The notes below the pieces were generated by a model. That model saw only the letters and a program-made list of their open reading frames with translations. It made no database searches and was not told where the DNA came from. The translations under genes and the position numbers were made by a program. DNA of 64,000 nt from Sipunculus nudus (Eukaryota > Annelida > Sipuncula > Golfingiida > Sipunculidae), in assembly GCA_026874595.1 (NCBI GenBank), contig CM049306.1, positions 90,066,642 to 90,130,641 on the forward strand, read 5' to 3'. Below, one piece after another: positions 1 through 64,000 of the stretch (its first letter is position 1; every line of letters begins with the position of its first letter).

Positions 1-1112
1 GCCTATGAGCTGAGGGCTTAAAACGGCTGTACATGTACATTTGTCATCAAAATTAATATTTTTCATGAAATTTTCTATGTTTGGGAGCCGTAAAACAATC
101 AAAAGTAGGTCAACTGGGAAAAAACTTGAACTGGATCTGTAGCTGGTCATTATCTGCCCACACATATAAAAACATCAGGGCGGTATCTGCAGGCATTGCA
201 GAAAAAAAGTCCGTACATATGCATTTGTCATGAAAATTTCTATTTTTCATGAAACTTTCTATGTTCAGGAGCAGTCAAATGGTCAAAAGTAGGTCAACTG
301 GGACAAAACAAGAACTCGATCTGTAAATGGTCAGTATCTGCCCAGACACCACAAATCAGGCGAATATCTGCAGGCACTGCGAAAAAAAGTCTGTACATGT
401 GTATTTATCATGAAAATTTCTATTTTTCATGAATTTTCTAAGTTAAGGAGCCATAAAACGGTCAAAAATAAGTCAACCGGGACAAAACGCGAACTCAATC
501 TGTAACTGGTCATTATCTGCGCACACACCAAAAACAGGCCAATATCTGCAGGCATTGCGATAAAAAGTCTGTACATGTGTATTTGTCATGAAAATTTCTA
601 TTTTTCATGAAATTTTTTAAGTTAAGGAGCCGTAAAACAGTCAAAAGTAGGTCAACCCAGACGAAACGCAAACTCGATCTGTAACTGGTCATTATCTGCC
701 CACACACCAAAAATCAGGCCAATATCTGCAGGCATTGCGAAAAAAAGTCCGTACATGTGTATTTGTCATGAAAATTTCTGTTTTTCATGAAATTTTCTAA
801 GTTAAGGAGCCGTAAAACAGTCAAAAGTAGGTCAACCCGGACGAAACGCAAACTCGATCTGTAACTGGTCATTATCTGCCCACACACCAAAAATCAGGCC
901 AATATCTGCAGGCATTGCGAAAAAAAAGTCCGTACATGTGTATTTGTCATGAAAATTTCTGTTTTTCATGAAATTTTCTAAGTTAAGGAGCCGTAAAACA
1001 GTCAAAAGTAGGTCAACCCGGACGAAACGCAAACTCGATCTGTAACTGGTCATTATCTGCCCAACCACCAAAAATCAGGCCAATATCTGCAGGCATTGCG
1101 AAAAAAAGTCCG
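1..1112. repeat. Six tandem copies of a ~180-bp repeat
   Basis: The landmark GTACATGTGTATTTGTCATG recurs at about 29, 212, 392, 571, 751 and 932, which gives a 180-181 bp period. The copies at 571-1112 are nearly identical and those at the left edge are more diverged. The array continues past the left edge. Short open frames in it are repeated fragments of the unit, not genes. It lies on the 3' side of the lectin gene. Confidence 0.95.
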
Positions 1113-1202
1113 TACAACTGTTTCATTTCGGAATGACGGAAGGACGGAAGGACGGACATGGGTAAAACTATATGCCCCGGCTACTTAGTGGCGGGGGCAT
1201 AA
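1113..1202. repeat. Terminal segment of the 180-bp repeat, with a hairpin
   Basis: After the last 180-bp unit the sequence changes to a GACGGAAGGACGGAAGGACG run. It ends in an imperfect hairpin, TATGCCCCGG...CGGGGGCATA, at about 1171-1200. A purine-rich GACGGAC stretch followed by a hairpin also closes the 338-bp repeats at 7.3 kb and 52.1 kb. This suggests a shared element architecture. Confidence 0.6.
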
Positions 1203-1274
1203 AAAAATAAAACCCAATATCAACCTTTGTGTAACACAAGCGGCCCCAATAAGGAAATCCGATACAATCCTCAG

Positions 1275-1740
1275 CGACCGCCTTTGTGTTGCGGTTGGTA
1301 CTACTCCCAGACTGATTTCCGCTCTTTGTTCTGCTGGCTGTACTCTTCCTATACCGATTTCCAGCTTTGTCCTGCGGGCAGTACTCCTCCTAGACCGTTG
1401 TCCAACCTTTGTCTTGCGGGTGGTACTACTCCTAGACCGTATTTCTGCATTTGTCTTGCGGGCGGTACTATTCCTAGACCGTTTTCTAGCCTTTGTCCTG
1501 CGGGCGGTATTATTCCTAGACCGTTTTCTAGCCTTTGTCCTGCGGGCGTTACTAGTCCTAAACCGTTTTCCAGCATTTGTCTCCTGCGGGCAGTACTACT
1601 CCTAGACCGTTTTCGAGCCTTTGTCTAGCGGGTGCTACTACTACTAGACCGTTTTCCAGGATTTGCTTTGCGGGCGGTACTACTCCTGGACCGTTTTCCA
1701 GCCCTTGCCTTGCGGCCGCACCTCTTTCAGACAGATTACT
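1275..1740. repeat. 42-bp minisatellite, about 11 degenerate copies
   Basis: The unit consensus contains TTTGTCCTGCGGGCGGTACT followed by ACTCCTAGACCGTTTTCCAGC. Because the period is a multiple of three, reading frames stay open on both strands as repetitive Leu/Pro/Gly-rich peptides. I read these as by-products of the repeat. No splice signals or start context support translation. Part of the unit (minus strand, CCGCAGGAC) resembles the 3' part of the tentative exon at 1958-2043, so the array may derive from it. A poly-C run follows at about 1775-1788. Confidence 0.85.
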
Positions 1741-1801
1741 CTTTGTCTTGCCGGCATTGCTCCTACTAGGGCGACCCCCCCCCCCCCCTTGTCTTACGTA
1801 C

Positions 1802-1855
1802 CACTCCAGGATGAATGTGTCCCGTTAAGATACACTCATCTGGTTGTCTTTTGGA
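1802..1855 (-). CDS. Possible continuation exon of the Ly6/uPAR-like region (tentative)
   Basis: This is a 54-nt open segment in phase 0, preceded on the minus strand by GAATGTCTCAG and followed by a strong donor, GTACGTAAG. It would encode SKRQPDECILTGHIHPGV and fits the phase-0 end of the exon at 1958-2043. There is one cysteine. The acceptor tract is weak and no domain is recognisable, so this exon is only a candidate. Confidence 0.3.
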
Positions 1856-1957
1856 CTGAGACATTCGCATGTTTACCCTAAGGGCCTCCTGTTCATTTTA
1901 TAACGACGTATCTTTACCTAATGAGTTTGTCACAGGTGTTTTACTTTGTGAACTTAC

Positions 1958-2043
1958 CTGTTCATCCTGCGGACAGAACACTGTTTCACTTTTGTTTCTG
2001 CAATCTTCTTTGGAACTCTTGTCACAAGTCAAGCAGCGAATAC
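1958..2043 (-). CDS. Candidate Ly6/uPAR-like Cys-rich exon
   Basis: The exon is 86 nt, with acceptor TTTTTTATCACAAG and donor GTAAGTTC. It reads IRCLTCDKSSKEDC followed by RNKSETVFCPQDEQ. The CxxC start and the spacing of the next two cysteines resemble the first finger of a Ly6/uPAR (three-finger, LU) domain. It enters in phase 1, matching the phase-1 end of the exon at 3309-3463, so it could be the next exon of the lectin gene. LU domains are often GPI-anchored or secreted. The second half of the domain is not clearly found downstream. It could instead be an unrelated short open segment. Confidence 0.5.
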
Positions 2044-3308
2044 CTTGTGATAAAAAATACTAATGTATAATCTTTATTCCATGATATAATAAATTTCCTG
2101 ACAATTTAACTGTGACATAACTTGTGAATCCGTTCCCTCCTGTGTACAGTCATATACTGAAAGTCATTATATGAAATTAAATCAATATGAAATTATTCTT
2201 ACTAAAAATAAGTGAAATCCCTTATATTGACATTTAACAATTACCCAAGTATCATTCTACCTATACTTAACTTATGATTATTTTATGTGCCATTAAAGAC
2301 TTCAGGCTACCCAGGTAATCTGAAATTGATTTCATATTACCCCCGGAGGTAGTCAGAACTTAATTTAAGGACATGCCGCACTATTCAATGTTCAGATTGC
2401 CACCTCGCTGATTTAACTAATGTTTTTAATCGACCATACATCATGTCAATAAACCTCGTGAAAGATACAATTTTGATTGATAATGTAATGATTTTGTTAA
2501 TTACATTTATATTCACTCATCCATTTCACCAAAGCGCATGACACTTTACATGTTAACATAAGATATACAAAGATTCAAACGATTCAGAAAGTCAGGAAAA
2601 GATAAATTATATAAATATTGAGTAAACATCCCTTAAGAAAACTATTTTTAGGGGTAATCTGAAATATATTTCAAGTTGCCCCGGGGTAATCTTAAGAGGG
2701 AGTAAACTGAATTCTCCGGTAGTGGTCATGTCAGTGAGCTTTTACTATCTATTAGCAAGACTAAAGTTGGGCTTTTGGTTTATATTCCTTTTTAAACGTC
2801 AGCGTTTTGGTTACGAAATAATGAGCCAAGTTCAATAACTTCACAGCCTGGCAGTTTCTTCATCAAATTAATCAGAATAAGCACATCCCATCGCCAAGGC
2901 AAAATAATCCTACTGATATGCTCGTTAGTCTATAATGGTACAAAAAATCAATTGCCTGACCACCGGGATATGTCCCACCGAACAAGGAAGTTGCGTGGAA
3001 ATCGGTTCCTCAGTGTTTGCGTAATTCTACAATGATTTGCATATTTAGGCAGATACATTCAACCCTGATGATGTCCTGGGAGTATTTTCATGTCGCATCC
3101 CTAGGCCCTTACCAAACTATGACTGGTAAATCCTCCAGTTATTCCATATGGCCGCTATGGCGGTGGGGGCATATCTAAACCAGGATGTCGCGAGCTGTGT
3201 GACGTAGATAAGATTGCACGGGTACGACCCCCTGAGTCGTACTAACAGACAAACAAGCAGACACGGGTGAATACGTAACTGGTGGAGGTAACGGTCAGTT
3301 TTACTCAC
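2044..3308 (-). other. Intron or 3' region, no gene seen
   Basis: This stretch is AT-rich and unique-looking. Three short motifs of the form GGTAATCTGAAAT...TCA recur near 2314, 2653 and 2675 with little else. A short open frame at 3117-3347 covers the donor of the neighbouring exon in another frame and is a shadow. I saw no convincing additional exon. Confidence 0.6.
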
Positions 3309-3463
3309 CTGGTGATTGACTGGGAGGCGTGACTGTCGGTACGGCACAGGCTTTTTTGCCTTCTGTCTCCATTAGTGAAATGGCGTCATCATACACACGC
3401 CTCTCCTCCTGACCACAGGCAGTCACATGCTGGTGGACGCATGCGCGGGCCTCGTCTACATGT
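3309..3463 (-). CDS. Cys-rich C-terminal region, exon 3 of 3
   Basis: The 155-nt exon has acceptor TTTACTTTCAG and donor CAG|GTGAGTAAA. It encodes HVDEARACVHQHVTACG, then EEERRVYDDAISLME-like helical sequence (exactly: QEERRVYDDAISLMETEG) and KKACAVPTVTPPSQSP. Three cysteines lie in amphipathic-looking helices, and a Pro/Ser/Thr tail leads out of the domain. It starts with one nucleotide of a split codon, which joins the GG left by the preceding exon to form Gly. It ends in phase 1. I do not recognise the fold. Confidence 0.8.
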
Positions 3464-4049
3464 CTGAAAGTAAAGCATATACAACGTGGTTATGCATAGG
3501 TAGTTTACTCTTAAACCCGTCCTTCAAGGTAATATTTACAAAATATTAATTTGTCTAAATCACTGTCTAAACCCTTCATGGTTACAGTCAACACACAATT
3601 ATGAACACAGGAACTGTTGCTGCATCAGGAGTTTCTCCGGCAATGATTGTTTGACGGCAGTGCTAGGGCTAGAATATATAGAAATTCAGATACTGCTACC
3701 TCACTAGCCTGATAATTACACCCAAAAATCTTAAATAAATTAAGAAACACATTCGAATTGCAGTTAGGGTGTTCTGATTTTATCGTACCAAAAAAGTGAG
3801 CTGCATAGAAAAAAAGTATATATGATAATAATGATAAACTGTGGCGCTTATACCTTCAGAATAATATAATTTTAATGTTAAATTTTACATGATATTAAGA
3901 TATTTAACATTATCTGAAAAAGAGTAACAAAAGTGAACATTTTGCACATTTATGAAACTTATGTTTAGAAGAGAAAATGCCATTAATTTCGGAAAATTTA
4001 AACAATTTGGTAAATGTTAAATTTTGTTTCACATTAAACTGTTTGTTAC
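3464..4049 (-). other. Intron, no feature seen
   Basis: AT-rich intron between two Cys-rich exons, with runs of TTAAATTTTACATG-like sequence. I found no repeat family or gene in it. Confidence 0.7.
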
Positions 4050-4274
4050 CCTTGGACTTTGTCGCAAGTTCCGTCCTGTGCTAGGAGTGTGATGGCGATG
4101 TTTGTCGATAGATTACGTGTACAAGTCTCCCCTCTTTGTAATTCACAATCGCCGGGGCAATTTCGTGTGATGTCCGCCATCTGTCGGTCAAAAGCCTCTT
4201 GCACCTGACCTCTGACCTCCTCAACACAGTGCTGTAGGGACCGTCTGACACACGCTGAGGTCGAGGCCACACCT
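4050..4274 (-). CDS. Cys-rich C-terminal region, exon 2 of 3
   Basis: The 225-nt exon encodes ASTSACVRRSLQHCVEEVRG, QVQEAFDRQMADITRNCPGD, CELQRGETCTRNLSTNIAIT and LLAQDGTCDKVQG (shown in consecutive blocks). The spacing C-x6-C then a long helix then C-x3-C-x7-C then C suggests a small disulfide-stabilised helical domain. The acceptor is CATGCACCAG and the donor CCAAGG|GTAACA. Phases (1 nt in, 2 nt out) match both neighbours exactly. No known family is assigned. It may be a mollusc-specific extracellular domain. Confidence 0.85.
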
Positions 4275-5282
4275 CTGGTGCATGTATAGAAATAGTATCA
4301 GCAAACACTGAAGATCATAAACATATCAAATAAGAAGCTGGACACATATATTGAACACCCTGCGTTCTAGAGAAGGAAATACTGTGCTATGTGTAAATAT
4401 CTTATGTTATTAGTTCAAGTCCCTTAACAATACACACTGAAGAAATACGTGTATATATTTTCAACAGGCATAAGCATAAAAGGCAATGATCGGCTTCTTT
4501 GAGGGGTCACGTGACATCAGAGACATCCCTTACAAAAATTGGCCGTTAAACATAAGGTGGCATTATACATTCTTAAAAATTGAGATGCGACTAATTAAGG
4601 GCTTTCTTTGTAAATGTTCAAACCCCGAACACCCAGTGTCAATCGTCGCCGATAGATGTCCCTTGTAAGGTGGAAATGGTTTATTGTTAAAAAAAAATAA
4701 CAGATTTGGCGATAAGGAAATATCCATTTGAAAAGGCTCTCGTTATCACTTGATCAGTCAGTGGGCCCTGTTATGCAATACTCCTTCGCCATGAACAAAC
4801 TGTACGCCATGAACAGCACTGCGCTTATGTAAAAATGTCTGTTTTGGCGTCATGTACACTTGTGCTATCAACTTTGCAGGAAGCATGATGTACCACCAAA
4901 CTTCCCTTATAAACAAGGCAAGAAACGACTCATCACACTATACAATATATATTATATATATGATAAAGTTTTTGGAATAATAAAATAAATGCTAAATAAG
5001 GGCAAAAAGCTTCATTATGCCTACATAACTAAAAAAATGCCTATTAAATGGTTGGTGTCTTCCACATGGGGGTCCTTTAATAACTGTCAATCCTTTTTCT
5101 TAATGAGTATACCCTGGTCGAACGGATAGTTGTAAACCACGGATGATTAAGACCTGTGTCATTATGACACATATGATAAAGCCTTTGAATTCATACATGT
5201 ATTTCGCCTCGTATATATGCACCAAATTCCTCACTGCCCCCTTATCGCGATCAAAAAGTTAAATTCACGATATACACAGTAC
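4275..5282 (-). other. Intron, no feature seen
   Basis: Unique-looking AT-rich intron with a short TATATATTATATATATGATA stretch near 4945. No gene or repeat family was recognised. Confidence 0.7.
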
Positions 5283-5388
5283 CGACAAATATCTTTGAGG
5301 TTTCTGAATGGATCTGTCTGAGCCAGTTGTACATTTTGCCGAAACTCATCGATACAGTTTTGTCCTTCTGGCGCACAGGGCTCGTCCT
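5283..5388 (-). CDS. Cys-rich C-terminal region, exon 1 of 3
   Basis: The 106-nt exon has acceptor TGCTTGTCACAG and donor TGTCG|GTACTG. It encodes DEPCAPEGQNCIDEFRQNVQ then LAQTDPFRNLKDICR. It enters in phase 1 from the linker exon at 7819-7866 and leaves in phase 2, which fits only the acceptor chosen for the next exon. The C-x5-C-helix-C pattern matches the style of the following exon, so the three exons form one continuous Cys-rich helical region of about 160 residues. Confidence 0.8.
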
Positions 5389-7818
5389 CTGTGACAAGCA
5401 AAGTTTATATATTTTAAATGAACAGTAAATCATCTCTTTCAACATCTGTGCTCTCACACAAACACACAGATGTACAAATAACCTAACATGGCGAGAAACC
5501 GTTTCATTCATAGGATACGATGTGCGGTCTAATGCATTCTCTTAACAAGTGACCCATGGGTCATTACGCTCAGCTGACTGGGAAGAGATTCGCAAAAGGA
5601 AATTTTATCATCTGAATGGTAGTATATACCCATTCAACTGAAGCATCAAACAGATTAACCAACAGGCCAAGATTGTGTCTGTATTTATATATCTCAAAAA
5701 AAAGAGAAAAAATGCATAAACTTTAAAAACAATTCAGGTGGCTCTACCAGTCTGCAGAAACTAATAAAAACACTTAATGGTCAATATCCATGCAAAGAAT
5801 CATGGTGATCTTTGCATTAGTTGTTCAGATACTTCAGCTTTTGTATCAAATTTTCCATTCTGAGGGATACTTCGGAGTCCTATAGCTTGAAGGATATGGG
5901 TAACAGAGACCTAATTTCAGGTTTCCACAGACACTTTTCATGGGCCTCCTTGCATGACAAGAATGAAGATTCTAGGTCCAGTTGTTACAATTTGTGCCAT
6001 GTTAACAGATGACAACTTCCTTAAAGGTCTCAAAAACAGAGAAAACAATTTCGAAAAATTCAATAAAATATAGGAGGCACCACTAGTTTGCAGAAACTGA
6101 TGAAACACTCCATGATCAATATCCATGCAAACAATTATGATGATCTCTGCATTAGTTGTTCAGATACTTCAGCTTTTGTATGAAATTTTACATTATTCTG
6201 AGCTGTACTTTGGAGTGCCATAGCTCAAAGGATATGGGTAACAGAGACCTAATTTCAGGTTTCTATGGAGATTTGTTATGGGTCTCCCTGTGTGTAAAGA
6301 ATGAAGATTCTAGGTCCAGTCGTTACAATTTGTGCCATGTTAACAGATGACAACATCCTTAAAGGTCTCAAAAACAGAGAAAACAATTTCGAAAAATTCA
6401 ATAAAATATAGGAGGCACCACTAGTTTGCAGAAACTGATGAAACACTCCATGATCAATATCCATGCAAACAATTATGGTGATCTCTGCATTAGTTGTTCA
6501 GATACTTCAGCTTTTGTATGAAATTTTACATTAAAGAATGAAGATTCTAGGTCCAGTCGTTACGATTTGTACCCTGTTGACATATAACTACATCCTTAAA
6601 GGTCTCAAAAATAGAGAAAAAAAATTGTAAAAATTTGAAAAAATACAGGTGGTGCCACTAGTCTGCAGGAACTGATGGAACACCTCTTGATCAATAAGTA
6701 TGTCAAAAATCATGACCATCACTGTTTTAGTTAATGAGATATTGAAGTTTTTGTTTGAAATTTTTACTATTCTGGGGGGGGGGGGGTACTTTGGGGCCCC
6801 ATAGCTCAAAGGATATGGGTAACAGAGACCTAATTTCTGGTTCCATGGAGACTTTCCATAGGTCTCTCACTGTGTCAGGAATGAAGATTCTAGGTCCAGC
6901 GGTTCAATTTGTGCTCTGTTAACAGATGTTCACATTTTTAAAGGCTCAAAAATAGAGAAAAAAATTCGTAAAAAATCGAAATATTAAGGTGGCGCCCCCA
7001 GTCTGCAGGAACTACTGGAACATCTCATGATCAATATGTATGACAAAACTCATGACCATCAGTGATATAGTTAATGAGATATTGAAGTTTTTGTATGAAA
7101 TTTTTGACTATTCTGGGGGGTACTTTGGGGCCCCATAGCTCGAAGGATATGGGTAACAGAGACCTAATTTCTGGTTTCCAAGCAGATTTTTCATTAATTT
7201 CTCAGAATGTCAAGTTACAAGATTCTAGGTCCAGCGGTTACGATTTGTGCCTGGTTAACGGACAGACGGACAGACAGACGGACGACGGACAAAGAGTGAT
7301 CGCTATAGCTCAGCATGACTGAAAGTCAGCTGAGCTAAAAATGAGATGGCAGTGTTTGTATGAGTGCCCCTGCCTTAGTGGGATGCCGTGTAATACAGAG
7401 TTTATATGGGCAACATTATGAACACGGTCTTTGGTAACTGTTTATTAATTATACAGTGAAAAAACATGGATAGGTTTCAAAAGTTTAAATGGTTCGACAA
7501 TAATTATCTTTCTATTTCCGTCATATTATTGACATGTTTATTGATTTTTTAATTATTGAGTTTTGAAATATTCTTATTCTATATTTCATTCTATATAAAC
7601 GAAACTTTTTGGACTTCACCAGTTTGCCGAATAATTAAGTTAATTACGAAATATAATTGATTATTGATTTTAAATATTTTTTCATGATTTTGTACATTTA
7701 TTTTTTTTTCTTCTTCTTTAGATATTCTGTTTATTTGTTTTTTATTTTTCTTATTGAAAAAATAAATATTTTGGAAACCATCAGATGATAGAACATAAAA
7801 CAAGAATAGGTGACTCAC
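5389..7818 (-). other. Intron containing 338-bp tandem repeats
   Basis: The intron runs between the first Cys-rich exon and a linker exon. Most of it is the repeat element described at 5543-7340. The remaining 7341-7818 is AT-rich, with long T and A runs and no gene seen. Confidence 0.7.
5543..7340. repeat. Dispersed element with ~338-bp tandem units, copy 1
   Basis: It begins ACAAGTGACCCATGGGTCAT near 5543. It then carries about four to five copies of a unit with CATAGCTCAAAGGATATGGG, AAGATTCTAGGTCCAG, and CTGCAGAAACTGATGAAACA; adjacent copies are offset by about 338 bp. It closes with a GGACAGACGGACAGACAGAC run and a TCAGCTGAGCTAAAA palindromic end. Fuller and reversed copies are at 50182-52352 and 14566-15750. 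No coding capacity was seen. The mechanism of spread is unknown. Confidence 0.9.
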
Positions 7819-7866
7819 CTGGAGAAACAGGACTTGTCTCAGCTATTGAGTCTTCTTCTTCGTAGT
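7819..7866 (-). CDS. Linker exon (phase 1-1), 48 nt
   Basis: Acceptor TTTCCTTAAAG and donor CCAG|GTGAGTCAC flank an open 48-nt exon. It encodes DYEEEDSIAETSPVSPG once the split first codon is included. It is acidic and Ser/Thr/Pro-rich, like the other linkers after CTLD5, with no cysteine. It is probably a flexible spacer between the last lectin domain and the Cys-rich C-terminal region. Exon length divisible by three makes it skippable without a frameshift. Confidence 0.75.
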
Positions 7867-8079
7867 CTTTAAGGAAATGCAAGTTTAAACAGATGAAATA
7901 ATTTGAGTTTGAAAATGTACTATAACAGGTATATCAAACCAAATCATAGACTGCAATATTTGGGGATAAATCTTGATGTCAGGTAATACTTTGCTCCCAA
8001 AACAGCGCTAACTTTGTGTTTATTTAATTTCACTACCCAGTAAAAGTGGCAGACAGGACTTGGTCTACAGGTGGTGAAA

Positions 8080-8517
8080 CAGTAATGTAACGGAGTCCAC
8101 ACTATCCGAGTCTGAGTGCAAGTCAGAGTCCAGGCAAGTACTCGAGTCCCAGTTTAAGTTGGAATCCTTGATGTTCGGTTTCAGGTACAATTTCCTTAAA
8201 TCTTGAACCCGAATCTAATTCCGCGTGGAAAGTTTTTATTAAAAAAATTCAAATGGAAATTTGATATTATTAAAAAATACATGTTTTTTACGTGAGTGTT
8301 TAATTAAATTTAGCTTCCAACGCAGGGCTAAAACTTGGTATATACGGATATTTTTTCTTACAATATTCTGTTAGAAGTTCTCACTTGTATATCATGTTTA
8401 CCTCCGATTCAAATGCCGAGTCCAGGACCCTCGAGTCCGCGTCTAAGTCCGAGTCACTGAAAAAGTGGACTCGAGTCCGGACTCGAGTCCAAGTCCGGAC
8501 TCGTGTCCTCGTCACTG
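8080..8517. mobile_element. hAT-type non-autonomous element (MITE), 438 bp
   Basis: The ends are CAGTAATG at the left and CGTCACTG at the right, imperfect terminal inverted repeats. They are flanked by a perfect 8-bp target-site duplication, TGGTGAAA, at 8072-8079 and 8518-8525. The interior has repeated GACTCGAGTCC motifs in both orientations near both ends, typical of subterminal transposase binding sites. No transposase is encoded. An 8-bp duplication with CAG-type ends fits the hAT superfamily. Confidence 0.85.
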
Positions 8518-8525
8518 TGGTGAAA

Positions 8526-9477
8526 CAAAGCTGCATTAAGGTCCCAAGTTGGCCTTTATTCCTACAGAGGCCCTGCCATGCAGCGGAATGAGTTTAAGCA
8601 GAAGTACACTAGAAATTTTACATGGATTGGAACGTATAATTTTGTAAAATGTGGATGTTGAAATGTGATCATCCTGAATTATTTGCAATAAATGTATCAA
8701 GATTGAGAGGAATTTAAGAAACAACAATGCATGCCGAATTTCAGGGCACATTACTGTAAGAACAAATAAAACCTAAGAGCAAGGTCAGTTTAAGGTCAAA
8801 TCCTGCATTGCTGCTAGTTGGCATCCCACCCTTTCCCTATTGCCTGTCCAGGTATGAAATTTTTGTTTTTCTTTTCTAATCCTTTGGTCTCCTGTATACT
8901 GGGAGTCCTGCCTTCGCTCCAGTCAGCAGAAAAAGCCTAAATTTGAATAATCAAGCCTTTAAACCTGCGCTACTTAAAAAATATCATTATCTCTTACTTG
9001 TCAGATTTACATACGGTGGGTTCTAATTGAGGAGTGTCTCAAAAGAGCATCTGGTGTCGAACCTTACATATATAACTCGGGACTGTTTATTTTGTAGTTT
9101 TCGCGGCCAGCCAAACGTATGGCCTTGAATAGATAAGGGTCATAAATGCTGAATATCATAAATGTAGATCTGTTTTAAATCACCGATTCGACCAGACTGG
9201 TCGTGCGATTTTTTTTTATTAAAAAGTCTTAATTATCTTGATGAAACGGAACGTTTATGCAATTCACATGCTTTCATTTTGATTTTCCAGCAGTTAAACA
9301 CCTTTCTTAAATCGAACTCCGAAACATGTGCCCGAGATACCAATGACATGACTAATATGTTTGTTTTCATTCCTCCTTTTTTTTTATTCAAAACAAGTCT
9401 GTTATCAGACTAATTACATAGTGGTTTTACAAATTACAATTTCGGGGCCTCATGTGTTAATACTAAGAGAACATCAC
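8526..9477 (-). other. Intron, no feature seen
   Basis: AT-rich intron between linker exons. No gene, tandem repeat or recognisable transposon end was found. Confidence 0.6.
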
Positions 9478-9528
9478 CTGTAGCAGATGGTTCATCCGGG
9501 TAACCAAGGGTCTCCTCGTCGCCGGTGT
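9478..9528 (-). CDS. Linker exon (phase 1-1), 51 nt
   Basis: Acceptor CATGTCTTGTAG and donor CTACAG|GTGATG flank a 51-nt open exon encoding DTGDEETLGYPDEPSATG (first codon split). It is acidic and Pro/Thr-rich with no cysteine. Phases fit the linkers at 11752-11793 and 7819-7866. Function is inferred as a flexible spacer. The donor is less canonical than in the other linkers. Confidence 0.65.
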
Positions 9529-9700
9529 CTACAAGACATGTACATTTTGATTCTTCATCGTCATCAGATTTGAATTACATAAAAATGTTTTATATTGAAC
9601 CGCATTTTTATCAAATGTCTGAATGTATTTTTTAAACACATTTTTTTGCTAAGCCTGCAGATGTATTTCAAAACTGGTGAGAAAATTTGTTAGCTAGTGT
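9529..9700 (-). other. Start of the array-bearing intron, downstream end
   Basis: Short AT-rich stretch between the linker exon and the recognisable minisatellite. Nothing else was seen. Confidence 0.5.
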
Positions 9701-11751
9701 ATCATGCTGCTGTAACCGTCCGTGCGACGAGAGTAAAGTGAGTGTACTGTTACTGTAGAAGTGCGGGTTACAGAATGCATTGTGTGTACAATTGTGGTAC
9801 ACCCACCGAGTATGTTATGCAGTTTAGTGAATGTATTGTTGTGGTTTAACAACCGGGTAGGTTAGGCATTGTAGTGAGTGTTATGTTCCACTGTAACAGT
9901 GTTATAGATCACACAGTGTAATGACTGTACTGTTCTTGTGTACCACCTATATGGTTAGACATTGTACCGATTGTTATGTTCTGGTGTAACAGTCTAATAG
10001 GTGACACAGTGTAGTGACTGTACTGTTCAGGTGTACCACCTTGTAGGTTAGGCATTGTATTAAGGTGACACAGTGTGGTGATTGTACTGTTCTGGTGTAC
10101 CACCTAGTAGGTAAATCATTGTACTGAGTGTAATGTTCCAGTGTAACAGTGCTTTAGATCACAAAGTGTAATGACTGTACTGATCTAGTGTAGCACCTGG
10201 TAGGTTAGGCATTGTATTGAGTGTAATGTTCCGATGTAACAGTCTAATAGGTGACACAGTGTATTGACTGTACTGTACTGGTGCACCACCTGGTAGGTAA
10301 GGCATTGTACTCAGTTTTAAATTCTGGGCTGTCAGTCTTATAGATGACACAGTGTAGTGGTTGTACTGTTCTGGTGAACCACCTAATAGGTAAATCATTA
10401 GGGCTGTATCAATATATCGATATATCGATACGAATCCATACACGACGTCGATACGATAACCGAAATGCGTTGCATGCTGTATTGGCGTATCGATTGCTTG
10501 CTAATGAATAGCATTCTAACTATTACTTTACATATAACCATGACGAATTATAAATCTAAATGCACTTCAACCTATTTATTTGTTGCTTTGGCTTTTAAGA
10601 CTTGTTAATAAATGTATATACGCATGCACGTCAGTACTTCCATGACAAGCAGGCGCATGTGAGCGATAATAGGAGAATGATAATAACGTTTCTCTTTATT
10701 AATGAACTGATATTCACATCACATATTGCTACAAGGAACAGGGTACATTCACGTATATATCCTATCTTTATATATGTCATTTAATCTCTAATTTTTTAAC
10801 GGTCATAGGTTACTCGGAATTCCCGCGTTCGACATGTCGAGATGTCAAATAAATGGTTGAAGCCTGGGGACAAATCCTGTACAAACAGGAGAGTGACTAA
10901 TTCATATCCACAGAATTATACAAAACTGTGTAATTACATGATAAAAAAACAGCCTGTGATCTTCCCCACCAAATGCAATAAAACATGTTTGTGGGTGGGG
11001 GGATGCTAAGGGCTCAAAGAAGATCGATATTTTGCTTGATTAGATAGATTTTTATAAAGCAACTGGTTTGTTTATTTATTTAATGTCAAGCTTAAGTTGC
11101 TCAACTGCATAGCATGGTAAATATGTTGTAAGTTAAAATAATAAAAAAAAACATATAAAAACAAGAAACAGAGCTTGTATTAAGAAATGATATACAAAGA
11201 AAAATGAAACGTATCGTCAATACGTATCGGTATCGAATTAACTGTATTGCAATACGTATTGTACCGGAAGAGGCGGTCCGATACCCAGCCCTATAAATCA
11301 TTGTACTAAATTAAATGTGTCAGTGTAACAGTGTTATATATCACACAGTGTAATAACTGTAATGTTCTCGTGTACCACCTGGTAGGTAAGGCATTGTACT
11401 GGGTGTAATTTTCCGGTGTAACAGTCTTATAGGTGACATAGTGTAGTGACTTTACTGTTCTCGTGCACCACCTGGTACGTTAGACATTGTACTGGGTGTA
11501 ATGTTCCAGTGTAACAGTGCTATAGATCACACAGCATAATGAACGTACTGATCTAGTGTAGCACCTGGTACGTTAGGCATTGTACTGGGTGTAATGTTCC
11601 GGTGTAAAAGTCTTATAGGTGACACAGTGTAGTGACTGTACTGTTCTGCTGTACCACCTGGGAGGTAACGGAATGCAGTGAGTACAAGGCTCTGGCGTGC
11701 CCAGCTGGTAGGATAAAAAGTGTAGTGAATGCACCGTTGTGGTGTACTTAC
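9701..11751. repeat. ~93-bp minisatellite abutting a splice donor
   Basis: The plus-strand unit contains GTACCACCTGGTAGGTTAGG, CATTGTACTGAGTGTAATGT and ACACAGTGTAGTGACTGTAC. Successive copies lie about 93 bp apart, for example 10194 and 10287. Two subtypes roughly alternate (TAACAGTCTTATAGGTGACA versus TAACAGTGCTATAGATCACA). The array is split by the transposon at 10399-11293. Its right edge is the donor of the exon at 11752: on the minus strand the intron start GTAAGTACACCACAAC...TTCACTACACT aligns with the unit GTGGTACAGCAGAACAG...TCACTACACTG. So the units look like copies of the donor region. Confidence 0.9.
10399..11293. mobile_element. hAT-type non-autonomous element, 895 bp, inside the minisatellite
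   Basis: The termini are TAGGGCTG and CAGCCCTA (8-bp perfect inverted repeats). They are flanked by an 8-bp duplication, TAAATCAT, at 10391-10398 and 11294-11301, and the flanks rejoin to give an intact minisatellite unit. Subterminal ATCGATA and CAATACGTAT motifs occur at both ends. The interior has no transposase. The clean insertion into a repeat unit shows that the array predates the element. Confidence 0.9.
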
Positions 11752-11793
11752 CAGACGGATTCGAATTAACAGGCGAATCTGGATCAGTTACGT
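11752..11793 (-). CDS. Linker exon (phase 1-1), 42 nt
   Basis: Acceptor CTAATAACTGAAG and donor TCTG|GTAAGTAC flank a 42-nt exon reading VTDPDSPVNSNPSG after its split first codon. It is Pro/Ser/Asn/Asp-rich and lacks cysteine. It directly follows CTLD5 and its donor is the edge of the 93-bp minisatellite. The role is probably a flexible spacer. Confidence 0.7.
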
Positions 11794-12145
11794 CTTCAGT
11801 TATTAGTACAGATGGATTAAAAGCTGAAGAGGCAAATGATAAACAGTAAAGAAAATATAGTGATTCAAATTATTTCAATTACTTATTCAAAACCCAACTG
11901 GAACTGAAAAAAAAAACAAGATTTAGCACAGATCGTTTTATGTGTATATTTTTAACCTAACCTACTATATTTTATTGGTTTTACTTGTATTTTGGTGGGT
12001 ATTTATGTCTTTGTTAACTGACCTTACTGTGTGATGGGGAGCTTATTTTCGGGTTTCAAAATTTATATATTTAATTAGAGAAAGAAAAAAATGGAAATTG
12101 ATTGTTAAAATATGTCTTTAAAAACTGTATACAAAAAAGACGTAC

Positions 12146-12302
12146 ACGCTTCTTTGGCGCATAAAAGGTTGCGCCTTTCATTACAATCCGCATCTACCCA
12201 TGTCCCGCCAAGCCCAGCGTACGCGGAGTCCGAATGCATGAAAACACAGTCCTCTCCAAACATATTATTTGGTTCCGCCGGCCGCCACTTGGTGTAGCTC
12301 AA
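12146..12302 (-). CDS. CTLD5, second half
   Basis: The 157-nt exon reads LSYTKWRPAEPNNMFGEDC then VFMHSDSAYAGLGGTWVDAD then CNERRNLLCAKEA. It matches the C-terminal half of a C-type lectin-like domain: EPN motif, conserved Cys pair, and WVD in place of WND. EPN predicts mannose-type Ca2+-dependent sugar binding in classical CTLDs, while the WVD change keeps the Asp but loses the Asn. The loop before WVD is longer than in CTLD1-4. Entry is phase 0. The donor best fitting phase 1 is GCGT|GTACGTC, less canonical than the others. Confidence 0.85.
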
Positions 12303-13711
12303 CTGTTAGAAATAAAGAAACAAGGATATGAAACCGTTGATAAGATGTGATAAATAGTGACATACGTTGTCTTTTTACTGCCTCTTTGTCCACTAATTTT
12401 AAATGTATATCTTTTTGATCAATCAACCTGACTCACGTATCAAGCTGCATTTACTTGGCGTGCTGTATTTGGTATGTTGTAAGCGGTATGCCGTGTGCGA
12501 AAAATATTGTTGTACAACAATTTGACATCAAGAACATTAATATTTACAATTCTAAAGAAATATACAGAATCTACTGAGATAAATAAGTCAAGAACTTACA
12601 TTTTACATAAGATCTATTTTCTTCTTAAATCTCACTTCTTGAAAGAATAGACAATGTTACTATACCGCATTGTTTCATTGTGGCTTTTGATTGCGTTCAT
12701 CATTTTTAATACTTCTTTTGCACACAAACTTAACTAAGATTAACTTTTGCACGCATGCTGTCGTCTATCACCTGTATGTTGCTCCACGGTTCAAACTTAA
12801 TTTCAGAAGTTATAATTGAGCAGGGCCTATTGTTGTGATGTTCCCTGGCCCACCAGGAAATTTTTGTTGTTGCCTCAAGTTGGCCACATTTGCATCAAAA
12901 GATACAAATATAGTACGTTTACTTCAGGAGGCTGCGAGAAATTGAAATTTTTCCAAAGTATTTCTTGAAATAGCAGTACTTTTCATTTCGTCAAGATCCA
13001 TCTTATCTTCATCCCTTATCACTATCAACATACCTCTTGTGTTGAAATATTGCCATTATATGATGACTGCGAATTATTTAAATTCAGATATTTATGACCA
13101 ATGACGCTTTATAATATAGATTCATCTTTACAAGATGACCTGCTATATAAATACATCTCCTGGTGTATATATCACGTTTGGCCATTCATTTTACATTCAT
13201 AACTTCTGTGGTTTAGAGCACGCGACTTTTGGCAGAAATATCGTGAGCTTGATTCTCGAGCGCTGAGATTATCACAGTCGTTCCACTCAGAGTGAGTTCT
13301 CTGGGAAGGCCTTGCCTCACAGCCGCGTTTCACTCACATACGAGTGTGGCTTTCTTGGGTGGTTCCTCGGCTGTATTACCAAACAATGGGGATTATTACC
13401 CATCCGGGACTCTAGTATGCGAGACACGAAGCCTGGTTGAGGCCAGGATAATCATGTGCTACCACCCTGTCACGATGTCTAAACCCAAAACTGAATTCTG
13501 CATTTTACATAGTACTTACTCCATCAGTAACATTTGACAAATAAATTGCGGTTTTTCATTTATCACAAAGGAAGTTGTTGGATATACAGTCCCCCAAAGT
13601 ATACAAGGGACATATTTGGACAAACAAGTACTGCCCATATGCTAAAATATTCAAATACGGAGACGATTAGCCCCAATAAATTATAAGAACATTGTCATAT
13701 TTCTATCTTAC
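12303..13711 (-). other. CTLD5 internal intron with a SINE
   Basis: This phase-0 intron separates the two halves of CTLD5. It is AT-rich. It contains the tRNA-like repeat at 13196-13445 and nothing else I could identify. Confidence 0.7.
13196..13445 (+). mobile_element. Degenerate tRNA-derived SINE-like repeat
   Basis: GTGGTTTAGAGCACGCGACT resembles a pol III box A and GAGCTTGATTCTCGAGC a box B. They are followed by a body with TGAGTTCTCTGGG, ACTCACATACGAGTGTGG and GGTTCCTCGGCTGTATTACC. The body matches the segment at 17210-17400 (GAGCTCTGTGGGGAGACC, GATTCCTCGGTGTTATG), so both belong to one dispersed family. It is degenerate and unlikely to be an active tRNA gene. Confidence 0.6.
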
Positions 13712-13944
13712 CGGTTGCCCACTTTCATCCTCGAACGTTCCCTCATTATTTTTATCATGTAGAAGAATCCATGTCCTTTCATGAATCAGTCCGGAGAGAA
13801 AGGAATTTAGTTCCTCTGATCGGATTCTTGCGTAGTCGGCTCCTTTTCTTCGACAAATCTCCCGTCCTTCCTCCCACGTCAACCTTTGATTCGAGGCTAA
13901 GTAACAGACGCCGTTGAACATCGTCCATTCTCTACTCGAGCAGC
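13712..13944 (-). CDS. CTLD5, first half
   Basis: The 233-nt exon (acceptor GTTCTTCTAG, donor CCG|GTAAGATA) begins CSSREWTMFNGVCYLA and continues SNQRLTWEEGREICRRKGAD then YARIRSEELNSFLSGLIHER then TWILLHDKNNEGTFEDESGQ. It has the expected Cys pairs, W-x-x-x/A-x-x-x-C helix and the EG-F strand. The usual WIGL core strand appears as TWILLHD. It ends in phase 0, exactly matching the second-half exon. It joins CTLD4 through a split Ser codon. No linker exon was found between CTLD4 and CTLD5. Confidence 0.9.
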
Positions 13945-14309
13945 CTAGAAGAACAAATTAACATATACACATACAGCCGATGTTTAGATTTTTGTTTCCA
14001 TACCACATAATAAATAATAACAGTAATGCCTATTTATGCAATTCTATATCTCACATGGTTTCGAGATCACCTCGTGTTGACTAAAACAGTCCATACGAGG
14101 CCATATGAGGTCGTGCAGTAGTTCTCTCGTGAGCATATAGACCCAACAGATCAAAGCTTTCTTGTAAACATCATAATTTGCTGCATGACAAGTATAAAGT
14201 ATAATATTGTTCTCGGTCACCACCTGGTTACTGAAACTTTATATATGCAACGGTAATTTGATGAACTGGTTGGAAATGATAATATTCAATTTGTTTTACC
14301 TATTTATGG

Positions 14310-14314
<5 letters not shown>

Positions 14315-14379
<65 letters not shown>
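14315..14379. repeat. (TA)n microsatellite
   Basis: About 65 bp of perfect TA dinucleotide. The encoded poly-Ile/Tyr frame is an artefact. Confidence 0.99.
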
Positions 14380-14380
<1 letters not shown>

Positions 14381-14562
14381 TGTGAAATCTAACTGAACGA
14401 CCATCTCTGTTTAGCGACCACCTCAGTTGAACGACCACCTCAAAATAACGACCATGTGTTCAAGGTCCCGATTCTCTTTTGCTCTTTATATAAGATCTCG
14501 CTTAGACGACCACCTCGAAAATGTGATACTCTATCGAGGCACCATTGTGGTCGTAATTTCGA
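14380..14562. mobile_element. Fragment with pogo-like terminal motifs
   Basis: After the TA run comes CTGTGAAATCTAACTGAACG with four to five repeats of ACGACCACCTC. The same style of end (CAGTAAAACCTCTCTTAACG, ACGACCAGCTC) occurs at 32909. CAGTRAAACCTC followed by TAACGA is typical of pogo/Tigger-type inverted repeats. No second terminus was identified here, so this is a fragment. Confidence 0.45.
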
Positions 14563-14565
14563 GGA

Positions 14566-15750
14566 TTTTAGCTCAGCTGACTGAAAGTCATCTGTCCCAA
14601 AAAATGAGTCTTTGTCCATCGTCCTTCCGGCCGGCCGGCCGCCCATTAGCAGGGCACAAATCGTAACCGTTAGACCTGGAAACTTCTAACTGTACATATA
14701 GAGAGGTCCATAAAAAAAAATCTCCTTGAAACCTGATATATGGTCCCTGCTACCAATATCCTATATTAGAGCTATAGAGCAGGTACGACCCCCAGAATAA
14801 TTTTAAAATGGATACAAAAGCTCAAGTATCTGAATAAAGAATACATTGATCGCCATGATTATTTGCATGCATTCTGATCATGGAATGTTTCATCAGTTCC
14901 TGTAGCCTGGTGGCACCGCCTGTACTTTTTTCGATTTTTTACGCGTTTTTTGGTCTATTTTGAGATCTTCAAATGAAGCGGTTGTCCGTAAATAGGGCAC
15001 AAATCATAACCATCGGACCCAGAATCTTCAAACTTGAGCGTGGTGGCGTAATGGTTAGTGCGCTGGTCTCATGACCGCAAGGTTGTGGGTTCGCGTCCCG
15101 ATCTGACCGCCGTATGCGCTATAATTCCTAGCCAAAGTCAAGGATGCGCTCTCTCCACCCAGGAGTTAATGGCTACTGGTCATGGGAGGCAGGCAAATGT
15201 AGAACGAATAACCTTCTAGCGCCTGATATGGCTGCTTGGGTTACATGCTCCCCAGGGAGCCGAGAAAAGCAACAAGAATGGAAAGGCCCGAAAGACCAGG
15301 AAGACAAAGTGTAAAGTTAGATGAGACTGACATGGTCAGTGATGTCAGACTATAAACTCCACCTTTACCTTTACCTTTATATCCTGGGAGAATAACGAAA
15401 AATCTCCTTTGAAGCCTGGAATTACGTCTCTTTTTCCCCATATCCTCCGAGCAATGGGGCTCGTAAGTACGTTCAGAATAATTAAAAATTTGATACAATA
15501 GCTCTAGTATCCTCATAACTAATGCATTGATAGCCATGATTCTTTTCATGCATATTGATTATTGCGTGTTCATCAGTTCCCGCAGACTGGTGGCGCCAGC
15601 TGCTTCGAATCGAATTTTTACGCATTTTTTTTATTGTTTATTTTTGAGATCTTCAAATGAAGCTGTCGTCAGGGCAAAAATCGTAACCTTTGCACCTAAA
15701 AACTTGCATGTGCTGCAAAGGCACAAATCGTAATCATTGGACCTACAAAC
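14566..15750 (-). repeat. 338-bp repeat family, reversed copies, split by a SINE
   Basis: The minus strand carries the same landmarks as the elements at 5.5 kb and 50.2 kb. On the plus strand these appear as AGCTCAGCTGACTGAAAGTC, CATGATTATTTGCATGCATT and TTCCTGTAGCCTGGTGGCAC. Two units are present. The tRNA-derived SINE at 15036-15378 sits between them and is the younger insertion. Confidence 0.8.
15036..15378 (+). mobile_element. tRNA-derived SINE with Met-like tRNA head
   Basis: Box A is TGGCGTAATGGTTAGTGCGC and box B GGTTGTGGGTTCGCGTCCC. The anticodon-loop position reads CTCATGA (CAT), resembling elongator tRNA-Met. The head is followed by a body with CACCCAGGAGTTAATGGCTA, similar to conserved central domains of metazoan SINEs from memory. 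The tail is short CCTTTA repeats (CACCTTTACCTTTACCTTTA). The acceptor stem is not preserved, so this is not a functional tRNA gene. It lies inside an older 338-bp repeat. Confidence 0.75.
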
Positions 15751-15962
15751 GTCTGACATAAATAGGGAAGTCCTGGACAAAACCTTAAATAAGGTTAAGT
15801 GACCTTTTTCTGCAAGGTGTTACTGAGTGTTAGACAAAAATTTAATTGTTACTATTAAACCAGAAGCAAATGTTAAATCTTGACAAGTATCATCATCACT
15901 GGTACTGAATCTTGATAATTTTGCACCTGGTTACCCCTACCCATTACCTACCTCCATATGCG

Positions 15963-16205
15963 TAATTAGGTAGCCATGACAACATGACACTCAGGCCTTC
16001 TGAAATAAACTGATAGGGCCTGGAGTCATGATGACAGTCACAACAGAACGCCCATTCTAAGGGTCGGATCAAAATATTTCCTGTCTGGTATTATTTGGCA
16101 TCACAGGCTAATAAAGTCGTATTATATGTGCTTAATATCGAAGAAAAAATGTTGTTACACAAAAATAATTAAATTTATTACCTTCTTTCATCACTGTGGC
16201 TCCGA
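15963..16205 (+). repeat. Dispersed repeat R1, left part of an interrupted copy
   Basis: This part carries AACATGACACTCAGGCCTTC, CCATTCTAAGGGTCGGATCA and AAAAAATGTTGTTACACA. The same order, contiguous and continuing further, is at 61141-61640. Here the remainder of R1 resumes only at about 19940, so a ~3.7-kb segment has been inserted. Confidence 0.75.
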
Positions 16206-16720
16206 TTCACGTGAAGCGGTACTTCTCATTCAAAAGTGAAGGTGTCATGGCGCGGTCATATATGTAAACTTGGAAGTCGGAAGCCGGACGCCGGAAACCA
16301 AGGAATCGTTTTATAAATAATGCAATTTAAAGCATATACAAAATGCTAACGCTTCAATACCGTTTTGCTTTTCCCCCGATAGAATAAGATCTTTATTATC
16401 ATTCTGTGAAGAATAATAGTTATCCATTCTTTAATCTGAACGTTATGGACGATTTTGTGCTCGGAAGCAATCTCGGAAGTCAGTCAGAAGTGCTGGGATG
16501 TTATCCAATGTGTATAACTCGGAAGTCACAGAGACGCACTGGTTAACTTGTGGTCAGTTAAGAGCCACAGCCCAAATGCAGTTTCATTATAATTATAGTT
16601 GCATGCATATATTAAAATTGCTTATGCATGATTTTGCTTTTAATGCGTGAATAACACAAAACATGATACATAATAGGAAAACTATAAGTTCTTAATTTTT
16701 TTATTTGTAAATTTAATACA

Positions 16721-16721
<1 letters not shown>

Positions 16722-16774
<53 letters not shown>
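16722..16774. repeat. (TA)n microsatellite
   Basis: Perfect TA dinucleotide tract of about 53 bp. Confidence 0.99.
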
Positions 16775-16779
<5 letters not shown>

Positions 16780-17209
16780 ATGGTATTTTCACGTCATATA
16801 TTTCACCCTATCTAGAGCTATGTTTTGTAAAAATTATTTATATTAACATGGGGATGGTATGGGAAGGGGTTAATTTTTTAAATATGCAATGTAAAGAGGA
16901 CATTTTGAGGCACCTTAAACGAAAGATTATGAAGATTTTCTGTTCCGCAACTATACACCTACATGTATTGGGACAATGTATTCAAACTTCAGGTTGTTGG
17001 GCTTTAATATTTATATTTCTATAACATTACGGTATAAATTGGAAAGTCCAAATATTCAAAAGTTCGTAACATGTTAATGTCAATGATGAAATGCGCGTCT
17101 ATACATTTATAACTTGCAAAATGTCACTATTATTACTTAAATGTAGTACTCGTTGTAAAATAATTGATATGTTAAAGTCTTATGACAATCTTTGCATTTT
17201 ACCGACTTG

Positions 17210-17405
17210 AGTGTTTTGAGAGCGCACATGCAGACTCGGACAGCAGAGCACAGTGCGCGAGTCTGAGTATCAGCCGAGGAGCCGTGAGATTTTTCATGGT
17301 CGATCCCACCCCGAGCTGAGCTCTGTGGGGAGACCGTGTATGACTCACACGGTACTGCGATGGGGGGGGGGGATTCCTCGGTGTTATGCTTGCGCCCTCT
17401 ATGGA
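17210..17405. mobile_element. SINE-like repeat related to 13196-13445
   Basis: It contains GGTCGATCCCACC (box-B-like), GAGCTCTGTGGGGAGACC, ACTCACACGGTACTGCGATG, a G run and GATTCCTCGGTGTTATG. The motifs are in the same order as in the 13.2-kb copy. Degenerate. Confidence 0.55.
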
Positions 17406-18648
17406 TGCACCACTGAATAATAAATATGGTATAATAAACCCTAATACGGCATTTAAAATACAGTTATAAATTATGATGTCATTCAAAATAAAAAAAGTAA
17501 TATATTTTCCATACGTTGAACAAATATGAAAATTCAATATATCCCAGTAGGTCATCGCTGGAAAAAACATACATGTATCATATACAAAACGAAATGTCCT
17601 TCAATATGTTAGAGTTCTACGATATTTAATAAAAAATTAAAATATATCTTAGAAAAGGGATACAACAGTCCAGGTAATATATAACATATTAATACATGTG
17701 TGATTATAAAATCCTATAGATTTGTATATTTAAGCAAATCATTTTTTTAAACTAAAATCAATTCTTTTTTCAAGTTTTAACTCTTTTTTCAAATTTTTTC
17801 AATCTTGATATTTATATATTGAAATTCACTCCTGATGTTTCAACATCACATTTCAACTTCAAATAAATGGATATTTAATAATATTTTAAAGTATATTTGC
17901 AACTGATTTCACTCTCATACGTTATAATATGTGAATGATAAGGGCATGTAAACAGAATGTGCTCCCTTCAACTTCGGATTACTGTATACGATTACAAGGA
18001 TCTCGATAAGAAATTACAATTTTGAATGTAAAATCTTTAATAAATAACCATATAGAATCTTTATCGACACGTAAGACATCTGGGGCTTCACGTAAAAGTC
18101 TGTCTAGAGGTGACCTGCATGGTGTCTTAAAGATGCTACGGGATATAGGCATTTTTACTGAACCTGTTGCTCATCTTTATGATTCATTCCTTGAAATTCC
18201 ACATACAAATGATGACACCATGCAATAATGGAACCAAACCGGATATAAGTTAGATATTTACCGCTAAGATAAATATTTCAATTACAAATATTAATTTTTC
18301 CCATTCTACTGTTGCTGTATAGTAATTTGTTATCTTTATATAAAAATATATGCATCTGAATATTCCGTGTTTACTCACTATTTTTATTTGACTCTTATAT
18401 TTTTATGCTCAGAAACAAAATTAACCGGACTATAATCGGAATTCTCGATACAGAAGTACCGTGCGCTTTCGGACCTCCTTCTCTCCGGACTTAATATAAT
18501 TGCTGGTATCAGGTTCTATAATTAAACAGAATTTTTTATATCTATAACATTTGCTCTGTAACAATTTATTTTTAAACATTAACTGAACTTTTTTGGCTAT
18601 GCATAATGTTTTGTTTGATGTTTTATTGATTTTTAGTTGACGTATTTT

Positions 18649-18652
<4 letters not shown>

Positions 18653-18707
<55 letters not shown>
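18653..18707. repeat. (TA)n microsatellite
   Basis: Perfect TA dinucleotide tract of about 55 bp. Confidence 0.99.
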
Positions 18708-18711
<4 letters not shown>

Positions 18712-19094
18712 ATAAATGTTTGTGTCCTGTGGTTTTGCAAATTTTCAGAACATTAACTTGATGAATATTGTACCTAACTGCATGAAAAATATCGATTATA
18801 TATTTAATCGTTCTGCAAAAACAGAAACTATTGTTTTTTTATATAATTGTAAGATGTTACAATCGGGATCATATCTATTTACACATGCATTGTGTATTTT
18901 TTTCTGTCAAGGTATTGTTAATGTTTGTGTTTATTTTTAATTTTGCAGGATACGTCTGATGAAATCAGTAGCAAACAAATTTTTGTAAATCATCATGTAT
19001 ATTATGCTATTTGGGCAGAATTTCAAAACATGAATTGAAACAGGTTCCATTTACAGCAGAAACATATAGGGGAAAATATCACATTGCAATGTGA

Positions 19095-19096
<2 letters not shown>

Positions 19097-19152
<56 letters not shown>
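19097..19152. repeat. (TA)n microsatellite
   Basis: Perfect TA dinucleotide tract of about 56 bp. Confidence 0.99.
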
Positions 19153-19155
<3 letters not shown>

Positions 19156-19939
19156 CAAAGTGTGCAACCTGACCATGAAATGTAAAATATAATTTGGCAT
19201 AAAAAGTATTACATAATAGATGAGAGTTTAAGAGATTCATAATCATGATTAAATGTTCTGGTCAATGGAAGAGGAAAAGGTTTTTCAATTGATACATGAT
19301 AAATAAAATATTTTGTTTGAAACACCCTTTTTAAAACATTTACTGGACGTTTTGTGGTTCTGTCAAATTATCTGTTTAAGTCTCTATGATATTATCAGGG
19401 TAATTTTTAAAATATTATCAAATCTTTATTTTTTTTCATGTTTCCACAAACAAAAAATACGGTAACAGCGAAAATATTGATTAATATTAATTGAGTAATT
19501 ATATAATCTTGTTTCACAAAATGAAATAAAATATCAATATAATATATTATAAAAAACAGCATAATTAATGTTACAAAACAAACTGAGTTTATGAAAAATA
19601 TGTGATATTGAAGAAACTGAAAATGCTTGACACGTTTGCTGACGACATGATGACCAGTGCATTAGCCATTACTGGCTTCCGAGTTTTACACATGTTACAC
19701 ATTACCGAGCAAGAAATAGTCTATAACTTCGGATGGATAACTTTGATTTTTTACATAATGATAGAAAAGACCTTATTCTATCAATAAAAAGAAAATGGTA
19801 CTTCTATTGATGTTGTATCTTTTTAATTATGCTTCGAACATTGCTTTATTTTAAAAAAATCCTTGCTTCCGACTTCGGACTTCCGAGTTTTACACATAGC
19901 CGTTTGGAAATCCCCTACCGGAAGTTATGATTCTCCCGC

Positions 19940-20242
19940 TGACAGACGTGGAGACGAGTTTTTCGAGTAAAACCAGACTCGGTATTAAAACCTGCTGCAC
20001 GAATACACGTAAGTAAACCGTGGATGTAATAATTATTATTTTCCCCAACAGAATAACGTTACTTTTTGTCTTAACTCAGGAAAATGGCAGTTCGAGAAGT
20101 AGATGAAAATGAAAAAGTAGTGTCAGAAATGGCGTGCACATCTGCACGTACTAGAATTGATGCGAACCCAATAGCTTGTACTGTCACCCCATCGTCTCCA
20201 GTTCATCTAAAATCGACGTTTGGGGTGACAAGCTGTCGCTAG
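19940..20242 (+). repeat. Dispersed repeat R1, right part, with a 52-codon open frame
   Basis: This continues R1 (GAATACACGTAAGTAAACC, TTTTCCCCAACAGAATAACG) and aligns with 61.37-61.6 kb. Here an ATG at 20084 opens 52 codons to TAG at 20240. They begin MAVREVDENEKVVSEMACTS and end SPVHLKSTFGVTSCR. Upstream, GTAAGTAAACC and TTTTCCCCAACAG look like an intron donor and acceptor, so R1 may derive from an expressed gene or element. The 61-kb copy is broken after a few codons. The ATCGACGTTTGGG segment recurs at 47847. Confidence 0.55.
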
Positions 20243-21042
20243 TAATTAGGTCACCTTCACCTCTGTAGTGTCCCTTTAGGACAACTAGTACCAAACACAA
20301 ATGCATCTAGTATCACACTATAGCCAATACCAACTAGTCAATCAGCTGGGCGGCATGACCCATGGTTCACTTGTTCTGTATCTCACAGCAATGTTTTGCT
20401 AGACCGGTTACCTTGTCACCAATTTTGATTGTTCACGCAAGAACGGGATACTGCCTTCACGACATGAATTTTTCATATGTTATGTGTGGGGGAGAGGTGC
20501 ACAACGAATTCTTAGTTAACAATTTTTATAGCTGCCTGACTGTATTTTTCCAACGCCATTTAGTTACAATTTTTCTTTAGTGTCTTACTTGGCCTCGGAT
20601 TCTATGCTATCTTTTTTCCAAGTCATTTGAAGTCAGCCCGTGTCCCCTCCCCCCCCCCCCCCAAGTCCCACCAAAGTTTGGCTGACGTCGGCTGAATTCA
20701 GTCACGTTTTGTCCTAGCCAGCCATTAATATGTGGCTAACATTACACCAGGCTTGGAGTCACGGCATTCAAACAAGGTAGCGACACATGGCTCCTGTCAT
20801 ACTCCAAGTGTAACCATTTGCAATACTGTAACTGTATAATTACAATTTTAACTAAATTGTATGGTTGAAAGGATAACACATTTTGGACTACTCGTTGTCT
20901 TGGCAACACGAAAACATAAATTAAACTATGGCATATTTCGGGGTCATATATTGTCTAATGTTACTAGGTCATTTGCAGCCAAGTGTTATTCCTGTGTTAT
21001 ATTAATAAACGTAATGTGTTGAAATACATTTTCAAACTGGTG

Positions 21043-21044
<2 letters not shown>
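20243..21044 (-). other. Intron stretch, mostly unassigned
   Basis: It contains a poly-C run (about 20649-20662) and a segment, GGCTGACGTCGGCTGAATTC to AGCCATTAATATGTGGCTAA, that resembles 47060-47150. No gene was seen. Confidence 0.5.

Positions 21045-21132
<88 letters not shown>
21045..21132. repeat. (TA)n microsatellite, interrupted
   Basis: Two TA tracts separated by GTTTTA. It immediately precedes the duplicated tRNA-like element. Confidence 0.95.
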
Positions 21133-21135
<3 letters not shown>

Positions 21136-21143
21136 CTTATATT

Positions 21144-21592
21144 GTTACGGGGTGACATAAAAGCGGACTGAACTGTCTCGCTGGTGAAACTTGCTTTGCT
21201 AGCGAAGCGGTTAAAGCAAGCGAAGCGGTTGGTACGCCGGACTTGTGCGCCACCGACATGGGGTCGAATCTAGGATCGGCCAAGAATTTCCCCCCTCACC
21301 AATTTGTCTTCGTAACAAAATGGGGGCTCGTCTAACGTGACGGTTAACTTTTTGGCCCAGGGAATAAGCTCACCAAAGTGTGACTCCTGGGATAATTAGT
21401 CTTGTCCTGATAGCAGAACGCTCTTAAGAGGGGGTGTGTTACGGGGTGACATAAAAGCGGACCGAACTGTCTCGCTGGGGTAGCTTGATTTGCTAGCGAA
21501 GCGGTTGGTACGCCGGACTTGTGCGCCACCGACATGGGGTCGAATCCAGGTTCGACCCAGAATTTTTCCCTCAGCAATTTGTCTTCGTAACA

Positions 21593-21595
<3 letters not shown>
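21144..21595 (+). mobile_element. Tandemly duplicated tRNA-derived SINE-like element
   Basis: Two copies begin GTTACGGGGTGACATAAAAG at 21144 and 21438, a 294-bp offset. Each has GCTAGCGAAGCGGTTGGTAC (box-A-like) and GACATGGGGTCGAATC (box-B-like), and ends AATTTGTCTTCGTAACAA. The first copy also has a short internal duplication (AAGCGGTTAAAGCAAGCGAA). The tRNA fold is not complete. The second copy ends in a short (TA)n tract. It lies just 3' of the CTLD4 second-half exon. Confidence 0.7.
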
Positions 21596-21627
<32 letters not shown>

Positions 21628-21704
21628 TCTTTCGAATGGGACATTTAAATATGAACTGGACAAGTAACTGATTGAGATGCAAGTGTATGAAAAAGCCTTA
21701 CTAC

Positions 21705-21843
21705 TCTTGATCTCGCAAATGAATGGATTATGCTGATCACAGTTTTGATCGTTCCATCTTCCTAGTCCGCCGACCAGCTCCCCACAGTCTTCATTATCCA
21801 AATTATCGTTTGGTTCCCCACTCTCCCAGTTGCTGTATCTAAG
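21705..21843 (-). CDS. CTLD4, second half
   Basis: The 139-nt exon reads LRYSNWESGEPNDNLDNEDC then GELVGGLGRWNDQNCDQHNP then FICEIK. It is a textbook CTLD C-terminal half with EPN and WND Ca2+/sugar-binding motifs and a final FIC. Acceptor CGTTGAAG is short on pyrimidines; donor AAGA|GTAGTAAG. Entry is phase 0 and exit phase 1. With both key motifs intact, this is one of the best candidates in the protein for Ca2+-dependent mannose-type binding. Confidence 0.92.
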
Positions 21844-24042
21844 CTTCAACGAAATAATACGAGAGAATCATGTTTATCCGAAAAGAAAATTCATTTGTCC
21901 GTTAATCATTACTTCGAAACGGGAACGTCAGTGACGTGTCACTTATTTGTCATCCCAGCATCATAAAACTAATGCACTTTTTACCATGTGCAAGAACTGA
22001 AATTTTCATCACTGAGTGTTGGTATCTTCTGTGTCAAAGTGTAGATGATTGTTCCAGATCCATTTAGATAAAACAGCAGACTCACAATTTGTAAAGAAAT
22101 AAAGAAAACGATTTTTTGTGATTTTGAAAAAGTTTGCCTAAATTTGTTTGAATAAAGAATTAAAAAATTCTATGCATAAGTTTTAAAGGAAAAGCAGTAT
22201 TTTTTTGTAATTTTGAAAAAAGTGCATAAATTTGCATTATTATTCGGTTTAAAAATTCTGTGCATAAGTTTAAAAGCATACACCTAGCGCTATCAGATAA
22301 AAAAAACTCAAACTCGGTCAATAAGAAGAAGATTTTTTTGTGAACTGTACACGGAGGACGGACTGGCAGACCTCCGTCAGACGCCAGCCGTGAGTACACG
22401 ATTCAAGTAGCATTATATTGGGAATGTTAAGCCTAACTTGAGTTGTGATACAAGCCATAAGGAGGAATGCATTGCAGTGGTCTTAGATCATGTTGTATTC
22501 ACATCGTGGTGAAGAGCTCGTAATCTTAACGACAGATTACGAATTATGAAAAGACACAAAGAATAAACGAGTCATTTCGTATCACATCCAAGTTGGCTGC
22601 TATCCAGTAACGTGTGCGAGCCATGCTTCTATTCATGCGGTCAGAAATTCAACAAACTAGCAGGGGTTTGAACAATATGATCTCGCTTATGGTAGGTGTT
22701 AGGAATTATACTAAAATACACTGGTCGTAGACTCTCTAATGTCAGAGGGCGAAAATGGCGCCAGACAGATAAGCTTATCGGGCCTATGGCCGGATGAGCT
22801 AAACACATATTTCCATTCAACCGAACACTAGCTTAACGTTGGGAGGCCTCTGCCAAGCAAACATGTCTGTGCTATATGTGATATACGCACCCTTTAGGGT
22901 CAATATGGTCATTTATTTACAAAGAAACTGTGTTGCATGATTTGCACATTCATACATAATTAACACATTTTATATTGAAATTAGACCTATGCCAGTGTAT
23001 TTTTAACGTCAGATGCAACAATGAAATTTTAGTTATTCAGATGTGATATTTCAATGTTATAAAGAATTTTCGATTTTTAAGTGCTCTATTTAAAGCATTC
23101 AATAAGAGACGACATGACACTACCTCCAAAAATGATCTTTTCTCTGTTCTTTTATAAAACAAAACTTTCTATAGAAACAAAATTTAAAATTGAATTTTCC
23201 AAACTTTAATGGTACCAGGTTTAAAAAGACATATACTCAATTGAGTCCAATATGAATTTAAACAACTTGTGGATTTACATGTAATTTAAAAGACGGGACT
23301 TTTGACGGAGATGTAACCTTGGGCCCATGAAACAGGACCAATAGTGTGTATCACATGCATGTTCATTCTCCACACAGACTATTTATCAGTGAGTGTCTTC
23401 TACAGATATCCATGCGCTAAGCACGTTTTATACACCATTAACGTCAAGGAATCAAATATTAATAAACTAAGTAATAAATGGGGCAAATACATTGCATGTT
23501 TCGACAACATCCAATCCAAATATTACCAACGTAAAATATTTGTCGGTTAAACATATTTTATATTTTACCAAAGCTGTTTCAATTTTGTGGTGTAATATCC
23601 TCGACGCGGCATTTTAAATATAATCACTTATGTACCTGATTGCTTGGTGATATTTTAAGTGATATACGTTTCTAGAATTGTTGAGGAAGTATGAATAGCA
23701 ATGTGGTAATCCAGTGATACTTGCTATGGTCAGTTTAACATTATGCAACACGGTCACTTGACTGAAATAGAGAGAGGGGATTATAAAGTATAGTCTGTAT
23801 TCATAACAAGCAATATCCAAGAGTTCGAGGGTCACATGTTGTTCACTGTTATTAAAATGCCAGCATTCAGGTCAAGTACGCCTAAATCAATTATAATCTG
23901 CAGGGTCGGTTCATCTCGACTCTGCGCAGCAGACTGCCAGACCGTGTGCACAGTAGGAGCAGGGGCCTTAGATTTTTCCCAAATAGATTTTGTCCCGCCT
24001 GTAAGTTCATGCATATGCAAGCATGCAGGGCACTGTACTTAC
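21844..24042 (-). other. CTLD4 internal intron
   Basis: This phase-0 intron of 2.2 kb splits CTLD4. At 22090-22290 it has two to three degenerate copies of a ~100-bp AT-rich unit with TGATTTTGAAAAAGT and ATTCTATGCATAAGTTT. No gene was seen. Plus-strand open frames over neighbouring exons are antisense shadows. Confidence 0.65.
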
Positions 24043-24263
24043 CGGTTGCGGAACAAACCTTCCTTCATTCTCTCTGTCGTTTGTGAAAAACCATGCTCTT
24101 GACCGGACCATAGGACTCAGAAAACGGTTTATTTCTTCGGAGGTTATCTTGGCCAGATCGCCCCCCCTTTCCCTGCAGTAGGCTTGTCCTTTCTGCCAGG
24201 TCCTGGGTGTGTTTATGACACCATAGCAACTGTCTCTGAATGATCTCCAAGGCAGAGTACAAC
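24043..24263 (-). CDS. CTLD4, first half
   Basis: The 221-nt exon (acceptor TCCTTGACAG, donor CCG|GTAAGTACA) reads CTLPWRSFRDSCYGVINTPR then TWQKGQAYCRERGGDLAKIT then SEEINRFLSPMVRSRAWFFT then NDRENEGRFVPQP. It has the N-terminal CTLD cysteines, the W-A-x-x-C helix and the AWFF-D-EGRF strand shared with CTLD1-3. It enters in phase 1 from the linker at 31306-31371 across the intron that holds the 4.1-kb array. It exits in phase 0. Confidence 0.92.
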
Positions 24264-25178
24264 CTGTCAAGGATGATCAATATCATTTATCAAACAACAC
24301 AAGCCGGCTTGCCTATGGTAAATGACCGAAACCGAACAGGAAAGTGCTCTTGAAAAAAAGGGTAGTCTGTTTTCTTAGTAATACAGAGTAAAAAAACAGT
24401 AAAATTAGCGACAATTCACCTTTTTTTGTAAAAAAAAAAATAGTATTATACCACGCATATTACGTATGTGTGTATGTTATATCGCTGTCCCAAAGTTGGA
24501 AACATACATGATGCACATCCCCCTGCATGAAGACAAGGGCATTTTCCACGTTTTGACACATGCTGGACATTTGCATACACAAAAATTTCGAAGTGTCCCA
24601 TTGTTGCTATATCTGGACTCTTATAGCAGGAGAGAAATAGTATATATGAGAACTACTTTACTGAGGAAAAAGAGCGAAAAAATAATACTTCTTGACAAAA
24701 TATTAGAAAAACATTGAATATTTAGCATTATTTTCAGTAAATCTTCAAAAACATGTGACTTTTTAAAAAATAGTGATATGGCAGACCTGACTAGAAATGC
24801 AGCAAAGTTTGGTTTCTACTCTTGATCATTTATGTTATAATATTGCTAGTTTCTCCGGATATTAACTTGAATACGATTTTTACTAATATATTTACATCAA
24901 TGATTAAACGTAACATTTACTTGAATGATGTCACATATGTAATAAATGCTGTACATCAATATCAGTGTTTTAATACGAAATGATAATTAATTACTCACAC
25001 GTCAAGAAATCCAGATGTACAGTTTATTTTATACAGTAAACGACTGCAACTATATATATATAAATTTAATTTATAATATATGTATATATAAGAAATTAAT
25101 TAACGCTATAAATCAAACATGAACTGAACAAGTTTGCCGTGCATTTAAACATTTAAATATATTCTTTATAAATTACTT
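24264..25178 (-). other. Intron stretch, no feature seen
   Basis: AT-rich intron between CTLD4 and the 1.9-kb transposon. No gene or repeat family was recognised. Confidence 0.6.
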
Positions 25179-27075
25179 GACATATTACGGAAGCGTATTG
25201 CTGCCACCTGGTAAAAGAAAAATAAATTATTTATCTCGTTCGTACGACATACTATCTCGTACGTACGACATACTATCTCGTACGTTCGACATATTATCTC
25301 GTACGTACGACATATTATCTCGTACGTACGACATAATAAATCTTACGGATCTGATTCATAGACTAGACATCATGCCAACAGATATATTTATAAGCAATAT
25401 GTATATGTTAAATAATGTATGTTTTCACATTAACTATATATACAACATTTCCACCTCCTTGCAAACCGCTGGACGAACGTTGAAACTAACACACATACCC
25501 ACATATATCTATTTATTTATAGTATATATTTAAATGCTATTCGATTCACACTTTTTTGTGTGTGTCAAGGTTTCTGTAATATTTCAAGCAAGCGAAATAT
25601 ACATCAAATCGTTGTTTTTGTTAGCTATTTGTTAGCTATACCTCTTGTCCGAACCCTTCCTTCTCCAAAAGGTAGTTTCAATTTGGCAAAGGCAATTTTT
25701 TTTTTCTTATAAATATTATGACAGTCTCATCATTACAACATTATACACTGCTAACAGAATTTAATTACCTGCTTAAAAATGAAATTTCTGTATATGACTG
25801 GCAGACAACGATTTGATAAATTTCATTTCCTTGAAAATTTCCGACACCTAGATACAAAGAAACAATGATAAAACGAATAGACTTTAAATTTATAGCATAA
25901 ATAAATACAGTAAAACCCCGTTGTGTCGAAGTCGAAGGGACTGGTGAATTTACTTCGACACAACCGGAGTTCGAGACAACCGGTGTTCATTATATTCAAC
26001 CTTCTTCGGCCTTGATTATTATCGATAAATACTGTACATGTATAGGGCCTATATTATATAGTCCTTACAAATGTTTGCGTGAAAGAACAACATAAATTTT
26101 ATAATGAATTTATGTATTAATAATAAAAAAGCACATAAGTAACACCAAAATAGGAATAGGTAAATAAAAAAGGGAAGCAGTACAACGTGCTCTATGGCAA
26201 ATAAGAGTCAGTCTGAAAGGTGTCATCTTCCTCCCTATATGTAGAGTTGTGTATGTTTATCCAAGACACAACGAAGATAAGGATTCCATTATGTTTGGTT
26301 TATCAATAGCTTCTCATTTCGAATTAATGTTTTGTCGGCGAGAGAAGAAAGACATGATTATGAGTGATTACATGGTTAAACTGCATGGTAAAAACTGATT
26401 AGGTATGTAAACCATCGCGCCGGATGGGCAAGATCCTTGCCGGTATTAATTATGTAACTGGTCATCACGGCCGTAGGTAAGATTGATCGACCGTGCACAA
26501 CTGTTACCTAAACATTCACGCGGGATGACTTCGAGTTAAGCGATAGAAATACTAGCTGGGGACCAACTAAAAACCTCGACATATCAGGTTTTTCGACACA
26601 TCCGAGTTCGACACAAAAGGGGTTAAATTAGTAAGGTTTTAACTGTTTTTTGCCGGGACTCCACATTCGACTTCGAAACATGCGAGGATTCGACTTGACC
26701 GAGTTCGACACAACGAGGTTTCACTGTAAATACATAAATAAACATATGTATTTTTTCTTTTCAACGGTGTTCCGACGGTTTGCAAGGTGAAGATGTTGTG
26801 TAGTTAGGGTACGAACACGCATTATTTAACATATATATATTGCTTATACATATATCAGTTGGCCTGTTGTGTATTCTGTGAATCAGATGCGTAAGATTAA
26901 TTATGTCGTACGTACGAGATAATATGTCGTACGTACGAGATACTATGTCGTACGTACGAGATACTATGTCGTACGTACGAGAAAGTATGTCGTACGTACG
27001 AGATAGTATGTCGTACGTACGAGGTAAACAATTTATTTTTCTTTTACCAGGTGACAGCAATACGCTTCCGTATCT
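25179..27075. mobile_element. 1.9-kb inverted-repeat DNA transposon, non-autonomous
   Basis: Left (GACATATTACGGAAGCG) and right arms are inverted copies over about 300 bp. Each arm shares GTATTGCTGCCACCTGGTAA and five (left) or six (right) 21-bp tandem units containing TCTCGTACGTACGACATA. An 8-bp direct repeat, AATTACTT, at 25171-25178 and 27076-27083 looks like the target duplication. A younger pogo-like element is nested inside at 25908-26726. No transposase was found. Open frames within the arms are just the 21-bp repeat read through. The superfamily is not assigned. Confidence 0.85.
25908..26726. mobile_element. pogo/Tigger-like MITE, 819 bp, nested
   Basis: The termini are CAGTAAAACCCCGTTGTGTC and its inverse, GACACAACGAGGTTTCACTG. 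They are flanked by TA on both sides (25906-25907, 26727-26728), as expected for Tc1/mariner-pogo insertion. TTCGACACA motifs recur near both ends. No transposase is encoded. The insertion interrupts the larger inverted-repeat element. Confidence 0.85.
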
Positions 27076-27099
27076 AATTACTTATTGAATCATAGTACA

Positions 27100-30000
27100 C
27101 AGTCGTCTCAGTTCACCTGGCCGGTTACTGTTTGTATCAGAATACACTGCCATTCGCCACAACTCCCCTGGCCGGCTACTGTTTGTATCAGAATACACTG
27201 CCATTCGCCACAACTCACCTGACCGGCTACTGGGTGTTAGAGTACACGATCTTTCATCACTACTCACATGACCGGCTACTGGGTGTCACAGTACACAATC
27301 GTTCGTCACTACTCACCTGACCGGCTACTGGGTGTTAGAGTACACGATCGTTCGTCACTACACATCTGACCGGCTACTGGGCGTTAGAGTACACGATCGT
27401 TCGTCACTACTCACCTGACCGGCTACTGGGTGTCACAGTACACAATCGTTCGTCACAACTCACCTGACCGGCTACTGGGTGTTAGAGTACACAATCGTTC
27501 GTCATTACTCACCTGACCGGCTACTGGGCTTTGGAGTACACGATCGTTCGTCACTACTCACCTGACCGGCTACTGGGTGTCACAGTACACAATCGTTCGT
27601 CACCATTCACCTGACCGGCTACTGGGTGTTAGAATACACGATCGTTCGTCACTACTCATCTGACAGGCTACTGGGTGTTAGAGTACACAATCGTTCGTCA
27701 CTACTCATCTGACCGGCTACTGGGCGTCAGAGTACACGATCGTTCGTCACTACTCATCTGACCTGCTACTGGACGTCGGAGTACACGATCGTTCGTCACT
27801 ACTCACCTGACCGGCTACTGTGTGTTAGAGTACACGATCGTTTGTCACTACTCAACTGACCGGCTACTGGGTGTTAGAGTACATGATCGTTCGTCACTAC
27901 TCATCTACTGGCTACTGGGTTTTAGAGTACACGATCGTTCGTCACTACTCATCTGACCAGCTACTGGGCGTCGGAGTACACGATCGTTCGTCACTACTCA
28001 CCTGACCGGCTACTGGGTGTTGGAGTACACCATCTTCGTCACTACTCATCTGACCGGCTACTGGGTGTCAGAGTACACTATCGTTCGTCACTACTCATCT
28101 GACCGGCTACTGGGCGTCGGAGTACACGATCATTCGTCACTACTCACCTGACCGGCTACTGGGCGTTAGAGTGCACGATCATTCGTCACTACTCGTCTGA
28201 CCGGCTACTGGGCGTTGGAGTACACGATCGTTCGTCACTACTCACCTGACCGGCTACTGGGCGTTAGAGTACAATAACGTTCGTCACTACTCACCTGATC
28301 GGCTACTGGGCGTTAGAGTACACGATCGTTCGTCACTACTCGTCTGACCAGCTACTGGGCCTTGGAGTACACGATCGTTCGTCACTACTCGTCTGACCGG
28401 CTACTGGGCCTTGGAGTACATGATCGTTCGTCACTACTGCCCTGACCGGCTACTGGGCGTTAGAGTACACGATCGTTCGTCACTACTCACCTGACCGGCA
28501 ACTGGGCGTTAGAGTACACGATCGTTCGTCACTACTCACCTGATCGGCTACTGGGTGTTAGAGTTCACGATCGTTCGTCACTACTCGTCTGACCGGCTAC
28601 TGGGCGTTGGAGTACACGATCGTTCGTCACTACTCACCTGACCGGCTACTGGGCGTTAGAGTAAACGATCGTTCGTCACTACTCGTCTGACCGGCTACTG
28701 GGCGTTGGAGTACACGATCATTCGTCACTACTCGTCTGACCGGCTACTGGGCGTTGGAGTACACGATCGTTCGTCACTACTCACCTGACCGGCTACTGGG
28801 CGTTAGAGTACAATAACGTTCGTCACTACTCACCTGATCGGCTACTGGGCGTTAGAGTACACGATCGTTCGTCACTACTCGTCTGACCAGCTACTGGGCC
28901 TTGGAGTACACAATCGTTCGTCACTACTCGTCTGACCGGCTACTGGGCCTTGGAGTACATGATCGTTCGTCACTACTGACCTGACCGGCTACTGGGCGTT
29001 AGAGTACACGATCGTTCGTCACTACTCACCTGACCGGCAACTGGGCGTTAGAGTACACGATCGTTCGTCACTACTCACCTGATCGGCTACTGGGTGTTAG
29101 AGTTCACGATCGTTCGTCACTACTCGTCTGACCGGCTACTGGGCGTTTGAGTACACGATCGTTTGTCACTACTCACCTGACTGGCTACTGGGCGTTAGAG
29201 TACACGATCGTTCGTCACTACTCACCTGACCGGCTACTGGGTGTTAGAGTACACGATCGTTCGTCACTACTCATATGACCTGCTACTGGGCGTCGGAGTA
29301 CACGATCGTTCGTCACTACTCACCAGACCGGCTACTGTGTGTTAGAGTACACGATCGTTCGTCACTACTCAACTGACCGGCTACTGGGTGTTAGAGTACA
29401 TGATCGTTCGTCACTACTCATCTACCGGCTACTGGGTGTTAGAGTACACGATCGTTCGTCACTACTCATCTGATTAGCTACTGGGTGTCGGAGTACACGA
29501 TCGTTCGTCACTATTCACCTGACCGGCTACTGGGTGTTGGAGTACACCATCGTTCGTCACTACTCATCTGACCGGCTACTTGGTGTCAGAGTACACGATC
29601 GTTCGTCACTACTCATCTGACCGGCTACTGGGCGTCGGAGTACACGATCGTTCATCACTACTCACCTGATCGGCTACTGGGCGTTAGAGTACACGATCGT
29701 TCGTCACTACTCATCTGACCGGCTACTGGGCTTTGGAGTACACGATCATTCGTCACTACTCACCTGACCGGCTACTGGGCGTTAGAATACATGATCATTC
29801 GTCACTACTCGTCTGACCGGCTACTGGGCGTTGGAGTACACAATCGTTCGTCACTACTCACCTGACCGGCTACTGGGCGTTAGAGTACACGATCGTTCGT
29901 CACTACTCACCTGAACGGCTACTGGGCGTTAGAGTACACGATCGTTCATCACTACTCACCTGATCGGCTACTGGGCGTTAGAGTACACGATCGTTCGTCA

Positions 30001-31260
30001 CTACTCATCTGACCGGCTACTGGGCGTTAGAGTACACGATCGTTCGTCACTACTCGTCTGACCGGCTACTGGGCGTTGGAGTACACGATCGTTCGTCACT
30101 ACTCACCTGACCGGCTACTGGGCATTAGAGTACACGATCGTTCATCACTACTCGTCTGACCGGCTACTGGGCGTTGGAGTACACGATCGTTCGTCACTAC
30201 TCACCTGACTGGCTACTTGGCGTTAGAGTACACGATCGTTCGTCACTACTCACCTGACCGGCTACTGGGCGTTAGAGTTCACGATCGTTCGTCACTACTC
30301 ACCTGACCGGCTACTGGGCGTTAGAGTACACGATCGTTCGTCACTACTCGTCTGACCGGCTACTGGGCGTTGGAGTACACGATCGTTCGTTACTACTCAC
30401 CTGACCGGCTACTGGGTGTTAGAGTACACGATCGTTCATCACTACTCACCTGACCGGCTACTGGGTGTTAGAGTACACGATCGTTTGTCACTACTCACCT
30501 GACCGGCTACTGGGCGTTAGAGTACACGATCGTTCGTCACTAGTTGTCTGACCGGCTACTGGGCGTTGGAGTACACGATCGTTCGTCACTACTCACCTGA
30601 CCGGCTACTAGGTGTTAGAGTACACGATCGTTCGTCACTACTCACCTGACCGGCTACTGGGCGTTAGAGTACACGATCGTTCGTCACTACACGTCTGACC
30701 GGCTACTAGGCGTTGGAGTACACGATCGTTCGTCACTACTCACCTGACCGGCTACTGGGCGTTAGAGTACATGATCGTTCGTCACTACTCACCTGACCGG
30801 CTACTGGGCGTTAGAGTACACGATCGTTCCTCACTACTCACCTGACTGGCTACTGAATGTTAGAGTACACGATCGTTCGTCACTACTCATCTGACCGGCT
30901 ACTGGGTGTTAGAATACACGATCGTTCGTCACTACTCATCTGACTGGCTATTGGGCGTCGGAGTACACGATCATTCGTCACTACTCACTTGACTGGCTAC
31001 TGGGCGTTAGAGTACACGAACGTTCGTCACTACTCACCTGACTGGCTACTGGGCGTTAGAGTACACGATCGTTCGTAACTACTCTTCTGACCGGTTACTA
31101 GGTGTTATAGTTCACCATCGTTCATCACCACTCACCTGGTCAGTTACTTGGGTGTTAGAGAACACGATCATTCCTTACCTCTCACCTGGTCGGCTACTTG
31201 GGTGTTAAAGTTCACGATCGTTCTTTTCCACTCACCTTACCGTTTACTCGTTTTACACCA
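27100..31260. repeat. 4.1-kb minisatellite, 49-bp unit, about 84 copies, built on a splice donor
   Basis: The plus-strand unit is ACTCACCTGACCGGCTACTG, GGCGTTAGAGTACACGATCG, TTCGTCACT (49 bp, in blocks). On the minus, transcribed strand each full unit reads CTAACGCCCAGTAGCC then GGTCAG|GTGAGTAGT. That is a branch-point-like CTAAC followed by a consensus 5' splice site. The array starts just past the donor of the exon at 31306 (CAGCTAG|GTGAGTAGT), with diverged units at 31100-31260 grading into that exon end. Subtypes TCATCTG and TCGTCTG destroy the GT. A 539-bp (11-unit) block recurs at about 28271 and 28810. The array lies wholly within the intron between the linker exon and CTLD4. Confidence 0.95.
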
Positions 31261-31305
31261 CTAACCTGGCCAGTTACTTTGCACGGTTGTGTATTTACTA
31301 CTCAC

Positions 31306-31371
31306 CTAGCTGGCTAGCCTGTGTATTATTGTTGCCGTCCATATCAGCTTCTGTGACTTGATTCACCGGAT
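31306..31371 (-). CDS. Linker exon (phase 1-1), 66 nt, founder of the 49-bp array
   Basis: Acceptor CTGTAATTCAAG and donor CTAG|GTGAGTAGT bound an exon reading DPVNQVTEADMDGNNNTQAS then QL. It is Asn/Gln/Asp/Thr-rich and has no cysteine, so it is probably a flexible spacer between CTLD3 and CTLD4. NNT is a potential N-glycosylation sequon. Phases fit both neighbours. Its last bases plus the donor match the unit of the adjacent minisatellite. Confidence 0.75.
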
Positions 31372-31669
31372 CTTGAATTACAGAAATATACATACTTTTT
31401 GGGTTTTGTAGTGATAATAAGGTTTTGGCCAAGAGTTTCTATATTTTGTTAACATATGCCATCAACTACAAACACATTTAACTTAGATTTTACATATTAA
31501 TTAATATTTACGTAATTCTAGATAAATGAAGAGCTTCGTACGCAACATGCTATTCAGTTATGTATCTCTTTAAATTTAACCCTTGCTGCTTCAAATAAAT
31601 TGTCCTTGTTTTTCACATTTCCTTAGAAACACCTAAAAAACAAGATATATTTGGTAAATTTTAAGCTAC

Positions 31670-31805
31670 CTTTCTCACACAGAACGCCCAATCTGACCAT
31701 ACAATGTGCATCATTCCATTTTCCACTGGGTATCATCAGAGTAGCACAATCTTCACTACCTTCGCCGTCGCTTGGTTCCCCCTTATTCCAGTTCTTGTAC
31801 CTCAA
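31670..31805 (-). CDS. CTLD3, second half
   Basis: The 136-nt exon reads LRYKNWNKGEPSDGEGSEDC then ATLMIPSGKWNDAHCMVRLG then VLCEK. It is a CTLD C-terminal half with WND intact but EPS in place of EPN. The Asn-to-Ser change removes a side chain that coordinates Ca2+ and sugar in classical mannose-type CTLDs, so specificity probably differs from CTLD2 and CTLD4. Acceptor ATATCAAAG, donor AAAG|GTAGCTTA. Phase 0 in, 1 out. Confidence 0.92.
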
Positions 31806-31842
31806 CTTTGATATCGAAAAAAAAGCGAGATATCAGACACGG

Positions 31843-32600
31843 TAATGCCTAGCCCACATATATACCGGGCGCCGTATATTTTTTTTCAACCCGGCGGCTT
31901 GCCGTGGGTTTTTCGAGACCGTACAGTCACCGTGCTATTTTTGATTCTAAGTTATTTGCACTCACATAATCTACGGCAACCGTACGGTGACCTCCGAAAC
32001 TTGGTTCATAAAGCCTCGGTCACAACCCGCTGCGGCCCCCGCACACCGTAAATCACCGTCAGGTTTTTGAAACCACAGGAACACTTATGCGGCCGACGTG
32101 CGGGAACGACACGATGTCTTCCTCATTCTCACGGCCTTGGCACGGTAAAGTATGCTTACCTTGCGGACGCCGCAAGCTAACCTTGCGGAAGCCGCAAAGA
32201 CCCCTTACGACAGCCACAGGTACGCCGAACATCTCTCGGGTAACCGAGTAGGAGTTAAAAATCGCAGGGGTATCCTACGACATCCGTACGTCTACTGTAC
32301 GGTGCCGTACGGAGCCCGTAGGTGGCTGCCTGCGCACGGCCGCCGCATCAACTTGAGCGCTTGCGCCAATGTCAGTTACGGTCGTTGCGGAGTCCCTGCG
32401 GCCTTTGGATACCGCACGATTGTCGTGCGTCTACCGCACGGAATAGCCCAAAACACTCGCCGTACGGCGACCGTATCCCGGTTGTGACCGAGGCTAAAGG
32501 GGGCCGTCCGGGTACCGTAGGGTGACCGTGCGGGTTCTATATGTCAAACAAGTACACCGTACGGTGCCGGGCCGGCGGTCATGCGGCCACCGTGGGTGCA
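31843..32600. repeat. CpG-rich palindromic island, probable mobile repeat
   Basis: This 750-bp block is GC- and CpG-rich, against AT-rich surroundings. It is filled with self-complementary motifs: CCGTACGG and variants (CACCGTACGGTG style) many times, CTTGCGGACGCCGCAAG, and AAGCCTCGGTCACAACC at 32012 whose inverse, GGTTGTGACCGAGGCT, is at 32479. A 111-residue plus-strand frame (32152-32487) looks like a by-product of the GC-rich repeat. It sits inside the CTLD3 internal intron, only about 40 bp from an exon. No target duplication was identified. Confidence 0.6.
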
Positions 32601-32660
32601 TTTCCTGCTTTATATATATATATATATAGCTGTTTTTGTAAACAAAAGTAATTTGTTGAG

Positions 32661-32805
32661 CATGAAGCGAAAGAATAAGAAAGCAAAAGGAAAGAAAAAT
32701 AATGTGCTAGTCGAGGTGAAGACATCAAGCTGCGAAGATGTGGATGAGACGGAAAGCAAAATGAAACAAGAGGACCTTATCGTGGACTTTTTGAGGGGCA
32801 TATAA
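32661..32805 (+). CDS. Short Lys-rich open frame of unknown status
   Basis: From the ATG at 32661, 47 codons read MKRKNKKAKGKKNNVLVEVK then TSSCEDVDETESKMKQEDLI then VDFLRGI before TAA. A basic start and acidic middle look protein-like, but there is no homology I recognise. It follows a short (TA)n tract (32610-32628) and the CpG-rich island and may belong to that element. It lies antisense within the CTLD3 intron. Chance is possible. Confidence 0.2.
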
Positions 32806-34134
32806 TTATTTACAACTTTCTTGGACATTGACCCTATAGTCCTCGGCACATCTTATTTTGAAATGGATAAATGAAACAGGTATACCCAGTCGTATAACAA
32901 CGATATACAGTAAAACCTCTCTTAACGACCAGCTCAATATAGCCGTGGGCTATATTTGATAGCGGCATAAACATGCTTTTCATTTACGGTGGCTTACAAA
33001 GGACCCACAGTTTTTTTTCTCTGGATTTTTAATGGAAAATGTTTATTTGTGATTTTGATTCTGTACAATTATCAAATTTAAACACTTTTCACCCTTGGTA
33101 AAATAACTGAATTTAGTCGATTATTATTTCACGGCTATGCAAAATACAGCTGGCTCTGGTATTAGTTTGCAAACTAATATATCTGTATTTCTGAAATAAT
33201 CATATACAGTTTCTTATATTTTCATTCATAATCCATTCCTAATATTCTAATTTTAAATACTATAACTAAATTATAGCTATATATACAGAGTCGAGTTCAA
33301 GAAGTTGTGTTGGTTCAACCTTATTTAAATGGTTAAAGTATGTGATGGATCCGACGGCCATATCGCCTTGGTCCTTCAACTGTTTATAGCTGGGCCCTAT
33401 AGACCGCATTTTATGCTGAAAGAAAACGCTTGATAACAAGTTTGCCCAGTTAAATAACCTATTTACATATCAGATTTGTTAAATATACATGCACTTTACT
33501 GTATTCTCCTTAAAATATCCTTGTAACTTCCAATATGCCCAATAAATATGGCAGGTGAATGCCATTTAATATACATTTAATCTGTGAATTCTGAAATCTG
33601 GACCTTTTCTTGGAAATCTCTTCACCTTTTGAATTTCATATCTAGACAGACGGACACAGTTTGCTAAACTCTCGGCCTTCACTTCGGAGGTGAGGACAGT
33701 TACAGCAAAGTCACCTTTGATCGCAGCAAGGTTCTGGTACCTTTCGATATTTTCATCACTAACTGCTCTGGTTGTCTATATATAGGTAGTCTCGATCAAG
33801 ACTGAAGTGACAAGCTGCTTTTGTTAATGTAATTCAACGTCAGGCCCCATGACAAGTCTATGGGTGCAGTTCGTTACAGGCATGACGTGGTTCCAAAGCG
33901 GTGCATTACATCGTAGTCCCAACCCATCCCCATGGCCCTATTTTTATGTTGAGCGTCTAGTGCCTTTTTAAATAAATGGATGTCACTGACTGTGTTCAGT
34001 CATGCTACAGCAAGTGAAATTGTATAATTTTTTAATGTGAAACCTATTAAACGATAAATAATGAATATAATAAAAATTACACGGTTTAAAAATAACACTT
34101 CTTAAAACTGGTATCTGCTATTGTCAACCACCAA

Positions 34135-34165
<31 letters not shown>

Positions 34166-34359
34166 CTTAAATGAAGTGCCCCGAACTGAATATATCCCGA
34201 ATAAATCGTCTGATATATTTCACATTTCTCTTGTTGTTTAAAGACTTCTATTGGCATGTTGGGCTCGGGCTTAAGAAAAACGCGCTGAAACCCTTATTGT
34301 TGTAACAATCAGTTTAGTCAAAGTGAAAAACCAAACGTTTATTATTCATATATACTTAC
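32806..34359 (-). other. CTLD3 internal intron, remainder
   Basis: This stretch contains a pogo-like end, CAGTAAAACCTCTCTTAACG, at 32909 without a clear partner, and a poly-C tract at about 34135-34164. Otherwise it is AT-rich with no gene seen. Confidence 0.6.
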
Positions 34360-34589
34360 CGGTCCGACGGTCCCGTCCACGAACCGCCCTTCCTGGGCCT
34401 TATCAGATAAATAAAACCAGGCGCCTTGTGTTGTCATATCTCTCAGGTGTTGATTGATTCCTTCAGAAGTAATTCTAGCCAAACCTCCGCCAATCATCCG
34501 ACAGTGAACTGAAGCTTGATACCAGTTCAGTCTGACTTGGTCGGCCTTGTAACATTTCCCACCATAGAAACTCCAGTTTAACGGACAAC
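34360..34589 (-). CDS. CTLD3, first half
   Basis: The 230-nt exon (acceptor TCTGATTCACAG, donor CCG|GTAAGTATA) reads CPLNWSFYGGKCYKADQVRL then NWYQASVHCRMIGGGLARIT then SEGINQHLRDMTTQGAWFYL then SDKAQEGRFVDGTVGP. It has the CTLD N-terminal cysteines, the W-A-x-x-C helix and the AWFYLSD-EGRF strand. It enters in phase 1 from the linker at 36219 and ends in phase 0, joining 31805. It lacks a long ATG-initiated frame and so is easily missed by ORF scanning. Confidence 0.92.
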
Positions 34590-36218
34590 CTGTGAATCAG
34601 AGGAAAAACTGTTATCCGTAGGGCTACACAAATAAATAATTGTTCTACGGATGTATCTCTCCCGTTTTTGATGGGTCAATTAGTTTTGGCATATGAAGAC
34701 CAGGTCTCCGATAACGTTGAAGATTTCTCAAGATTATTCTTCAAGGAATGCAAAATGGACTGAATTCTGTGTTGGTTATACGCTTCATGCAAATATTTTA
34801 AGAGGTTTATATTTTTCTAGTCAAATTGCAAAATTCCACGCACTGAGTCTATTCAGGTGAATTAGAAATTAGTTTTAAATTGCTATGATAGAAATAATTG
34901 TTAAAATAGCTATCAAAAGAAACTAATGGAAGGGGTTTCGCTTTTGGGAATGTCGGCTTGGTGTTCGACCTGGTATTTCCATAAAACCTAAGTTTACATG
35001 CAATGCACGTTGATTCATGAAACCCTGAGATTTATGCTAGAAAAATAAAATAGTTCTCTTATTTAGTGAGGATCACCTAGCAGAAGCGGATCCTGATGGG
35101 GGGGGGGGTAGTCCAGTGGTTCTGGAACCCCCCCCCCTTTCAGCGACATCAACCTTTTATTAGGGTTTCAGACCAACTTCTGCGGCCTGGACCTCCTCTT
35201 TTCCGGACCTTGGGACCTTTTTTTTAGACTTTGTCATTAGTCTCCTTGGTTGGACCCCTCCCCCTTTTCCTAAATCCTGGATCCGCCTTGCCCAGTCCTT
35301 GCTAATGTTGGTAATTCCATGGTACCTTTCGGAAACATAGGTCTGAAAACGCCTATCAAACCTCACAAAGCCACTCCGTTGTGTTTATAATGAGTGAGCA
35401 GCCTTATCTACACACATTCAACAAGGACATCTCGCGGGATGTCAGATGAACTAGAGTTTTACACTGTGCTGTTTTAACTAATGCCTGTCAACTTCAGCAC
35501 AAATACAGCCAACAATCTTAGGTTACAATGGTTTTTCTGTTTGGAAATATTAGCGCATGTACTGTGTTAACTAACAGTCCGTATATAAACAAGCCCATTC
35601 ATCGTCACAGAGGCGTTAAAAGAACTGCCCTGAACAGGTATTACCTAGGAATTATCAAGATGTTCGCAACGTAATCTAGAAAGAAAAAACAACATAAATT
35701 TTGCAGAATAAACTGGTTAATAGCAGACCTTAAAGAAATGAAGAACATTTTGTACCTTTCCAGTGACTGGGAAAAAAATGACTGGTATATTAAAATATAA
35801 TAATAAGGCCAAAACAAATAAAAGGTATGGTTCTTAGGCACCGCCCGCATCAATTTTAAACCCCCGCATCAAATTTTTTTATTTTGATTTTCAATAGAAA
35901 CTTACCAACTTGAGCTGCAGCCGCTCGGACATTTCTTTCAAGAATATAAAATCATACAATTTCCTTTGTTATGTAGTGCTTTTACTTGTTTAGCAAATAA
36001 ATCTGTTATTATCATGCTTTTACCTTATCATTTGACATTTTCATCGAAACATTCCAAAAAATAAAAATAAAAAAACCGCCCGCCCCATTGATTTCTGAAA
36101 AAAAGTGCCTGAGAACCATACCTTTTTTTATTTTGGCCTAATCCTCTCATTTTGTATAGTCATTCTCAGAGTCCATATACAAAATCTATAAATTTGCCAT
36201 GATCTTTTTATGGCTTAC
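34590..36218 (-). other. Intron, no gene seen
   Basis: AT-rich intron with a short G-run/C-run pair near 35098-35138. A GTAAGTTTC donor-like site near 35905 has no convincing exon attached. AACCATACCTTTTATTTG-like sequence recurs in both orientations near 35820 and 36115, suggesting a small inverted-repeat insertion (about 35815-36135) with CCGCCCGC motifs at both ends. Confidence 0.5.
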
Positions 36219-36263
36219 CTTGGTTGTTTGACGTGTCTTGATCCGCCAGATCCGCCGTAGGTG
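36219..36263 (-). CDS. Linker exon (phase 1-1), 45 nt
   Basis: Acceptor CGTATTCAG and donor CCAAG|GTAAGCC bound a 45-nt exon reading APTADLADQDTSNNQG with its split codons. It is small, polar and cysteine-free, between CTLD2 and CTLD3. Phases match both neighbours, and the length is divisible by three. Confidence 0.7.
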
Positions 36264-36779
36264 CTGAATACGAAGAACAAATGAAACTTGAGATAAATAT
36301 ACGGTAAAATGGGTTCTTTTGACATGCCGGAGAAGATGACCCTGGATTTTGGAAAAGGGACGGATTGCTGTCACATCAATGTACCTATACCTTGAAAGTT
36401 CCACAACTATAGGAAGGCATAGCCTCAAAGTTGTTAGGAAAACTGCATACTTATAATTTTACATACAATAATGTGATATATAAAGTTAACATTCAGTCGT
36501 GTTTCACGATCTTTACTTAAAAAGTACTATGAACAACCAAAATATTAACTTTAACACATGCAGTCAAAGGTTGTTTGTTTTTAAATTACAGCTTTAGTTA
36601 GTGCCCAGACATGCATCTTATTGATCAAATGAACCCATTTAATAGGTCTATGGATGTATCATTCCGCGCAAGTCTGAACAAGTCTTATCGGAGTCTGAAC
36701 AGACTTAGTGACCACACGCAAGATGCAGCAAGCTAAATCCTTATATCACAAGTTTTTTATCAAATGACCCAGTCACACT

Positions 36780-37700
36780 AGTGGGTACTATAAGTCGCGA
36801 CTAAATACGATATGCAATTGTGGGAGGGTGCTGAGTTGACTATCCTTGGTCGCCACGGAAGATACTAGAAACCTTACTGGATGCGGCCATGGATCTGGTG
36901 CCCTCTCCTCCTCTTGATGTGTGATCGATACCAAATAGTCAGTATCTCTTTCTGGCGTGATTCGCAACATTATAGGTCTCTCACCCTTTCCTTTTTGGGA
37001 ACATGCTCTGGCATCTTTTGGGAGTGTTTAATTGTTGCCTAGTAAGCGAGCGTAGAAAAAAAAATGTTTGCCGAATGTTAGCAAATGGTTTGTCAGCATC
37101 TGCTGAGCATCCCTTAACTGTTGCAGATGCATAGAAGAACATTGCCGAACACTCACAGATGTTTCGGGGATTCCATATAGGTATGGTATAAATATGAACA
37201 TTTACAGACCAAGCCTCATTCTCTCCATGGCAGCAGTTGCAGGTTGCACATCTACACCAAAAGCAGAAACATGGAAGAAAAGACACTTGCAATCATTCTG
37301 GAACAATTAGAAGAACAGCCAGAGTTAGTGGGAGCCCTGTCCCTGTTACTGTTGTTAAGATCGGCAGAGGGGTACCGATGTTTCGGAGATCTGCTGCTGA
37401 TCCTCGGCTACTTATCACCGAAGGTTCGCCGAACAAAAACTATTCACATATGGTTCGCCGAAATTTTGCTGATACTTAGGCCTCTTATCGCAGACACAAC
37501 GCAGTTGCTTCGAGGCATGAAACATTTCTGGGATGCTTTGCCGGGAGGCTGGGGATAAATATCCAAAGCTTCTGCGAGGTTCGCTAATATTTCGCCTCTT
37601 TTTTTTCTGGCAACAAAACGTCGCGACTAAATTTCAATGCAAGCACTGAAATTTCTGACGATCTAGCGGCGATTTCCCGAGGCAGAGTACAAGCTCCCGG
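36780..37700. repeat. Possible mobile-element remnant with a 104-codon plus-strand open frame
   Basis: GTCGCGACTAAAT occurs near both ends (36794 and 37620). Between them, motifs such as TTCGCCGAA, GCAGATG and CTGCTGA recur in both orientations. The plus-strand frame 37244-37558, probably from the Met at 37271, includes MEEKTLAIILEQLEEQPELV, GALSLLLLLRSAEGYRCF and LLRGMKHFWDALPGGWG. The Leu-rich start could be a transposon protein remnant, but I cannot assign a family. Confidence 0.35.
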
Positions 37701-37877
37701 TACTTCATGATGCAATTTGAAACAATTTATCAATATTTGACCTGTGACCAGGGCTAACTTGCTTGTGGGTTCTTGATCGAAGTTTTTGCCACATTTCATG
37801 CACAACACAATGCAGAACAGCCAAGGCAAACTATTGGTCACAAATAGCTTACCTGTTGTTTTTGCGCCTGTGTACAG

Positions 37878-38087
37878 CCCCCCCCCCCCCCCCCCCCCCC
37901 AACAACACTTTTAAGCAAGGGGAGATGGTCCGTGTAATCATCGGCTATTCAGATAATAATAAATATAGAGTATATCAATAACTAGAATTATTGACTTTGT
38001 TTCCACTATGAAACATTGTATATCTAGAATTGAATTCATCTATACTGCGTACATAATACCTCATTGTAATGTATTGGGAATGTGCCA

Positions 38088-38129
<42 letters not shown>

Positions 38130-38222
38130 GTGTGTGTGTGCGTGTTTATTAATGATTTGTCCTAATTTTGCCCTCCCACGCCTGCGAGCAATAACCCCCC
38201 CCCCCCCCCCCCCGCTCCACCA
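37878..38222. repeat. Homopolymer and (GT)n microsatellite cluster
   Basis: Poly-C tracts at about 37879-37901 and 38196-38213 and a (TG)n tract at 38094-38139 lie just downstream of the CTLD2 second-half exon. Sequence between them is unremarkable. Confidence 0.9.
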
Positions 38223-38297
38223 CCACCACTTTTGAAGATAAACTTACGCCACTGATTATACCGCTTTCAAAAAGGAACCAATTGTTACATTAGTTAC

Positions 38298-38439
38298 CTT
38301 TGCCACAGATGATATAATTTTCAGTTGCACATGATTCGTCGTTCCATAATCCTGCCCGCTCGTCAGGCATAAGCTCAGCACAGTCCTCATCGTCCTTATA
38401 ATTGTTTGGTTCTCCAGGTCTCCAATTTGTGTACTCAAG
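38298..38439 (-). CDS. CTLD2, second half
   Basis: The 142-nt exon reads LEYTNWRPGEPNNYKDDEDC then AELMPDERAGLWNDESCATE then NYIICGK. EPN and WND are both intact, so Ca2+-dependent mannose-type binding is plausible by family rules. Acceptor TGTACTAAAAG, donor AAAG|GTAACTAA. Entry is phase 0 and exit phase 1. The final strand is YIIC rather than the usual FIC. Confidence 0.92.
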
Positions 38440-40216
38440 CTTTTAGTACAGATAAATGAACATAAGGGCATCAAACTCAAATGCAATAAATTATATATAA
38501 AATGTAGGTGGGACGTTATGGTTACAACGATATGTGCTAACTTGTTACTGAAGAAAAACCTGGTAATTGTGACTTTGAGTGTCTGTCCTTATTGTTCTCG
38601 TTCCTTCATGGAGCTTACTTGATGATTCCATCTTCATTCACAAACAGTGACAAATGTTATAAGATTCACATAAAAATAAGACATCATTAATGGAAAAATT
38701 AAGTATGAGTAAAGCCAGTGTGCGGCAGGTCACTGATAATGCACTTCAGCAAAACGTTAACGTATAACAATATGAGTACCCGTCTTGCATTCTTTTCTCC
38801 AAATTTATAGTTCTTTTAGCAATATTAACACACTTTTATGGACACTAAACTACATTTAACTATGTCCCCCTCACAGAAAACATGTAAGACCGCTTTCGCT
38901 GGAATTTAAACCTGACATTGCCCTATATGATCTGAAAAAACATTAACCTTAAATTTATCCAGAATTCCTATCCGGTCAGTGTGATGGTAGTGGATGTAAT
39001 GGGAGTGGATGATTTTTTTGTCATACTTCATTTTTCCACCCGGAAAGGAAATTCCATATTTCACCTCTTTCACACATTTTGCGAATAAGAATTTAATTTC
39101 GCAATAAAGTCTTCTGATTTTTGTAGTTTTACAATCATAATATTGCATATAAACAACATTAACAATATGTCGCATTTTTTTCATTTTAACTTTGGTGCAA
39201 TTAGTGATTAACAATGAAAATAATACAAACAATACGTTTTAAGCTAACTTCTTCCAACTTATACAACCATACAATGTTTCCTCCCACCACCGTAAAAAAA
39301 ACAAGTATATCCCTTATATTTGGCCTTAGTTTTCAACTATTTTAGGCATTCCTTATGGCAGATTTCACATGTCGCATGTTACTCATTAGAGTACTGCTGA
39401 CATGATGCTTGAATAGGCTTTGGCTTAGAAACCACGTGCTTTAACCCTTATTTCTGTATCAGATGGTTCTTGTACGATAAAACACTGGCCTTTAGCTCAG
39501 TAAAAAAAACTCTGCTTTTGGCGAAAAACGCCCGAAGTATCCCAAAACATTAGAAACTTTTGTGTCAACAAACAAAAATGTTGAAGACACAAAAATATTG
39601 AGAATACATTCGATGTTAAACTCATGTTCATATTCCTCAGTATCCCTTCTTTCTATATATACCTTTTAAAATCTACTTCATATTCTGCCATCTTTTATTT
39701 ACCCGTAGGAGCGGGTGAATCCCTTACATAGTTAAACTGACCTCAGTCATGAAATGTTCCGATTATGTAACAAATATTATGCTTTTCGCCTTGTAAACCT
39801 TGCATAAATATCGTTCCTAATACAAAAGATTCGTGAAAGTTTGCCTTCCTTATATTGTATATTACCTTTGAAAATCAAAAATTAATTTAACATAAAAAAA
39901 AACTAAAGAAACTTTTCTTTCTAAATTTCTCAGAGGAAACAGGAATTCTTGACAAGCCTAGTCACTTATTATAGCTATTTTTCTGAGGATAAAAGGGCCC
40001 TTCATAAATATGAATCCAAAAGGTTTCTGTAAATTTGTTTCTAATCCAGTGGAAGCAGTAATCGTAATCTCTGCCTTGAAAAGAAGGCACAAGGTCACAA
40101 AGATTAAACAAATTCTGATCCTTATCCCAAAGCATTTCCAACACAGTTGCTTCAATTTTTCTTTAAGGGTGGGGGTGGGGATGACTCGCAACTTATTCAC
40201 ACACCATCTTACACAC

Positions 40217-40281
<65 letters not shown>

Positions 40282-40691
40282 CCTGTTTTATTGTCTGTAT
40301 GACAATTTTCAAATATAATACAAATAAGTGTAAGGTTTAAAAAAAATAAGGTATTTTTCCAGTATATGTTAATTCTTAATCAATAAAGATATATAATATT
40401 TCATATTTAACTCATAAATGTAACTAAAGCTTATATTCCTAGTAAAAAATTATATTTCATTTCCAAGATATAAATATTATTCTCTAAATATAAGGGGGGG
40501 GGGTGATAACATTGACCCTCCCCCCTTGCTAAAAAGTGGGGGGTATATACACCCCCGTCCCCCTGTATTGACGCCCCTGCGATAACATCAAAACACGAGT
40601 TATTGTGTAACAACTCTTAATAATAATAATAATAATAATTATAAATATATATATATAGTCAGAGGTAATTGTACTGCTGTTCTATACATAC
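38440..40691 (-). other. CTLD2 internal intron
   Basis: 2.25-kb phase-0 intron. It is unique-looking to about 40160, then holds the dispersed GGGTGGGG-type element with its (TA)n core at 40169-40580. A TAA/TAATAA microsatellite lies at 40616-40640. No gene was seen. Confidence 0.65.
40169..40580. mobile_element. Dispersed 'GGGTGGGGATGAC' element, copy 1
   Basis: It begins AAGGGTGGGGGTGGGGATGA and contains a (TA)n tract at 40218-40279, an AAAATAAGGTATTTTTCCAG region and the end GTATATACACCCCCGTCCCC then CTGTATTGACGCCCCTGCGA. The same ordered landmarks occur at 55143-55540 and partly at 62730-62945. The family is non-coding. The ends are G-rich and inversely C-rich. Confidence 0.65.
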
Positions 40692-40921
40692 CGGTCCTGC
40701 TGACCCGTTGGTGAACCGGCCCTCCTGTTCTTTATCATTAACGTAAAACCAGGCTTTTTCCGGTATCCATTTACTTAGCACCTTATTTACTTCAGCGTTG
40801 GGGATTTGGGCCAAATCCGCACCGAGTATCCTGCAATACTGACGAGCCTCATCCCAGTTCTGTTTGATCGGCACGACTTTGTAGCACTGACCTCCTAAGG
40901 TCGCCCATCCTACAGAACATC
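40692..40921 (-). CDS. CTLD2, first half
   Basis: The 230-nt exon (acceptor TGTCTTCCCAG, donor CCG|GTATGTATA) reads CSVGWATLGGQCYKVVPIKQ then NWDEARQYCRILGADLAQIP then NAEVNKVLSKWIPEKAWFYV then NDKEQEGRFTNGSAGP. It has the CTLD N-terminal cysteine pattern and the AWFYVND-EGRF strand that in classical CTLDs is WIGLND. It enters in phase 1 from the linker at 42716 and ends in phase 0. Confidence 0.92.
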
Positions 40922-42715
40922 CTGGGAAGACATGTTACTATAATGCAGACCAATCTCTATATATCATCAATATATAGCTATATAGATGGCCCTTTGGAGA
41001 GAATACCTCACAAGCTTTCTGTCACAGTGTAGGGCTCCGATACAATAACTGATAATCTGAATGAAGTCATTTGCTTTACTTCTAATTTTAACTATTCGAC
41101 GGGCTTTCAAATCGGCAGGAATCTTTGTATGATGTTCCACTTCAAAGAGCTCTAACGTAAACCCCTCTCTTTATATAAGATGTTAACTTTCCCACAATCT
41201 GTGTATCACAATGAAGGTTTTCTTAGGAAACTAGCAAAAGTATTGGAAGTGTAACACCATGGTATGACATTTGCTTGTTTCTTTACCTAGTCTCTGTCTA
41301 ATTAATCCGGGCAATATTCTAAGAGCATTTTAGAACTGCACAAACTTATAATCAAGCTTACTCTTTCATAGTAAAAAAGCATCCTTAATGGCCAATTTAC
41401 AAGCAGTCGAAGGCCAAAGGACCAGGGTCTTTAGATGTAACATTCTTGCCCTTTTGGCCTGGCCAGGGGTGGGGTATCAACACTGATTGACAGTCAATAT
41501 AGAGATGCCCCATAGCCAATCACAGGCAGCTAAGGACTTCGCCCTCTGCCCCTCTGGGATAAAACCCCCTTGCCCTGGCAATTCCAGCCTCTCTTGGATC
41601 ATCGAGCAGTGGACCCGTATGCCTGTCCTCTGTGGCAGGCAGAGGGTATATGGCTTCTTTTTCACCTTGGGGTTGGTTTTACGACAGTGTCGGCTACCCA
41701 GGTGAAGAGCCACCCACTACCAAAGAGCAGTCCTTTTATCTAACCTGGTAAGTACCTTTCTGTTCCATTTATACTTTAGATAATAATATGCACTCCTGAT
41801 AATTTGAAGGTTTAGGCTTTAAATTTTATTCCAGCAAAAATAGTTATTTTATTTCTTTAAATTGTGTGAGTGCATGTTGCCCAAGCCCAATTTCCTCCCA
41901 GAATAAATTAGCAGCTACATAGAGACAGAAGCCTTTCATTTTTTTCAGTTATACGAGAATATACTGGACCCGTTGGGTCCCCTTGCAGAGGAAGGGCATT
42001 TTGCCGTGTTGTGTGTCCCAAGACCCGTAAGGTAGCGACATCTGGTGGTCGACACGGAACCAATTATTTATGTCTTTTTGGTAATGGGCCATGGTGAAGG
42101 TCAGCAATTTAGAACGCGGTGGCGCGGTGGAGAACGGTGTGATGTTGGGCGACAGACCTGGGATGTGATGCTGCCGAGAATTGAATTTTGTGCAAGTGGA
42201 AGGGCCAAATTGGTGTGAATTCTGTAAGTAACGGCATCTGACTAACGCTGATAGCAAAACAGACCTACTGTCATGGCCCGTTTTTGCGGAGTTCTTCGAC
42301 AAACATACATACAAACATGACAGTTTTAGTATATAAATAATTTATACAGTTATAACAGCATATTTCCAAATATAGGGTGGATAGAATTGATATTAATGAT
42401 CGATGAAATTTAATACTTTACTCAGGAATGCACATTATATTTGAGAACTGCACAAATCTTGAATTACAACTGCACAAATAAGGGTCAACTGCACGTTAAT
42501 ATACCTTGCCACAGAAATTGCCTAATAGACATTTATTGCAGAGAATATAATGATGTGCGTTTGCTGTAAATGTACTATCAACATCACATCCCTTTTACTA
42601 AAATACAAAAAAAAGTCTGATTGTGCAAATGTCATGTAGAGTGTTCCCAAAAACAACTACTGATAATTCTTTGGAACATGAGTCTGTAATACAGACTCAT
42701 TTAATGCACACTTAC
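40922..42715 (-). other. Intron, no exon accepted
   Basis: Contains a GC-richer block at about 41440-41740 (TTGGCCTGGCCAGGGG, CCCCATAGCCAATCACAGGC) that looks like a dispersed repeat but could not be matched within the window. A minus-strand open frame at 41949-42314 is discussed among rejected items. Confidence 0.5.
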
Positions 42716-42784
42716 TTCGCTGTCTGTTTGGTCTTGTTGGTATTTGACCGGCTGCAGACCCAGTCGCTGAACCCGATGAAGACC
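42716..42784 (-). CDS. Linker exon (phase 1-1), 69 nt
   Basis: Acceptor TTTCTTGTTCAG and donor GCGAA|GTAAGTG bound an exon encoding GSSSGSATGSAAGQIPTRPN then RQR. It is a classic flexible Gly/Ser/Ala segment followed by a basic Pro/Arg stretch, before CTLD2. It is the third of three consecutive linkers between CTLD1 and CTLD2. It and the preceding linker share start GG-TCT-C and length 69 nt, suggesting duplication. Confidence 0.75.
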
Positions 42785-42959
42785 CTGAACAAGAAAGAAA
42801 TATTACCAACTTAGGCCAAAGCGTGCTTTTTTCCTCCACCAAAACTTGTGTACATTGGCTAGTACACGTATCGAAATCTCCTTAGGATATATTTAATAAT
42901 TATTTGCATATATGTATATAACTTTTAACAAATGTTAACAAGAATGGACTGATGTACAA

Positions 42960-43195
42960 GTAGTCATGACAGATTTAAAAAGAAAATCATTTTGCAACAA
43001 TTGCGTTAAAGAAACATTATTTTGCAAAAGTTCAGATCGATATAAAAAACATTATTTTGCAAAACTTCTTTGGCAGATTGAAAAATAAATAAAATTGCAA
43101 AAGTTTAGAATGGCAGATGTAAAAAACTTGATTTTACAAAAGAAATCCCTTTGGCAGATGTAAACAAAATAATTTGCAAATATTCGGCTTTAAAA
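42960..43195. repeat. Degenerate short tandem repeat, ~50-bp unit
   Basis: ATTATTTTGCAAAAGTT, GGCAGATGTAAA and similar strings recur four to five times with variable spacing. It is AT-rich and lies just downstream of a linker-exon donor by about 170 bp. No coding potential. Confidence 0.6.
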
Positions 43196-43361
43196 GGAAT
43201 AGTAATTAAAGGTTGGTGACGGCGATGATCGAGGATTTTTTTATCTGTGTTTATGTTTGTTTCCTGTGTCCTTGTGACGAAATAGTGTTGAAATATTATG
43301 TTAATTGTGTATCTCAATGTACATAAACCTGAAATTAAAAAATCACTTTGAGAGTATTTAC

Positions 43362-43430
43362 CCTGGTGGATTTTTGGTCTGTCTTGTGTCTGGTCAGTCT
43401 TCTGCACTGGCGCTGTATCCAGCGGAGACC
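43362..43430 (-). CDS. Linker exon (phase 1-1), 69 nt
   Basis: Acceptor TTCCGTTCCTGTTCAG and donor CACCAGG|GTAAATAC bound an exon reading GSPLDTAPVQKTDQTQDRPK then IHQG. It is polar, Pro/Gln/Thr/Asp-rich and lacks cysteine. TDQTQDRP resembles KDQTENTPDG in the preceding linker, so these linkers probably arose by exon duplication. Confidence 0.75.
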
Positions 43431-44912
43431 CTGAACAGGAACGGAAAAAGTTACACAAGTACGTGTATTTCACTACTGTGAGTAGTATAGGTATATGCAT
43501 CTGTTAAAAACAACCTGCTCAGCTTAATCTGTTCATTACTGTTAGATTGCTTTCGTGTGAAACTAATCTTCTTTTGGAGGAGAATAAATCACTTTGAATG
43601 ATCCAATGTAGTCCCTTGTAGAGAATGCCTTACTTTTAGAAGTTCTTAGTTTTTGACTGAAATGATTTTTTCCTTGACTTCTGGAGTTACTCGACTTTAA
43701 CCCTACACTCAAATTTTGAGAATGATCTAGAGAATGGTATCCCTTTGCATGTTGTTATTCATTCAACACTGCCCGACGTTTCGAATAAATTAGAGCGCCG
43801 TGGGGATCATTCTGGTTTTGGATGATCGGATGACTCTAACCCTTTGTGGAGAGTACTCTTGCATTGCAATGAGCATGGACCTCTGTTTCAAATTTCCCAT
43901 AATTGAAACTTTTTTAAATTGCGAGTTTGATTGACTCTGTGTCGTTTTTTAGTTTGGTTATGGTACCGGGCCTGTGCACGAAAGGTCGTGTATGAATACA
44001 TAAATGATAAATGTGGAGACATAATATTGGTTGAACCCGCCCTCCAGGTGGAAATTCCATTAATATTTCTCAAACACAAACCTGTCTAGGTGTGATCATA
44101 TGTTTTGATAATATTGCCCATGATAGAAAACATATTCAGATGAAGCCTATGATACAGTAAAGACTTATTTTATTTTAAATGAAAATATACTTCATTGGGA
44201 AATACCATACTTTTGGATGTACCAGACCATAATCATGGAAAGTCCCAACATTTTTAAGTAATTCCCCCTATATTTCATGAAAATATGGTTGAGATAATCA
44301 GACAGATTTTGGGATGAGCCTAGCCCTAGGCACATTCAGAGACCCTGGTTTTGATACAAATTACCCTTTTCCGATGAAATAAGCCACAGTCCTATATTTA
44401 TATGCACTTTATGAGAACAAACAGGAGACTGTACGATTCTATATTACCCTGATTTCTTAGGAAGTTACACTTCATAGGATGACCATGACCTTTTGTGAAG
44501 ATTTCAAACTTTTAAATAAACCTTTTTTGTGCAAAGTATCCTTCTGTTGGACTTCAAGCAGTGACCCTAGCTCCTTTATTAAGAACTTTGCAATCGACTG
44601 AGATCATGCAATTTTAGCCTATCGCGTCGCTAGATAAAATATAGCCTATTAGCCTCATCTTCGGTTTCTATTGCTATCGGTTTTTCATTTAATGAATAAA
44701 TCTATAACACATGACAAGATAGGCTTATTTTGGGCTGATGAAGACTATTTCAGAATCAATGTTTCCAACGTTTTAGAATGGGAAGAGCCATTTTGTGTCC
44801 GAACATGTGCCCTAAACAAGTGTTCTGCACATACGTGAATGTATAAATTTGAGAAGTTAAAGCTTGCCAAACATATGTAAATTATAACTTTTAGAAGTAA
44901 GTTAAAACTTAC
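43431..44912 (-). other. Intron between linker exons
   Basis: Mostly unique-looking. A segment at about 43970-44025 (GGCCTGTGCACGAAAGGTCG, TGATAAATGTGGA) recurs at 45263-45312 in the next intron, indicating a short dispersed repeat or local duplication. No gene was seen. Confidence 0.55.
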
Positions 44913-44969
44913 CTTGCTGGCCGTCCGGTGTATTTTCTGTCTGGTCCTTCAGCGTCCCTGCCGGTGTAT
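44913..44969 (-). CDS. Linker exon (phase 1-1), 57 nt
   Basis: Acceptor TTCATCTTCGCCAG and donor CAGCAAG|GTAAGTTT bound an exon encoding DTPAGTLKDQTENTPDGQQG. It directly follows CTLD1. It is flexible, polar and cysteine-free. Its sequence resembles the next linker (KDQT/TDQT core). Phases fit. Confidence 0.75.
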
Positions 44970-45717
44970 CTGGCGAAGATGAAATATACCAAGTGTTGAC
45001 AAAAATCGATCATCCACTAATTAATTAACCATTTAAGCAATACGTTTTATTTCAAGCAAAAGCCCTGACATAAGTTGAAGTTTATCCACGTACACCATTT
45101 GTATGAAAGTTTTAGTCATGTATAATTATTTGGTTCCTGCAACTTTGACTCTAAATTCATTATTCATTAAAGCAAAATGTAAGGTCTTCATGTGGGTTGC
45201 ACGTTTTGTTGGTCGTTTATTGTTTTTTTTTTGGGGGGGGGGGGGGAGGGAGGGGGGGGGGGTCCTGTGCACAAAGGGTCGTGGATGATTATCAATAATA
45301 AATGTGGAGGAAAAATTGACCATGGATTTAGAAGAAAAAAACATGTTAAATGTGAGTTGGTTTACATTCGAATGAAAGATGCAGAGGTTAGTTTAATTAG
45401 GTATAATTTATATCAATTAGGTCTCCAATTCCCCGCTTCACCAATCCCATGTTTCCTTCAACCAGATCTAAACCACATATTTCGTCTTGTCCTGCTAACA
45501 TGGAAGCTTAGAGACATAGAGCTGATTTTTATACAGATAAATTTCAAAAGAATATTCAATGTAACTGATATCATCAATCTTTATGTCTAAGAAGTGAACA
45601 GTTTGTTTTAACCAATACCTGAGAATTTCGCAAATATCTTGGAAGTCTTTGACAAATATTTCTTAAACGAAACAATGAAACTAAGGTGGTTATGTCTTTT
45701 CTTTTTGGCGGGCCTAC
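44970..45717 (-). other. Intron, no gene seen
   Basis: Contains a G-rich low-complexity tract at about 45231-45262 and the duplicated TCCTGTGCACAAAGGGTCG segment. Open frames here are chance or repeat-derived. Confidence 0.6.
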
Positions 45718-45856
45718 CTCTTCCTCTTGCACATATGAAAGCCTTAGGCATTCCGCAGTTTTCATCGGTCCACTCTCCGATTCCCATAATGCAGGCACAG
45801 TTCTCGGAACCACCAGCGTTGTTTGGTTCAGAAGCAGCCCAGTTCATGTACGTCAC
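45718..45856 (-). CDS. CTLD1, second half
   Basis: The 139-nt exon reads VTYMNWAASEPNNAGGSENC then ACIMGIGEWTDENCGMPKAF then ICARGR. It has the EPN motif, the conserved cysteines, WTD in the WND position and a final FIC. WTD retains the Asp ligand but replaces Asn, so Ca2+ binding may be weakened. Acceptor TTAATTAAAG, donor GAAGAG|GTAGGCC. Phase 0 in, 1 out. Confidence 0.92.
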
Positions 45857-47734
45857 CTTTAATTAAGGAACGTTGTGTCAGATGTTATGTAATCTCTCGA
45901 TGTCGATGTTATGTATGTCCTCAGCAAAACAAATTTCTGTATTTTATATGGGCTTAATAAATATATCTCACTTATCTTATGAATAGTTGGGTAATAGGTT
46001 TAAATAATAATTGCTGGTAACAATTAAACTCTGTAACAGCTTCCGCACTTTTAAAACAACAGCGTTCTTGTATATAGAGACCGCTGCAACCAAAGTGAGC
46101 CGATCTTGTGCAGCTAAGTTTGGCTTGAGAAAAAAAATAACACAAAAAGATAAATATTTTACAATTAAAAATGCCCGAAACAAATGTTCAGCTTTGTTAT
46201 CTTTTGTTTCTTGTCGCTGAAAGGAAATGGTGTGGTTGTTTAATTATGAAAATGGTTGTTATGAAATCACCAAAATAAACTGTAAATGGAAAACGGATGC
46301 AATATAGTTCACGTATTATAGATAACCTGTTTACAAAAACAGATACTTCGCAACATAGAACGGACACTTTGTAACGTCGTGAAATCGTGACATGAATAGG
46401 CTTTCAGGTGAGTTAAAGGTAGCAGAACTGGTCCCCCAGGATGACCTGACTTTGTTTCAGTTTTTCCTTTGCATTGCACAATTTGCTGCATTGAGACCAC
46501 TTAAAGTATACCTTTTCTGAAAGCTAAGATGCTTCTTCATATTTAGTATATAGAAATATTTCTTTGATTGAACATGTTTGATATTTTTAACGTTTTAATT
46601 TTATTTTAAATACATAACAAAATCAGTTTATAACAGCACAGCTAATGCACATACAGAGTATATTTTTATATAAATCAAAAATTTAGATAAAAATCCCCAG
46701 GCGGTGTTTGTTTTGTAGGTTAGGTTTAAAAAAATAGATTTTACAGGGTATTTAATTTTTAAACCCTCACAAATCTTTTCATTATTTTCATTTTCCTAAA
46801 TAAAATCCTTCCAATTAGGGTTAGACGTAGAATAAAAAAAAAGGCTTTTTAATTGACATATTTACAACTACATATCTCAAAGATGGTATGATTTGGACAG
46901 GTTATTACTGAGAAGTTATACTCTAAAGATATGGTGTTCAGGTGAAATAAAGTTTTGAGAAAATGGCCAGAAACTACATTTGAAGAGATCATTCGGTCTA
47001 CAGAAGGATCTAAGCACAATTACATGTTGACAGTCACATTAATTTGGACAGCCGACATTTTTGCAAGCCGAGCCAAGAAACTCGGCTTACTACTCAAGTC
47101 AGCCATCTTCTGTTCAAGCCAGCCGCATTTGTGGCTAACTCTGCCCCGGGCTCTACTTTCAAACAAATATTGTAACCGATCCCCTAATTACCGCCAAAAA
47201 AAACAGAAAAAGGAAACTTTAAGGACACTGGGCCAAATACCAGTATGGAAAAGTAAAGGATAAGTTATTCTAGATCAAATACCGTGGTAACCGTGACAAA
47301 CACGACTCAGTTAGGGCCCCCTACTGAGTCGTGACACAAGCCAAATTTAGAAGCGCCCTGCAAGTCCACGCCACGCTTTATATAACCGTATCTCTGCATA
47401 CAGTCAGCAGGCAGACTGCAGGCAGAAATCTCCCGTACATGCAAAACAATATACGATTATATTGGGTTATAACGGAATATTTCACAACATGGTAGGTGTC
47501 GTTGGAGAGATAAGAAACTTATTAAAAGGTCTAGTGGGTTTATTCGAAGTACGATGATACTTGTAAGCAATGAGGCGTTGTCAAAATGGCGAAAATATTT
47601 GCATCCTCATGGGGCCTTATAGTGCGATCCTCAGAGTTAGATGTCCAGGCACTCTGGCAAACCAGTAAGCTGGCCATAATGTCAGAGGTCCGACCTGGCG
47701 CTAATACCGTGGATGATGTAAAGACACAATATAC

Positions 47735-48220
47735 GTGCTTCAGGATATGATCATCTTCCAGTTCAGTGTAAAATGTATTAGCCGTGACAACATGACACTC
47801 AAGCCTTCTAAAATAAACTTATACGGGCCTGCGTCTTCAGTTAATAAAAAATCGACGTTTGGGTGGCACGTTGCCGCTAATAATGTAAATACATGTATAC
47901 ATACAGGAAATTCAGGCGATTCTGGTTCAAATACCATGACGTACAGAAAAAGTATTCTTCCTCAAAATCACGATTTACAGACACAGTATGACGGTCTAGA
48001 ACCACTTGTTATTCCTAGTAATTTTAATGAAGAAAACGGAAACAAACATCATTTTAAAGCTAACAACCTTAGCAATCTGACAATCTATGAGGCCATTTTT
48101 CCCTACAACAGGGGCGTAGCCAGAGGGGGCCGCAGAGAGCCCCCCCCCCCCTCCCCCGCTCCCGGTGGCATCCAGTACTCCCCGTCCTCCCGGAAATTTA
48201 CTCAGTCTAATAATGATTAA
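47735..48220 (+). other. 161-codon open frame across repeat R1 and a common insert
   Basis: This is the longest open frame in the window. Its first third overlaps repeat R1 (ACAACATGACACTCAAGCCT; ATCGACGTTTGGGTGG). The middle reads NTMTYRKSILPQNHDLQTQY then DGLEPLVIPSNFNEENGNKH. The end enters a GGGGCGTAGCCAGAGGGGGC repeat giving RREPPPPSPAP. SSVNKKSTFG parallels SPVHLKSTFG in the R1 copy at 20.2 kb, so R1 may once have encoded protein here. I recognise no domain. It is antisense to the lectin gene within an intron. Confidence 0.3.
47770..47900 (+). repeat. Repeat R1, partial copy
   Basis: GCCGTGACAACATGACACTC and ATAAACTTATACGGGCCTGC match the start of R1 at 15.98 and 61.15 kb. AAAAATCGACGTTTGGG matches the end of R1 at 20.2 kb. 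The middle (including the TTGTTACACA segment) is missing, so this copy has an internal deletion. Confidence 0.65.
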
Positions 48221-50181
48221 ATTTTCTAAAACACAATCATGGAAATCCTGTCACTGGTATCCGCAGATTTGGGAGTTATTTCTAGGCCAACATTTCATTA
48301 GGTTTGATACGGCAAATAAATATGTAGCTCAGCTGACTTTAAGTTATCTGAGCTATAGCCTTGGTCCTTTCCTGTCTCCCCTCTGACCTGCCGGTCTTTT
48401 GTTCACAGGGAAACTGTTTGAAACTTTTGGAACTACGAATCCAAAATTTTACATACCTTAAGTTCTCTTACTAACCCCAAAACTAGGTCACGGCGACTTC
48501 GTCCCATTCGAAAATTAAGGGAAAACCTCGGTTTTCGAGTAAAAGCCTGTTGTTACACTTCAAGAGTGCCTTATATTAAAACTGTTAACGTTTTGTTTTT
48601 ATTTGGCACAGATCATCCTCTATATATTTCCTATGTAAATTGCATATATTTGAGTTCATTTCATGGGAGGAGAATTTATATAGCGTTTCACCCTGTTCTG
48701 TTTTCTTATTCCCATTGCACGTATGCAATAAAAAATTTGTTTACCCATAATGAACCTTTCCAAAACATCAGGAAATATATTTTCTCACTTAATATTGGAA
48801 CTGTTAAGGTTCGTATGCCGGAAATTATATCAGAATTTTATAATTTTTTAAAGTTATTAGCATTAATCTAAAATCAATACCAAAAATTTTGCCCAACTTT
48901 GACCATGGCAAAATCTTTCCTGTAAGAACTGATCATTTAATTTTGACAGCAATTCCACATCTGAAATTTAAAAGAATTGGTAAAAAACAATAGCTTTTAT
49001 TCAAGTTTTCAGACACCATGTCAAGTATTGTTTACATCAAGTCAACCCAGCACGGTGGAGTGCAGTGTAAGCGGGAGCCCTAACCTAGCCAACTGTTATG
49101 TAACTTGCTTCAGTCCACGCAGTTCCCTTTACTCAGCAGAACTAGGCTTCCCCTCCCGTCACCTATCCCCTCCATGGAGAGGATGCATGAACAAGATTAA
49201 TGTTTTAATTTTCTATGTTTTTTTCTAGACTTTTGCTACATTTTGAAATTTGTTTTGTATTACAAGGGGTTACAATAAGTGCACGGTTATCAATGTAAGG
49301 GTTTGCTATAAAAAGTGTGGATGTGCATGTTGAGAGGAACTCCTTGGTTCAGAGGAGTTTAAAACTGTTTTATTTCTGTTTTAACATATGTGAAATTCAG
49401 TATTAAATTATAGTTGATATAATATTTGGCAAAATGATGTTATTTGTCCCAAATCCAACTAACATCATATATACCTTATTTGCAGAGAATTTTTAATCAT
49501 TAGTATTAGTATTAAGCATGTACATTAAACTAAAAACCCAATGAACAAATCGTTTATGGAATAGTGATCCAAGGAATAATAAAAAAGATGCCATTTTGTA
49601 GTGTTTTTATCTTTTAAAAAAATAACTTTATTTTTATTTTGGTTAAGGCATTTAATGATTTAAACAAATAGTACATTATATGTGTATGCATAATTTGACA
49701 TGACCAAACTAAAGATAAATAATGATGCAGCTCATAATACTAAATTTACTTATATTTGCATATTCTTTATGTTGTGCAAATTTATTAGATTTGTAAAATT
49801 GAAAAATTCAATATGATAAAATGTATTCATTCAATAAATAATCTCCTCCTGCCAAAATGGACATGCTTTGGGTTTAATACAGACTTAATATCTTTATTTC
49901 CCTGCCTCAGCAGGAAGTCAAATAAAGTTATCCGTCTTTTCTGTCCATCTGTCTATCTGAAAATATTCCATATGCAACACAGTATCTCAAAAACCCATAC
50001 TGTTTTTTCCATGGCCGTCATGTCAAAGTATTATTTTAGCAATCATATATATAGTACAGTAACAAAGGAAATAAAAATATTCTGCATTTGTTGAAATTTT
50101 ACAAAATCATATATTGTGTACTTGATTATCACAAATAGCAGGATCATTTTCTCTTAGCTTTGGAAATGCTAATAAATAAAC

Positions 50182-52352
50182 AAGTGACCCATGGGTCATG
50201 ACGCTCAGCCGACTGACATGTTGATAATAAGTCCTTGCACAGACAACTTATTAAGATAGGTGACATCATCGTTCATGCATATTACCTTAAGTTCATCAAG
50301 ACCCATAAGTACTCCAAATTTGATGACAATCCAACCAGCCTTTTCCAGAGGAATCTGGCAATTTGTGTGTATTTTGCCTTATTTCGGGGGTGCTCAAACA
50401 TACCCCGAAACTCTGAGAATATAGGTCACAGTGACCCAATTTCAGGTTTCTGGGGAAATTTTTTTAGGAACTCTCAGGATGTCAATGTAAGACGATTCTG
50501 GGTCCAATGGTTATGATCTGTGCCCTACTTTGGTATCAAATTTTCAGTTATCCTTGGGGGTGATTATCAGACACATTCCTCAGAGAATATGGGTTACAGA
50601 GACCTAATTTCTCGTTTCCAAGGAGATTTTTCATGAACATCCCTGGATGTAAAGTTAGAAGATTTTGGGTCCAGTGGTTATGATTTGTGCCCTGTTAATG
50701 GATGATTGCATCTTTTAGAGAATAAAAATTGCTTAAAATTCTTATAAGTCTGGAGGAACTGATGAAAAACTCCAGAATGAATATGCATACAAAGAATCAT
50801 GGTGATCAATGCATTGGTTGTTCAGATACTGGAGCTTTTGTATCAAATTTTTAGTTATTCTGGGGGGGGGGGGGGGGGGGGAGGGATATTTCTAAACCCC
50901 ATAGGTTGGAGGATATGGGTAACAGTTACTTAATTTCAGGTTTCCATGGATTTTTATGGACTCCTGGGATGTTGAGTAAGAAGTTTCAAGGTCCAATGGT
51001 TATGATTTTAGCCCTGTTAACAGACAACCACATCTTTGTAGGTCTAAAAAATAAAGATAAACAAGTGTAAAAATTCGAAAAAAAAGTCCAGGAAGCGCCA
51101 CCAGTCTGCAGGAACTAATTAAACACTCCATGACAAATATGCATGAAAAGAATCATGGTGATCAATGCACTAGTTGTTCAGATACTAGAGCTTTTGTATC
51201 AAATTTTCCATTATTCTGGAGGGTACTTCGAAGCCCGATGTAGCTCAGAGGTTATGGGTAACTGAGAACTAATTTTAGGTTTATAAGGAGACTTTTCATG
51301 GAACTCCATGCATGTCAAGAAAGAAGATTCTAGGTCCAGCCAATTCGATTTGTGCCCTGTTATCAGATGACCGCATCTTTAAAGGGCTCAAAAATAGAGA
51401 AAAAAAAATCGTAAAAAAATTGAAAAAATACAGGTGGCGCTACCAGTCTGCAGAAACGGATGAAACACTCCCTGATCAATGTCCATTCAAAGAATCATGG
51501 TGATCAATGCTTTAGTTGTACAGATACTTGAGCTTTTGTATAAAATTTTCCATTATTTTTGGGGGTACTTCGGAGCTCCATAGTTCACAGGGTTTGGGTA
51601 AAAGAGACCTAATTTAAGGTTTTCAAGGAGACTTTTCATGGGCCTCTATGAATGTCAAGAAAGAAGATTTTAGGTCCAGTCGTTACAATTTGTTCCCTGT
51701 TAACAGATGACCGCATCTTTTAAAGTCACAAAAATATAGAAAAAAATCGTAAAAAAATCGAAAAAATACAGGTGGCGCCACCAGTCTGCATAAACTGATG
51801 AAACACTCCATGATCAATATTCATGCAAAGAGTCTTGGTGATCAATGCATTAGTCTTCAGATACTTGAGCTTTTGTATGAAATTTTTAGTTAATGTGGGG
51901 GGGGGGGGGGTACTTCCAAACCCCATAGCTTGGAGGATATGGGTAACAGTGACTTAATTTCAGGTTTCCACGGAGATTTTTCAGGGACCTCTCTGGTTGT
52001 AAAGTTAGAAGATTCCGGGTCCAGTGGTTACGATTTGTGCCCTGTTAATGGAGGGACAGACGGACAGAGAGACGGACGACGGTAGGGGGTGATCGCTATA
52101 GCTTAGCTGACTTTCAGTCAGCTGAGCTAAAAAACACCAACGGAAATAAGTATATTCTGCATTTGTTGAAATTTTACAAAATCATATATTTTATTTTTTT
52201 TACTTGATCATCACCAAATAGCAGGATCTTTTTCTCTTAGCTTTCGAAATGCTAATAAATAAAAAAGCAATAACAATGGAAACAAGTGTATTCTGCATTT
52301 GCTGAAATTTTACAATTTTAAGCTGAGCGCCGTGACCCATGGGTCGCTTGTT
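50182..52352. mobile_element. Dispersed element with ~338-bp tandem units, near-complete copy with inverted ends
   Basis: The left end is ACAAGTGACCCATGGGTCAT followed by GACGCTCAGC. Near the right, GCTGAGCGCCGTGACCCATG then GGTCGCTTGTT is its inverse, so the element has inverted termini of about 30 bp. Inside are about five to six 338-bp units (TAGCTTGGAGGATATGGGTA, CAGTCTGCAGGAACT, GATTCTAGGTCCAG). They are followed by GGGACAGACGGACAGAGAGA and a palindrome, TTAGCTGACTTTCAGTCAGC. Poly-G runs interrupt several units at the same place. No transposase was found. Confidence 0.8.
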
Positions 52353-52433
52353 TTTTTTTATTTATTCAACTTGTACAACTGATATTTCAAGTTGGAAATA
52401 AAAATAAGTATGTTTTGTGGAATTATTATGAGG

Positions 52434-52438
<5 letters not shown>

Positions 52439-52500
<62 letters not shown>
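52439..52500. repeat. (TA)n microsatellite
   Basis: Perfect TA dinucleotide tract of about 62 bp, about 280 bp downstream of the CTLD1 first-half donor. Confidence 0.99.
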
Positions 52501-52503
<3 letters not shown>

Positions 52504-52782
52504 GCATCATTGCCTTTGCCAAATATTTCGGCCCCCTCAGCTCCCTAAATCCTGGCTACGCCACTGCCTACAAGGTCACCAAACAACGTCAAGATCTTTG
52601 TTTTCATTATACATTGAATTTTATCAGGTTCAATTGACACTCCGTCCAAATGTCATAAAAAACTGGCAACATACTTTATTTGTAAAAATCCATGTTGAAA
52701 TTTTCACTCTGCAGTTTCAAGGGATTCTGATGCAAAACCCATGATTGTGAGGAATTCTGTAACATCTATTATATTTACTTAC

Positions 52783-53021
52783 GGCTGTTGTGGTTCCGTC
52801 TGACCAGCGACCCTCCTTTTCACTGTCCGTAAGATGGAACCAGGCTGCCTGTGAGTTTAACTGACGTGTGAGGAAACCGTTTACTCCCGCTGAGGTTATC
52901 CTTGCCAAATATCCCCCGACGCTCCTGCAGTGGTCACGTGCAGCTTGCCACTGTTTCATTTCTGTAACTACCTTGAAGCACTCCTTCCCGTAAGGTTTCC
53001 AGTACTTGGGACAACTTTGAT
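52783..53021 (-). CDS. CTLD1, first half
   Basis: The 239-nt exon (acceptor TTCTTTTCCAG, donor GCC|GTAAGTAAA) reads DQSCPKYWKPYGKECFKVVT then EMKQWQAARDHCRSVGGYLA then RITSAGVNGFLTRQLNSQAA then WFHLTDSEKEGRWSDGTTTA. It has the canonical CTLD N-terminal cysteines and helix, and the AWFHLTD-EGRWSDG strand, closest in this protein to the classical EG-W-DG motif. It enters in phase 1 from the last EGF exon and ends in phase 0. Confidence 0.93.
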
Positions 53022-56000
53022 CTGGAAAAGAAGCCGCGTTATATGCTACAAAATCAAAAACAGCCATCTTCCGTCTGAGGCCATTCGTGTGATGGAAACA
53101 TCCCGCTCTAACGATCCGTGTATGTTGTTCGCACAGGACACTTTTACTACATTTTATAATTTGTGTGTATGAGCTCTATCAACAGCCAAAACGGTGCATA
53201 GTAGCCGGAAAGTTGTTGCACCAGCTTTCTCTTATGACGCCACTTATAACCCGACCTAAAGAGGAATGTAATATGTTGTGAACTGTCATCCGAAACACGG
53301 CAATTATTGGTGGTTCCAAAAACGGTAAGTATAAGCATGTAACTATATGAATATAAGTAACTGTGACAATAACAATATTCAGGGTTTCCTGAAAACGTCT
53401 GATTTTATTTCACTTAACGTATTCTATATTAAACCTTAACACTGAATATATTTAACAGAAAGAATTCAATCATGAAAGTTGAACAGTGAAACACTATTAA
53501 ACACTATTGGTTAACGATCAAGGGAAACACTATTAATATGCTTCTGAATATATTTCTTGCACTCTTCGGTATTTATATCAAAGTTAGATTATAAAATCTG
53601 GTTTCTAAACCTGAATAATGCACTAAGGTTTAATATCTTAAATTAGACAGCATATGATTTAGTTTCAGGGAAATTATGTTACTGGTGATTTAATTTTGTT
53701 TGCCACGAACTAATGAGATTTTTTTCTATGACAGACCGAGTGTAGAATTCCTTGTTCAAGCCGAAATGTCCGGTTTAATAAATAATAAATCCACAGATGC
53801 TGATCCGCGCACCATAAGTTAAATAATAACACTGGATTCTCTGATTACATACAGAGATTAAACCGTCTATTTGATTTCACAATATGCGTCGACAATAAAC
53901 ATTACGTTACATCAAACTGTCTTATATAGTTTCTCTTCGTGTGTTGCAATCATCATCAGACTAAACACGGGTTGTACAAAAACTTTATTCAACAGTCACA
54001 ACACACTACTTCGGTTTTTCATACTATTACAAGCCATGCAACTCTCAATGGTTTATCTAAGAGTGTTTAACGCGCCCCTTTAGACATTACTGGTCTATGA
54101 CACAGAGGGTCCTGCTAAACTACATAAACTTGATGTACAAGACAATTACGACATATCAAATGTTCTTTGAGTCACAAAATTCGAATATAGGTTGAATTTG
54201 TCGCACAACAGCATTTCAGCGACACTACGAATGAGAGTACTATTTTGAACTGACAATGCTCTGCCCGAACTCGTGGTCCCTCTGTCTTCAGTATAATTTT
54301 TTTCGCAACTTATTTATATTCATTAGAGCCTTGAACACGGCTCGCTCTATTCTATTATATACTATTCCAGACGGTTTCACCATTACAAGGGAATTAAATT
54401 ACCGTTATTACCGAGCTCCCCTATAATAAAAAATGTCGTCTATCTCTACTTTACTGACCTCTCTATCGTGCAAAATATACACATAGCGATCGAATGTGTG
54501 GCGAGTGCAATTTCAAAGATAAAATAAATAACAAAAGAAAACATCTCAAAACCTGGTGTGATAACTCGCATATGTGGGAACTACTAAAAATAAACAATAA
54601 TTCGCACAACATACCTGATATGCAAGGCTAACCGAAATAATTTAAGCCGTCAAAGCTGTGCAAATCTATCTCCTATATAGAGTAAGACGTACATTAAACA
54701 TGCATACATGTCACAACAACCTGTGACACGGTTATCTATGATCTACATTGTTCTATTTGGCTTAATCTTAACTTCTATCCTATTGACTTCATAAAACCAC
54801 ATAAGAGCTAAAACATCTCACCGCGGGTATGATCGTCTTCTTTAACTGTGACGGTTCCATTTTGGTATCCTGGTAAAGTTCCGGAAGACATGTATGCGAG
54901 TCCTCTGTACTTACAAATGAAATATTAGTTTATCTATTGAACGCCCCTCTCTCTACAACCGGAAGTTGTGTGACCCAGCATAAAAACTTTGGTGGTCATT
55001 CACTTAATTTGATCCTTTCACTCTCATTGATTAAACCCGATGCGCGTGTAATCGTGTGACTACCTATTAAGCTGACAAAAGAATTGTTTTGACATATTTT
55101 TGTTCTGGGATCGTGAGTGAGGTCCGACGGCGTCAATTTATCTTCAAGGGTGGGGGGATGACCCGCAGGCTTTGGATGGTATCCAAAATCGGGACCTTTT
55201 TTCTAAAGACAGACACACACACCATCCCTCACATACACACACATATATACTTTTTATTGTATTGTGTGACACATTTCAATTATATTACAATTAAGTACAC
55301 GGTTTTAAAAAGTAAGGTATGTTTTGAATAAAGGGTAATTCTAAACCAGTTTGAGATATATATATTTCATAGTACATCCATGTCTGTAATTCTAATTATT
55401 GACATATTTCATTTCAAATATATAGATATTATGCTCCGAATATCAGGGGGGATGATTACATTGACTATCCCCTTGCTTAAAAGGGGGAGGGGTTATTTAT
55501 ATGTCCCCGTCCCCTTATATTGACGGCCCTGATGAGGTCATACGGTAGTCATCGTGTTCATTTAGGATTAACAATGTCACCATGAGCGATTACGTCAAAA
55601 TCTCCCTAAAATCGTGAAGGTGTGCTTTGAGGAGCACAATTTGGCTCAATCTGTGTTTGTTTCAAAATCATCAGATATTTTAAATTAATTAATTTGAATA
55701 ACGCTTTGGAAGAGTGGGCCAGGGTTTAAGAAACAATTGAATGTGTTTTGGACTGACTGAGTTACGAACTCGATCAGTTGATGGGTGTATGCGTTCTGTG
55801 CGCTTTGTAATCTTTTCAAAGACTGAAGATATCACGAAGAAATGTAACCATGGACGTTGCATAATGTGTTACACTTACAGGAGTGAATTTATAACCATTA
55901 AAATGGGTTTATCACAATGCCAAATAACTTCCAAATATTTATAATTAAGCATTACATGGTTTAAGGAAAAAATCAATAGTATAATAATGATGCGAATTTT

Positions 56001-56071
56001 AAGAAAAGTAAGTAAAATTTTAAAATAAGAAAACTGATGTACTGATAATATTAACCAAAAGCTAAACGTAC
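53022..56071 (-). other. Intron between EGF region and CTLD1
   Basis: 3-kb intron. The first 2.1 kb is AT-rich with nothing recognised. A dispersed-element copy lies at 55143-55540. Open frames on either strand are short and unconvincing. Confidence 0.65.
55143..55540. mobile_element. Dispersed 'GGGTGGGGATGAC' element, copy 2
   Basis: It starts AAGGGTGGGGGGATGACCCG. A (CA)-rich stretch near 55209-55242 sits where the 40-kb copy has (TA)n. It ends TTATATGTCCCCGTCCCC then TTATATTGACGGCCCTGATG. The order of landmarks matches 40169-40580. Confidence 0.65.
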
Positions 56072-56140
56072 CTCCGTTCGTTGTACACTCTAGACTTGTA
56101 CAAGCGGGACAAGTTGGTTCACACCTCCCGTTCGGACACT
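56072..56140 (-). CDS. EGF-region Cys-rich exon
   Basis: The 69-nt exon (acceptor ACTGTTTGCAG, donor GGAG|GTACGTTTAG) reads KCPNGRCEPTCPACTSLECT then TNGG with the split Lys codon. Six cysteines in 25 residues, CPNGRC-x3-C-x2-C, continue the MEGF-like cysteine pattern of the two preceding exons. It enters and leaves in phase 1, leading straight into CTLD1. It may be an incomplete EGF repeat serving as a rigid connector. Confidence 0.85.
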
Positions 56141-57064
56141 CTGCAAACAGTAATAAATACAACAGTACAACTAAAGTTCTTTAATAAGTACTTACATATA
56201 TAGTTTGAGAACTTTCTGTTCATGAGTTGAACATCCGTAACTCCTTTATGCATGCTAGGTGAGCAGCTGTTACCACATGAAAAATAAAATCACGAACCAG
56301 ACAGGGGAGTAATACACACGACCATAGCACGCCAGCTGTCATCCCTGACTCCCTTACTCGCGTATTTCGCCTGTTTTTAGCGCTGCTTAAATGTTTAAGG
56401 CTAATCATCCCCACATCTCTAGGACTTGTGGGCTTTTAAACTTTAACCATTCCCAAAAATTAAAAAAAAAATCCTGTTTCCATATCTTCCATATGAAGAC
56501 CCGCTTAACTACCCAGCTTTGAATATTATTTATTTGGTTGGGGCAAGAAATTATTGGTTTAATTTATCATGTATCATTCTGTAAGAGTGGCACCACGTGC
56601 ATTTTTTAAATTTCCAATCAAAATTTCGACGAGGAAGCAAATTGACTCTTTTTGTTTTACCAAGCATAACCGCTTACAGGTCTACCATGTCACTTATAAT
56701 AACACGTACCATACATAAGATAGATTCTAGTTCAACGCAACACATTTGTAAATCTTTCTGATTGTTTTGTGTTTCTGGACGCATACATGCATGCCTTACA
56801 AAGGTTATATGATTGGCAGCTACACCGTGCGAGGATCGGAAACTGACGGCGGATATGAAATGGACCAGATTATTGAATTGTGTTTGTACATTCACATGCA
56901 TCATTTTGTTTAGTCATGGCCTACCGGTTTAGTACAAAAATATCGTTGTGACGGCCTTGGCAGTTCTGTTTTCACCATGAATGTATATGAATCAAAATAA
57001 GTCCCATATGAATGCCTTATTACGTATGATTATGCACTAATGAATTAAGGCTATATAGTTTTAC
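56141..57064 (-). other. Intron, no feature seen
   Basis: AT-rich 0.9-kb intron with no recognised repeats or exons. Confidence 0.65.
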
Positions 57065-57199
57065 TTTCAGTGCACAGAGGTCCACGGTAACCGTCTTCAC
57101 ATCGTCCGCCGGGGCACCTGCCGTTATTGACGTCACATTGGCCTCCTGCACAGCGGCCGCACGGATGTGTACAATTCAGTCCCCACTTGTTGTTGCATC
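57065..57199 (-). CDS. MEGF-type EGF-like repeat exon 2
   Basis: The 135-nt exon (acceptor GTTACTTTACACAG, donor CTGAAA|GTAAAAC) reads CNNKWGLNCTHPCGRCAGGQ then CDVNNGRCPGGRCEDGYRGP then LCTE. The spacing WG-x2-C-x3-CG-x-C-x4-C-x5-G-x-CPGG-x-C-x2-GY-x-G-x2-C matches the MEGF/scavenger receptor F type of EGF-like repeat. These are tandem disulfide-rich stalk modules in extracellular receptors. Phases fit both neighbours. Confidence 0.9.
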
Positions 57200-57837
57200 C
57201 TGTGTAAAGTAACATCATTTGTTCGAAAACGATTTTTTAATGAATCATAACAACATTTTCATGCTTAAATGAGATAATATTACTTCTACTCTCTAAAAGG
57301 TACTAAACCTTTGTATATATTTATATTAAAAAAATAGGACTGTGTCTTTCACCTCTTCATTTGACTTTGCTCCGAGTACAAGATTGTCTTTTCTCCCCTT
57401 CTTTGTTTGTTAGAAGCTTGGATGTTTGTTTGCTATAGCTGGTTAAACTTAACAGCGACATGCATAGACTAGGGAACACTGATGTACTTTTTTTGCGGAT
57501 CGGGAAAGGGGTGGATTTTGTAATTTTTTTTTTTTGGGGGGGGGGGCCAACTACTTAATCGCTCTTGAATACTACCACTTCGTGTCATCTGTCAGCTTAT
57601 ATTTAGAACAAAAGTGCACGGATGGGAAATGAAAACGTATCATAGACCCACCTTCATACGACCAAGTCTGTGTCTACAGACATTAATTGCATTAAGATGC
57701 AGAGACCCCGTTTAATGTTGCTGCGGGTCCGGATAAAGGGGCGGATTCCGGAGTGTTGATTTTTCTTTGTCGGAGATATGCGCTCTATTTAGTGCAATGT
57801 TTGGTTTATTTTGTTGTTATTTGTTTACTTTACTCAC
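57200..57837 (-). other. Intron, no gene seen
   Basis: Contains a T-run then G-run (about 57520-57546) and two related strings, GGATCGGGAAAGGGGTGGAT and GGTCCGGATAAAGGGGCGGAT, about 230 bp apart. This hints at an old local duplication. Confidence 0.5.
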
Positions 57838-57982
57838 GTTGGTCACATTTGGCTCCCTGATATCCCGGCTCACACTGTTTCTGCGGACAATGGCCGTCAC
57901 GTGACGAGCATCTGCCCTGAGAACATTGGCCGCACTTCCCTGAACAGTCCTCCCCGTATCGGTCAGGTCCACAGATTTGTAC
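57838..57982 (-). CDS. MEGF-type EGF-like repeat exon 1
   Basis: The 145-nt exon (acceptor CAATGTCATGCAG, donor CCAAC|GTGAGTAAA) reads VQICGPDRYGEDCSGKCGQC then SQGRCSSRDGHCPQKQCEPG then YQGAKCDQ. The C-x4-YG-x2-C-x3-CG-x-C-x4-C pattern and GYQG-x2-C ending are typical of MEGF-like EGF repeats. It enters in phase 0 from the SRCR exon and leaves in phase 1. It contains an RYGED segment but no calcium-binding EGF signature. Confidence 0.9.
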
Positions 57983-59380
57983 CTGCATGACATTGGTAAT
58001 ATCGTATTTCTATCATCACAAATAATACAATTCATGGAATTTGTTAATACAAATTTGACAAACACCAGAGGGTTATATCCACACTGTCATTTAAAATTGC
58101 ATTTAATTTATTGCTAATCAAATTAACGTTTTAGTAAAACGTAAATCCCGTGAAACGTAAATGTCTATGTGAAATTATGCAAGTGTAAAAATAATATTAA
58201 AAGAATACGGTCAACAGACTAGAGTGGCTCGTATAGGACACACCGAATTTTATTTTTATCTCGTTCCCACGCGATTGTATCTTTTTTCAACACCATAATT
58301 ATCTCGTTGCCACGCAATAATTTTTATCGCGTGCGCACGGCAGAGGAACATGTTCCCCTCACTTATTAAGAGGAAATTAAGTATCTTTTGTCCCTTTACT
58401 CTTTCGGAAAATGAAACCTATTTTACGAGAAAAAGAAAAAGAAAAAAAAACTATTTTACGAGTAAAATGCTCAACCCCCCCCCCCCCGTCCCCCGATCTT
58501 TCCACAACAATATTTCAATATGCATTTCATATTATGAAATTTCAGTATGGCACAAGTTATATCCGTATTCCTGTAACCTCTCCCCCCCCCCCCCCCAACA
58601 CACACACACCCTCCACATCCACCCGCCCCAACATTCCCTGAACAAACATGGGCCATGAGTGATGCAAGGGTCTCTGTTGCACCATTTCGGGTCTCAGCGT
58701 ATTAAGTCCGCACCAAATGCATGCAAATAAATCCACTATAATTTTAATTCAGTGTGTAGAAACATGCCTTAAGGATTTAATATGTAGGTCTTCCTGCATT
58801 GTCCTTCTTTATTTATCGCACTTGAAAACGATGCTTTCGCGTGGGAACGAGATACTATCGCGTGGGAACGAGATACTATCGCGTGGGAACGGGATACACG
58901 TAATTATCGCGTGGGAACGACATACTTATCGCGTAGGAACGAGATACTATCGCGTGGGAACGGGATACACGTAATTATTGCGTGGGAATGACATACTTAT
59001 CGCGTAGGAACGAGATACTATCGGGTTGGTACGACATAAAAAATAATTTTCTGTGTGTCCTTTTCGAGCCACCGTAACAGACCCCATAAACTTGATCAAT
59101 ATATATGTTTTTATAATAAAAATCTTAATGTTCTTATTAATCTTTAACTTCCCCCATAGCAAAGGATCAATCTCATGTTCATTTAGAAGAACACAACAAA
59201 ATTATAAGGATTCATAAGAACTTAAGATTTATCTTCATAAATAAAAGAAAATATACAAGCTGCTAGTGTGACACGTTACGTAAACAAAACTTCCTGATAT
59301 ATACCAGTCTCTAATACACTGATACCGCTACATTATTCTCAGTAAAATTTTGTATTAAATACCTGCACTCTTTCACATAC
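57983..59380 (-). other. Intron carrying an inverted-repeat transposon
   Basis: 1.4-kb intron. It is largely the element at 58220-59075. Flanks are AT-rich with no other feature. Confidence 0.7.
58220..59075. mobile_element. Inverted-repeat transposon with 21-bp subterminal repeats, 856 bp
   Basis: The left end TAGAGTGGCTCGTATAGGAC and right end GTCCTTTTCGAGCCACCGT are inverted copies continuing into ACACA...AAATTATTTTTATCTCGT. A 7-bp direct repeat, AACAGAC, flanks it (58213-58219, 59076-59082). The right arm has about seven tandem ~21-bp units, TATCGCGTGGGAACGAGATA; the left has two inverted, degenerate ones. Structure and unit resemble the 25.2-27.1 kb element. C-rich runs lie near 58473 and 58582. 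No transposase was found. Confidence 0.8.
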
Positions 59381-59520
59381 CTTTTGACAATGAACGTCTT
59401 GTATCGGTAAGTGACATCTGTGGCGGCCCTCAGTAGTTTGTACACAGACACGTTCTTCACGTTGCTTTCCAGCGCAGCCCCCGGAAAACTGTACTAACCC
59501 AGAGAAAGGAGTGCCGCCAC
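59381..59520 (-). CDS. SRCR domain, second half
   Basis: The 140-nt exon (acceptor GCATTCATCAG, donor AAAAG|GTATGTGA) reads GGTPFSGLVQFSGGCAGKQR then EERVCVQTTEGRHRCHLPIQ then DVHCQK. The C-AG-x-E/Q-x6-C-x9-C-x7-V-x-C spacing matches the C-terminal half of a scavenger receptor cysteine-rich domain (compare the exon at 63253). It joins the N-terminal half at 61912-62089 with correct phase and exits in phase 0 to the EGF exons. I first considered a thrombospondin-1 repeat but the spacing fits SRCR better. Confidence 0.8.
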
Positions 59521-61911
59521 CTGATGAATGCATACGAAACTAACTTGAGACACTTTTTACTTATCATGATTTTTAAGCACGTTAGCGATTCAATTTCATG
59601 ATTTTACTGCAATCAACCTAAAAAACACTTTTTTATTTCTTGATTTTGTATTATCTATGCATAAAAATATGGAAATATCAGCAATTCCTCAAATACATTT
59701 GACGTTTGTTGTGTTTTTCGTTATCACTATGTTCACAAGTTTTGTATAGTATTTGGTCGTAAACGCTTTCCTTTAGATAAGTCGGAAACAGAAATATAGC
59801 GACTTTTGCAAAAACACTTTAAGTCTTTGAAGGTTTCACTTTTCCATAGAAGACATTTGTCAGTCCTTCAAGAGATTACCTTTAGTTTATGAAGGTCAAA
59901 TTGGTGATTTGGTCCCTTTAATGTGTAGAAGTTGATATAAGGATTTTGATGTAATTTTTTCCTGTGACTAACTAAAAATATTATTGTGGGACATCTGTTT
60001 CCCCTTTTTGGAAAAGTTTTCTTTTATAATCACGTGTGATATAAAAAAATACCTTGGAAAAAAAGAATAATAAATATAGATGACTGACGATACAGAATTT
60101 TTATACCGTCTTATACCGGATCAAACTTGTATCAAATTGACTAGATTTTGTCATAAATTACGTGTCACTTTTTTTTTCATATTTCTCTAATCTATGCTCT
60201 TACTTTGCATATTTTGTCCCATTGATTAGCTATATTTCATTAAAGATATATATTGTCTTAGATATTTTAAAGTTGAAATCTATACCGAACGATGAAAAAG
60301 ATAAAGCTGTCGTCGCATTAAGATCCACCTACAGACCACCATGGCATCAAATTAAATTTAGATGTTTCGGCGTATAGTCATGCCATTTTAATCCTATACA
60401 CGACTCCGCTCAGTCTCCAGACAACTTGCATTTTATCTGGTTAATGCGTCCCAGAAATTGTCAGAGATTGAGTACACCGTCATTTTTATACTATGTTATA
60501 CAAAAAACATGAGAAGTAATTTTTTTTATTGAAGGTTTGTTGATGTCGCGATAATGATGTAGGTTGCCAGTCGTCCAAACAGAAAATTAACTAAATCAAT
60601 TTCAAAGCGAAATAGGCTGGACATACAGATATGTGGAGATGGCAGGTGTGCTACACTATCAAAAATCAAAGATCCTGAAATGCTGAGTAGAATTGTACTA
60701 ACAGGAGATACTACCAGCAATTAGTAAAAAAATATAAGCCATCACGTATTCCCTAATATTTTATTCTCAAATTGCTTCAATATTGCTTAAATTTTCAATA
60801 CAAATTAAAAGTCATTTTCGACACCGCAGCTGGAAGCCCCTGCTTGCCCCGTTAAAAGGGCATACGTGTGTGTGTCGGGGATGGGGTGTCGACGGAATTC
60901 CCACTAACGCATTTCCGATGCACCTTGACCAATGGAAAAACACTGTCACATTCAAGATATTAGCTACAGACACCGTCTAATGTTGATGTTGGCCTACTTA
61001 CTAACCTCTATGCTACATAACGTCAGCACCACTACACTGTAGAGCCCATGAAGAGATTTATTAAATAACCGAAAATGCTCAGCATGCCATTTAAGGAAAA
61101 GTGTCGTGTCAGCAGGACGGAAGTGTCAGTAATAAGTACATCTGAGTGTAGCCATTACAACATGACACCAGGCTTTTCTAAATCAAACTGATAGGTGCCT
61201 GCGAGTCCTGATACAATTCATAATAGAACACCCATTCTAAGGGTCGGATCAAAATATTTGTGATGTGGTAGTATTTGACATTAGACGCTTATATGAATGT
61301 GTTTTATATACTAAAATAATGAAAAAAATGTTGTTACACAAGTTTGAAGCAGGTTGCGGCTACCGCAGTTTCCGTTGTCAGGCCTTCAAACGCTCCGAGT
61401 AAAACCAGCCCCGTTTATAATAACTGTTGCCTGAATACACGTATGTCAACCTTGAATGTAATATTTATTTTTCCCCCACAGATAATGTCATTTTTTGTCA
61501 CACTTCGGGAAAATGACATTTCGACAAGCAGTATTGTAAGAAATCGCATGCACATCTACTTGTACTATGATCGGGCCATTCAGTTAATTCAAATAGACGT
61601 TTGTGTTCATCACGTATGGGTGTCCGAGTGTTTCCATGCGAATTTTTAACATTTGATAGGACATGGCGTTTGTGCGCGCGTGCATGTATGTTACCTTGTG
61701 ACATCTTGAACATCATTTTTGCATGGCGTGTTTGAATGCGTAGAACGGGCTTTAGTGGTAGCCAACAATAAGGCTAAGTACATAACTGCTTGTGGGTGTA
61801 TGTGTTACCTTGCCATACTTTGATCATACATGTAAATTTGTTGAATTACCTTAATTAACTTAATCGTGAACGTCCTTTTGGGCAAGACGTGTATAGATGC
61901 GTGTGTTTTAC
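59521..61911 (-). other. SRCR internal intron
   Basis: 2.4-kb intron. 59.5-61.1 kb is AT-rich with no gene seen; 61141-61640 is repeat R1; 61690-61911 is the short donor-derived tandem repeat. No alternative SRCR second half was found. Confidence 0.65.
61141..61640 (+). repeat. Dispersed repeat R1, uninterrupted copy
   Basis: In order it carries CATTACAACATGACACCAGG, CCATTCTAAGGGTCGGATCA, AAAAATGTTGTTACACA, CTCCGAGTAAAACCAG, CTGAATACACGTATGTCAAC, TTCCCCCACAGATAATG and CGGGAAAATGACATTTCG. It serves as the reference for the split copy at 15.96/19.94 kb. The open frame that starts at the ATG after the CCCCCACAG acceptor-like site stops after a few codons here, whereas the 20-kb copy stays open for 52. 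Confidence 0.75.
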
Positions 61912-61930
61912 CTTGTGACATCTTGAACAT
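61690..61930 (-). repeat. Three tandem copies of an exon-end/splice-donor segment
   Basis: On the minus strand, TTCAAGATGTCACAAG|GTAA at the true exon end (61912) recurs as TTCAAGATGTCACAAG|GTAA near 61697. A more diverged copy, ATCAAAGTATGGCAAG|GTAA, lies near 61815. Spacing is about 100-115 bp. Each copy keeps a usable GTAA donor and is followed by a CA-rich segment with ACACACGCA-like sequence. This is a short version of the larger arrays at 11.7 and 31.3 kb. Confidence 0.75.
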
Positions 61931-62089
61931 CTGATGAGGCACGGTCCTGAGCTGCTGACAGACAACCCGAGCGTGATCCTGAGTGAACCTCTTTCCACAC
62001 ATGTAATTCCACTTGTTGTCGTGCCATACCTGCAGAAGGCCTTCATACACGGACACGGCCTCGAGACTTCCATGAAGCCCAATACCAGC
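61912..62089 (-). CDS. SRCR domain, first half
   Basis: The 178-nt exon (acceptor GTCGTTTCAG, donor CACAAG|GTAAAACA) reads AGIGLHGSLEAVSVYEGLLQ then VWHDNKWNYMCGKRFTQDHA then RVVCQQLRTVPHQMFKMSQ. V-x-VYEG-x2-QVWHD-x-KW-x2-MC and H-A-RVVCQQL are the N-terminal half of an SRCR domain (consensus ...W..VC......A.VVC.QLG). MSQ precedes a phase-1 end. Entry is phase 0, joining the exon at 63253. SRCR domains bind proteins and polyanions extracellularly. Confidence 0.88.
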
Positions 62090-62487
62090 CTGAAACGACA
62101 GCGGAAACACACAAACTTTATAAAATAGTTATATTCTTCACGTATATATTATTAGACAAAGCTCATCGGAAAGAATTGCTTACAGAGGCATTTAGTCACT
62201 GAGAAGTTGCAAGTAAAAAAATTACGGACAACTGGTGTCCTTCTCTCGGAAACATGTCGGTTCCTAAACAAAATGTTTTTCTTTGACATCAGGCGGAAGG
62301 GTTTATGTAGAGAGAGTATATATCTCCGCCAGGGGTAAATGTCAGAATTAAAAGTCATCTCCTAAGACTAGTGTCATAAATAAGTGCTTGATAGGTCATT
62401 ATACACAAATATTAAAGACAGACAAACAGACTGAAGTAAAGCATTGGGTGAATTTAAAAGAAAAATGAAATTCCTCATGTTTGATAC

Positions 62488-62580
62488 GTATGGTGGCTCA
62501 GAAGACACAAGGAATTTTTTTACCGAGAAAGTATCTCGGCCGAAGGCGGTAAAAATAATTTTCTGTCTGTCCTATATAAG
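62488..62580. mobile_element. Short inverted-repeat element related to 58220-59075
   Basis: It starts GGTGGCTCAGAAGACACAAG and ends AATAATTTTCTGTCTGTCCT. These parallel the termini of the 856-bp element (GTGGCTCG...GACACAC; AATTTTCTGTGTGTCC). The centre is ACCGAGAAAGTATCTCGGCC. Reduced to about 95 bp, it looks like an internal-deletion derivative. Confidence 0.5.
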
Positions 62581-62729
62581 CATGACATGAAAAAGTATAT
62601 CAAAATATTGTATGCATACCATTGTGTAGCTGTCAAGCTGTTATACTAAACAAAACTATTGTAAATCTTATTTACATCCTTTCCACTTTACAGAACAAAG
62701 GCCAAGTATCAGTAAGGCCAAGTTTTAGT

Positions 62730-62945
62730 GGCGTCAGTAATGGGGGTTGGGGGATTTATGTCCTCCAAATTTTAGTAAGGGGGATGGTTAATGACCCCCT
62801 GATGTTCAGAAAATAATATTTATATTGGAAATAAAATATAATACAAATTAGGATATATATATATATATATATATATAGTTATAAAAATAAGTTGTTTAAA
62901 CTTCCGACGCCTGCGAGTCATCCCCCTCCACATTTTATGATAAAT
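62730..62945. mobile_element. Dispersed 'GGGTGGGGATGAC' element, copy 3, reversed and partial
   Basis: TTAGTAAGGGGGATGGTTAA then TGACCCCCTGATGTTCAGAA, a short (TA)n at 62850-62877 and CGCCTGCGAGTCATCCCCCT follow the family order in reverse. Confidence 0.5.
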
Positions 62946-63252
62946 TGACAACACTATCCAGTCTCAAGCTTAAATGGCTTGCACAGAAGCAGCGACAACA
63001 TTTTACTGTCTAGCACTAAACCTGGCGTGACGATTAATTATTGTTTCATTAGACAGGCCAATGCTCACACGTTGATAATGTGACCCCCTAAGTAACATTA
63101 CTCCTTAACTTGAACTTATTTGTTTTGGAAAGAAGTGCGGTAGGGCAGATTGGTTGCGATGCCACGTTCTTGGTGGTACTTCTGTCTGACAATTTAAATG
63201 TAAGTCCAGTGAATCTTAGACAAAAATGGGGGTTGGCGATCTTAAACTTTAC

Positions 63253-63392
63253 CTGAGTGTGTTTGAAGGAACAGGCGACCTTGACCCCGTCAATGTCGCT
63301 ACATCTGGTGCCGGTAGCAGCTGGTGTGAGTGTACAGGCGTTGAGACCTTCCGCGTTCTCTGGACAAGAAACGTTCTTAATCCAAGAGACAG
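63253..63392 (-). CDS. SRCR domain, C-terminal half (first exon seen)
   Basis: The 140-nt exon (acceptor TTATTTTTTCAG, donor ACTCAG|GTAAAG) reads VSWIKNVSCPENAEGLNACT then LTPAATGTRCSDIDGVKVAC then SFKHTQ. W-x2-NV-x-C-x-EN-x2-GLNAC-x9-C-x4-GVKVAC is the C-terminal half of an SRCR domain. It enters with two nucleotides of a split codon, so the matching first half lies upstream, beyond the right edge. It ends in phase 0, feeding the second SRCR domain. Confidence 0.88.
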
Positions 63393-64000
63393 CTGAAAAA
63401 ATAAAAAAAATAAAAACGTTTCAATTACGTCCACCATAGGCCCTTGAAATCATCAGTAACATCATCACATTTTATCTATAAATTATCATATAAGTTGCTA
63501 AACTAAGCTCATAAAGACCATCGTGGCTTTCAAGTAAATATATTCATTCCCGAAGTGGGATCGAAATTGCAGGAATTATTTGTTGCATACAGCGGTTTTT
63601 ATAATTCTTCAGAGCGACCCTAGATAAGTTTTTGTACTTTCTAACAACACCTACCATATGCGAAAATGATTCTGTTATATATCAGCATAATGGTTTATAT
63701 CCAACTTTGCTTTTGTAAACTTTCTGACCGGATTATAAATGTCTCGCATAGGTAACACGTACGAGGCACAGAAAATGACTGGTTTCCATAGAGATGTGAT
63801 TTACAATTTCATATTGCATTCGAGACAACAATATGTATGGCCGTCACGGTACAGTATAAATTTGTCATGCTTAAAGTAGGTTTATCAGTCCAACAATCAT
63901 GTTAATGTATTCATGGCTACTCCAAAGTCAAACGTCTTAATCTAAAGGCTTTGTTTTATCTAATGTTCGCTTCATTTCCGTATTCCATCTATCAGTCGAA
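63393..64000 (-). other. Upstream intron, continues outside window
   Basis: AT-rich sequence with no exon recognised. The upstream half of the SRCR domain, and the gene's 5' end, must lie further right. Confidence 0.6.

Follow-up and report, generated by a model that had tools for sequence, protein, structure and literature searches.

A C-type-lectin gene of Sipunculus nudus contains an intron in which the 5' splice site of the preceding exon appears to be repeated dozens of times, and this raises the question of how these copies arose and which of them the spliceosome would use. The window, i.e. the whole stretch of 64,000 nucleotides that was analysed, corresponds to C1:90066642-90130641, and the gene is read on its minus strand, with each C-type lectin domain encoded by two exons and a 66-nt linker exon lying between two of these domains. 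The lectin assignment relies on Pfam, in which PF00059 was matched by seven of ten tested stretches of the gene; the remaining three gave an SRCR domain, a stabilin-type EGF domain below the cut-off and, for one stretch, no match. The features of the locus are listed below in the direction of transcription, a slash marking the exon/intron junction.

31671..31832, minus strand: exon that completes the preceding C-type lectin domain (second half; PF00059, 2.1e-8; 60% identical to the paralog)
31306..31371, minus strand: linker exon (66 nt) with an open phase 1-1 frame, PVNQVTEADMDGNNNTQASQL, joining two C-type lectin domains (sequence reading)
within 31306..31371, minus strand: end of the linker exon, 11-13 nt long (CTAGCCAGCTAG) and homologous to the exon part of the repeat unit
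31297..31308, minus strand: authentic 5' splice site TAG/GTGAGTAGT (27/29 bp common to the paralog)
31236..31305, minus strand: degenerate exon-proximal units with irregular spacing, with a donor-like GTTAGTGG at 31265 and the next donor at 31235 (reading)
27094..31248, minus strand: tandemly arrayed 49-bp unit, present in 84 complete copies with partial ends (TRF and wrap-around parsing)
28197..29127, minus strand: internal duplication, in which eight consecutive units at 28736-29127 recur at 28197-28588 (unit comparison)
24010..24276, minus strand: coding region for the first half of the C-type lectin domain that comes next, past the array-bearing intron (PF00059, 7.4e-7)

The initial annotation had described about 84 copies of a 49-bp unit over some 4.1 kb, and this was borne out by two approaches. 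TRF reports a single array at 27153-31242 with a period of 49, 83.4 copies and 89% matches, and wrap-around parsing from 31248 to 27094 (about 4.1 kb) yields two partial and 84 complete units, of which the first regular complete one begins at 31235. The step between units is 49 in 77 of the 84, and each unit is composed of about 11-13 nt of exon end followed by 36-38 nt of intron start. The array is homogenized in its centre and diverged at both ends: the first three complete units differ from the consensus at 8-11 positions and the last two at 11-13, against a mean of 2.9 mismatches in the middle. In parallel, the eight-unit block is repeated at a lag of 11 units (539 bp) with at most one difference per unit. 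Diverged edges together with such a repeat are as expected of unequal exchange. The divergence of both edges also means that the "intermediate" sequence of the first units past the exon, taken initially as a sign of the direction of growth, gives no direction by itself.

An origin from a transposon or a dispersed satellite was considered and rejected. When three units were searched against the genome, all 37 DNA matches were located in this array, and the exon together with the start of the array was found at one place only, both searches skipping very common words. Many tandem repeats were detected by TRF in the window as a whole.

The linker exon is as first stated, namely phase 1-1 with the donor CTAG/GTGAGTAGT at the end of 31306-31371, and the array sits directly at the donor boundary of this exon, whose ends and phase are kept in the paralog and which has PF00059 lectin exons on either side. 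Is the resemblance between this boundary and the repeat unit more than the resemblance of any two donors? Among 71 GTRAGT sites outside the array, the paralog donor alone matches the boundary of the window or of the paralog in score, and the other 70 stay below. When the donor 9-mer was inserted into random local sequence, the paralog score was reached in 15 or 19 of 5000 trials and the window score in 35 or 0 of 5000, depending on which of two scoring schemes was applied. The match thus exceeds chance, as had been proposed. With the donor removed and each flank scored alone, the similarity is weak, with shuffle p values of 0.16-0.20 on the exon side and about 0.30 on the intron side. Alignments, nulls, parsing and the paralog boundary nevertheless all indicate that the tandem unit holds both exon-end and intron-start sequence, the flanks alone not being significant. 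An anchored ungapped test of boundary against unit gave 1/20000, for a range that was picked after the alignment had been seen, and it is given no weight here.

These results bear on one alternative, in which the array is an ordinary minisatellite of the intron and resembles a donor by chance. The abundance of tandem repeats in the window, the weak flank-only tests and the finding that 9-mers unrelated to splicing also form arrays are all compatible with it. The planted-donor nulls, reached in only 0-35 of 5000 trials, speak against it, as do the beginning of the array at the donor of a paralog-conserved exon and the exon ends of other genes, which appear to show the same arrangement, so that chance resemblance is hardly credible here.

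The direction of origin is informed by a paralogous gene 2.7 Mb away, which came up when the half-domain coded by 31671..31832 was used as query. Its corresponding exon (C1:92806734-92806889) is 60% identical to 31671..31832, and the first-half exon is 81% identical. The homologous linker exon of the paralog, at C1:92807299-92807340, is 42 nt long and in phase 1-1, and it has the start ATCCG.T.AATC in common with the linker exon of the window (start and phase by reading). The exon end and donor ACTAGCCAGCCAG/GTGAGTAGTAAATTCAC are common to both genes over 29 bp at 93% (27/29, blastn). The counterpart of the 24010..24276 coding region lies about 1 kb after the paralog linker exon; the paralog intron measures about 1 kb against about 7 kb for the array-bearing intron. 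No array was found in this paralog intron, in which TRF (L028) gives a TAA repeat only. The unit spans the junction, and the paralog carries the donor without the array.

With exon end and donor present in a paralog that lacks the array, the donor most likely preceded the array, which most likely arose at it. The shared exon-end and donor arrangement in the array-free paralog supports the initial proposal that the array grew from the donor of the linker exon. Loss of the array in the paralog, instead of its prior absence, is possible and needs more steps. The reverse order, in which an existing array supplied the exon with a donor from its edge unit (satellite exonization), could draw on the homology between exon end and unit, which alone gives no direction. 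It is disfavoured by the paralog, in which exon, phase, start, end and donor are all kept without any array, and by the occurrence of other arrays at the ends of conserved coding exons (TOM20-, ABCC- and SRPK1-like) that are unlikely to be satellite-derived; we regard it as very improbable.

Arrays of this kind were looked for across the genome, where three CAGGTRAGT motifs at 20-50 bp spacing were matched 836 times (443 and 393 by strand). Among the matches listed, which extend from C1 to the start of C5, 28 distinct arrays were distinguished, the window array included. The upstream edge was evaluable in 26 of them, L040 and L083 being excluded as their start is beyond reach. In 18 of the 26 evaluable arrays among the matches listed, the first donor closes an exon-like stretch whose end recurs in the units, exon-like meaning an acceptor plus an open frame as judged by eye and not blind. 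By this reading, the 18 comprise the window array, L038, L048, L049, L051, L064, L065, L066, L068, L069, L072, L073, L074, L076, L077, L080, L081 and L082. Exon status is unclear in three of the 26 (L036, L050, L067), and at the five remaining edges read no exon was found (L070, L071, L075, L078, L079). In L066 the array begins about 65 nt further on, which makes it a weak case. In 16 of the 18 exon-like arrays, a later copy repeats 10-31 nt from the upstream side of the first donor, L066 and the window being weaker. As arrays without a visible exon share upstream homology too, this homology says only that the unit crosses the donor.

The triple pattern does not capture every array. Over C1:0-6.35 Mb, where the single-motif listing of CAGGTRAGT is complete (100 sites), three further arrays were found that it had missed, with spacings of about 62, 111-116 and 50. 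Two of them start at an exon-like stretch (L084, L085) and L086 does not. The stretch in L084 resembles TPR at 1.3e-6, below the cut-off, and that in L085 resembles SRPK1 at 5.6e-13 (PDB), with similarity up to the last residue.

Protein similarity gives a partial check on the reading by eye. The 17 exon peptides besides that of the window were all sent to Pfam, and seven of them to PDB (L048, L051, L066, L074, L077, L080, L082). A protein relative at E<0.001 was obtained for five of the 17: ABC_membrane at 1.9e-4 (below the Pfam curated cut-off) and ABCC2 at 4.7e-8 for L051, LRR at 1.6e-5 (also below the curated cut-off) for L068, MAS20 at 5e-12 for L069, Kunitz at 4e-20 for L073, and dynein intermediate chain at 6.5e-12 (PDB) for L077. 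In L051 and L077 the similarity reaches the last residue before the donor. L049 has a weak relative, with an E of 0.018. No Pfam match at E<=0.05 was seen for the exon-like L038, L048, L064, L065, L066, L072, L074, L076, L077, L080, L081, L082 and L085, nor for the unclear or negative loci L036, L050, L067 and L086. L077 and L085 have PDB matches despite the lack of a Pfam match, while the PDB search was without result for L080, L048, L066, L074 and L082. Taken together, reading and, in part, protein similarity support the view that the arrangement probably recurs at other exon ends of the genome.

Control motifs place these numbers in context. The donor motif gave 836 raw triple matches vs 189 for its reversal; the rotated motif GTRAGTCAG, made of the same letters, gave 552 and its reversal 569, all such raw counts being dominated by a few long arrays. 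When distinct arrays were counted instead, the rotated motif had 5 vs 18 for the donor motif over C1, C2 and C3:0-89.6 Mb, and the reversed motif had 5 vs 2 for the donor motif over C1:0-76.5 Mb. The number of donor arrays is therefore only moderately above that of controls. What distinguishes the donor arrays is that those readable mostly have exon-like starts, the exon reading having covered donor-motif arrays alone. Single CAGGTRAGT sites number 26,382 in the genome and those of the reversed control 19,426. A per-donor rate of array birth was dropped because single-site counts are inflated by the arrays themselves, three of which account for 35 of the 100 listed sites.

The array is very probably a "mirage", that is, a minisatellite of an exon/5'-splice-site boundary, located in the intron that follows the linker exon. 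The original mirage report is reportedly that of Canestro et al. (2002). A stretch across the exon/5'-splice-site boundary would first have been duplicated in tandem, so that the end of the linker exon (about 11-13 nt) and the beginning of the intron (36-38 nt) became a 49-bp unit, and later expansion by unequal exchange may have brought it to the present 84 copies. The spliceosome presumably uses the first, exon-proximal donor, in which case the later donors would go out as intron and the protein would be kept. We propose that tolerance of the array comes from the first donor, which still defines the exon. Unequal exchange, first-donor use and near-neutrality are inferred, and the array would then be a near-neutral by-product of tandem duplication over a splice site in a genome rich in tandem repeats.

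Mirages are described, in the accessible parts of two reports, as minisatellite-like tandem duplications of exon/intron boundaries in the lancelet genes Adh3 and the globins BflGb6 and BflGb9 (PMC3087553, PMC3902484), with troponin C and PGBD5 as further mirage genes (PMC3902484). There, regular splicing is reported to be undisturbed, and length polymorphism and somatic instability are among the traits given (PMC3087553, PMC3902484). As far as these parts go, the array resembles lancelet mirages in its boundary-spanning tandem units adjoining an authentic boundary, in the presence of AG/GT in many but not all units, in its diverged edge units and in a unit of 49 bp, which falls inside the 10-72 bp range of lancelet Adh3. 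It differs in size, with 84 units in 4.1 kb vs 6 and 3 in two BflGb6 haplotypes, in its occurrence beside many different exons of one 1.43-Gb genome (C1 of 110.9 Mb), lancelet genomes being far smaller, and in a real donor that is predicted to be weaker at U1 pairing than its copies. It also differs in its host, since the mirages cited in these parts are from lancelets only and the array here belongs to Sipunculus nudus. Among marker searches of the genome, one for the haemocyanin domain gave no match, an uninformative outcome, and one for COX1 gave 11, of which ten fell on contigs numbered C60 or higher and one, a short piece, on C5; the COX1 match inspected, on C123, looks bacterial. In the open-access literature searched, mostly at listing level, no boundary-spanning minisatellites were found outside lancelets. 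The array is probably an instance of this structure in a further lineage; the type of structure is known from lancelets and little studied, and the points of interest here are the genome-wide recurrence and the size of the array.

Two other systems invite comparison. Introns are reported to be gained when AGGT proto-splice sites are duplicated in tandem in the genome (PMC4974935; the model is also taken up in PMC3087553). The array shares with this model a tandem duplication that carries splice signals, whereas here it lengthens an existing intron. Human intragenic tandem repeats that alter gene structure (PMC2812944) are similar in lying inside genes, a comparison that goes by the title of that paper. 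Such loci suggest that dozens of copies of a splice site can accumulate within genes without obvious damage to the coding exons, which has implications for intron lengthening and for tandem duplication as a model of intron gain. If transcripts confirm this, such loci would be ready-made experiments on donor choice among many equals, in which the U1 site and nearby exon context are near-identical and order and distance alone vary.

How strong, then, are the copies as donors? The initial annotation spoke of dozens of consensus donors in a row. This stands in so far as 39 of 85 junctions read exactly CAGGTGAGT, but GT is kept in just 47 of the 84 units and lost in 37, so that many units, though not all, retain AG/GT splice signals. 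The predicted U1 duplex amounts to -11.8 kcal/mol for the real donor vs -13.4 for the commonest unit donor. It was also confirmed that read-through meets an immediate in-frame stop: past the linker-exon donor, GE is encoded and then TAG TAA. Use of any donor past the first would bring this TAG TAA into frame immediately behind the exon, and such products would therefore share one truncated protein end.

One possibility, raised in the initial annotation together with altered splicing or polyadenylation, is that the array acts as a regulatory decoy, its many donors binding U1 snRNP and thereby slowing or shifting linker-exon splicing, or feeding an unproductive TAG-ended isoform. At 39 of 85 junctions, GT is present and the predicted U1 pairing equals or exceeds that of the real donor in strength, 36 of these being at -13.4, and read-through would indeed end at TAG TAA. 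A U1 gene search of the genome returned 42 matches among 42 scored candidates, and the U1 5' end used for pairing, ATACTTACCTG, is the start of the single U1 gene that was checked (L087). The loss of GT in 37 of 84 units is at odds with such a role, lancelet mirages are reported without splicing disturbance in the accessible parts of PMC3087553 and PMC3902484, and arrays of many sequences at different exons point to a mutational cause over one regulatory design. A decoy function would thus appear unlikely.

Extended to the whole genome, the mirage reading becomes a broader proposal, for which we see even chances: working 5' splice sites would have been tandemly amplified in a widespread and recurrent manner at the ends of coding exons, including those of TOM20-, SRPK1- and ABCC-like core genes. 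The spliceosome would then meet natural alleles with up to dozens of copies that equal or surpass the original donor in a nearly unchanged exon context, and it would have to pick the one transcribed first, so that position decides; the longest arrays may shed GT under anti-decoy selection.

That last element was considered at the present locus as an explanation of its own, in which selection removes decoy donors and GT breaks faster than other positions. Over the 79 core units, parsimony gives 18 changes at G+1 and 13 at T+2, which rank first and fourth of the 49 columns; the other columns average 1.9 changes if non-CpG (37 columns) and 6.4 if CpG (10 columns). By contrast, donor positions +3 to +6 are nearly constant, with 2, 2, 3 and 0 changes. 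The loss of GT is, however, linked to column 28 of the preceding unit, 21 nt upstream (Fisher p 4e-8), and may mostly represent one subtype spread by exchange; given this linkage, we consider selection on GT rather unlikely. A change from AC to AT is a CpG transition, and column 28, which has no known role in splicing, changes as often (16 steps).

The units of the 49-bp array carried by the lectin gene intron (window 27094-31248, minus strand) fall into linked subtypes. Where column 28 of the aligned unit is C in one copy, AC replaces GT at the next donor in 14 of 25 cases, against 1 of 58 otherwise. Other variable sites of the units include CpG columns, a pattern that looks as though the array were methylated.

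Just past the distal edge of this array lie two short tandem arrays separated by about 1.6 kb, and a 42-bp array is present elsewhere in the window:

Window 25232-25335: short array of a 21-bp near-palindromic unit, TATCTCGTACGTACGACATAC
Window 26902-27027: second short array of the same 21-bp near-palindromic unit, inverted relative to the first
Window 1278-1715: 42-bp tandem array

Together the two inverted arrays resemble the termini of a foldback-type element within the intron that also carries the 49-bp array. Over the 42-bp array, both strands are open for about 135-140 codons.

Another donor-motif array, L084 (C1:2461700-2462400), has tandem repeats upstream of its TPR-like exon, and additional donor copies are found 3' of that exon. 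The upstream unit seems to contain the acceptor and the exon start (ATTCCAG|ATTGGTCAGCTTGTATATAAACAAGG..), and arrays on the acceptor side may exist besides those on the donor side.

The U1 snRNA search of the assembly gave 42 matches (42 of 42 scored candidates) with an identical score throughout; they lie in two tandem clusters in which spacing is mostly about 2.8-2.9 kb:

Contig C6, 50.26-50.37 Mb: U1 snRNA tandem cluster 1
Contig C6, 88.24-88.30 Mb: U1 snRNA tandem cluster 2

COX1-family genes that are open under the bacterial code were found on contigs C60, C61, C62, C66, C72, C74, C75, C89 and C123. The sample seems to contain a bacterium, since the part of C123 that was read resembles, as judged by eye, a ccoN-ccoO-ccoP run (cbb3 oxidase).
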